A stretch of 32,958 nt of DNA, taken from positions 1-32,958 of IMG/VR virus record IMGVR_UViG_3300018416_002804; one strand, 5' to 3'. The DNA comes from a virus. A model generated the notes under the pieces. The model ran no database searches, was not told where the DNA came from, and worked only from the letters and a program-made list of their open reading frames with translations. This document shows positions 1-32,958 of the stretch, in pieces (the first letter of the stretch is position 1; each line of letters begins with the position of its first letter). The position numbers and the translations under genes are program-made.

Positions 1-864
1 ACAGCAGTTCCAGCACTAGAAGAAGGACAAGAATTAAACTTGGATAGTGCTGTGAAACTATATGACCATATAAGTGACGCTGTAAGTGATACCTTTCCGC
101 AGTTCTTAAAAGACAAGTTCAATGTTCCGTTATCGGCAGGGGCAGTAATGAAGGCAGGACGAGAAGTAGTAGGACGTTCGGCTTTGTTTATTACCAAAAA
201 GCGTTACGCCATTAACGTATTAGACAACGAAGGCGATAGACCCGAAGGCGGCAAGCTGAAGATTATGGGTATGGATGTTAAGCGTTCGGACACCCCAGAA
301 TTCGTGCAGGACTTTTTAGAAGAAATTCTGCGAGACTGCCTGAACGGTGAAGATGAGCAAAGCGTAATACACAAAATTAAAGAGTATAAGAAAGGATTTA
401 AAGAAATGGATCCGTGGCGCAAAGGCATGCCAAAACGTGTAAACAATTTAACAGTTTACGGAGCAATGATGTCTAAAAGAGCAAACGCTCCTGCGACAAC
501 TTCCTTGTATAAGAATGCTCCAATTGATCCGGAATTAAAGAAGTCAATTCCCGGACACGTTAGAGCAAGCATTAACTGGAACAATTATAAGAAAGCAATG
601 GGCGATCATTATAGCATGACCATTACTGACGGTGCTAAGGTTATTGTTTGTAGACTGAAGAGTAACGCAATGGGCTACGATAGCATCGCGTACCCAACAG
701 ACGAATTACAATTACCACAGTGGTTTAAAGATTTACCATTCGATGAGGAAGGTATGGAAACTGCGGTACTTGACAAGAAGATTACCAATGTAATCGGGCA
801 AATGGGTTTCGATCTTGACAAGATACACGAGACTGAAGCAATGGCCGCATTTTTCGAGTTTTAA
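1..864 (+). CDS. 43: Family-B DNA polymerase, C-terminal part (gp43-like), cut by window edge
   Basis: Replicative phage DNA polymerase. The frame is open from the first base, so about 287 C-terminal residues are visible and the start lies upstream. The segment FITKKRYAINV followed by KIMGMDVKRSDTPEFVQ matches the palm/thumb region of T4/RB69 gp43, where a KKRY motif contacts primer-template DNA. The last residues (AMAAFFEF) resemble the hydrophobic-acidic tail with which T4-type polymerases bind their sliding clamp, and the clamp gene follows closely. A TTG at 40 is only an internal codon. The palm catalytic aspartates would lie outside the window. Confidence 0.93.
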   Translation, partial: TAVPALEEGQELNLDSAVKLYDHISDAVSDTFPQFLKDKFNVPLSAGAVMKAGREVVGRSALFITKKRYAINVLDNEGDRPEGGKLKIMGMDVKRSDTPEFVQDFLEEILRDCLNGEDEQSVIHKIKEYKKGFKEMDPWRKGMPKRVNNLTVYGAMMSKRANAPATTSLYKNAPIDPELKKSIPGHVRASINWNNYKKAMGDHYSMTITDGAKVIVCRLKSNAMGYDSIAYPTDELQLPQWFKDLPFDEEGMETAVLDKKITNVIGQMGFDLDKIHETEAMAAFFEF

Positions 865-1113
865 ATGACAAAAAAAATAAAACTAAAAAGAGCGTTCCAC
901 GAAGCTTGGGTAGATACAGCAATCGCAGGAATCGTTGCTATACCTTTAAATTTCTTACTTGTTTACTTTTGTATTCAAGTATGGGAGTTAGGTCCTTTGT
1001 ATACAAGTGTAATCCTTAACGTTGTTTTTATAACGTATGGCATTGGACGTAAGACATTCGTGAGATTACATTTCGAAGAAAAACACAACAACCAGCTTGA
1101 CAAACCTAAATAA
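865..1113 (+). CDS. Small two-helix membrane protein
   Basis: An 82-residue protein whose ATG directly follows the polymerase stop codon with no spacer. A lysine-rich N-terminus precedes two hydrophobic stretches (about residues 18-38 and 44-58), then a charged tail, so it should be an inner-membrane protein with two helices. Similar small proteins lie near replication genes in T4-type phages, but I cannot name a function. A strong promoter for the downstream clamp gene lies inside its last codons, so the clamp can be transcribed independently. Confidence 0.75.
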   Translation: MTKKIKLKRAFHEAWVDTAIAGIVAIPLNFLLVYFCIQVWELGPLYTSVILNVVFITYGIGRKTFVRLHFEEKHNNQLDKPK

Positions 1114-1124
1114 CAATGTATAAT
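1097..1124 (+). promoter_or_regulatory. Sigma70-type promoter upstream of the sliding clamp
   Basis: TTGACA at 1097-1102 and TATAAT at 1119-1124, a perfect match in both boxes with a 16-bp spacer. Transcription should start near 1131, leaving about a 20-nt leader before the clamp ATG at 1151. The boxes overlap the end of the small membrane protein gene. Confidence 0.85.
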
Positions 1125-1150
1125 AACACAATACCTGGAGACACTGACAC

Positions 1151-1909
1151 ATGGCAGACAATCAAATAAAAGATATACTTAAAGATGTACTGAAGCATAC
1201 ACATGGCTTAGGCATTTTTGAAATGGTTAAAATTAACGGGGCACTGGACTCGACTAACATCGAAACAGTTGACCCAGACAAAGTAGTAATACTTAAAGGC
1301 AAAACTGTTACACCCGTAGCCGACTTTACTGACGCAACTGTAGGCCTAAGTAGAATGGGCGTCTTGCAGGGGTACCTGAACTATCCTGGCTTTGACGATG
1401 AAGACGCAACTGTTCAAATCGTTAAGCAAGACAGAAACGGCGAAGAAATTCCTGTTGAAGTTGGCTTTATTAGCACAGATGGCAATGATGCGAACTATCG
1501 CTTTATGCTTGCTGATGTTATCAATCAGCAAATGAAAGACATTAAGTTTAAGGGCGCAACATTTGACATTAACATTGTTCCTACTATAAAGAACTTAAAG
1601 GACTTGAATTACTTCAATGGTATCTTGGGTACATACGAAGCAACATTCTCTCCTAAAACAGATAAAGCCGGTGGTTTAACATTCCATATCGGCGACGGTG
1701 TAAGTGATCGCGCTAAAGTAAAAATTAGCGATAACGTTACTGGGACTATTGCTCGGGAATGGAAATGGCCTTTGGACATTGTTCTTAAGATTTTACGACT
1801 AAGCGATACTAGTAATTGTACGATGAGCATTAATGACCAAGGTCTTATGCAAATTAAACTAGACAGCGGAATGGCTGAATACACCTACTTACTACCAGCG
1901 AAGGGGTAA
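1151..1909 (+). CDS. 45: DNA polymerase sliding clamp (gp45-like)
   Basis: A 252-residue processivity clamp, close to the 228 of T4 gp45. In T4 the trimer encircles DNA, tethers gp43 and also activates late transcription. The gp45-type pattern is seen in the N-terminal helix (IKDILKDVLKHTHGLGIFEM), the LSRMGVLQGYLNYPGF strand-turn, and the C-terminal EWKWPLDIVLKILRLSD followed by MSINDQGLMQIKLDSG. It has its own promoter (boxes 1097-1124). Position just after the polymerase fits replication. The leader has only a weak Shine-Dalgarno (CTGGAG, about 9 nt before the ATG). Confidence 0.92.
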   Translation: MADNQIKDILKDVLKHTHGLGIFEMVKINGALDSTNIETVDPDKVVILKGKTVTPVADFTDATVGLSRMGVLQGYLNYPGFDDEDATVQIVKQDRNGEEIPVEVGFISTDGNDANYRFMLADVINQQMKDIKFKGATFDINIVPTIKNLKDLNYFNGILGTYEATFSPKTDKAGGLTFHIGDGVSDRAKVKISDNVTGTIAREWKWPLDIVLKILRLSDTSNCTMSINDQGLMQIKLDSGMAEYTYLLPAKG

Positions 1910-1911
1910 CA

Positions 1912-3468
1912 ATGCCTGATTTAGGAAAGAGTCAAAGAGACTATGCAGTATACTTGCCTGCGGTAAGTAGCTTTTACACAATTCAACTAAAGCGTACTAC
2001 ACAAAATCACGAAAATCCAAGAGTGCCTGCAGGATTTGAGAAAGGCAACGAAGGGCTTGACTTTCTCAAGCCTGACTCGTACTTCCATTATCCTTACGGA
2101 CTTTATTCTGCAGGGCATTCTTACTTAGACACAGCTAAGAGTACAATAGATGAGCCAATGATACAACAACGGGATCGAGAGGTTACTACAGTATTAGGCG
2201 ACTCTGGTGGATTCCAAATTGCGAAAGGCGTTATAAAACTCGACTGGTCAAATGCCATGGATCCAAACGATCCTGAACGTAACGCTATGTGCGGCAAGAT
2301 TTTAACTTGGCTAGAGCATACAGCAGACTGGGCAATGACACTTGACGTACCTAGCTTCGCGGCATCTCCTCCTTTCTCAGCAAAAACAGGGCTAACAAGT
2401 GTACAAGACACTGTTGATATTTCCTTGCTTAACTTGGATTACTTTTTAAGAAATCGAACAGTAGGCAAAACTAAATTCCTAAATGTATTATCAGGTAACG
2501 ACGAAGCCAGCAGTGATACGTGGTACGATGCTGTTAAGCATTTTAGCGACCCGCAGTTTGTAGCCGCTAACTATGGAGATGCTAACAGAACACTGGAAGG
2601 TTATGCGTTCGCTGGTATCAACATGAGAAATATGCGATGCGTCTTAAAACGTATACTACAGTTACGCGAAGATGGATTGTTAGAAAATAAAGGATGGATA
2701 CATTTCTTGGGTACTGGAAAACTTAATTGGGCTTGCTACCTAACAAGCATACAGCGTATGCTTCGAGAACATGATAGCGAAAACATTACACTAAGTTTTG
2801 ATGCGGCTAGTCCGTTTGTTAATACTGCCTACGGTCAAACATATTCGTACAATTTTTATAGCCCAAAGAAGTTTGGGTACTTTATGGATCGTGCGTTTGA
2901 TACGCAGGACCTGAAAGGCAGTGATCTTCCAATGCCGTTCGGCGGGCCTATCATGGGAAGACTTACAGCAGGCGATATTTGTTGTATGGCGGCAGGTGAT
3001 CCAGACAGAAACGGAAAGTTAAAAGAAGCAGATAGTAACAGTTGGGATTCACTTAGCTATTTGTATTATATGGCTCATAGTGTTTTTAATCATATTAATG
3101 CTGTACAAGAAGCGAATAGATTAGCTGACGTTGAAAAGTTCCGAGCTAAGGTACACTACAGTGACTGGATTAACGACAAGAAGTCTAAAAGCACAAATGA
3201 GTTTAGCCCTTACGTTCCTTACAGTGTAGTATATTTCGATAGTTTCTGCCGCGAAGTGTTAGATCCTAACTGTCCTAATCCGCATGAGCTTATCGATAAG
3301 TACGGTAAATTCTTAGACGAGATTAGCTTTGGCAATTTTAATACCGAAACAGCATTAGACACTAGCTTCTTCGAAGAGGAGCAAGTCGGACACGACGATG
3401 ACTCTATGAGCAGAGAAGAATACATGATGGATCCAGCTATGGATAGTGTTCACAAAGACGATGAATAG
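1912..3468 (+). CDS. dpdA: DpdA-like 7-deazaguanine DNA transglycosylase (TGT superfamily)
   Basis: A 518-residue member of the tRNA-guanine transglycosylase superfamily. The hallmark GDSGGFQIAKG (residues 96-106, Asp97 aligning with the TGT active-site Asp of DSGGFQ), LDVPS at 144-148, FLGTGK at 265-270 and SFDAASPF at 295-302 (Asp297, candidate nucleophile) follow the TIM-barrel order. The CxCxxC zinc site of tRNA enzymes is not visible, and the protein is longer than bacterial Tgt (about 375). In phages this family (DpdA) exchanges guanine in DNA for 7-deazaguanine bases, masking restriction sites. FolE, QueD and QueE encoded here could make the precursor, supporting a DNA rather than tRNA target. 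Starts 2 nt after the clamp stop. Confidence 0.85.
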   Translation: MPDLGKSQRDYAVYLPAVSSFYTIQLKRTTQNHENPRVPAGFEKGNEGLDFLKPDSYFHYPYGLYSAGHSYLDTAKSTIDEPMIQQRDREVTTVLGDSGGFQIAKGVIKLDWSNAMDPNDPERNAMCGKILTWLEHTADWAMTLDVPSFAASPPFSAKTGLTSVQDTVDISLLNLDYFLRNRTVGKTKFLNVLSGNDEASSDTWYDAVKHFSDPQFVAANYGDANRTLEGYAFAGINMRNMRCVLKRILQLREDGLLENKGWIHFLGTGKLNWACYLTSIQRMLREHDSENITLSFDAASPFVNTAYGQTYSYNFYSPKKFGYFMDRAFDTQDLKGSDLPMPFGGPIMGRLTAGDICCMAAGDPDRNGKLKEADSNSWDSLSYLYYMAHSVFNHINAVQEANRLADVEKFRAKVHYSDWINDKKSKSTNEFSPYVPYSVVYFDSFCREVLDPNCPNPHELIDKYGKFLDEISFGNFNTETALDTSFFEEEQVGHDDDSMSREEYMMDPAMDSVHKDDE

Positions 3469-4348
3469 CAAAACATTGATTGTTGGTATGGGATTCGGTA
3501 ACGCAGTATACGTACCAGTATACAAGAAATTAAATTTCGAAATAGTTACAGTTGATCTCGGTAAGGATGCAGACTACAGAACAGTAGCAGACGCGCTGAA
3601 AGATCATAAACGGTTCGCTACTGTTCATATATGTACACCTAACTTTACACACGAAGAAATCGCAAGGGAGGTTGCTCCCTTTGCGTCTATTGTGTTTGTC
3701 GAAAAACCCGGAGTTAAAGATTCTGCGGCGTGGGAGAATCTTGTTAACGATTTTAAAGATACTCGCATTGTGATGGTTAAAAACAATCAATACAGGACAA
3801 GGATAGACACGTTTAACGATCTAGCATTGAAGTCTGACCAAATCGATATACATTGGTTAAACAAACACAGAGTGCCAAATCCAGGTGGATGGTTCACAAA
3901 CAAAGACCTTAGCTATGGCGGAGTAAGCAGAGACTTAATGCCGCACATGCTCAGTTATATTACTAAGCTAACTGATTACAAAAACTTTAAATTATCAGCT
4001 GTTAGCGCACGACAAAATTACGACTTAACTACAGTTGGCATAACAGACTACGGAACAATAGATCCCAAAGGAATATATAACGTAGACTACTTTTGTAGCA
4101 TCCACGGAAGTGTAAACAATATACAATGGAATTTAGTATCATCCTGGAAAACCGGTAAAGAGGATAATAGCAGTATTACATTTACATTAAACACAGGCGA
4201 AATACACACATTCGAATTGGGATTGTGTCCCGAATTAGCATACGAAAATATGGCTGTAACGGCATTAACTCTTGTAGATTATGATATGTTTTGGAACGAG
4301 CAATTTACACAAGATTTGTGGATACATAAACAATTGGAGAATCTATGA
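3461..4348 (+). CDS. Gfo/Idh/MocA-type NAD(P)-dependent oxidoreductase
   Basis: I take ATG 3461, which overlaps the dpdA stop by 8 nt; a GTG at 3446 is possible. About 295 residues. The N-terminal Rossmann motif is LIVGMGFGN (residues 6-14), followed by HICTPNFTHEE (57-67) and VFVEKPG (78-84). The EKP triad is the family signature, its Lys acting in sugar oxidation. Members oxidise or reduce sugars or cyclitols with a bound nicotinamide cofactor. The end overlaps the next dehydrogenase by ATGA. Two coupled dehydrogenases right after dpdA suggest a short pathway on a sugar or on the modified base; the substrate cannot be told from sequence. Confidence 0.85.
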   Translation: MNSKTLIVGMGFGNAVYVPVYKKLNFEIVTVDLGKDADYRTVADALKDHKRFATVHICTPNFTHEEIAREVAPFASIVFVEKPGVKDSAAWENLVNDFKDTRIVMVKNNQYRTRIDTFNDLALKSDQIDIHWLNKHRVPNPGGWFTNKDLSYGGVSRDLMPHMLSYITKLTDYKNFKLSAVSARQNYDLTTVGITDYGTIDPKGIYNVDYFCSIHGSVNNIQWNLVSSWKTGKEDNSSITFTLNTGEIHTFELGLCPELAYENMAVTALTLVDYDMFWNEQFTQDLWIHKQLENL

Positions 4349-5220
4349 TACTGTATACTACAGGCGATGGCTCATTTAAAGAAACGGAGTGGTCACGCTT
4401 AGAGCGTAGCGATGATGAAATTGCGGTTAAGTCTATACTTACAGGTGTTTGTCGTAGCGACATTGATATGATGAATGGCGATTTTACATTGCCCGATCCT
4501 ATTGGGATGAGTGGACACGAGGGGCTAGGACAGGTTATCGAGATAGGCAAGAATGTAAGAAACGTTAAACTCGGCGACTATGTTGCTACACGCGGTGAGC
4601 CTGCTTATGCAGATGAATACAACGTAAGATACGGAGAATTTGTAGTTGTTCCTTCCGCTGATCCTAAATACATATTAGAACCAGTGGCATGTGGCGTAAA
4701 CGTAGTGCTACAAGCTAAGGAAATGATTTATAAAAAAGCCGGCGGAAGGTGTGCTATCTTAGGCAGTGGATTTCTAGCATGGGTCGCGTATAATACAATT
4801 AAAACATTAGGGTTACCTCTAGAAGTAGAAGTACAAGGCAGAAGTAATAAAGACATGTGGGGAGATGTATTACAAGAAAGGCTGACCGGCAAGTTTGATG
4901 TAGTAATCGATTTGGTAGGCAGAGATTTTGTTGACATCAACGATGAAGCATTAATCATTAAAGGTGTCCCTACTGCGTCAACTAAAGAATTCGAAGAGGT
5001 ATTACTGTGGAAGGCTTGTACAACTATAAGACCTAGTCCTCGTACAAAACACTTTTACGACGCAATGGTGTTAGCAAAAGGCTTAGTCGAATCCGACTCA
5101 ATAAACGTTGACAAGTTTTGGACTAAAGGGTACGATAGAGAAACTGAATGGACACAAGCGTTCGAAGATGGACTAAACAGGCCTGAGAATTATAGCAGAG
5201 GATATATAAAATGGCGTTAA
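4345..5220 (+). CDS. Zinc-dependent medium-chain dehydrogenase (MDR)
   Basis: A compact 291-residue member of the alcohol/polyol dehydrogenase superfamily (usual length about 340-350). Catalytic zinc ligand candidates are Cys36 (TGVCRSD), His58-Glu59 (SGHEGLGQV) and Glu112 (LEPVACG). The dinucleotide-binding loop ILGSGFLAWVA follows. The four-cysteine structural zinc lobe is missing: no cysteine lies between GDYVATRG and the YGEFVVV strand. Its start overlaps the upstream oxidoreductase by ATGA, so the two are translationally coupled and probably act in sequence. The small catalytic half resembles sugar-alcohol dehydrogenases; the substrate is unknown. Confidence 0.83.
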   Translation: MILYTTGDGSFKETEWSRLERSDDEIAVKSILTGVCRSDIDMMNGDFTLPDPIGMSGHEGLGQVIEIGKNVRNVKLGDYVATRGEPAYADEYNVRYGEFVVVPSADPKYILEPVACGVNVVLQAKEMIYKKAGGRCAILGSGFLAWVAYNTIKTLGLPLEVEVQGRSNKDMWGDVLQERLTGKFDVVIDLVGRDFVDINDEALIIKGVPTASTKEFEEVLLWKACTTIRPSPRTKHFYDAMVLAKGLVESDSINVDKFWTKGYDRETEWTQAFEDGLNRPENYSRGYIKWR

Positions 5221-5735
5221 ACACTGAAGAAAGAAAAGACATAGTATACTTTACTGGATTTGAAGTTGAGCATACTATTTGTTACGAAATGTACACGTTA
5301 TTTGTTGTAGGGACTCCGCCATTGGACGAAATATTAGAACAGGCAACCTCGAATCATGTAAAGCAAATTTACTTCGGTACTAGTCAAAGTTTTAATCCTG
5401 CCACACATCAAGATTGGCAAGAGTGGGACAAGGTTATAACTGGTTGCTTGAATGCTGGATACTGGGTAGCGTTAGACTTTGATTCCAGCTATGCTAGCGA
5501 GCACATGTTCTCACAAGTAGAATGGAATGAGTACGAAAAGTTTGTTCCTATGATTAGTGTTAAGCTACCTAATATTAAGAAATTTAATTATAACGCTACA
5601 GTGAAAATAGATGATACAACATGGGGTCACAGTAATCCCGGAGTATGGACACACCAACTTAACGAGTTAACTGTTAAAGATAAATTTACGCACTGGGATC
5701 TTTATACGGAAGATACTAACACAGATAACCATTGA
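5211..5735 (+). CDS. Hypothetical protein, larger paralog of the next gene
   Basis: A 174-residue soluble protein with no recognised catalytic motif. It overlaps the upstream dehydrogenase by 10 nt. Its middle (VKQIYFGTSQSF, then W..W...I, then WVALDFDSSYASEH) aligns with the 106-residue protein that follows (VYLGAHGTF, W..W...I, WITLEYDDAYFEEV). The pair therefore share one alpha/beta fold, this copy having extra N- and C-terminal segments. It closes the run of genes that starts at the clamp; a promoter begins in its last codons. Confidence 0.72.
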   Translation: MALNTEERKDIVYFTGFEVEHTICYEMYTLFVVGTPPLDEILEQATSNHVKQIYFGTSQSFNPATHQDWQEWDKVITGCLNAGYWVALDFDSSYASEHMFSQVEWNEYEKFVPMISVKLPNIKKFNYNATVKIDDTTWGHSNPGVWTHQLNELTVKDKFTHWDLYTEDTNTDNH

Positions 5736-5759
5736 CACTAAGACTTAATGTAGTATAAT
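5732..5759 (+). promoter_or_regulatory. Sigma70-type promoter almost touching the next start codon
   Basis: TTGACA at 5732-5737 and TATAAT at 5754-5759 with a 16-bp spacer. The following ORF starts with ATG codons at 5763 and 5766, exactly where the transcript should begin, so the mRNA would be leaderless or nearly so. Confidence 0.85.
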
Positions 5760-5762
5760 AGT

Positions 5763-6083
5763 ATGATGACTAAAAAGCAAAACGTAATTTTTGTAGAGGG
5801 CCCACAAAATCCTAAAGAGATTTTAAAGCATTGTTTAACAGAAGGTACAGACCGTGTGTATTTAGGTGCTCATGGAACTTTTCAACCAAATAATACAACA
5901 TGGCCTAATAGGGAAACACCAGATAACAACTGGGTAGATTGGTGTTACATTATAAACGAATTAGAGAAGGCCGATGTGTGGATTACGTTAGAATACGATG
6001 ATGCATACTTTGAAGAAGTGCAGTACCGCTGGGCTCGTTATTATAAGTTTGAATCCGCATACAGAGGCAACAATGAAGATTAA
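5763..6083 (+). CDS. Hypothetical protein, small paralog of the upstream gene
   Basis: A 106-residue protein related to the upstream 174-residue protein: (V/I)Y(L/F)G....F.P, W..W...I, and W(I/V).L(E/D)(Y/F)D..Y..E are shared, ending in (E)xYxKF. Function unknown. Two consecutive ATG codons (5763, 5766) lie 4 and 7 nt beyond a perfect -10 box, leaving no room for a ribosome binding site; there is no later in-frame ATG within the conserved region. It overlaps the next small gene by 11 nt. Likely an accessory early protein, judging from the host-like promoter. Confidence 0.75.
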   Translation: MMTKKQNVIFVEGPQNPKEILKHCLTEGTDRVYLGAHGTFQPNNTTWPNRETPDNNWVDWCYIINELEKADVWITLEYDDAYFEEVQYRWARYYKFESAYRGNNED

Positions 6084-6201
6084 AATAGAATTAGAAATTG
6101 ACACAGTAGAGGATCGTGAAGAGATTGAAGAATTGATTCGCCTTGCTACTGTGTTGAAAGAAAAACGTGAAGCATTACAAAAAGCTAAGGACGAGAAATA
6201 A
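6073..6201 (+). CDS. Small coiled-coil hypothetical protein (42 aa)
   Basis: Start taken at ATG 6073, preceded by AGAGGC. The frame is open further upstream to 5998, but that stretch overlaps the previous gene and lacks a ribosome binding site. The 42-residue product begins with MKIKIELEID and is then highly charged and helical (EDREEIEELI, KEKREALQKAKDEK), fitting a short amphipathic helix or coiled coil. Its stop overlaps the next start by one base (TAATG). Confidence 0.6.
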   Translation: MKIKIELEIDTVEDREEIEELIRLATVLKEKREALQKAKDEK

Positions 6202-6548
6202 TGGAGTATTTAGTTTTAATTGTAGGGTTAGTAATTATAGGCATAATAATTACAGGCATAATTACATACGTACACTCCCTCGATAAAACAATCGCCGAGG
6301 AAGAGAAAGAGTATGCAAGTAAGGTAAAGGAGTACCAGTGGTTAATACAGGTTAACGAAACTGCAACTAACCCTTCATATCGCTTTGAAACAGATAAGTT
6401 TTACGAGACAATAGAAGATGTGCAAAAAGACTTTCCGGAACCTACGTACACTGTGTTGCTTAATAGTCGAATAGCGTGGCTATTTGTTCCAATGGAAATA
6501 TCAGAAGAAAGATTAAACGTACTACCTAGGAGGAATAATGGTAACTAG
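6201..6548 (+). CDS. Single-pass membrane protein
   Basis: A 115-residue protein with one long hydrophobic N-terminal helix (about residues 3-24, rich in Val, Ile and Gly) and then a charged region (DKTIAEEEKEYASKVKEY) that may be coiled coil. No signal peptidase site is obvious, so the helix is probably a membrane anchor with the remaining 90 residues in cytoplasm or periplasm. Its last 11 nt overlap the first Tat-signal gene, and the AGGAGG ribosome binding site of that gene lies in its final codons. A role with the two exported proteins downstream is possible but unproven. Confidence 0.72.
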   Translation: MEYLVLIVGLVIIGIIITGIITYVHSLDKTIAEEEKEYASKVKEYQWLIQVNETATNPSYRFETDKFYETIEDVQKDFPEPTYTVLLNSRIAWLFVPMEISEERLNVLPRRNNGN

Positions 6549-7278
6549 ACGAGATTTTCTAAAAGGTGCCGGAGTCACACTAGCATCAACAGTTGTACCT
6601 AACGTAGTGTTAAGTGGTACAGAAGATACTATTGCAGAAGCAGGCTTAAGTATTAGTGATAATTTTCATGTAGATTCTAACGGTAATATTAGGTATATCG
6701 GTGATATGTATAGTAACACCAAATTCTCTGTTTCAGAATTACATCATTGGTTGATGGGGTTACAAGACAAGGCTATGAGTAGTGACAGCGTTTTCGATAT
6801 TACTACCGAGACAGCTTCTTATCGCATTACTGACGATTACTTTCAATTTAACGGTGATGTTAATATTGATGATTACTCAGCAGAGTTCCTCAAAAATGGT
6901 GCTATTTCACAGAGAAATGACACTGAGGTATACTCGGGCATAAGGGTAATCGGAAGCGTAGCTAATCCAATATACGATGATGCTAACGCTGAAGATAAAG
7001 GTGTAGTAATTTCTCACTGGAGTGGAAATATTGATATACCGTTTCACCGTTTTGTCACAAACAGATACGAGCATACGACTTATTCAGGTTTAATAAAATC
7101 AAAATCGGCTGGTTACCAAATGGATAGTACTGAGGTGACTAGTATGAGACCTGTGACATTTGACATGGACTTGTATCATAGAAAACGAATATCCATGTAT
7201 TCAAAGGAATGTCATGTTAAAAATTCGTTCACTACACCACTATATAAAGGAGTCACTGTAATACCAGTGAGTATTTAA
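6538..7278 (+). CDS. Exported protein with twin-arginine signal, resembling a virion protein segment
   Basis: A 246-residue protein. The N-terminus MVTRRDFLKGAGVTLAS is a textbook Tat signal: RRDFLK, a moderately hydrophobic stretch (about residues 10-27), then a polar mature domain. Tat exports folded proteins across the cytoplasmic membrane. The mature part (GNIRYIGDMYSNTKFSVSEL, then a WLMGLQDKAMSSDSVFDIT region and YFQFNGDVNIDDYSAEFL) recalls, from memory, a repeated segment of marine-phage structural proteins. The ribosome binding site is AGGAGG, 5 nt before ATG. Tat signals are rare in phage genes. Whether the protein goes to the envelope or is a virion component is open. Confidence 0.8.
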   Translation: MVTRRDFLKGAGVTLASTVVPNVVLSGTEDTIAEAGLSISDNFHVDSNGNIRYIGDMYSNTKFSVSELHHWLMGLQDKAMSSDSVFDITTETASYRITDDYFQFNGDVNIDDYSAEFLKNGAISQRNDTEVYSGIRVIGSVANPIYDDANAEDKGVVISHWSGNIDIPFHRFVTNRYEHTTYSGLIKSKSAGYQMDSTEVTSMRPVTFDMDLYHRKRISMYSKECHVKNSFTTPLYKGVTVIPVSI

Positions 7279-7279
7279 A

Positions 7280-7513
7280 ATGAAAAGACGTGATTTTTTA
7301 AAGAACACAGGAATAGTAGCGGCCGCAAGTATGGTACCGTTTGTGGCGCAAGCTAACGACGACATGCTTTCACCAGGAATTCATTTACTATGGGACGGTA
7401 GTATATGGGTTAACACAGCTTCGCCATATCAGGGTACTAATTTCCCAGTAGGTACCCAAGCACATCCTGTTAACAATTTAGCAGATGCAAAGAGAATAAA
7501 GGAAATACATTAA
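7280..7513 (+). CDS. Short second Tat-signal protein, possibly a truncated virion protein
   Basis: A 77-residue protein starting MKRRDFLKNTGIVAAAS, a second Tat signal with a likely cleavage site after AQA (residue 25). The mature part of about 52 residues includes GTNFPVGTQAHPVNNLADAK, a pattern I recall at the start of beta-rich phage fibre or appendage domains (GT.YP.GT...PVNNL.DA). Those domains normally continue, whereas this one stops at RIKEIH. It may be a small exported module or a degraded remnant. One base separates it from the first Tat gene; its stop overlaps the QueD-like start by one base. Confidence 0.72.
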   Translation: MKRRDFLKNTGIVAAASMVPFVAQANDDMLSPGIHLLWDGSIWVNTASPYQGTNFPVGTQAHPVNNLADAKRIKEIH

Positions 7514-7896
7514 TGAATACAATTTGGGTTACATTTCAAGCAGAAGGCGTACACATGTATCCTGCGGCACATACAGATCCTAAACTATGTACAGCAGGTG
7601 AGATGGATGTTAGCTTTTTAGGAAACTTACATAGACACATGTTTCACTTTAAAGTATGGATAGAAGTATTTCATGATGACCGTGATTTAGAGTTTATACA
7701 ATTTAAACGCTGGTGTCAAGGTCTTTATGGTAACGGAGTTTTGGAGTTTGATCATAAAAGCTGTGAGATGCTTGCTGACGAATTAGCAGAACAAATAAGA
7801 GAGCAGTACCCAGAACGGTATCTAAAAATATCCGTTGCTGAAGATAATGAGAATGGATGTGAGATGGAATATTTTGCATTCGGAGGAAATACATAA
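7513..7896 (+). CDS. queD: QueD-like 6-carboxytetrahydropterin synthase
   Basis: A 127-residue divergent member of the QueD/6-pyruvoyltetrahydropterin synthase family. Candidate zinc ligands are His20 (PAAH), His40 and His42 (HRHMFHF), with Cys26 as possible catalytic thiol; the spacing from Cys26 to HRH is longer than in E. coli QueD. FDHKS (about residue 79) matches the active-site Asp-His before the segment containing ADEL. QueD converts dihydroneopterin triphosphate, the FolE product, to 6-carboxytetrahydropterin, the QueE substrate, and both genes are present here. The VFHDDRDLEF insertion after the HRH strand looks like a phage branch of the family. Starts on the previous stop (TAATG). 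Confidence 0.72.
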   Translation: MNTIWVTFQAEGVHMYPAAHTDPKLCTAGEMDVSFLGNLHRHMFHFKVWIEVFHDDRDLEFIQFKRWCQGLYGNGVLEFDHKSCEMLADELAEQIREQYPERYLKISVAEDNENGCEMEYFAFGGNT

Positions 7897-8075
7897 TGAC
7901 AGAAACACACTTAAAAATGAAAGCTCTTTTCGAAGAGTATTTGGCAGAAAGCGACAAGTTCGAAAATGGCAATGTGAAAGCATCTGCCGCTAGAGCAAGG
8001 AAGGCGCTAATGGAAATCACTAAGGCTGCGAAAGTACGCCGTGTTGAGATCCAAGATAAAAAGAATGCTATGTAG
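7896..8075 (+). CDS. Small histone H1-like (Hc1-type) DNA-binding protein
   Basis: A 59-residue basic protein. FEEYLAESDKFENGNVKASA followed by ARARKALMEITKAAKVRR matches the helical core I know from Hc1-type histone-like proteins (..KF..GN.KA...R.RKAL.EI.....R...). In Chlamydia, Hc1 compacts DNA; similar short phage proteins may coat phage or host DNA. The lysine-rich tail of longer Hc1 proteins is missing. The ATG overlaps the QueD-like stop by one base, so it belongs to the same transcript. A GGAGG ribosome binding site lies 10 nt upstream. Confidence 0.7.
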   Translation: MTETHLKMKALFEEYLAESDKFENGNVKASAARARKALMEITKAAKVRRVEIQDKKNAM

Positions 8076-8091
8076 TTTAAATTAGAATAAC

Positions 8092-8099
8092 TATAAATT
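8092..8099 (+). promoter_or_regulatory. Possible T4-type late promoter (TATAAATT)
   Basis: One mismatch to the T4 late consensus TATAAATA, in a 75-nt AT-rich gap, about 52 nt before the glycosyltransferase ATG. In this AT-rich context a chance match is quite possible. Confidence 0.3.
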
Positions 8100-8150
8100 A
8101 ATATATAGAAATTTAAACAAGAGTAGAAATAATAGCATTTAGGAAGCATA

Positions 8151-9227
8151 ATGACCATATACTTAGTTGAACTCGAACCAGTAGAAACACGTTACACGGC
8201 ACAGTGGCAAGTCCATTTGCCTACCCAATTGAGAGATAAAGGGCTAGACGTAGTAGTTATCGAAGGCCCACAAGACACTCCTCAGGATACAACTCCAGGA
8301 GCCTTCCTTAACTTTAGTGGAACGAACTATTGGAAAAGCGAACAGCTTAAAACCATTAGTCAACTGTTTGCGGACGGTAAGGTAAATGACGGAGATTATT
8401 TTCTGTACACCGACGCATGGAACCCAACAGTTATTCAACTTAAGTATATGGCTTCATTACTTGAAGTAGATATTAAGATAGGCGGTATGTGGCACGCCGG
8501 CAGTTACGACCCACAAGACTTTTTAGGCAGACTTATTGGGGACGCTAAGTGGGTAAGAGACGCAGAAAAGAGTATGTACGAAATATACGATCACAATTTC
8601 TTTGCTACAGATTTCCATATACAGCTATTCGCTAAAGAGCTGTTAGGTTGGAAAGGCAACGTTCAAACTGGGTATGACAATAAAATAGTACGAACAGGTT
8701 GGCCTATGGAATATCTCAAAGACGAATTTGAGAAATATAAGGGCGTAGAAAAAGAAGACATTATATTATTTCCACACAGATTAGCACCCGAGAAGCAACT
8801 AGACATTTTCTTAGACTTAAAAGAAACATTTCCAGAATATGAGTTTATTGTTTGTCAAGACCAAGGTCTAACTAAAGATGAATACCACCAATTACTAGCA
8901 AAATCTAAGATTGTCTTTAGTGCTAACTTACAAGAAACATTAGGCATTAGTTGGTATGAAGGATTACTGCTAGGATGTATACCTATGATACCAGACAGAC
9001 TAAGCTACAAAGAAATGGGGCATAAATGCTTCAAGTATAAAAGTGAGTGGACAGAAAGTTTTGACAAATACAAAGAAAACAAGTTACACCTCACCGCAAA
9101 GATTTCAAAATATATGAAGAATTACAACGACTGGCGTTTTGCGATAGCAAAACAAACTAACAAACTAGAGGATAACTTTTTTAGCGGAAGCGAACTATAT
9201 AGGATTCTCAAGGAACAACAAAAATGA
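8151..9227 (+). CDS. GT4-like glycosyltransferase
   Basis: A 358-residue protein with a GT-B layout. The C-terminal half shows the pattern of glycosyltransferase group 1: FPHRLAPEKQLDIFLDL (about residues 204-220), then QETLGISWYEGLLLGC and IPMIPDRLSYKEM. The E-x7-E-type acidic pair of GT4 enzymes is approximated by Glu in QETLG and in WYEG. The N-terminal half (YLVELEPVETRYTAQW) would hold the acceptor. It heads a block with a GalE-like epimerase coupled by ATGA overlap, so the donor may be a UDP-hexose. The acceptor could be modified DNA, a virion protein or host surface sugar. AGGAAG precedes the ATG. Confidence 0.82.
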   Translation: MTIYLVELEPVETRYTAQWQVHLPTQLRDKGLDVVVIEGPQDTPQDTTPGAFLNFSGTNYWKSEQLKTISQLFADGKVNDGDYFLYTDAWNPTVIQLKYMASLLEVDIKIGGMWHAGSYDPQDFLGRLIGDAKWVRDAEKSMYEIYDHNFFATDFHIQLFAKELLGWKGNVQTGYDNKIVRTGWPMEYLKDEFEKYKGVEKEDIILFPHRLAPEKQLDIFLDLKETFPEYEFIVCQDQGLTKDEYHQLLAKSKIVFSANLQETLGISWYEGLLLGCIPMIPDRLSYKEMGHKCFKYKSEWTESFDKYKENKLHLTAKISKYMKNYNDWRFAIAKQTNKLEDNFFSGSELYRILKEQQK

Positions 9228-10174
9228 ATAATAATGACGTAGTGCTAGTAACAGGCGGAAGCGGCTTCATAGGAAAAGAAGTATGTCGCTTACTAGTAGA
9301 AGCTGGACACGAAGTAATAAACATCGACCGTGTCAAAAAAGCAATCGACGGCGTAACACAATATCCCTTCGATTTAAGCAATCACCAAACAGCAGGCGTT
9401 CTTAAAGTCATACGTCCTAAAACCATTATACACTTAGCGGCTGATCACGAAGTAGCACGTAGCATGGAAGACCCAGGCACGTACTATTGGAACAATGTTG
9501 CTAATACTATATCATTGTTGAATAGCGCAGTCGAAGTAGGTGTTGAAAATTTTGTATTCAGCAGTTCAAGCAGTGTTTATGGAAATAAAGCTAACGGGCT
9601 TGCTTTTACAGAAGAAGACGATCTAAACCCTATAAGTCCATACGCTAAAAGTAAAAAGATAATAGAAGAAATACTCGTAGATTATAATACCGCGCACGGG
9701 CTTAACTACGCATCGCTTAGATACTTTAACGCGGCTGGTGCTGGTTACACGCAAGTACCACCAACACACCTAATACCTAACATAGCCAAGCATATTGTTA
9801 AGGGCACCGAGTTAGAAATTTACGGTAAGGATTATACGAATCATCCAAGTGGAACAGCAGTACGTGATTATACGCATGTAACTGATATTGCTGAAGCACA
9901 CCTTTGTGCCATGGACTTTTTAAATATAAACAAAGACAGTAACATATTTAACATTGGCGCAGGGCAAGGTTATTCAGTAATGGAAGTAATTAAAGAGTTC
10001 GAGAATGTCTCCGGTATTATGGCTAAGCCTGTATTTAAATCAAAGAGAGCAGGCGATGTTAATTATACACTTGCTGATAATTCAAAATCTAAGAATACAT
10101 TAGGATGGCATCCTACTCGTACATTAACTGACATAGTAACCGACGCTCTCGAATGGGAAAAGAAACACAAATGA
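9224..10174 (+). CDS. galE: NAD-dependent nucleotide-sugar epimerase (GalE-like, extended SDR)
   Basis: A 316-residue extended short-chain dehydrogenase, slightly shorter than E. coli GalE (338). It has the cofactor loop TGGSGFIG (residues 10-17), HLAAD after the fourth strand, SSSSSVYG with the catalytic Ser region, the YAKSK catalytic Tyr-Lys pair, LRYFNAAGAG, and GTAVRDYTHVTDIAEAHL, the GalE-specific block. GalE interconverts UDP-glucose and UDP-galactose; the exact sugar cannot be read. It overlaps the upstream glycosyltransferase by ATGA and the next phosphoribosyltransferase by ATGA, so all three are coupled. Confidence 0.87.
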   Translation: MNNNDVVLVTGGSGFIGKEVCRLLVEAGHEVINIDRVKKAIDGVTQYPFDLSNHQTAGVLKVIRPKTIIHLAADHEVARSMEDPGTYYWNNVANTISLLNSAVEVGVENFVFSSSSSVYGNKANGLAFTEEDDLNPISPYAKSKKIIEEILVDYNTAHGLNYASLRYFNAAGAGYTQVPPTHLIPNIAKHIVKGTELEIYGKDYTNHPSGTAVRDYTHVTDIAEAHLCAMDFLNINKDSNIFNIGAGQGYSVMEVIKEFENVSGIMAKPVFKSKRAGDVNYTLADNSKSKNTLGWHPTRTLTDIVTDALEWEKKHK

Positions 10175-10665
10175 ACAAACTACACTACACGTTCGAAAAC
10201 CTGCAAAACGATTTACATAATATAATTCAACAGATGGTAGTAGATGGTTATAAGCCGGATGCTATTATCGGTCCAGGGCGCGGAGGCTATACAATGGGTG
10301 TAATGTTAAGCCATTATTTCGATGTGCCGTTTTATGGATTCAATTGGCAAACCAGAGATAGTGATGACCAGGATATCGAAGGCTTAGCACGTCTTTTGTC
10401 TAAATATGTTATGTTAGACATAGATTGTAAGGATGTACTTCTTGTTGACGATATTAACGACACAGGGAAGACATTATCGGAAATTAAGTTACAAGCTGAG
10501 ATGGCGTTATCATTAAGCTCAGTTAGAAAAGATAGAAATATTAAGGTAGCAACATTGTTTAATAAAGAAGCAAGTCAATTTAAAGATGTAAACTATTTCG
10601 CACAGTCGTTAACTTTGTATAACGACCCATGGATAGTCTTTCCCCATGAAGAATGGTGGAAATAA
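10171..10665 (+). CDS. Purine-type phosphoribosyltransferase
   Basis: Start taken at ATG 10171, which overlaps the GalE stop (ATGA); an upstream ATG at 10153 lies inside galE. The 164-residue protein carries the PRPP-binding loop VLLVDDINDTGKTL (residues 89-102) and an upstream GPGRGGY segment that fits the pyrophosphate-binding loop of type I phosphoribosyltransferases. The WIVFPHEEWW tail resembles xanthine/hypoxanthine-guanine enzymes such as Gpt. The family joins a purine base to PRPP to make a nucleotide. In this phage it may salvage guanine, including guanine released by DpdA, but that is inference. Confidence 0.82.
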   Translation: MNKLHYTFENLQNDLHNIIQQMVVDGYKPDAIIGPGRGGYTMGVMLSHYFDVPFYGFNWQTRDSDDQDIEGLARLLSKYVMLDIDCKDVLLVDDINDTGKTLSEIKLQAEMALSLSSVRKDRNIKVATLFNKEASQFKDVNYFAQSLTLYNDPWIVFPHEEWWK

Positions 10666-10695
10666 TGATAGACAAAAACAAAAGGTGATGTTATA

Positions 10696-10905
10696 ATGTC
10701 AAGAACAAGTAATATTAGAGTGGTACCAATTAACAACAGTGGCGCTCGTGGCCCAGATACAATGTTCGTAGTAGACTTACTCGACAATGACAAATTAGTA
10801 GAAACGAGGAAACTTCCAGGCAAAGGCATACATTATGCTATGGATGTTTCTGAGAACTGGGACAACGGAATTATAAAAGAGGCAACAAATGAGCAATCCA
10901 AATAA
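10696..10905 (+). CDS. Hypothetical protein (69 aa)
   Basis: A small soluble protein with no recognised domain. The ribosome binding site AAAGGTGAT lies about 7 nt before ATG. It seems to form a few beta strands (IRVVPI, TMFVVDLLD, KLVETRKLPG), then ends hydrophilic. Its last 17 nt overlap the folE start, which suggests coupling of translation with GTP cyclohydrolase. Confidence 0.6.
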   Translation: MSRTSNIRVVPINNSGARGPDTMFVVDLLDNDKLVETRKLPGKGIHYAMDVSENWDNGIIKEATNEQSK

Positions 10906-11590
10906 AAATAGATTACAAAAAACATCAGAGATAGTTAGAGAGCGTCTCAAAGCCGAGGGCGTTAAGTTTCATAGTAATGATAATATTAGCGACTACCTTA
11001 CAGCAGGTGAACTAGAGAAGATTCAATCCGAAGTAGCTGATGCTATGCAAGATGTGTTAAATGCATTAGTTATCGATACAGAGAACGACCACAATACAAA
11101 CGAAACTGCCAAACGTGTAGCTAAAATGTTTGTTCGAGAAACATTCGGTGGTAGGTACACTCCAGTACCAAAAATTACTAGCTTCCCTAACATGGGCTAT
11201 AAGAGTTTATACACAACTGGGCCAATTACAATACGTAGCACTTGTGCTCATCACTTTCAAAACATTGTAGGTAAGTGTTGGATTGGAATTCTGCCCGAGG
11301 AAGAAGTTATCGGATTGAGCAAGTTTAATAGGCTTGTACATCACATTGCAGAACGTCCACAAATTCAAGAAGAAATGACTACACAGATTGCAACGGCGCT
11401 ACAAGAATATGCTAAAACTGAAAACGTAGCAGTTCTACTAAAAGCAGAGCATCACTGTATGACACACAGAGGTGTCAGGGAACACGAAAGTGATATGACT
11501 ACTGCTATAATGTTAGGTGCGTTCGACACAACACCGGCATTAAAGAAAGAGTTTTATGATATTTGCTTAAGCATGAAAGGACATAGCTAA
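10889..11590 (+). CDS. folE: GTP cyclohydrolase I
   Basis: A 233-residue enzyme with the full type I signature: ETAKRVAKMF, then STCAHHF (zinc ligand Cys119, with His121/His122) and AEHHCMTHRGV (Cys190). It converts GTP to 7,8-dihydroneopterin triphosphate, the first step of both folate and 7-deazaguanine synthesis. With QueD-like, QueE and DpdA in the same window the deazaguanine role is more likely than folate. Length matches E. coli FolE (222). It overlaps the upstream small gene by 17 nt and the next start by one base (TAATG). Confidence 0.94.
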   Translation: MSNPNKNRLQKTSEIVRERLKAEGVKFHSNDNISDYLTAGELEKIQSEVADAMQDVLNALVIDTENDHNTNETAKRVAKMFVRETFGGRYTPVPKITSFPNMGYKSLYTTGPITIRSTCAHHFQNIVGKCWIGILPEEEVIGLSKFNRLVHHIAERPQIQEEMTTQIATALQEYAKTENVAVLLKAEHHCMTHRGVREHESDMTTAIMLGAFDTTPALKKEFYDICLSMKGHS

Positions 11591-12102
11591 TGATCGAACG
11601 TAGAGAAGGTACAGGCACTCTTGTATTAGAAAAGTCTGGTGTTCCTATTTACGATGTAGCCGATGCTATTATAGAATACTATAATATAGAGTCAGTTTGC
11701 GAGAAGTTTCCGATTTCGAAAGAAGAGGTGTTCGAAGTTGTTGATGCTATGACTGGCATTTTAGATGGGTGGGAGGACGGTGATATCAAATTAACTAACA
11801 ACGGCGATGTTACAAACATAAATTTACAGACCGAAATTGTTAGCGATACATTATTTTTTCACTTACTTAGCTACGGAAGAACTGAAAATACCGAGAGTGA
11901 TGATTTCGATGAATTGTACAGAACCGGATTAGGTAAGATTGTAGGTGAAATATTTTCCGGCATGGTACACGAGGATTTCGACGTAACCGATAGTCCTATG
12001 CATCGCGCTATATATAACGCACTGGTTGTAACCATCGGGGATAACATAAAAGAAATAATAATAGAAGCTAACAACAAAGGAACGCCCACTAATGAAGACT
12101 GA
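11590..12102 (+). CDS. Hypothetical protein with DUF433-like N-terminus
   Basis: A 170-residue acidic protein. Residues about 17-53 (GVPIYDVADAII, then EKFPISKEEVFEVVDAM) recall the DUF433 antitoxin-type helical fold (P..RGTRI.V.D......G.S....E..P.....I..A); the match is from memory and moderate. The remaining 120 residues, rich in Asp and Glu, are unrecognised. It is coupled to folE by a one-base overlap and to the MazG-like gene by 11 nt, but no link to deazaguanine synthesis is evident. Confidence 0.6.
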   Translation: MIERREGTGTLVLEKSGVPIYDVADAIIEYYNIESVCEKFPISKEEVFEVVDAMTGILDGWEDGDIKLTNNGDVTNINLQTEIVSDTLFFHLLSYGRTENTESDDFDELYRTGLGKIVGEIFSGMVHEDFDVTDSPMHRAIYNALVVTIGDNIKEIIIEANNKGTPTNED

Positions 12103-12409
12103 ACTACCGAATACACTCCGACTAATTGACCAGATTAAGCAATGGCATGTCGACCGTAACTTAATCGACGGAGCAACTGACAAAGACCAGTTAGCTAAAC
12201 TAATACAAGAAATGGGCGAACTTAGCGACAACATCTGCAAAGGGAAAGACGTAGCAGATGATATAGGCGATATGATAGTTGTGCTTATTAACATTGCTGT
12301 ACGACACGACTTATCTATCGGCGACTGCTTAGAGCAAGCATACAACGACATTAAAGACCGTAAAGGTAGAATGGTCGATGGTGTGTTTGTTAAAGAAGGA
12401 GACCTATGA
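12092..12409 (+). CDS. MazG-like nucleotide pyrophosphohydrolase
   Basis: A 105-residue all-alpha NTP-PPase. The metal-binding pattern is KLIQEMGELSDNICKGK (ExxE, with Glu in EMGEL) followed by DVADDIGDMIVVL (DxxDD-type acidic cluster), then a C-terminal DRKGRMVDGVFVKE typical of phage MazG-like proteins. Family members hydrolyse (d)NTPs to monophosphates; in phages they are proposed to shift nucleotide pools or alarmone signalling. The gene overlaps both neighbours (11 nt upstream, ATGA downstream). Confidence 0.82.
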   Translation: MKTELPNTLRLIDQIKQWHVDRNLIDGATDKDQLAKLIQEMGELSDNICKGKDVADDIGDMIVVLINIAVRHDLSIGDCLEQAYNDIKDRKGRMVDGVFVKEGDL

Positions 12410-12597
12410 GTAATTTTGACGTAAGTGATGAGGTACAAAAGGTTGGCGGTGACTACACATTCGAAGGCGTAGTAGTTGCAGTGTTCGAAAAGCTAAGTGG
12501 ACAGGTGCGGTACGTTGTAGAAGACGATCGTGGTTGTTTGCATATCTATAGCGCCAAGAATTTAGAATTTAAAAATGCATCGGAACAAACCGGATGA
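12406..12597 (+). CDS. Small conserved SH3-like phage protein (63 aa)
   Basis: A 63-residue beta-rich protein with GGDYTFEGVVVAVFEKLSG and VRYVVEDDRGCLHIYSAKNL. This GDY.F.G.VV.VF.K.SG..RYVVE pattern recurs in many phages as a stand-alone small domain of unknown function, probably an SH3-like barrel. It is coupled to the MazG-like gene by ATGA and to the next mini-gene. Confidence 0.72.
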   Translation: MSNFDVSDEVQKVGGDYTFEGVVVAVFEKLSGQVRYVVEDDRGCLHIYSAKNLEFKNASEQTG

Positions 12598-12704
12598 TGG
12601 AAGTATTGAGTTTATCTATTGACATTATCCTATTAACTGTTATAATATGTTTAGGCATTGTTATACACGGTGTTCATAAAACTGCGGCCGAACTAGAGAA
12701 CTAG
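12594..12704 (+). CDS. 36-residue single-helix membrane peptide
   Basis: A short ORF starting at ATG 12594 (or the adjacent ATG 12597) and overlapping the previous stop. After MMEVLSL comes one hydrophobic helix (about residues 8-26, SIDIILLTVIICLGIVIHG), ending with a polar HKTAAELEN tail. It is too short for routine gene calls. Coupling to the upstream gene and the clear hydrophobic design support it. A perfect promoter lies within it, so the sequence carries two functions. Confidence 0.5.
   Translation: MMEVLSLSIDIILLTVIICLGIVIHGVHKTAAELEN
12619..12646 (+). promoter_or_regulatory. Sigma70-type promoter inside the mini membrane gene
   Basis: TTGACA at 12619-12624, TATAAT at 12641-12646, 16-bp spacer. 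It should drive the run of small genes from 12706 and probably through queE. Transcription would start near 12653. Confidence 0.8.
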
Positions 12705-12705
12705 C

Positions 12706-12903
12706 GTGGAAACACAATTAGATTTATTCACAAATATACCGGAGAAAAAAGCAAAGCGTAAACTTTGGTTGTTACACGCTATAGCTAACTCTCCTAATCC
12801 TTGTGCAAGTATGACGATTAGTGTAGAAGAGGCGCAAATGATGCTCGAATCGTTTAAACAGGTCGGAATTAATATTGACGCATTGGTCGACGACGCGAAA
12901 TGA
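12706..12903 (+). CDS. Hypothetical protein (65 aa), GTG start
   Basis: A 65-residue protein starting with GTG, one base after the stop of the mini membrane gene. ETQLDLFTNIPEKKAKRKLW looks like a small motif with an LDLF patch that could bind a clamp, then two helices (MTISVEEAQMMLESFKQVG). No domain recognised. It is coupled to the next gene by ATGA. Confidence 0.55.
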   Translation: METQLDLFTNIPEKKAKRKLWLLHAIANSPNPCASMTISVEEAQMMLESFKQVGINIDALVDDAK

Positions 12904-13073
12904 CAGAAGAAGAAAGCAAACAAATAAAATTACAAGCGGGAAAAGCATCACGCAAGCTAGACTGTTTGCTAAGTAATAAAAGTAATTTGTCGCCTCAGTA
13001 CAAAAGGTTTATACAAGACATTAAAGACGCAGTAACAAAAATAGAAGAGATAACAAAAGATGAAGACATATAA
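12900..13073 (+). CDS. Small helical hypothetical protein (57 aa)
   Basis: ATG at 12900 overlaps the previous stop (ATGA) and the frame runs to TAA at 13071-13073. The charged, helical product (MTEEESKQIKLQAGKASRKL, then YKRFIQDIKDAVTKIEEITK) shows no known domain. It overlaps the next gene by 14 nt, typical of the tight packing here, which supports it as a gene. Confidence 0.5.
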   Translation: MTEEESKQIKLQAGKASRKLDCLLSNKSNLSPQYKRFIQDIKDAVTKIEEITKDEDI

Positions 13074-13356
13074 ATTTACAGTAGAGTTCGATGGTAAAAT
13101 CGATAATTTTGAAATAAGCGAAGACCAGATAGAATCTAAGTATCTTTTAGAAGCAATATCAACTGTGATACACAATTTGGACTTACATGCTTCCGGTGCG
13201 TATGAAAGGTATCCGTATGTTGACAACATCCCATTTCCTAATGATAGTGCTTCTCTAAAAGAATTAGATGCTTATATGGAAAATATCAAGAGTGTTATTA
13301 AACAGATACCGGAAAGAAAAAGATTGTTCGGCATGGCAGAAGATGAAGAAAACTAA
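13060..13356 (+). CDS. Hypothetical protein (98 aa)
   Basis: A 98-residue protein: a short beta-hairpin (YKFTVEFDGKIDNFEIS), a helix (KYLLEAISTVIHNLDLHA) and an acidic tail. No recognised family. It overlaps the preceding gene by 14 nt and the tiny ORF that follows by 14 nt. ATG is preceded by GAGATAACAAAAG, a weak ribosome binding site. Confidence 0.6.
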   Translation: MKTYKFTVEFDGKIDNFEISEDQIESKYLLEAISTVIHNLDLHASGAYERYPYVDNIPFPNDSASLKELDAYMENIKSVIKQIPERKRLFGMAEDEEN

Positions 13357-13405
13357 AGCAAATTTAGAGCATCATATCCAACTTAAGGAATTAGAGAAAA
13401 TATAA
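13343..13405 (+). CDS. Tiny ORF (20 aa), doubtful
   Basis: ATG at 13343, stop TAA at 13403-13405, giving MKKTKANLEHHIQLKELEKI. It overlaps the previous gene by 14 nt and shares its final A with the next ATG (TAATG). The overlap pattern matches that of real genes here, but at 20 residues the evidence is weak; it may only carry ribosomes across the stretch. Confidence 0.3.
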   Translation: MKKTKANLEHHIQLKELEKI

Positions 13406-13440
13406 TGAAACTGAGATATAGTGAGGTTGATTTTTACTAA
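13405..13440 (+). pseudogene. 11-codon ORF resembling the QueE N-terminus (possible remnant)
   Basis: The ORF encodes MKLRYSEVDFY and stops. The true QueE gene 316 nt downstream begins MSKLRYSEVFYSV. Seven residues (KLRYSEV) are identical although six of the seven codons differ at synonymous positions. This looks like the start of an old duplicate or a displaced queE, cut off after 11 codons; chance is an alternative for so short a match. The following ATG overlaps its stop. Confidence 0.4.
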
Positions 13441-13604
13441 TGAAAGCAGTTAAAAGCCCTATGATGGCTTTAATACAGAAAGACAAAGAAGGCAGTAAAC
13501 AATTGCAGAAGTTTATTGCCAGTGGCGAAGACAAGGGCACTATTACTTTATCCAACGGAATGGAAGTAACTGTTACCGTAGAAGGCGAAGGCAGTTATAA
13601 GTGA
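13440..13604 (+). CDS. Small hypothetical protein (54 aa)
   Basis: ATG at 13440 overlaps the preceding stop (TAATG); the frame ends with TGA at 13602-13604. A helical N-terminal half (KSPMMALIQKDKEGSKQLQK) is followed by a beta-like half (GTITLSNGMEVTVTVEGEG). No family recognised. Composition looks like a real small protein and the overlaps fit. Confidence 0.5.
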   Translation: MKAVKSPMMALIQKDKEGSKQLQKFIASGEDKGTITLSNGMEVTVTVEGEGSYK

Positions 13605-13743
13605 TAGGCAAACTATTAGGAAATATTGTCTACTAGAAAATAAAATTCTACTAAACAAAGAAGGGCGTAGAACACACAAAGAATGGCGCGGCAAAACGCC
13701 AAAAGAAATAGGATTCGGTTATGAGCAAGCTACGATACAGTGA
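13597..13743 (+). CDS. Candidate ORF without a standard start codon (48 aa)
   Basis: Frame 1 is open through the 116-nt gap between the 54-aa ORF and queE and ends at TGA 13741-13743, 23 nt inside queE. It reads KYCLLENKILLNKEGRRTHK, then EWRGKTPKEIGFGYEQA, which looks like genuine protein. No ATG, GTG or TTG precedes it in frame. ATA at 13597, overlapping the previous stop and preceded by GAAGGCGAAGG, is the only plausible start; a frameshift or sequencing error upstream is an equal possibility. Confidence 0.35.
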   Translation: MSDRQTIRKYCLLENKILLNKEGRRTHKEWRGKTPKEIGFGYEQATIQ

Positions 13744-14608
13744 AGTATTTTATTCAGTGCAAGGAGAGGGGAGATTTGTCGGTGTTCCCTCTATATTTTT
13801 AAGAACTTATGGTTGTAATCTGAGTTGCGCAGGATTTGGCCAAGAAAGAGGTAACTTAATACCTGTAACAGAAATGCCTTACATGAATGATCCTAAAGCA
13901 GATCCTAATCATCCGGAAGCATACACAAGCATAGAGGAACTTCCTGTTACTCCAATTGGTTGCGACAGTAGCGCAAGTTGGGCAATGAAGTACAAGCACT
14001 TACAGAAGACACAGACAGTAGATGAAGTGTTTGAAGAGATTGTTAAGTGTTTGCCGGGTGGTGATTTTTATGGTATGTTCGACGAGGATATACACTTGGT
14101 TATTACAGGTGGCGAACCTCTACTAGGGTGGCAACGTATTTGGCCTGAGCTAATTGAGAAATGTAAAAAGATTGGACTGTGTAACATTACATTCGAAACA
14201 AACGGAACACAAATAGTAAGCGAAGAACTTAGAGAATATTTCAACACAGCAGGCAACGGTGTTCACGTAACCTGGAGTACTTCTCCTAAGCTATCTATTA
14301 GTGGCGAGAAGAAAGAAGATGCGTGTATTCCCGAATCATTACAAAGTATGAAGGGCGTAGCTAATTCTTATCTTTATACAAAATTTGTAGTAAGAGATGC
14401 CAGTGACTTCGCAGAGATAGAAGAATTCGTGCAAGCATATTATGATGCAGATATTTGGCTTGATGCAATATACGCAATGCCCGAGGGCGCAACAACAAGT
14501 CAATTAGACTTAACAGAAAAACAAGTAGCCGAGGAGTGTATGAATAGGGGTATTAGATTTAGCCCTAGACTTCACCTCGCCTTGTTCGACAACCAGTGGG
14601 GCACATAA
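13721..14608 (+). CDS. queE: 7-carboxy-7-deazaguanine synthase (radical SAM QueE)
   Basis: A 295-residue radical SAM enzyme that converts 6-carboxytetrahydropterin (QueD product) to 7-carboxy-7-deazaguanine. The N-terminus FYSVQGEGRFVGVPSIFLR is the classic QueE opening. The cluster-binding cysteines appear as Cys32 and Cys36 (GCNLSC) and Cys81 (GCDSSASW): the canonical CX3CX2C is split by about 42 extra residues rich in Pro, Asp and Glu. ITGGEPLLGW, ETNGTQ and WSTSPKLS follow as in the family. Bacterial QueE is about 210-240 residues, so this is an enlarged version. It starts after a run of very short ORFs and overlaps the next gene by one base. Confidence 0.92.
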   Translation: MSKLRYSEVFYSVQGEGRFVGVPSIFLRTYGCNLSCAGFGQERGNLIPVTEMPYMNDPKADPNHPEAYTSIEELPVTPIGCDSSASWAMKYKHLQKTQTVDEVFEEIVKCLPGGDFYGMFDEDIHLVITGGEPLLGWQRIWPELIEKCKKIGLCNITFETNGTQIVSEELREYFNTAGNGVHVTWSTSPKLSISGEKKEDACIPESLQSMKGVANSYLYTKFVVRDASDFAEIEEFVQAYYDADIWLDAIYAMPEGATTSQLDLTEKQVAEECMNRGIRFSPRLHLALFDNQWGT

Positions 14609-14823
14609 TGATTAAAGTAGAATGCGATAGCGATGATTGCCGAATACACGTGAGCGAAGGCATGAGCACACTTGCGTATTATCCGCCAGTATACGATAAA
14701 ACCGGTAATAACATCAATCCAGACATGAACACATCCTACGGTAAAGCCGGTTGTTCTGTTTGTAAAAGATCATGGGATTGGAAAAGAGAACAAGGAATAC
14801 TAACCTCTGAGGAGATATTATGA
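14608..14823 (+). CDS. Small four-cysteine protein, possible zinc ribbon
   Basis: Start taken at ATG 14608, which overlaps the queE stop by one base; a GTG further upstream lies within queE. The 71-residue product has a CDSDDC pair near the N-terminus and CSVC near residue 52, spacing that could hold one zinc ion. The rest (WDWKREQGILTSEEIL) is charged. No family recognised. It couples to the next gene by ATGA. Confidence 0.6.
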   Translation: MIKVECDSDDCRIHVSEGMSTLAYYPPVYDKTGNNINPDMNTSYGKAGCSVCKRSWDWKREQGILTSEEIL

Positions 14824-15380
14824 AAAAGAAAAGACTATTACCATTTTGGATGATGCCAGGAAGCTGGGGACTAACAGGAACTACAAAAGCTGTAGCCGAG
14901 GCTGAATATTACTACGAAGGCAAAGAACTAGATTGGCGTATTAAGATAATTAATGCCGAGAACGATGTTGAGAGAAAGATTTACGAATCGGAACTATCGT
15001 TTTCCCTAGGGGAGATGTCCCAGCAAGAGTTAGACACTAAGGTACGTGAGATTAAAGATGAACCGTGGGTTGATATTAAAGTTGGCTTTGCAGACCCAGA
15101 AGAATCTGTAATCGGTTATTTCGATTTTGACTGGAACGAAAAGTTTATTAAAGTTCTACACAAGAAAGGCTACACAGGAGCAAGCGACGAAGCAATGGTA
15201 AATAATTGGTTCAATCGTGTATGCGCCTTAGTACACGCACAGAATTTAGCTGATAAAGATTTTGGCATGGAAGAAAGAAACGATTATACACAGGAGAGAC
15301 CGGATGTCATCAAAACAAGTACCCCAAGAAAACCAGTCAGTGGAGATGAGGGCGAAGGCGAAACTGGCGAAACTAGTTAA
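14820..15380 (+). CDS. Conserved T4-type phage hypothetical protein (186 aa)
   Basis: A 186-residue protein beginning KKKRLLPFWMMPGSWGLTG, then TKAVAEAEYYYEGKELDWRI. This LPFWM.PGSWGL.G....A.AEY..... opening recurs, as I recall, in conserved hypothetical proteins of marine T4-like phages. A helical middle is followed by a strand segment (VIGYFDFDWNEKFIKVLHKK) and a disordered acidic tail (DEGEGETGETS). Its last 77 nt are overlapped by the next gene in another frame. Function unknown. Confidence 0.72.
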   Translation: MKKKRLLPFWMMPGSWGLTGTTKAVAEAEYYYEGKELDWRIKIINAENDVERKIYESELSFSLGEMSQQELDTKVREIKDEPWVDIKVGFADPEESVIGYFDFDWNEKFIKVLHKKGYTGASDEAMVNNWFNRVCALVHAQNLADKDFGMEERNDYTQERPDVIKTSTPRKPVSGDEGEGETGETS

Positions 15381-15558
15381 CGCTGTACAGCCTATAGTTG
15401 ACGCGGAATTGGAGACATTTGATTCCGCTGAAGTAAATTATATCCTTACCAACTACCGAAAATACCTAATGCTCGACTTAGCTAGGGACTTCGAAAAAGC
15501 ACGTGGAAGGCACTTAAAAGAAAGCCCGTTTGATAGTATCTTGGACGATGAATTGTAA
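15304..15558 (+). CDS. Hypothetical helical protein (84 aa) overlapping its neighbour
   Basis: ATG 15304 is chosen (after GAGAGACC); the frame opens earlier at 15262, and ATG 15346 is another option. The product is largely helical (MRAKAKLAKLVNAVQPIVDA, then NYILTNYRKYLMLDLARDF). It overlaps the tail of the previous gene by 77 nt if ATG 15304 is used, unusually long for this genome. The tail it overlaps is low-complexity, suggesting that this gene grew into it or the reverse. Confidence 0.6.
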   Translation: MSSKQVPQENQSVEMRAKAKLAKLVNAVQPIVDAELETFDSAEVNYILTNYRKYLMLDLARDFEKARGRHLKESPFDSILDDEL

Positions 15559-15586
15559 GTCATTGAATTTACATAACAATTGTATC

Positions 15587-15614
15587 TTGACATATATAGC
15601 AACCGTGTTATTAT
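15587..15614 (+). promoter_or_regulatory. Sigma70-type promoter upstream of the SH3-like pair
   Basis: TTGACA at 15587-15592 and TATTAT at 15609-15614 with a 16-bp spacer; TATAAC three bases further right is a weaker alternative -10. The ATG follows at 15646. Confidence 0.7.
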
Positions 15615-15645
15615 AACACTATAAAGAATTTATAGGAATTAAACA

Positions 15646-15915
15646 ATGCCCAAAGCACCGCCCAGCCCAGATATGGTAGGCCAAGAGTTAGCAGTAGGAG
15701 ATACTGTACTTTTTAACCCTCCCAATTCTCAAGGAATAAAATGGGGCAAAGTTAAGCGGGTAATGCCAAAAACTCTTAAAATTGAATTTACACGGGGAAA
15801 TTGGCAAGGTGTGCCTTACGTAACTGAATGTAACCGCAGGTCAGCTGAAACAGTAAAATTGAACGAAGAACAACTTTTAGGTGTGGCACAACAGAAATTG
15901 GCAGGTTTAGGATAA
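15646..15915 (+). CDS. Small SH3-like protein, first of a tandem pair (89 aa)
   Basis: An 89-residue protein with DMVGQELAVGDTVLFNPP, IKWGKVKRVMPKTLKIEFTR and a C-terminal helix (LNEEQLLGVAQQKLAG). Its layout (G.EL..GD.V, .I.WG.V..V..KT.KIEF, then E.Q helix) is repeated in the next gene, so the two arose by tandem duplication. The fold looks like a KOW/SH3-type barrel, often nucleic-acid or ribosome binding. GGAAT lies about 6 nt before ATG. The stop overlaps the next ATG (TAATG). Confidence 0.7.
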   Translation: MPKAPPSPDMVGQELAVGDTVLFNPPNSQGIKWGKVKRVMPKTLKIEFTRGNWQGVPYVTECNRRSAETVKLNEEQLLGVAQQKLAGLG

Positions 15916-16166
15916 TGGCAAAGAAAGCAGTAGTTAAAGATTTATTTGACCAAGAAATTAACCTCGATGACCGTGTTATTATGAGTTACGACGATAACCG
16001 TATTAATTACGGACGAGTAATTAAATTAACTAAAAAGAAAGTTACAATTGAACACGAGCGCAAGGGGATGGCGTGGAACGAAACTTCCGAAAGAACCCCA
16101 GATAACGTAGTTGTAATGAGCGAAGACCAAAGAATCTCAATTGCGTTCATGAAGTTGTCTAGTTAG
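15915..16166 (+). CDS. Small SH3-like protein, second of a tandem pair (83 aa)
   Basis: An 83-residue protein aligning with its upstream neighbour: DLFDQEINLDDRVIMSYDD, INYGRVIKLTKKKVTIEHER, then VVVMSEDQRISIAFMKL as the C-terminal helix. Identity is low but the order of strands and the helix agree. Its start overlaps the previous stop by one base. Function unknown, probably the same type of binding module. Confidence 0.7.
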   Translation: MAKKAVVKDLFDQEINLDDRVIMSYDDNRINYGRVIKLTKKKVTIEHERKGMAWNETSERTPDNVVVMSEDQRISIAFMKLSS

Positions 16167-16176
16167 AAGGTAATTA

Positions 16177-16185
16177 GATAAATAA
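16177..16185 (+). promoter_or_regulatory. Possible late promoter (GATAAATAA)
   Basis: Matches the relaxed NATAAATA late-promoter form reported for T4-like cyanophages and lies about 52 nt before the NadM-Nudix ATG. No TTGACA box is seen in this gap, so it is the best promoter candidate for the NAD+ cassette. Confidence 0.4.
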
Positions 16186-16189
16186 AATT

Positions 16190-16208
16190 GTAAGGGATAG
16201 ACCTTTAC
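16190..16208 (+). promoter_or_regulatory. Leader hairpin with the NAD-cassette element, copy 1
   Basis: GTAAGGG (16190-16196) pairs with CCTTTAC (16202-16208), seven base pairs including one G-U, around the loop ATAGA. No T-run follows, so it is not a terminator. The 13 bases TAAGGGATAGACC recur before the NAMPT gene (17474-17486), the other NAD+ gene. Confidence 0.5.
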
Positions 16209-16236
16209 CAAATACATTTTTCATAGGAGTTATGAA

Positions 16237-17283
16237 ATGTCCAGAGAATATAACCTAGCCGTGTTTATCGGCAGATTCCAACCCGCACATAATGCGCACG
16301 TTGAAATTATTAAACAATCTTTAGAGCTTGCTGACAATGTACTTGTTATTATTGGCTCTTCTTTTCAACCAAGAACTTACAAAAACCCGTTCACTCAATA
16401 TGAACGTACCACTATGTTACAGCGCGGTTGTGCTGAAGCCGGCGTAGACCTTGCTAGAGTCTTTTTTGACTATAACACGGATACACGGTACGACGATGGT
16501 GCGTGGTTAGTAAGAACACAGAAAATTGTCAATACTTATGCTAAAATTTATGACGACCCTAAGGTTGTTGTAGTTGGGCACAAGAAAGAAGACGACCCTT
16601 CCACTTATTACTTAGACATGTTCCCACAGTGGGGCAGAGTAGACCATCAGTTAATTGAGCCGTTGGATGCTACACACATCCGGGATTTTTACTTTAAAGA
16701 TATCCCAAATCTTAATTACTTGAATGGAGTTGTTCCTCTTAGCGTTCGTGAATATTTAGACGAGTGGAGACAGACCCAGTACTTTAAAGATGTAGTACAA
16801 GAACGCAAGTTTGCTGAAATGTACAAGGAGCAGTTCTCCCACTTAAGGTACGCACCAATTTTTGTTACCACTGACGCAGTAGTTGTCCAGAATGCACACG
16901 TACTTCTAGTAAAGCGCGGAGCATATCCAGGCAAGGGCCTTTGGGCTTTTCCCGGCGGGTTTGTTGACGCAGAAGGCGACAAGTCTGTACAGGACGCAAT
17001 GGTACGAGAGTTGCGCGAAGAAACAAAAATCGATTTGCCTGAAAAAGTAATTGTAGGCAATATTGAAAAGACTAGGGTATTTGACGCACCTGGTAGATCT
17101 AGCAGAGGACGCACAATTACTCATGCTTTTTACGTAACACTTCCGGATGGCAATAAACTGCCTAAAGTAAAAGGAAGCGACGATGCAGTAAAAGCACAAT
17201 GGGTTCCAATTGCAGACGTTAAATCTGAGGATTGCTTTGAGGATCATTACGAAATTTTACAGTGCCTAACAGGAGGCAAATAA
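16237..17283 (+). CDS. nadM: Bifunctional NMN adenylyltransferase / Nudix hydrolase (NadM-Nudix)
   Basis: A 348-residue two-domain protein. Residues about 1-185 are a nucleotidyltransferase: GRFQPAHNAH (12-21) carries the HxGH-type site as HNAH, and LDATHIRDF (143-151) is the C-terminal ISxTxxR-like motif. It joins NMN and ATP to NAD+. Residues about 205-348 form a Nudix domain: GGFVDAEG...RELREETKI (240-265), with two to three extra residues in the box compared with GX5EX7REUXEEXGU and Lys in place of its last Gly; ADP-ribose is the usual substrate. KVP40 NatV has the same layout. NAMPT follows 237 nt downstream. Ribosome binding site AGGAG. Confidence 0.92.
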   Translation: MSREYNLAVFIGRFQPAHNAHVEIIKQSLELADNVLVIIGSSFQPRTYKNPFTQYERTTMLQRGCAEAGVDLARVFFDYNTDTRYDDGAWLVRTQKIVNTYAKIYDDPKVVVVGHKKEDDPSTYYLDMFPQWGRVDHQLIEPLDATHIRDFYFKDIPNLNYLNGVVPLSVREYLDEWRQTQYFKDVVQERKFAEMYKEQFSHLRYAPIFVTTDAVVVQNAHVLLVKRGAYPGKGLWAFPGGFVDAEGDKSVQDAMVRELREETKIDLPEKVIVGNIEKTRVFDAPGRSSRGRTITHAFYVTLPDGNKLPKVKGSDDAVKAQWVPIADVKSEDCFEDHYEILQCLTGGK

Positions 17284-17284
17284 G

Positions 17285-17470
17285 ATGGCTAGCAGACTAG
17301 TAAACAAATTAGAAGACAGGATCCGTAGGTACGAAGTATACGGTGCAAACACCGAACAGGAAATTAAGGACGTAAACCTTCTTCGAGAAACTAAGAAAGA
17401 ATTGATGCGTCTAGAACGAATTGAAACCGATGCTAACTGGATCAAACATCCAGACAGGATGGGACAATAA
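17285..17470 (+). CDS. Small charged helical protein (61 aa)
   Basis: A 61-residue protein starting 1 nt after the NadM-Nudix stop, with AGGAGG in the final codons of that gene as ribosome binding site. The sequence is mostly one amphipathic helix (RLVNKLEDRIRRYEVYG, then LRETKKELMRLERIETDA). No family recognised. It sits between the two NAD+ enzymes and may be co-translated with the first. Confidence 0.65.
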   Translation: MASRLVNKLEDRIRRYEVYGANTEQEIKDVNLLRETKKELMRLERIETDANWIKHPDRMGQ

Positions 17471-17473
17471 TGC

Positions 17474-17487
17474 TAAGGGATAGACCC
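17474..17487 (+). promoter_or_regulatory. Leader element shared with the NadM gene, copy 2
   Basis: TAAGGGATAGACC (17474-17486) repeats 13 bases found at 16191-16203. GGG-ATAGA-CCC can form a short stem with the same ATAGA loop. The NAMPT ATG is 34 nt downstream, with the ribosome binding site AAAGGAG between. Confidence 0.5.
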
Positions 17488-17520
17488 GAAGCTTAACTTA
17501 AACTGTAAAGGAGATTTACA

Positions 17521-18927
17521 ATGTTAACACAAAATCTATTATTAATGTCAGACAGCTATAAATATAGCCAGTTCAATCAGTATCCACAAGGTACTGAAAT
17601 CGTCCGCTCTTATATTGAGAGCAGAGGCGGCGAATGGGATTTAACCGTTATGTTCGGTTTACAATCCTTTATCAAAGAATATCTTAGCAAACCAATCACA
17701 CAAGAAATGATTGACGAAGCTGAAACACTTATTCTTGCTCACGGTGAACCCTTCAACCGAGAAGGTTGGGAATATGTTCTTAACGAACTAGACGGCTACA
17801 TTCCACTTAGAATTAAGGCAGTCCCAGAAGGTACAGTTCTTCCTTACTTGAATGTGCTGGCTGTAGTTGAAAACACAGATCCAAAATGCGGATTTGTTAC
17901 TAGCTTCTTTGAAACTCCGTTGCTTCGTGCAGTATGGTACGGTACTACTGTAGCCACTAACAGCTTCGAAAGCAAAAAGATGATCCTTGAGGCTTTGCAA
18001 GAAACAGGCACTCCTGAGGACATCAACTTTAAGCTACACGACTTCGGTGCACGAGGTGTAAGCAGTGGCGAGTCCGCTATGCTAGGTGGCATGGCTCACT
18101 TAGTAAACTTCATGGGCACTGATACAGTGGAAGCACTTGTTGGAGCAATGAAGTACTACAATGCTACAGGCCCAATTGGATTTTCAATCCCTGCTATGGA
18201 ACACAGCACGGTTACTTCTTGGGGTCGTGAAAACGAAGCAGACGCATATCGCAACATGCTTAAGTTGAACGGAAAGCCTGGCGCGCCAATTGCGTTCGTG
18301 TCTGACAGCTACGATATCTTTAATGCTTGCTCTAACATTTGGGGCAAAGAACTAAAACAGGAAGTTTTAGATTCTGGAGCAATTGTAGTAGTTCGTCCAG
18401 ACAGCGGTGACCCTGCAACTGTAGTGGTTAAATGCTTAAGACTGCTTGAGAAGGAGTTCGGTAGCGTTAGGAACGAAAAAGGATATCGTGTACTGAACAA
18501 TGTACGAGTTATCCAAGGTGACGGTATCGATCACGTGTCAATCCGTAGCATCTTGTACAATGTACAGATGGCTGGCTTCAGCTTAGACAATGTAGCGTTT
18601 GGTCAAGGTGGTGCTTTGCTCCAGCAGATCAATCGAGACACTTTGAAGTTTGCTATGAAGTGCTCCGCAATCCGCGTTAATGGTGAATGGAGAGACGTGT
18701 TCAAGGATCCTATTACTGACAAAGGTAAAGTATCCAAAAAAGGACAGGTTACATTGTACACCAACGCAAAAGGCGAGTTCTTAAGCGAACAAGAAGGATA
18801 CATCGATAGCCAAGGTAATTGGTCTTGGAGCGAAGCACTGGTAACAGTGTTCGAAAATGGTAAGGTACTAAATGAAACCAATTTCGACGAAATCCGAGCA
18901 AGAGCTAACAAACCTTTCGAGGTGTAA
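17521..18927 (+). CDS. nadV: Nicotinamide phosphoribosyltransferase (NAMPT)
   Basis: A 468-residue enzyme that makes NMN from nicotinamide and PRPP. Family motifs are all present: LMSDSYKYSQF (8-18, human TDSYKVTHY), KLHDFGARGVSSGE (171-184, with the binding Arg178), VNFMGTDTV (195-203, Asp201), PAMEHSTVTSWG (224-235, catalytic His228), FVSDSYDIFNACSNIWG, RPDSGDP, IQGDGID and FGQGGALLQ. Length is close to human NAMPT (491). With the NadM domain upstream it completes a two-step nicotinamide-to-NAD+ pathway. Strong AAAGGAG site. A rho-independent terminator follows 6 nt after the stop, ending the NAD+ cassette. Confidence 0.96.
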   Translation: MLTQNLLLMSDSYKYSQFNQYPQGTEIVRSYIESRGGEWDLTVMFGLQSFIKEYLSKPITQEMIDEAETLILAHGEPFNREGWEYVLNELDGYIPLRIKAVPEGTVLPYLNVLAVVENTDPKCGFVTSFFETPLLRAVWYGTTVATNSFESKKMILEALQETGTPEDINFKLHDFGARGVSSGESAMLGGMAHLVNFMGTDTVEALVGAMKYYNATGPIGFSIPAMEHSTVTSWGRENEADAYRNMLKLNGKPGAPIAFVSDSYDIFNACSNIWGKELKQEVLDSGAIVVVRPDSGDPATVVVKCLRLLEKEFGSVRNEKGYRVLNNVRVIQGDGIDHVSIRSILYNVQMAGFSLDNVAFGQGGALLQQINRDTLKFAMKCSAIRVNGEWRDVFKDPITDKGKVSKKGQVTLYTNAKGEFLSEQEGYIDSQGNWSWSEALVTVFENGKVLNETNFDEIRARANKPFEV

Positions 18928-18933
18928 GGTAAT

Positions 18934-18960
18934 AAAAAAAGGGCAGGGACGCCCTTTTTT
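18934..18960 (+). terminator. Rho-independent terminator after NAMPT
   Basis: The A-run plus GGGC (18934-18944) pairs with GCCC plus the T-run (18951-18960) around the loop AGGGAC. The A/T flanks make it potentially bidirectional. The next promoter starts five bases later. Confidence 0.88.
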
Positions 18961-18964
18961 GTTC

Positions 18965-18992
18965 TTGACAGATCCGGGATAGGCAGTATAAT
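18965..18992 (+). promoter_or_regulatory. Sigma70-type promoter for the AAA+ ATPase gene
   Basis: TTGACA at 18965-18970 and TATAAT at 18987-18992, 16-bp spacer, directly behind the NAMPT terminator. Expected start near 18999; the ATG is at 19027. Confidence 0.87.
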
Positions 18993-19026
18993 AGTAACTT
19001 ACATTAACTAACAAAAGAGTGACATT

Positions 19027-20196
19027 ATGAGTAACGCAGTTTTTCTTCCAAATGGCAAGAGCTACAAAGTAGGCGATGCATCCCAAGCAATAGTTTTGGA
19101 TAATTTGCCAGTAGCCAATTATTCCTTGTCTCAAGACGACTACGGTAATTTTTGGTTTAACCAAATTGACGATTTTACCCTTCCAGAAAAGCTATACGGC
19201 AACTGTACCCAAAACGCAGACCGTATTGTTGAAACATTCAGCAAACGTGCGCAAAGTACAGGTGTTTTGCTTACCGGTGAAAAAGGCTCAGGCAAAACAC
19301 TGCTAGCAAAGACATTGTCTACGAAGCTTGCTGAAATTAATGTTCCGACGTTGGTAATCAATCAGCCATGGTGCGGCGAAGGCTTTAACAACTTGCTACA
19401 AAGTATTCATCAACCTATGCTTGTTTTGTTCGACGAGTTCGAAAAAGTATACGACAGAGATAGGCAGGATAAAATCTTAACATTGTTAGACGGTGTATTT
19501 AATACACGGAAGATGTTTGTGTTTACTTGTAATGACCGCTGGGGCATTAATACTTATATGCGTAATCGTCCAGGGCGTATTTTCTACTCCTTAGACTTTG
19601 ATGGCTTGTCCCTGGACTTTATTAGAGAATTCTGCCAGGACACATTAAACGATCAGAGCAAGGTTGATTCTGTTTGTCAGATTGCAGGACTTGCGAAGAA
19701 GTTTAACTTCGACATGCTTAAGTCTTTGGTAGAGGAAATGAATCGCTATAACGAATCTGCGAAAGAATCGCTAAGAATGCTAAACATCGAAGTTACCGAT
19801 GGCTTTTATAAGTACTCCGTTAAAATCACTCAAAATGGTAAAGCACTCGATCCTAAGTTATTTGCGCCCAATGTTTGGGAAGGTAATCCGCTTGACCCTG
19901 ACGGCTTTAGTGTTGCGGTATCTTCAAACCCTGATATGCTCCAGGGCCTAAGATCTCGGATTGAATATAACGATGATCCCGAAGAAGTTGCCGATTTAGC
20001 TGAGGATTTTGATTACGATGACATTGATGACTGTGTGGCTCCAACACCGGTAACGACATTCAGAGCTAATCATACAAATATCAAAGGCATGGATTCTGCG
20101 GCTGGCAAATACACGTTCGCTGACGAAGAAAATAGTCTAGAAGTAGTGCTATCAAGAGTTATTGATGTCCGCACTTCTTACCTAGACATGCTTTAA
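19027..20196 (+). CDS. AAA+ ATPase of phage type
   Basis: A 389-residue ATPase. GEKGSGKT (84-91) is Walker A, LVLFDEFEKV (about 132-141) is Walker B with Asp136-Glu137, and MFVFTCND holds the sensor-1 polar residue; RNRPGRIFYS is a candidate arginine-finger region. The N-terminal 75 residues and the acidic C-terminal third (EYNDDPEEVADLAEDFDYDD) are not recognised. Similar ATPases occur in T4-like marine phages, but the client is unknown. Own promoter; the 3' end overlaps the minus-strand homing endonuclease by 4 nt. Weak ribosome binding site (AAGAG). Confidence 0.85.
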   Translation: MSNAVFLPNGKSYKVGDASQAIVLDNLPVANYSLSQDDYGNFWFNQIDDFTLPEKLYGNCTQNADRIVETFSKRAQSTGVLLTGEKGSGKTLLAKTLSTKLAEINVPTLVINQPWCGEGFNNLLQSIHQPMLVLFDEFEKVYDRDRQDKILTLLDGVFNTRKMFVFTCNDRWGINTYMRNRPGRIFYSLDFDGLSLDFIREFCQDTLNDQSKVDSVCQIAGLAKKFNFDMLKSLVEEMNRYNESAKESLRMLNIEVTDGFYKYSVKITQNGKALDPKLFAPNVWEGNPLDPDGFSVAVSSNPDMLQGLRSRIEYNDDPEEVADLAEDFDYDDIDDCVAPTPVTTFRANHTNIKGMDSAAGKYTFADEENSLEVVLSRVIDVRTSYLDML

Positions 20197-20849
20197 GCAG
20201 AACGGTTGCGTAAACGCAGAATATGAGCTTCTCTGCGTTTACGCGCACCTTCTACTCCATACACTTCTTCCCAACTACGTCCTTTCTTAGCCTCTGACAT
20301 CTTCTTCTTTGTTTCCTCTGTGAATGGGTGGTCTATTACTTTCTTCCTCATAGCGGCTGTCATGGTTGCTATTTGTTCAGGCGTTCTCTTTTTGCCTGTA
20401 GTCTTAGCTATACGTTTGGCTATAGTCTCTTCGGATTGTGGACCTCTTGCTTTGTTTTGTTCGCCTATGCGTTTGCGGTCTTCTTCGCTCCACATCTCAA
20501 TCCCTTTGTTCCACGGTGTTTTGCCCTTCTTACTTTTAGACATTTTTTGTTTTGATTCCTCATGGTGTGTTCTACCACCTAATCCTCCTGTGAGAAGGTT
20601 ATATGAGTTAGGATCGTTTACTAGGGATTCGTTTACCAGTTCTTGTTCTTTAGCAAAAGCATCATCTTCGTTATCAAACGTAGCCAATATCTCTTTTTTG
20701 AAGTTTTCTTTGCCGTATTGAGCTATAGCGTTCTTTATAATGGTGCCAGAACCTAGATAATTATCGTTAGGATTGGTTGTTTTGTGCTTACCTATATAAT
20801 ACCTGTCATTTAACAGGTTTGTGGTCTTATAAACTGTATAAATATACAT
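20193..20849 (-). mobile_element. GIY-YIG homing endonuclease with NUMOD3 repeats
   Basis: A 218-residue protein on the minus strand, opposite to all nearby genes. The N-terminal GIY-YIG nuclease domain starts MYIYTVYKTTNLLNDRYYIG (GIY as YTVY, YIG as YYIG), followed by HKTTNPNDNYLGSG and a Glu-rich catalytic segment. Then come NUMOD3-type DNA-binding repeats: KQKMSKSKKGKTPWNKG, a middle SEETIAKRIAKTTGKK copy and TEETKKKMSEAKKGRSWEEV. Such free-standing genes (Seg-type in T4) spread by cutting DNA at their insertion site, here between the AAA+ ATPase and exonuclease genes. GGAG precedes its ATG. A late-type promoter may lie at 20908-20915. Confidence 0.9.
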
Positions 20850-20870
20850 GCTGATACTCCTTTTCAGTAT

Positions 20871-20915
20871 TAGAGTAGTTGGGATGCCCGTCCGCGAACT
20901 ACACTATTATTTATC
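20871..20915 (-). promoter_or_regulatory. Late-type promoter and leader hairpin of the homing endonuclease
   Basis: Read on the minus strand, GATAAATA (plus positions 20908-20915) fits the relaxed late consensus. Just downstream, 20897-20906 and 20871-20880 form a ten-base stem with one mismatch enclosing a GC-rich 16-nt loop (20881-20896) that contains a small GGG-CAT-CCC hairpin. This resembles the structured leaders of T4 homing endonucleases. Confidence 0.45.
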
Positions 20916-20917
20916 AT

Positions 20918-20945
20918 TTGACAACAGATTGAGTTGTGTTATAAT
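20918..20945 (+). promoter_or_regulatory. Sigma70-type promoter for the exonuclease operon
   Basis: TTGACA at 20918-20923 and TATAAT at 20940-20945, 16-bp spacer. Expected start near 20952; ATG at 20981. It abuts the minus-strand late-type element, so the two promoters are back to back. Confidence 0.86.
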
Positions 20946-20980
20946 ATACACTATATAACAACTAATTGGACACATCACAT

Positions 20981-21979
20981 ATGGCACGTAATTTTATACT
21001 CGTAGATACTATGAATTTGTTTTTTAGGGCCCGTCACGTGGCTCGCGGCTCAGATATGGATATGAAAATTGGCATGGCTATGCATATCATGTTCAACTCA
21101 GTTAAAAAAGCATATCGGGACTTTAACGGGGATCATGTTGTGTTCTGCTTAGAAGGTAGGTCGTGGCGTAAGGATTTTTACACTCCCTATAAAGCTAACC
21201 GTCAGGTTTCTCGAGACCAGCGTACTCCCAAAGAAGTAGAAGACGACGAACTCTACTTCGAAGGGTACAACAGCCTAGTCGATTATTTAAACGAAAAGAC
21301 TAACTGCTCCGTTATTCAACAGAGTAACGCAGAAGCAGATGACCTTATCGCCACTTGGATACAAGAACACCCAAATGACAATCATACTATTGTCAGTTCC
21401 GACAGCGACTTCTATCAATTACTAGCTGAAAACGTTAGACAGTATAACGGTGTAGATGACAAGATTATTAGTACCGAGGGTATCTTTAACGGTAAAACAG
21501 GCGAGCGTCTTTTAAACAAGAAAACAGATGAGCCGCTTGAGGTTCCGGATCCAGAATGGTTACTGTTCGAAAAGTGTGTAAGGGGTGATACTGCTGACAA
21601 CGTTTTTAGCGCATACCCAGGGGCACGTAAGAAAGGTACAAAGAATAAGACGGGTATGCTAGAGGCATTTGCTGATCGCAAGACTGGCGGCTTTAACTAT
21701 AACAATTTTATGTTACAGCGTTGGGTAGATCACGAAGGTAACGAGCGCAGAGTAAAAGACGATTACGAGCGCAACCGTACACTTATTGACTTAACACAAC
21801 AGCCGGAAGAAATAAAAGCTGAAAGTAAGCATATTGTACATGAAGCAGTTAACAAGCCAAAGGTCTCGCAGGTTGGTACTTACTTTATGAAATTTTGCGC
21901 TAAGTGGAATTTAATGCGCATGAGTGAAACACCAAACGACTATGCGGAGTTTTTAAATGCACCCTGTAACAAAAGCTGA
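20981..21979 (+). CDS. 5'-3' exonuclease, T4 RNase H-like
   Basis: Start taken at ATG 20981; a TTG 15 nt upstream is less likely. The 332-residue product belongs to the FEN1/RNase H (PIN-like) nucleases that remove RNA primers during replication. FILVDTMNLFFRARHV (5-20) carries the first metal-binding Asp, QQSNAEADDLIATWIQ the E.EADD cluster, and HTIVSSDSDFYQLL the SSDSD triad; GDTADNVFSAYPGARKKGTK resembles the helix-hairpin-helix segment with GD..DN. T4 RNase H is 305 residues. The weak ribosome binding site is notable given the strong promoter. Overlaps the next gene by 23 nt. Confidence 0.88.
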   Translation: MARNFILVDTMNLFFRARHVARGSDMDMKIGMAMHIMFNSVKKAYRDFNGDHVVFCLEGRSWRKDFYTPYKANRQVSRDQRTPKEVEDDELYFEGYNSLVDYLNEKTNCSVIQQSNAEADDLIATWIQEHPNDNHTIVSSDSDFYQLLAENVRQYNGVDDKIISTEGIFNGKTGERLLNKKTDEPLEVPDPEWLLFEKCVRGDTADNVFSAYPGARKKGTKNKTGMLEAFADRKTGGFNYNNFMLQRWVDHEGNERRVKDDYERNRTLIDLTQQPEEIKAESKHIVHEAVNKPKVSQVGTYFMKFCAKWNLMRMSETPNDYAEFLNAPCNKS

Positions 21980-22202
21980 AAAGATTTTAGCAGGCAAATG
22001 GATTAAGGCCCCAAAGTGGATTTTTGAGAGTCCGGATTCAGGGAAGACAGTATATCGTCGATTGTTTCGATCGTCGGCGGACATCGAACGGCTTCCGCGG
22101 CCTCACGTTTTTAAGCAATTATATCGCGCAGGTGGTAACGTAGTAGACGACATAGAAACACTAGACGCACAATATTTTGACGAGGTATTTAAAGATGGTT
22201 AA
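21957..22202 (+). CDS. Small basic hypothetical protein (81 aa)
   Basis: An 81-residue protein overlapping the exonuclease by 23 nt. The first half is basic and aromatic (KAEKILAGKWIKAPKWIFES, GKTVYRRLF), the second acidic (NVVDDIETLDAQYFDEVF). No known domain. Basic aromatic proteins beside replication genes often bind nucleic acid, but nothing proves that here. Its end overlaps the next start by 8 nt. Confidence 0.62.
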   Translation: MHPVTKAEKILAGKWIKAPKWIFESPDSGKTVYRRLFRSSADIERLPRPHVFKQLYRAGGNVVDDIETLDAQYFDEVFKDG

Positions 22203-22710
22203 TATAAAAACAAAATTACAACAGATAAGTGATGTCGCTTGGCTAGTACATCGAGGGACAGAACGTATTGGCATTCTAAATAAAGATGTACAAGATCACT
22301 ACACGTTTATTAGTGGCCAAACTATGGAAATCTTTAATAACGACGACGAAGTAATACAGCACTTTGGCAACATTAATTTGTTCGAAGAAAAAATCGAACA
22401 GCCTACAAGTAAACAAGACGGGTTCTATATAAAAGGTCATTTAGTCGACTATCCTAATCCGATTCCTGTTGACATTACTGACCCTGAATACAGGGAAGAT
22501 ATTCCGTTGTATACTAAAACAGAAGGCAGTGATGTTTACTATGCCGCTGGCTGGTATTGTATACACTTCGGCAAGGGTTGGAAACATGGACACGGGCCTA
22601 AACTGAATACACTGTTACAATATGGGTACGAAGGACCGTTTAAGACACGACTAGAATGTAAGCAACGACTAAAAGCATTAAACAAGGAAAAGAGGAATGG
22701 CAACAAATAA
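22195..22710 (+). CDS. Conserved T4-type marine phage protein (171 aa)
   Basis: ATG 22195 is chosen; a TTG at 22177 lies within the previous gene. The pattern W.V.R...RIGILNKD, YTFISGQTMEIF, YPNPIPVDI, PLYTKTEGSDVYYAAGWYCI, FGKGWKHGHGPKL..L..Y.Y.GPFKT matches, from memory, a hypothetical protein found throughout T4-like cyanophages. No enzymatic motif is apparent; it looks like a two-part beta-rich protein. Overlaps the next gene by 14 nt. Confidence 0.72.
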   Translation: MVNIKTKLQQISDVAWLVHRGTERIGILNKDVQDHYTFISGQTMEIFNNDDEVIQHFGNINLFEEKIEQPTSKQDGFYIKGHLVDYPNPIPVDITDPEYREDIPLYTKTEGSDVYYAAGWYCIHFGKGWKHGHGPKLNTLLQYGYEGPFKTRLECKQRLKALNKEKRNGNK

Positions 22711-23116
22711 AGTTTTTCCAGTATTATACATTTTAATGCGTACTGATTTAGAATCGTTAAATCCCGGGAAAATGGCCGCACAAGCGAGCCATGCGTCTAA
22801 CGCCTTCGTACATGCGTGGGATGAAAGAGACCACGATAGCGACGTTGATGACCTCGGTGTAAAGTGGATGACATCTACTAAGCAAGGTTTTGGTACTGTA
22901 CTTGTACTAGGTGTTAACGAAAAGCAGATGCGTATTGCTGTAGAAGTTGCTCAGCAGTTAGAATACCCTGCTGAAGTAATACACGATCCTACCTATCCAA
23001 TTAGAGATGGTGAAGTGTGCCACTTCCTGCCAATAGATACTTGCGCGTATGTTTTTGGAGATAAAGACGACCCGATATTAAAATCAATTTTAGGCAACTT
23101 TAATTTACACCCATAG
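22697..23116 (+). CDS. Peptidyl-tRNA hydrolase 2-like protein
   Basis: A 139-residue protein of PTH2 fold. VLYILMRTDLESLNPGKMAA followed by QASHASNAFVHAW carries the family signature (R.DL....GK.AAQ..HA). Later strands VLVLGVNEKQMRIAVEVAQ and DGEVCHFLPIDTCAYVFGDK fit the C-terminal half. PTH2 cleaves peptidyl-tRNA in archaea and eukaryotes; phage versions may recycle tRNA stalled during infection or have a new role. PTH2 is usually about 115-120 residues. Overlaps the upstream gene by 14 nt. Confidence 0.8.
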   Translation: MATNKVFPVLYILMRTDLESLNPGKMAAQASHASNAFVHAWDERDHDSDVDDLGVKWMTSTKQGFGTVLVLGVNEKQMRIAVEVAQQLEYPAEVIHDPTYPIRDGEVCHFLPIDTCAYVFGDKDDPILKSILGNFNLHP

Positions 23117-23117
23117 T

Positions 23118-23555
23118 ATGTATAACTCAGTAATTGAACTTTTACCTAAAGCAAAAATTGTTTTTCGAAACGACGAAGGTTTTAACCAGAAAATTTATGA
23201 AATATCTAATATATATAATGATATTCCAACAACGTTTAAGGAGAAGTTTTGCTTACTCCCGAGATGTTATCTAGGGCTTGAGGCAATACAAGCCGGGCAT
23301 CGGTTGGGGACACATATTGACTATAAGCCTAGGATTTCAAACTTATTAATTAATATAAACAATGATCCCGTTACAATTGTACATAGTAATAAAGGAACAT
23401 TAGAGGAGCATACAATCGAACCGCTAGAATACTTTTTAGTAGATGTTTACAAAGAACACGGATGCAATGAAATATACAAAAACGATATAACGTTTCTAAC
23501 TATTAACTATCATCTGCCTTACAACGTAGTTACAAGAAGATTAAATTATGACTGA
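23118..23555 (+). CDS. Possible 2-oxoglutarate/Fe(II) oxygenase-like protein
   Basis: A 145-residue beta-rich protein. GHRLGTHIDYKPRISNLLIN has the HxD metal pair (His-Ile-Asp) followed by the strand pattern usual in 2OG-Fe(II) enzymes, and FLVDVYKEHGCNEIYKNDIT could carry the distal His. The expected 2OG-binding Arg may be in the VVTRRLNYD tail. Small prolyl/aspartyl-hydroxylase-like proteins are common in marine phages. Fold assignment rests on these spacings only. Starts 1 nt after the PTH2-like stop. Confidence 0.55.
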   Translation: MYNSVIELLPKAKIVFRNDEGFNQKIYEISNIYNDIPTTFKEKFCLLPRCYLGLEAIQAGHRLGTHIDYKPRISNLLININNDPVTIVHSNKGTLEEHTIEPLEYFLVDVYKEHGCNEIYKNDITFLTINYHLPYNVVTRRLNYD

Positions 23556-23733
23556 ACTTGATAAACTAAAATCTTACATAAAGAACCTAAAAGCTAAGGG
23601 TGCTAAAGAGACTACAATAAACGTAGATTATTTAGACAAAATTTTAAACGAACTAAGCGAGCCAGGATCTGCGCCTAAACCTCGTGTTGAGACTAAAATA
23701 GACGCGGACGGTGGAGGATTTTCAGGGGAATGA
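23548..23733 (+). CDS. Small conserved phage protein (61 aa)
   Basis: A 61-residue protein: a helical half (ELDKLKSYIKNLKAKGAKET, VDYLDKILNELS) and a flexible tail ending DADGGGFSGE. I recall similar tails (K.D.D...F) in small phage proteins, but no function. Overlaps its neighbours by 8 and 4 nt. Confidence 0.62.
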   Translation: MTELDKLKSYIKNLKAKGAKETTINVDYLDKILNELSEPGSAPKPRVETKIDADGGGFSGE

Positions 23734-24083
23734 ATTATTTAGATATATTTGCGCAATGTGTTATTGTGCTGGCTGGAATATTTTCTGTATACTTGATGTC
23801 AAGTAGCGAAGCAGAAAAAAGAATGTACGGTAGCTTTACCGGACTGCTAGGCGAGCCGTTTTGGTTTATGACGGCTGTAATAAATTTCCAGCCTGGCGTA
23901 ATAGTTTTAGTATTGGTATTTGGTGTTAATTGGATACGAGCATTCTTAGTTAGTAAACGACTCGTTGCAAATGAAGGCAAATCGTTTAGTTTCTTTGTAT
24001 ATGCTAAGATATTAAAAGAGACTGCAATAGCCATGAAAAGAGACATATATTCAGCCTTAAAAATTAATAAGAGAACAAAATGA
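23730..24083 (+). CDS. Integral membrane protein (117 aa)
   Basis: A 117-residue protein with three hydrophobic segments: about residues 5-23 (DIFAQCVIVLAGIFSVYLMS), 42-54 around WFMTAVINF, and 56-74 (GVIVLVLVFGVNWIRAFLV). A basic C-terminal tail (KRDIYSALKINKRTK) should face the cytoplasm. No homology recognised. It overlaps both neighbours by ATGA, so it is expressed with them. Confidence 0.68.
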   Translation: MNYLDIFAQCVIVLAGIFSVYLMSSSEAEKRMYGSFTGLLGEPFWFMTAVINFQPGVIVLVLVFGVNWIRAFLVSKRLVANEGKSFSFFVYAKILKETAIAMKRDIYSALKINKRTK

Positions 24084-24343
24084 CTAAAGAATTAAAAGCG
24101 GCAATGAACACAATACAAGCCGGAGAGTTAACATTAGTGTTTGTGTTAAAGTTCGGCAAAAGACGTACAGAAATAGACAGCAACGGAACACCAATCTTGC
24201 TAGCAAACTGGTTCGGTAAGGATTATTTGTTAGATGCAAACTTGGTAGACGACGATGACCCAACACCGAGCGAAGCCGCGTTAACCACATTCGAAGAAGA
24301 ATACCTAAAACATTTAGAAGAAACAAAGGCGCAGTACAAATGA
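24080..24343 (+). CDS. Hypothetical acidic protein (87 aa)
   Basis: An 87-residue soluble protein with a beta segment (LTLVFVLKFGKRRTEID), an acidic turn (DANLVDDDDPTPSEA) and a C-terminal helix (FEEEYLKHLEETKAQY). No known motif. Coupled to both neighbours by ATGA overlaps. Confidence 0.6.
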   Translation: MTKELKAAMNTIQAGELTLVFVLKFGKRRTEIDSNGTPILLANWFGKDYLLDANLVDDDDPTPSEAALTTFEEEYLKHLEETKAQYK

Positions 24344-24555
24344 ACCGTTATAAACCATGTGGCGCCGATACTTGTTGTTTTACAGATAGTAAAGCATTAG
24401 TTGAAAGATTAAAGCAATGCGAACAAAATTTAAGAATACTTGCCGAAACAGAAGGCTTTTCTGAATACTGCGAACAAGAGTTCGGCACTGATTGCGGTCT
24501 TTCTATATACAGACTAACATTAAAATCACTAAAGGAGGTTAAGAATGGACGTTAA
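24340..24555 (+). CDS. Small cysteine-rich hypothetical protein (71 aa)
   Basis: A 71-residue protein with six cysteines (CGADTCC, KQCEQN, EYCEQEFGTDCG), mostly helical between them. The cysteines could bind metal or react to redox state; a glutaredoxin gene lies two genes downstream, which may be coincidence. No family recognised. AGGAGG in its last codons serves the next gene, which it overlaps by 11 nt. Confidence 0.6.
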   Translation: MNRYKPCGADTCCFTDSKALVERLKQCEQNLRILAETEGFSEYCEQEFGTDCGLSIYRLTLKSLKEVKNGR

Positions 24556-24706
24556 AGTTATTAAAATCGAAGAGCACGACGATGACAGAAATACTGTAGT
24601 TCTAGAACTAGATGATGGTTCCTACGAACAGTTAATGACTGAATACACAATCGACGACTTACGTTTGGCTATTGACACGTACTACGGAGAAACAGGAGAA
24701 AGTTGA
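24545..24706 (+). CDS. Small acidic hypothetical protein (53 aa)
   Basis: ATG 24545 is preceded by a strong AGGAGG site. The 53-residue product (MDVKVIKIEEHDDDRN, VVLELDDGSYEQLMTEY) forms a likely beta sheet and a helix, with very acidic composition. Its stop overlaps the glutaredoxin ATG (TGATG). Too short for routine gene calls but strongly supported by the ribosome binding site. Confidence 0.65.
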   Translation: MDVKVIKIEEHDDDRNTVVLELDDGSYEQLMTEYTIDDLRLAIDTYYGETGES

Positions 24707-24942
24707 TGAAAGTAGAAATTTATAGTAAAGACAATTGCGGCTGGTGTAGCATGGCTATCAAACTAGCAGAACGCGAACAGTACGACACTACAGTAAAAAA
24801 ACTAAACGAAGACTTTACTAGGGATGAATTACTTGCTCAGTTCCCTGATGCTAAATCCTTCCCTATTGTAGTTGTAGATGGTAAAACGGTAGGTGGCTTT
24901 AAAGAATTTGACACATTCATTAAGGAAAACAAAGAGGCATAG
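24706..24942 (+). CDS. Glutaredoxin
   Basis: A 78-residue glutaredoxin starting at ATG 24706. CGWC (residues 11-14) is the dithiol active site, SFPIVVVDGK holds the cis-proline loop, and VGGFKEFDTFI is the GG-containing glutathione-binding end. It reduces disulfides using glutathione or thioredoxin-type donors, often ribonucleotide reductase in T4-like phages. CGWC replaces the common CPYC, a variant that occurs in phage glutaredoxins. GAGAAAG serves as a ribosome binding site. Confidence 0.9.
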   Translation: MKVEIYSKDNCGWCSMAIKLAEREQYDTTVKKLNEDFTRDELLAQFPDAKSFPIVVVDGKTVGGFKEFDTFIKENKEA

Positions 24943-24943
24943 C

Positions 24944-25261
24944 ATGAAACGATTATATATACCTAACATCGAAAGAGCACAGTGTAAATTAGCTGGCATT
25001 GAAGTTGATGATAATTACTACGATAATTTTATGGCTCAACCTACAATAGAAAAGTGGGCAGTGGGTGGTTTGGCTTCATTGGTCTATACTTCAGTTAGTG
25101 TTCAAATGAGTATTTTAGGCCCAGGGGAGGAAGTAGAATATGCGTTTAGTTCTCCGTTAGGTCTAGTTCTATGTGTACAATACGCAATCTCTTGTGTACT
25201 AGCATTAGTTCCACTGTTTATCGCAGTATTTCAGTTAAAGACTACTAATTCTTCGGCATAA
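24944..25261 (+). CDS. Membrane protein (105 aa)
   Basis: ATG 24944 is chosen over an in-frame ATG at 24893 that lies inside the glutaredoxin gene. After a polar N-terminus (KRLYIPNIERAQCKLAGIEV) there are two hydrophobic stretches: about residues 39-54 (GGLASLVYTSVSVQM) and 74-99 (GLVLCVQYAISCVLALVPLF). Probably an inner-membrane protein with both ends cytoplasmic. Function unknown. Confidence 0.66.
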   Translation: MKRLYIPNIERAQCKLAGIEVDDNYYDNFMAQPTIEKWAVGGLASLVYTSVSVQMSILGPGEEVEYAFSSPLGLVLCVQYAISCVLALVPLFIAVFQLKTTNSSA

Positions 25262-25301
25262 TAGATGTTAATATTAACTGGTGTGTTAATTGGGAATTTT
25301 T

Positions 25302-25310
25302 GATAAATAT
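25302..25310 (+). promoter_or_regulatory. Possible late promoter (GATAAATAT)
   Basis: NATAAATA-type site in the 70-nt gap, ending 20 nt before ATG 25331, with an AAGGAG ribosome binding site between. No TTGACA box is present. Confidence 0.4.
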
Positions 25311-25330
25311 ATGTATAAGGAGATACATAT

Positions 25331-25642
25331 ATGTCACGACCCAAGCCACAAGTGTTGTTAGAAGCATTAAACAAGCATACATACAAAGCAGAGCAGGTAT
25401 TAAATGCTGATGCTATATATAGTGTGTTTTATCAAAACAGTCCAATTAACTTGCGTATCTTAAATACCTTAGTTAGTTACCCAGGGCCTAAGTACAAAAA
25501 GGTTTCTTTTAGTAACCCCGGTCATGCGTTTAACTTAGCAGAACGACTTAATAAAGTATTCAGCACCGAAGACTTTTCTGTGGTGCGGCTTACTAAAGGC
25601 ACAAAGGTAACAGAGGATGACATCGCAAATTTCAAAGAGTAA
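25331..25642 (+). CDS. Conserved T4-type phage protein (103 aa)
   Basis: A 103-residue protein. RPKPQVLLEALNKHTYKAEQ, VLNADAIYSVFYQNSPINLR, YPGPKYKKVSFSNPGHAFNL and AERLNKVFSTEDFSVV match a conserved hypothetical protein I recall in T4-like cyanophages and pelagiphages. The order (helix, strand, SNPGHA loop, helix) is constant, but no role is known. AAGGAG precedes the ATG. Overlaps the next gene by 26 nt. Confidence 0.75.
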   Translation: MSRPKPQVLLEALNKHTYKAEQVLNADAIYSVFYQNSPINLRILNTLVSYPGPKYKKVSFSNPGHAFNLAERLNKVFSTEDFSVVRLTKGTKVTEDDIANFKE

Positions 25643-26015
25643 TCTACAATATTTCATTGTAAATTATATTGATAAAAATTTGCGGAAGCCTTTGAACAAC
25701 TTTTCCAATCTACCAATTGACCAACAGTGTCGTAAGATTTTTAAAAACTTTCGGCTAAAAGACAATAAGCCCACAGGCTTAAATCTTACCACTTTTGGTC
25801 ACACCCTCCTACAGAGATACTTCGAAACCTACAAATACGAAATAGATATTGTTCCCGTTGGCAAGACACGGGTTAACCTAGACCGCGCAATGACTTGGCC
25901 TTACTACATCGGCAAGGCTACTATAGTGTTTTACCATCCAGACGATGCGGCTTGGTTTAAACTGGGCGGCAATAACCTGGAATATTTCGCAGAATCTAGT
26001 AATTTAGACCCCTAA
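25617..26015 (+). CDS. Conserved T4-type phage protein (132 aa)
   Basis: A 132-residue protein with LRLKDNKPTGLNLTTFGH-like middle (FRLKDNKPTGLNLTTFGHTL), LDRAMTWPYYIGKATIVFYH and a C-terminal WFKLGGNNLEYFAE. A related small protein (L.LT.FG...L......W..., PYYI....V.F.......L.L.GND) occurs next to the preceding one in T4-like phages, from memory. The first half may be a winged-helix type domain. Its stop is inside the following terminator's left arm. Confidence 0.68.
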   Translation: MTSQISKSNLQYFIVNYIDKNLRKPLNNFSNLPIDQQCRKIFKNFRLKDNKPTGLNLTTFGHTLLQRYFETYKYEIDIVPVGKTRVNLDRAMTWPYYIGKATIVFYHPDDAAWFKLGGNNLEYFAESSNLDP

Positions 26016-26046
26016 CACGTAAGTTATTGTTTTTGTTAGGTTTTTT
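26011..26046 (+). terminator. Rho-independent terminator overlapping a stop codon
   Basis: CCTAACA (26011-26017) pairs with TGTTAGG (26034-26040), then T at 26041-26046. The TAA stop of the preceding gene is inside the left arm. The interior CGTAAGTTATTGTTTTTGTTAG nearly repeats at 27377-27398. Confidence 0.75.
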
Positions 26047-26050
26047 ATTG

Positions 26051-26078
26051 TTGACAATTTCGCATATGGTGCTATTAT
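26051..26078 (+). promoter_or_regulatory. Sigma70-type promoter for the MoxR-like gene
   Basis: TTGACA at 26051-26056 and TATTAT at 26073-26078, 16-bp spacer, five bases after the terminator. The leader to the ATG at 26167 is about 80 nt, longer than in other genes here, and contains TTAGGTAGGC (26129-26138). Confidence 0.8.
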
Positions 26079-26166
26079 ATATACATTGCTTAGTTACATA
26101 TACCAGGCAAAACTAAACGCTACACCATTTAGGTAGGCTAAATTTTAACTTTCAGGAGTAACACTT

Positions 26167-27273
26167 ATGGAATCACTTAACGTCCGACCAACAGAGGTAC
26201 GCCCTATTGTACTTCGTGCGATGAAAGCAAATCGCCCAATATTTATCTGGGGTCCTCCCGGTATTGGCAAATCCGAATTAATTGAAGGCATTGTTGCTAG
26301 TGGTGCGCTAGGTAAAGCGGCTATGATCGACATGCGTTTGGCACTTATGGAACCAACTGACCTGCGTGGTTATCCGTTCCGCAATCCCGATTCCAACACA
26401 ATGGAATGGGCTCCCCCAGCAGATCTTCCTACTAAGGAAATGGCTGATGAATACGATACAATCGTATTGTTTATGGACGAACTCAACTCTGCTCCACCTT
26501 CCGTACAGGCTGCGGCCTATCAGTTAGTATTGAACAAGAAAATTGGTCAGTACATTATGCCCGACAACGTAGTAATTGTTGCCGCAGGTAACCGCGAGAC
26601 TGACCGAGGTGTTACTTACCGTATGCCAGCCCCGCTTGCTAACAGGTTCCGCCACATTAACATGGAAGTGAACTACGAAGATTGGCAACAGTGGGCTATG
26701 ACACACGACGTCCATCCAGACGTTATTGGTTACTTGGCTTACTCCAAGTCCGACCTGTTCCAGTTTGATCCTAAAACTTCTTCCCAGGCGTTTGCTACTC
26801 CTCGCTCTTGGAACTACATTAGCGAAATCTTGAACGTTGATGACTTTGATGATGCAAGTCCTCGAGAGCAGATGGCTGAACTGGCTGGTGCTATTGGCCA
26901 GGGCATGGCAATTAAATTTGCTGAACACCGCAAGGTTGCTAACTTCCTGCCAACTCCTGGAGATGTTATTTCCGGTAAAATCGACAAACTTAACGACAAA
27001 GTCGCTAAGGAAATGTCAGCTAAGTATAGCTTAGTGGTAAGTATTGCTTACGAGCTGAATGATACTTACAAAGAAAGCGGTATGGATAAGGCGTTCGGCG
27101 TTATGATTAATAACGTAGTACGGTTTGCTTTCAAGAACTTCGAACCTGAAATGGTAGTGTTCTTGTTCAAAACTATTATGAAGGATTACAAGATCCTGAT
27201 TAACTTCCGTACTGTACTCGACAAGGACCTGTTGCAGACCTTTAGCGACAGATACTTAAAGTACATCGTGTAA
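26167..27273 (+). CDS. MoxR-type AAA+ ATPase
   Basis: A 368-residue MoxR-family ATPase. GPPGIGKS (29-36) is Walker A, IVLFMDELNSAPPSVQ (99-114) is Walker B with the Asp-Glu pair and MoxR-type LN.A.P..Q, and VVIVAAGNRE (135-144) holds sensor 1; APLANRFRHINM includes the arginine finger. MoxR ATPases usually act with VWA-domain partners to remodel or activate proteins, and the next gene encodes one. Strong CAGGAG ribosome binding site after a long leader. A possible pseudoknot and a strong terminator follow, yet the partner has its own promoter. Confidence 0.9.
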   Translation: MESLNVRPTEVRPIVLRAMKANRPIFIWGPPGIGKSELIEGIVASGALGKAAMIDMRLALMEPTDLRGYPFRNPDSNTMEWAPPADLPTKEMADEYDTIVLFMDELNSAPPSVQAAAYQLVLNKKIGQYIMPDNVVIVAAGNRETDRGVTYRMPAPLANRFRHINMEVNYEDWQQWAMTHDVHPDVIGYLAYSKSDLFQFDPKTSSQAFATPRSWNYISEILNVDDFDDASPREQMAELAGAIGQGMAIKFAEHRKVANFLPTPGDVISGKIDKLNDKVAKEMSAKYSLVVSIAYELNDTYKESGMDKAFGVMINNVVRFAFKNFEPEMVVFLFKTIMKDYKILINFRTVLDKDLLQTFSDRYLKYIV

Positions 27274-27276
27274 TAG

Positions 27277-27337
27277 GTAACACGTTTAAAACCTTGTGCG
27301 CCTACCTATGTTACTCCCTACCTAAGCATAAGGTTTT
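27277..27337 (+). other. Possible pseudoknot in the 3' UTR of the MoxR-like gene
   Basis: GTAACA (27277-27282) can pair with TGTTAC (27309-27314), and AAAACCTT (27288-27295) with AAGGTTTT (27330-27337); the two stems interleave, as in an H-type pseudoknot. The segment also holds GCCTACCTA (27300-27308) and CCTACCTAA (27317-27325), both complementary to the 5' leader element at 26129-26138. A terminator follows directly. Confidence 0.35.
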
Positions 27338-27338
27338 G

Positions 27339-27365
27339 AAAGCCCCGGAAACGGGGCTTTTTTTT
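27339..27365 (+). terminator. Strong rho-independent terminator after the MoxR-like gene
   Basis: AAAGCCCCG (27339-27347) and CGGGGCTTT (27352-27360) close a GAAA tetraloop; a run of eight T ends at 27365. A classic intrinsic terminator. Confidence 0.93.
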
Positions 27366-27420
27366 ATCTCTGGGAGCGTAAGTTAGTGTTTTTATTAGAA
27401 TTTTTCGTAGTGTTTATACA

Positions 27421-27448
27421 TTGACAGAACCGTATAAAGTGCTATAAT
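27421..27448 (+). promoter_or_regulatory. Sigma70-type promoter for the VWA gene
   Basis: TTGACA at 27421-27426 and TATAAT at 27443-27448, 16-bp spacer, with GTGC just before the -10 as in the MoxR-like promoter. Expected start near 27455; ATG 27491 follows GTAGGAGC. Confidence 0.87.
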
Positions 27449-27490
27449 ATTGTTAACAAATTAATTAATCAATTCGTGTAGGAGCAACAA

Positions 27491-28801
27491 ATGTCAGTAG
27501 CATTCGCACAAAAAGACACTGTAAATAAAGACATAGCCAAAGGGCTCAATCTTCCAGTGTCCACAAAATCAGATGCACAAATAGAAGATATCCTTATTAA
27601 GGCCAGAATTGAGATGCTTATGAAAGCACCTTTCTTTGGTACCCTTGCTACTCGTTTACAGTTACGCGATGCGACTAAATGGTGTCCCACTGCCGCTACT
27701 GACGGAAAATACTTTTACTATAACCGAGACTTTGTTGACGCATTAAACGAAGACGAAGTAATTTGGCTTATGGGACACGAAATTATGCACTGTGTTTATG
27801 ATCACATGGACCCAGGTCGTAAGGGCAACCGCATTCACCAACTTTGGAACGTAGCTAACGATTTCCTTATTAACTGGGAGTTGGAAGAAGCACGTCTCGG
27901 TCGTAGAATACGAAAAGAAATTATTGAGGTTTGCTTTGATTCTAAATATGCAGACATGACCTCTGAAGAAGTGTACCAGTTACTGTACGACGAAATGGAC
28001 AAGAACGGTCAGATTAAACATGTTAGTTTTGACATGCACATGGAGCGTGGCGAAGGCGACGACGAAGGTTCCGGTAACGGTGACGACGAAGGTGATGGCG
28101 AAGGCCCAGTGCCAATGACTGCCGAAGAAAAGCAGAACTCTCAGCAAGAATTCGAAAACGCAGTAGTGCAAGCGGCTAAGGCTGGTAACGGTGCTAGTAG
28201 CTTGCCTGGCGGTGTTAAGCGTATGATTGATAAATTGCTTAATCCTCAGTTGGATTGGAGAGACTTGCTTGCTATGCAGATTCAGTCTACTATTAAAAGC
28301 GATTACAACTTTATGCGCTTCAGCCGTAAAGGTCTCGATCAAGGTATCTTCCTTCCTGGAATGGATAATGAACAGACAATTGATATTGCTGTATGTATTG
28401 ACACCTCAGGTAGTATTAGTAAAGACATGCTACAGGATTTCCTAAGCGAGATCCACGGTATTATGTCCGAATATACAGACTTTACGTTGAAGCTTTGGTG
28501 CTTTGATACCGCAGTACACAATCCTGTAGACTTTACTGCCGAAAATGTAGGAGACTTGCTAGATTATGAACTTGCTGGCTTTGGTGGTACTGACTTCATG
28601 CCCAACTGGGATTACATGAAAGAGATTGGCTTTGTGCCTAAGAAGTTTGTTATGTTTACAGACGGATATCCTTTCGGTGAATGGGGCGACGAGAACTACA
28701 CTGACACGCTGTTTATTGTACACGGCGGATGGCAGGGTGGTAGAGATGTTCCTGAGGCTCCGTTTGGTATTACTGTTCCTTACACCCGTGATGAGCAGTA
28801 A
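27491..28801 (+). CDS. VWA-like protein with HExxH metallopeptidase-type domain
   Basis: A 436-residue protein of the DUF2201-type layout. Residues about 30-170 form a metallopeptidase-like domain with LMGHEIMHCVYDH (HExxH at 96-100). An acidic, Gly-rich linker (about 187-206) follows. The C-terminal VWA domain carries the metal-site motif DTSGS (304-308) and FTDGYP near the end; FGGTDF supplies the conserved Thr-Asp. Such proteins work with MoxR ATPases, here encoded just upstream under a separate promoter. Target unknown; a chaperone or protein-processing machine acting on phage or host proteins is the best guess. A tiny gene follows with a one-base overlap. Confidence 0.88.
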   Translation: MSVAFAQKDTVNKDIAKGLNLPVSTKSDAQIEDILIKARIEMLMKAPFFGTLATRLQLRDATKWCPTAATDGKYFYYNRDFVDALNEDEVIWLMGHEIMHCVYDHMDPGRKGNRIHQLWNVANDFLINWELEEARLGRRIRKEIIEVCFDSKYADMTSEEVYQLLYDEMDKNGQIKHVSFDMHMERGEGDDEGSGNGDDEGDGEGPVPMTAEEKQNSQQEFENAVVQAAKAGNGASSLPGGVKRMIDKLLNPQLDWRDLLAMQIQSTIKSDYNFMRFSRKGLDQGIFLPGMDNEQTIDIAVCIDTSGSISKDMLQDFLSEIHGIMSEYTDFTLKLWCFDTAVHNPVDFTAENVGDLLDYELAGFGGTDFMPNWDYMKEIGFVPKKFVMFTDGYPFGEWGDENYTDTLFIVHGGWQGGRDVPEAPFGITVPYTRDEQ

Positions 28802-28968
28802 TGTTCCAAATGGACTTATTCATAGAAGCCGATAAACCTGCGCACGATATGCTCAGGGCGGAGCAAAAACTTCGTAACGGCACCTGTGATAAGGACTTAT
28901 ACAAACAACATGAGGCAAAGGTAATTCGACAACGTATAATCGAGTCCGCAAAAAAGATAGACTGGTAA
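28801..28968 (+). CDS. Small charged hypothetical protein (55 aa)
   Basis: ATG 28801 overlaps the VWA stop (TAATG); stop TAA at 28966-28968. The 55-residue product is helical and charged (MFQMDLFIEADKPAHDMLRA, then YKQHEAKVIRQRIIESAKK). The MDLF segment near the N-terminus resembles a clamp-binding patch, though such short matches are weak. Translational coupling suggests a helper for the VWA protein, or simply packing. 76 nt of AT-rich sequence follow before the next gene. Confidence 0.55.
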   Translation: MFQMDLFIEADKPAHDMLRAEQKLRNGTCDKDLYKQHEAKVIRQRIIESAKKIDW

Positions 28969-28999
28969 TTATATACCAGAAATTTTAAGCTAAACTACG

Positions 29000-29044
29000 A
29001 ACTCCTGTTAAATACTATTATAAACATTTAACAGGAGTTTTTTT
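29000..29044 (+). terminator. Terminator-like hairpin that contains the next gene's ribosome binding site
   Basis: 29000-29013 and 29026-29039 form a perfect 14-bp stem around a 12-nt loop, and T residues run to 29044, immediately before ATG 29045. The right arm contains AACAGGAG, the only Shine-Dalgarno for that ATG. It can act as a terminator for the VWA operon, or sequester the ribosome site in read-through RNA. Confidence 0.75.
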
Positions 29045-29299
29045 ATGACTAACGAAGTTACAAACCAAGCAGAAGCACAAGACAACGGTGCTGTACCTGC
29101 TCCTGATAGCATTAGTTTTACTGACCTAAACGTTCTGCTACAGATTATAGACCTTGCTACTCAGCGTGGTGCATTCAGAGGAAGCGAATTAAGCCAAGTC
29201 GGTAATACTTACGACAAAGTAAACGCTTTCCTTACCTATGTAAATTCACAGAAGCCGCAAGAACCAGAAGAAGACCAACCAGAAAAGGATGAGGAATAA
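29045..29299 (+). CDS. Small conserved phage protein (84 aa)
   Basis: An 84-residue protein: flexible N-terminus, central helix pair (LLQIIDLATQRGAFRGSELS, VGNTYDKVNAFLTYVN) and an acidic proline-rich tail (PQEPEEDQPEKDEE). The I.DLA..RGAFR..ELS.VG..YD.V..FL pattern is, from memory, widespread in T4-like marine phages. The ribosome binding site lies in a strong hairpin. No clear own promoter is seen; TATTATAA in the hairpin loop lacks a -35 box. Confidence 0.7.
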   Translation: MTNEVTNQAEAQDNGAVPAPDSISFTDLNVLLQIIDLATQRGAFRGSELSQVGNTYDKVNAFLTYVNSQKPQEPEEDQPEKDEE

Positions 29300-29302
29300 A
29301 TT

Positions 29303-29947
29303 ATGGCAATGTTAAAACACGTAGGCAAAGTAGGTGAAAAACCTTGTGTCGTATTGTTTAGACAAGTACCACTTAACGAAGCAGGAACAGAATTTGACAC
29401 TGAAAACTGCTTAGTAATAGAAACTGGAGGCTTAGGCCCACAGCAACATGACGCGCTAATGGACGTAGTTCAAAGTTCAGAGGGCCAGTCTGCTCACGAG
29501 ATTAGCCAAGTGCTTAATCGCAGACAGTTTCCAGATGGCACTAACATGCTTTCCGAGTTACATTACAGTAAGAAGATCTCAAAGGTACCTGTAGCGTTAG
29601 TTAAACTGTCGCCGGCGCCAAACCAAGATGTTCCGTTAGCTGATGTAAACGCAGAGCTTTACAAGATCCAGCATGGCACTAACCCACCTGGAAAGACTGA
29701 AGTTAATCCAGCTAGTATTGATACATTAGCCGAAACAATTGACTCCACTACGCTAACCGAAGATGCTAGTCCGCCTGATGCAATCGCTAAGAACTTAATC
29801 GCTCAAGCTGACTTAATCGAAAGCGATATAGAACGTACGGTTAGCGAAATGAAAGCTGATGCTGAAAGCAAACGTGCGCAAGCATACGAATTAGCACCAG
29901 ACTTAAAACCTAAAAGAGGCCCAGGTAGACCACCTAAGAACGATTAA
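29303..29947 (+). CDS. Conserved phage protein with C-terminal AT-hook-like motif (214 aa)
   Basis: A 214-residue protein. The first 115 residues (MAMLKHVGKVGEKPCVVLFR, FDTENCLVIETGGLGPQQHD, then a segment MDVVQSSEGQSAHEISQVL) look globular and match a conserved T4-like marine phage protein in memory. A helical, charged C-terminal part ends KPKRGPGRPPKND, whose GRP core flanked by basic residues is an AT-hook that binds the minor groove of AT-rich DNA. A DNA-associated role is therefore likely; whether it is structural or regulatory is unknown. Starts 3 nt after the preceding stop, with AGGATGAGG upstream. Confidence 0.7.
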   Translation: MAMLKHVGKVGEKPCVVLFRQVPLNEAGTEFDTENCLVIETGGLGPQQHDALMDVVQSSEGQSAHEISQVLNRRQFPDGTNMLSELHYSKKISKVPVALVKLSPAPNQDVPLADVNAELYKIQHGTNPPGKTEVNPASIDTLAETIDSTTLTEDASPPDAIAKNLIAQADLIESDIERTVSEMKADAESKRAQAYELAPDLKPKRGPGRPPKND

Positions 29948-29958
29948 AAGGAATAATT

Positions 29959-30291
29959 ATGGCCCGTAGTGAAGCCCGTATTGTATTATTAGGCAGACCG
30001 GTCAAAGGAGCAAATAAATTCAAAGGTGATTTGCTCGCGGATATTAATCCGACTGAAATTCCTAAAGAGTTTATAGAGAAGATAGATATTACATTCTCGA
30101 GTGGTCAAGTAGTTGAATTTAAGAAGCAACGAATTAAAAAGAATTTTACAATGGAAGAAATGTCCGAATTCTTAAAACATTTCGACGCCAAAGGGGCTGT
30201 TAAGCTCGTAGAAATCACACTAGACATAGAAAAGATATATCAGTCCTTACAAGAGGGGTCCGATCATTTGTTTGGAAAGTTTTTTAAGTAG
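29959..30291 (+). CDS. Small conserved phage protein (110 aa)
   Basis: A 110-residue protein: mixed N-terminal part (EARIVLLGRPVKGANKFKGD), beta hairpin (IDITFSSGQVVEFKKQRIKK), helix (TMEEMSEFLKHF) and a C-terminal end LFGKFFK. The aromatic end recalls the clamp-binding tails of T4 gp43/gp33/gp55, so a sliding-clamp partner is a speculative option. AAAGGAAT precedes ATG. It is the last plus-strand gene; its 3' end overlaps the minus-strand ferredoxin gene by 8 nt, and a terminator lies within that gene. Confidence 0.68.
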   Translation: MARSEARIVLLGRPVKGANKFKGDLLADINPTEIPKEFIEKIDITFSSGQVVEFKKQRIKKNFTMEEMSEFLKHFDAKGAVKLVEITLDIEKIYQSLQEGSDHLFGKFFK

Positions 30292-30445
30292 ATCGTACTT
30301 CTTTTTCTATTAGAGTTAGCAGGTCCTTGCATTTACAACAGTTTTTGCAAGCGCCTGTTTTTTCTTTATACTCATCTAATGTCATAATCTTCAACGCATC
30401 ACGTACTTGCGTATCAGTTTGGTTAGCGCATATACAAACAATCAT
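30284..30445 (-). CDS. Bfd-like [2Fe-2S] ferredoxin (53 aa)
   Basis: A 53-residue minus-strand ORF, below the usual gene-calling length. MIVCICANQTDTQVRDALK carries the CxC pair (Cys4, Cys6) and TGACKNCCKCKDLL provides the C..C pair, with the helical spacing of bacterioferritin-associated ferredoxin domains (CxC-x30ish-CxxC). Bfd releases iron from bacterioferritin; small phage copies are thought to tap host iron or serve a redox partner. Two additional Cys (CCKC) follow the usual pair. Its ATG overlaps the upstream kinase stop (ATGA on the minus strand), so it is translationally coupled. Confidence 0.72.
   Translation of the reverse strand: MIVCICANQTDTQVRDALKIMTLDEYKEKTGACKNCCKCKDLLTLIEKEVRST
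30320..30363 (+). terminator. Plus-strand terminator inside the ferredoxin gene
   Basis: CAGG (30320-30323) and CTTGCA (30326-30331) pair with TGCAAG (30346-30351) and CCTG (30354-30357), with a two-base internal mismatch and a 14-nt loop, then T at 30358-30363. It would end plus-strand transcripts in the convergent zone while lying antisense to the ferredoxin gene. Confidence 0.6.
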
Positions 30446-30963
30446 TTTATATCTTTAAACATCTCGTCAACACATGTATCATCTACAGCTAAACTTCTAT
30501 AAGTGATATTATGTTCTTTGAATATTAAGTGAATGGAATTATCTATCTTGAGGCTTTGTTCGAAGTCTTGTGCGCGTCCTGTTTCTTCGAAGTTCTCAGG
30601 GCGTAGTAGCATGTAGTTTAAGTTATCGTACATGTTATAACACTCTAACGCTAGTTTGTCTATTAAGTCGCTGTACATTGGGCCATCGTATAAATCCCTG
30701 TAAGCAATACTTAATAGCACTGGGCTATCTGTAATAATATAATCTACTTTGCCTGCCAACCTTACTAACTTACGATGTTGGTGAGCAAGAACATAAAGCT
30801 GATCCTTTAGCAAAGGAACATTACCTTCCCATACCACTTCCTTCGCAAACTCATTAACAAGTTCTACACTTAAACCTAACTGCTTCATTTTGTAGAACAA
30901 GCCAGCACCTTGTGTGCTCTTGCCACTAGAAGGTCCTCCATAAAGGTTTATCACAGTAGTCAT
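30442..30963 (-). CDS. P-loop kinase-like NTPase (AAA_28/NadR-like)
   Basis: A 173-residue minus-strand protein. GGPSSGKST (9-17) is the P-loop after a short strand, and VDYIITDSPVLLSIAYRD (about 73-90) is the kinase-type Asp-Ser/Pro catalytic region. ELVNEFAKEVVWEGN between them matches the substrate-proximal segment in AAA_28-type kinases, the group that includes the ribosylnicotinamide kinase domain of NadR. It might phosphorylate a nucleoside, possibly nicotinamide riboside, giving a third route into the phage NAD+ pathway; a deoxynucleotide kinase is the main alternative. The stop overlaps the ferredoxin ATG. The upstream gene ends 3 nt before its start. Confidence 0.72.
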   Translation of the reverse strand: MTTVINLYGGPSSGKSTQGAGLFYKMKQLGLSVELVNEFAKEVVWEGNVPLLKDQLYVLAHQHRKLVRLAGKVDYIITDSPVLLSIAYRDLYDGPMYSDLIDKLALECYNMYDNLNYMLLRPENFEETGRAQDFEQSLKIDNSIHLIFKEHNITYRSLAVDDTCVDEMFKDIK

Positions 30964-30966
30964 TTT

Positions 30967-31515
30967 TTAAACTCGTAATCTAAACGCAAGATCTATGTTT
31001 AAACGTATTCGTAGTACAGGCTCAAACGTGCGTGGATCCATCAAGCCGTCAACATTGACTCGGAAATCTTTTATAATTATAGCAATAGGTTCTTTCCCTC
31101 TAAACGCAAGATGGGTGTCTATTAACTCTTGTGTATAAGTATCGAGTGTAGCTTGTATCCGAGTGCGAAAACTCTCAGTATTGGTAATAATACTAATTAA
31201 GAGATCTTCTTGCTCTTCTATATTTTTTTCATTCATGTCTTCAACAAAAATGCTCTCGCTTCCCACTATCGTTCTTTTTATTTCTACTGCTCTATTAATT
31301 TTTTCCGAAAGCTCTTCGTTTGTTATATCAGCAAGACTCGCTTCTGTGTATAATACATCTCCGAATTTTGAATGGTATCCTAATTGCTTAAATATAGCAT
31401 CAAAATTTACAGCCTTTTTTCGTTTAGCTATAATTGCTTTAGTTTCTTTTCGTACGTTTGCTACTTCCTTAAAAATATCTTTCTCTAGTGTTTTTAGTGT
31501 TATCTTCTTCGACAT
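30967..31515 (-). CDS. Hypothetical protein (182 aa), possibly structural
   Basis: Start taken at the ATG whose first base is 31515, which overlaps the upstream gene's stop (TAATG); an ATG nine bases upstream is possible. The N-terminal 60 residues are basic and helical (LEKDIFKEVANVRKETKAII), the middle is helical and acidic, and the C-terminus is a beta segment ending LRIRLNIDLAFRLRV. The RFxxxLRIRLNIDLAF end recalls T4-type baseplate or tail-completion proteins, but I cannot name one. Coupled to its neighbours on both sides. Confidence 0.6.
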   Translation of the reverse strand: MSKKITLKTLEKDIFKEVANVRKETKAIIAKRKKAVNFDAIFKQLGYHSKFGDVLYTEASLADITNEELSEKINRAVEIKRTIVGSESIFVEDMNEKNIEEQEDLLISIITNTESFRTRIQATLDTYTQELIDTHLAFRGKEPIAIIIKDFRVNVDGLMDPRTFEPVLRIRLNIDLAFRLRV

Positions 31516-32198
31516 TATTTCCATCCTATTTGCATATATCGTGTGTAAGCAGGCGTTATTAACTCGCCTGCGTATAGTGTGTTAGATAGCGGATACTTAT
31601 GTTGCATATCCTCTATACTATAACAGCAATTGATATGCCCCTCATACTGCGAAGAATCATTTGTTTGCATTACAATTAGCTGTTCGTTGCTAGCGGTTTC
31701 AAACCATTCGGTTCCCATATGCTCGCAACTTGTATTAATTACTATATTAGGCGATACCTCTATGAGATCACCTCCTATTTGGAATGTCATGGCGCTTGTG
31801 TCTAGTAAGCTAACATCTGCAACCACGCCTTTAAACTTCCAGTCGTTTTGCACATGCTTATAGTTGAACCTATCTGCCATTTCAATACTAACAGGGTCTA
31901 TGTCAATTCCATAGACTCGTGTTATTATATACTGACTTAGCAAAAAGTCAACCATGCTTCCTATCCAACAACCTAATATAGCAATATTCGAATTCGGCTC
32001 AACTGCGTGAGTCGTATATAATCTGTGATGAAGCCATGCTTTAGAAGCAAGCTGGCCTTTTGAAAATGCGTCCTTTGGAAAATCTCCTTGGGTGGCACGT
32101 TCTAGATAACTGGGTGTAATATTAAAATGCTGAATATTCGAAAAGTCTATTACATCTTCCCAATCGTCTAGTTCAATTGTTTCGTGTGTAGTATTCAT
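31515..32198 (-). CDS. Class I methyltransferase-like protein
   Basis: A 227-residue minus-strand protein. SNIAILGCWIGSMVDFLLSQ contains a Rossmann-type glycine loop (LGCWIG) and YGIDIDPVSIEMA the acidic end of the second strand (GIDID), the usual SAM-binding pair of class I methyltransferases. A third segment, INTSCEHMGTEWFE, could be motif IV-like. The expected catalytic motif for DNA, RNA or protein substrates is not clear, so the substrate is unknown. It overlaps the glycosyltransferase-like gene by 26 nt, and a promoter-like pair lies inside it on the same strand. Confidence 0.7.
   Translation of the reverse strand: MNTTHETIELDDWEDVIDFSNIQHFNITPSYLERATQGDFPKDAFSKGQLASKAWLHHRLYTTHAVEPNSNIAILGCWIGSMVDFLLSQYIITRVYGIDIDPVSIEMADRFNYKHVQNDWKFKGVVADVSLLDTSAMTFQIGGDLIEVSPNIVINTSCEHMGTEWFETASNEQLIVMQTNDSSQYEGHINCCYSIEDMQHKYPLSNTLYAGELITPAYTRYMQIGWK
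31924..31951 (-). promoter_or_regulatory. Possible minus-strand promoter inside the methyltransferase gene
   Basis: Minus-strand TTGACT (plus 31946-31951) and TATAAT (plus 31924-31929) with a 16-bp spacer, the same spacing as the eight plus-strand promoters. One mismatch in the -35 box. It would serve the kinase and ferredoxin genes downstream. Confidence 0.42.
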
Positions 32199-32958
32199 GT
32201 AACCATTTAAAGTCGTTTATGTTATTTAACTCTTCTAGGTTGTTTTTGTTCTTAATCGCGAACGCCTTACCTTCTTCTGCACCACGTTTGGCTTCGTGTC
32301 TAAAGAATGCGTCCGGTACTGGATGTAACCATGCTTCTAGTCTTTCATTGGCTTCAGCATCTCCGTTCATTGTTAGCTTAACGCACTCTCTAAATGCGCT
32401 ACGCCATGTGCTGTACGCATCTGTATTAAAACGTGTAACACAACTAACTTCGGGCATTGCTTTAAATCGTGTGCTTAACCCTGTAGTAAAGTCTAGTCCC
32501 CAGCTTGTGGCTTTTCGTACTAGCTCAGTAGGAAACAATTTAACTCCTCCATACCCGTACTCTAATCCAGTTACTGGGTTAATACTGTTCCAAACGTGTA
32601 CCACTTCTCTATCATATACATCAGGGATGTAACTAAAGTCGAAGCTATCAACAATGTCTGCGTCAGCATCAACGACCCAAAACATTTCAGACTCTGCCAT
32701 CGTAGCGGCTTGTTGATGTGCATTGAATATACCCTCTACATCTTTTACCCACATTGTGTTAAAAACATCGCCTACATGCTCCTGTAGTTTTACGTAGTTG
32801 GTTATGTCATTAGGTTCACGATAACTAAGATACGCGATATCAAAACGCTTAATTATGCTTCCAGGCTCTCTTACATATTGTATATTTTTTATTCTGTTTA
32901 ATTTCAAGTCTTCAGTAGTTAACTTACTGTAATCAGCATTAGTTGGCCATAGTCGCAA
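32173..32958 (-). CDS. Glycosyltransferase-like protein, N-terminus cut by window edge
   Basis: About 261 visible residues on the minus strand; the frame is open to the window end, so the true start is probably outside. MAESEMFWVVDADADIVDSF contains a DxD-type acidic motif typical of GT-A glycosyltransferases, and YGYGGVKLFPTELVRK with HVWNSINPVTGL fits the acceptor half. Similar proteins lie in T4-like cyanophage genomes as putative glycosyltransferases. Could modify a virion glycan or the host envelope. It precedes and overlaps the methyltransferase-like gene by 26 nt. Confidence 0.72.
   Translation of the reverse strand: MRLWPTNADYSKLTTEDLKLNRIKNIQYVREPGSIIKRFDIAYLSYREPNDITNYVKLQEHVGDVFNTMWVKDVEGIFNAHQQAATMAESEMFWVVDADADIVDSFDFSYIPDVYDREVVHVWNSINPVTGLEYGYGGVKLFPTELVRKATSWGLDFTTGLSTRFKAMPEVSCVTRFNTDAYSTWRSAFRECVKLTMNGDAEANERLEAWLHPVPDAFFRHEAKRGAEEGKAFAIKNKNNLEELNNINDFKWLHEYYTRNN

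Follow-up and report, generated by a model that had tools for sequence, protein, structure and literature searches.

Why would a marine phage carry, side by side, two small genes whose products join a twin-arginine (Tat) signal to part of a virion protein, and what could these products do? The question is raised by two consecutive open reading frames (ORFs) on the forward strand, P1 (6538-7278, 246 aa) and P2 (7280-7513, 77 aa), in an IMG/VR fragment that is complete at 32,958 bases and constitutes the window, i.e. the whole stretch of DNA analysed here. Judging from protein identities, the window phage is a large myovirus akin to Pseudomonas phage PA5oct: the ATPases of the two phages share 45.7% identity, and the protein encoded at 1912-3468 is 48.6% identical to its PA5oct homologue. 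An earlier note had reported that both genes start with RRDFLK and bear Tat signals, and both ORFs are indeed present at the place and on the strand that it gave.

P1 comprises a Tat signal (6538-6615, residues 1-26), a domain hereafter named modA and a weakly conserved C-terminal part, while P2 comprises a Tat signal (7280-7354, residues 1-25) and the opening, cut short, of modB, a beta-helix-like module of virion proteins. The N-terminus of P1 reads MVTRRDFLKGAGVTLASTVVPNVVLS up to a putative cleavage point followed by GTED, and that of P2 reads MKRRDFLKNTGIVAAASMVPFVAQA up to a putative point followed by ND, both points having been read by eye. The P1 signal features TRRDFLK, a hydrophobic h-region at about residues 13-24 and a putative cleavage after VLS, a signal-peptidase site that we judged by eye to be weaker than the AQA of P2, whose own motif is KRRDFLK. 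Mean Kyte-Doolittle values of the h-regions are +1.6 for P1 and +2.2 for P2. Against TIGR01409, the NCBIfam Tat signal model, P1 and P2 score 20.6 and 18.0 bits, both above the curated cut-off of 16.7, and against Pfam TAT_signal they score 22.3 (0.4 bit short of the cut-off of 22.7) and 16.3, respectively. By motif, h-region and c-region, both proteins fit predicted Tat-type substrates. Given the residue composition of the window, an RRDFLK at a gene start is expected by chance at about 6e-6 per 60 genes, and the chance of two in adjoining genes is negligible. P1 is preceded by a perfect Shine-Dalgarno AGGAGG (6528-6533, forward strand) before its ATG; P2 has a weak ribosome site and starts on the same strand one base from the stop of P1, so that it may depend on translational coupling. 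A recent duplication of one signal into the other was considered and discarded, the DNA likeness of the two being no higher than their protein likeness predicts (a value attained in 360 of 1000 synonymous recodings).

The statement that Tat signals are unusual for a phage holds within this group, as the Tat profile run over whole records gave two matches in the 33-kb window and none in 27 relatives; over other phage records, those of modA phages, it gave one match in 50. The proposal of a metal- or cofactor-bound protein found no support: P1 has a single Cys and P2 has none, neither signal contains one, and a search for cofactor-binding families matched neither protein. It could also be that the RRDFLK N-terminus leads to no export and belongs to an accessory virion protein, which it tethers to a membrane or serves as a leader of another kind. 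Capsids of dsDNA tailed phages assemble in the cytoplasm, and leaders of this kind do occur elsewhere on full-size capsid-like proteins, as in L204, where a Tat leader precedes a major capsid protein of full length (E 5.6e-26 to phrog_283, major head protein). However, the curated Tat models fit both leaders, P2 has an AxA site, and AxA lies at the right distance in 18 of 51 phage RRDFLK ORFs, a count that none of 500 shuffles reached (shuffle mean 10.2); the two genes moreover sit among metabolic genes, downstream of a consensus sigma-70 promoter. We consider a leader without export improbable, and take the leaders as Tat signals in what follows.

The mature parts had been likened to segments of marine-phage structural proteins, which the profile searches confirmed for P1 and P2 alike. 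For P1, 80 viral-contig stretches (L114-L193) were fetched with a P1 motif and share a common translated neighbourhood; the motif was picked partly on our assumption that such marine structural proteins exist, and the 80 matches were then tested by alignment and by an HMM built from 74 of them. This modA HMM scores P1 at 96.3 bits over residues 34-198, with a match that is strong to about residue 145. P1 aligns over the whole N-terminal domain of the family (residues 34-145; modA at 6649-6972), with identities to single members of up to 44%, and displays the domain signature DIRY...LHRWL...IDDxAAxxLYxGSI. It keeps 23 of the 36 near-invariant positions of the domain, a count biased around residues 110-123 by the fetching motif, and 7 of 21 beyond it, where the C-terminal part (6973-7275) shows a weak likeness to the next region of the family. 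In an AlphaFold2 model computed with 54 sequences, the pLDDT is mostly 80-94 over residues 40-140, apart from residues 81-90, where it falls to 60, and the C-terminal part stays largely below 50; a single-sequence fold (pLDDT 31) was set aside. The modA domain was thus modelled confidently, but Foldseek returned zero matches for it in PDB and BFVD, so the fold gives no function.

Full-length modA proteins typically have about 550-860 residues, and their neighbours at L127 and L177 look, by eye, like tail and baseplate genes; the label "tail cassette" used here for the family denotes such gene neighbours in a few loci, with neither a family match nor mass spectrometry behind it. Being short, signal-bearing and located outside a tail cassette, among metabolic genes, P1 departs from the family in length, start and location and should therefore be regarded as derived from it and not as an ordinary member. 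None of the 79 homologues with a complete start (80 contigs) has a signal peptide; they start straight at the domain with M[AT]I..DFS...GDIRY, so that the leader of about 36 residues in P1 appears to have been added. Loss of the twin arginines in close homologues had been named as evidence against export: they are absent from all 79 virion homologues, yet they were never present there, which makes this a gain by P1-P2. Homologues keeping RRxFLK in related phages were sought as well; the phage records and viral contigs searched contained no signal-bearing relative of P1 or P2, and no second phage with a Tat-modA or Tat-modB fusion. A profile search of 14 relatives of the window phage, one of them a 175-kb record with a gp23-type capsid gene, detected no modA, hence the modules are foreign to the group of the window phage within the present sampling; a virion component of this phage would be expected to recur among the structural genes of its relatives, and modA was seen in none of the 14.

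The modB stretch of P2 (7385-7504, residues 36-75) scores 57.5 bits with the HMM of a family set made of L073, L074 and L103-L113, the best match being L073 at 55% identity. P2 ends right after the modB opening, GT.FPxGT..PVNNLADA, about 40 residues into the module and at the point where the beta-helix-like part would begin, so that the full repetitive domain is missing and the mature part has some 50 residues. A relationship between P1 and the N-terminal part of modB was rejected with hhalign, which indicates that modA and modB are different families.

The two families nevertheless belong together in other phages. Of the ten modA loci in which both were found, nine had modB on the same strand and downstream of modA, and modA was upstream in all seven of the modB-fetched loci that hold both (L073, L074, L106, L107, L109, L110 and L113, with L110 overlapping L074); the two are direct neighbours in L106 and in L073, which also provides the best match of P2. 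Among 98 control loci, one contained modB and none contained modA. Since modA precedes modB in other phages, P1-P2 repeats an existing virion pair order with both members shortened and Tat-tagged, and it has the appearance of a single virion gene pair that was copied from a different phage group in shortened form. The Tat tags were gained, apparently twice, because no modA homologue with a complete start has one. We regard this anatomy, Tat-type signals on virion-derived parts, as very probably correct.

That two adjacent genes should each have gained a Tat signal separately is hard to explain unless export was selected for, and the fact that both gains are in frame, on adjoining virion-derived genes, with the fold of P1 kept, argues that export is what was selected. 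The main rival is neutral decay, in which virion fragments were captured and joined to signals by illegitimate recombination in a cargo region of fast turnover, their products being perhaps exported with nothing selected. Decay owes its standing chiefly to the shortness of P2, cut off after about 40 residues of its module, and to the drift of the C-terminal part of P1, where most family positions are lost; the absence of the pair from all relatives also marks it as young or transient. The earlier note had itself offered a degraded virion gene as the alternative for P2, which is right as to anatomy, and as regards function decay is still the main rival. Two independent in-frame signal fusions on neighbours, with n-, h- and c-regions intact, speak against decay, as do the ideal AGGAGG start of P1, the unbroken frames and the modA fold core, kept with the motif-biased 23 of 36 positions and a high pLDDT. 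We deem decay possible but unlikely, and retain export as the selected property.

The surroundings of the pair bear on what was exported and when. Twenty-seven related contigs keep, whole or partly, an arrangement of the gene at 1912, the gene at 5211, a variable slot, a QueD-like gene, the gene at 7896 and a glycosyltransferase gene. P1-P2 is absent from all relatives compared; in its slot, a cytochrome c (Pfam 6e-8) is encoded in L085 and hydrophobic proteins in L077, and phages of the L079 type have almost nothing. Because of the cytochrome and the hydrophobic proteins, the slot appears to be a site for envelope cargo. Its right edge is the QueD-like gene (7513-7896, forward strand), conserved in nearly every relative whose DNA covers this place; the pair does lie ahead of this gene, as had been reported, whereas the QueD label is weak, as the protein belongs to phrog_17812 of unknown function (E 1e-30) and reaches Pfam PTPS at E 0.08 only.

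A sigma-70-type promoter, TTGACA-16-TATAAT (5732-5759, forward strand, 12 of 12 positions matching), stands ahead of the operon with P1 and P2. Six perfect copies with equal spacing occur in the window (at 1097, 5732, 12619, 18965, 20918 and 27421), all on the forward strand, compared with none in 10 shuffles, and the promoter recurs ahead of the same slot, perfect in L077 and L093 and with one mismatch in L076, L085, L079 and L087. A consensus promoter ahead of the slot genes suggests early transcription by the host RNA polymerase, unlike that of late virion genes. The first ORF after it (5763-6083, forward strand, 106 aa) seems to be a truncated paralogue of the gene at 5211-5735, as the proteins of both match one common gene in L076, L077, L085 and L093 by tblastn. 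A small ORF on the forward strand (6201-6548), with a hydrophobic N-terminal stretch recognised on reading the sequence, follows, and small membrane-type ORFs occupy its place in L076, L077 and L085.

Envelope cargo need not concern other phages, as the cytochrome c of L085 and the hydrophobic proteins of L077 illustrate, and P1 and P2 could be exported so as to alter the host envelope, for instance the timing of lysis, adhesion, or the loading of the Tat translocase at the cost of host substrates. In several viral contigs, small ORFs with Tat signals form runs although their mature parts are unrelated, as would be expected if the signal mattered more than the cargo. Such an export would not account for the derivation of the two mature parts from a single virion cassette, nor for their unchanged order, and we think it rather unlikely.

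Other features of this region deserve mention in their own right. In L085, the cargo slot that corresponds to that of P1-P2 holds an ORF (6767-7117) for what would be a phage-encoded, exported c-type cytochrome (Pfam Cytochrom_C, E 6e-8). A 7-deazaguanine pathway is suggested in the window by the QueD-like gene (7513-7896), a GTP cyclohydrolase I gene (10889-11590, Pfam 3e-46) and a radical-SAM QueE-like gene (13721-14608), and the 1912-3468 protein, also conserved in PA5oct, might be a candidate transferase matching this pathway. An NAD salvage pair, namely a cytidylyltransferase-NUDIX protein followed by a nicotinamide phosphoribosyltransferase, is encoded at 16237-18927, and a homing-endonuclease-like gene (NUMOD3/GIY-YIG) lies on the opposite strand at 20193-20849.

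Taken together, the primary structures suggest that domains of virion proteins are delivered by this phage to the envelope of its host. A modA gene followed by a modB gene would have been copied from a different phage group and shortened, each half acquiring a Tat signal, and the pair placed in the cargo slot of a PA5oct-related myovirus. P1 and P2 would be transcribed early by the host sigma-70 RNA polymerase; the N-terminal P1 domain, in folded form, and the small P2 protein would then pass the host Tat translocase and, once cleaved, remain in the periplasm, where they would act on the envelope. They would do so most likely in superinfection exclusion, by binding either the tail parts of an incoming phage or a host factor used by those tails. 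Small phage proteins that are exported to block superinfection are known. Envelope-directed cargo and early-type transcription make interference in the envelope the most likely purpose, and we tentatively favour P1 and P2 being exported virion-derived envelope proteins that most likely interfere with superinfecting phages. Against this exclusion reading we count the mature part of P2, just about 50 residues long, the last 100 residues of P1, poorly conserved and modelled with low confidence, the lack of a second phage with either fusion in the collections searched, and the fact that P1 retains the N-terminal domain of its family and no receptor-binding tip. The earlier note had envisaged a folded receptor-binding or exclusion protein in the envelope: placement there would be the most natural consequence of the signals, whereas a receptor-binding role in the strict sense is unsupported, since P1 keeps the N-terminal domain of a tail family and not a C-terminal tip. 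PADLOC gave no likeness of P1 or P2 to defence or exclusion families, which speaks against a known defence system.

Interference could also occur before export. Tat exports partner proteins bound to a signal-bearing subunit, and the tagged domains might join the tail proteins of a rival in the cytoplasm, drag them to or across the membrane as hitchhikers, or poison their assembly. The modules are foreign to the phage group of the window, and proteins that block the assembly of tails form a known class (Tai, PMC11364771; Tab, PMC10884400); however, this would require co-infection with a modA or modB phage. We give such interference with rival assembly very little credence, and keep exclusion at the envelope as the preferred reading.

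Are P1 and P2 alone in this respect? A scan for MKRRDFLK collected 71 viral contigs, most of them with a small ORF bearing a hydrophobic segment. Runs of at least two Tat-signal ORFs were found in L015 (three), L021, L031, L045, L049 and the 148-kb contig of L204 (G031, which also holds L223 and L224), a large, phage-like contig with eight Tat-signal matches in two clusters. The tagged capsid protein of L204, the sole match of that kind in its record, is about 25% identical to annotated actinophage capsid proteins. In L060 (2223-2678), a Tat signal is joined to a segment of about 50 residues of a gp23-type major capsid protein (PF07068, E 8.7e-15 in the record), and no further gp23 was found in the 120-kb record. 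Tagged segments of a head protein and of a tail fibre occur in L057 (5e-6) and L220 (0.003), respectively. The three consecutive Tat-signal ORFs of L015 (1735-2960) lie near terminase and portal-like genes, the third showing an apparent weak laminin-G match (Pfam; assigned to L015 on reading the sequence). L198, L202 and L208 have the same 283-aa ORF, with a Tat signal and a weak match to a structural cement protein (E 0.0025), which in L202 sits among nucleotide-metabolism genes. We do not claim an enrichment of Tat tags on virion modules: about 6-8 of roughly 65-80 phage RRDFLK ORFs are virion-like, several weakly so, and this proportion need not be higher than that of virion genes among phage genes.

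Some phages might weaponise virion modules of their rivals by means of a Tat signal, with tagged modules made early, binding tail or capsid proteins or envelope partners and removing or blocking them by export, although we hold this to be a long shot. If it were true, the window pair, the capsid proteins of L204 and L060 and the fibre and head modules of L220 and L057 would represent one previously undescribed interference strategy. A literature search of open-licence papers found no report of a phage sending virion-protein domains through Tat. Should export be confirmed, it would reveal a simple route from tail genes to envelope effectors, and the purpose of the small Tat-signal ORF runs in several phage contigs would become a testable question.

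How, then, does the pair compare with known systems? P1 and P2 share their motif, h-region and c-region with bacterial Tat substrates (TIGR01409, PF10518) and pass the NCBIfam cut-off, but their mature parts are phage virion modules and match no cofactor-binding family. Compared with the modA family, P1 has a Tat signal, lacks most of the full-length protein and lies in a metabolic or early region instead of a tail cassette; P2 shares with the modB family an opening that ends in PVNNLADA and, as in the donor phages, an adjoining modA, but carries a Tat signal and stops about 40 residues into the module. Tab (PMC10884400) and Tai (PMC11364771) block the tail assembly of invading phages; they too are accessory genes, and by analogy P1 and P2 may act on the tail proteins of a rival, but P1 and P2 bear export signals and have no known sequence relation to Tab or Tai. 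T5 Llp is a periplasmic exclusion protein (PMC9586334), and TP-J34 Ltp is reported to be an exported exclusion lipoprotein (paper cited in PMC3952083). Both are lipoproteins, whereas P1 and P2, with no Cys in the signal region, have no lipobox, and no sequence match to either was found. Like P1 and P2, for which this is predicted, Llp and Ltp are small phage proteins directed to the envelope during infection, and Ltp is reported to target a tail component, the tape measure protein.
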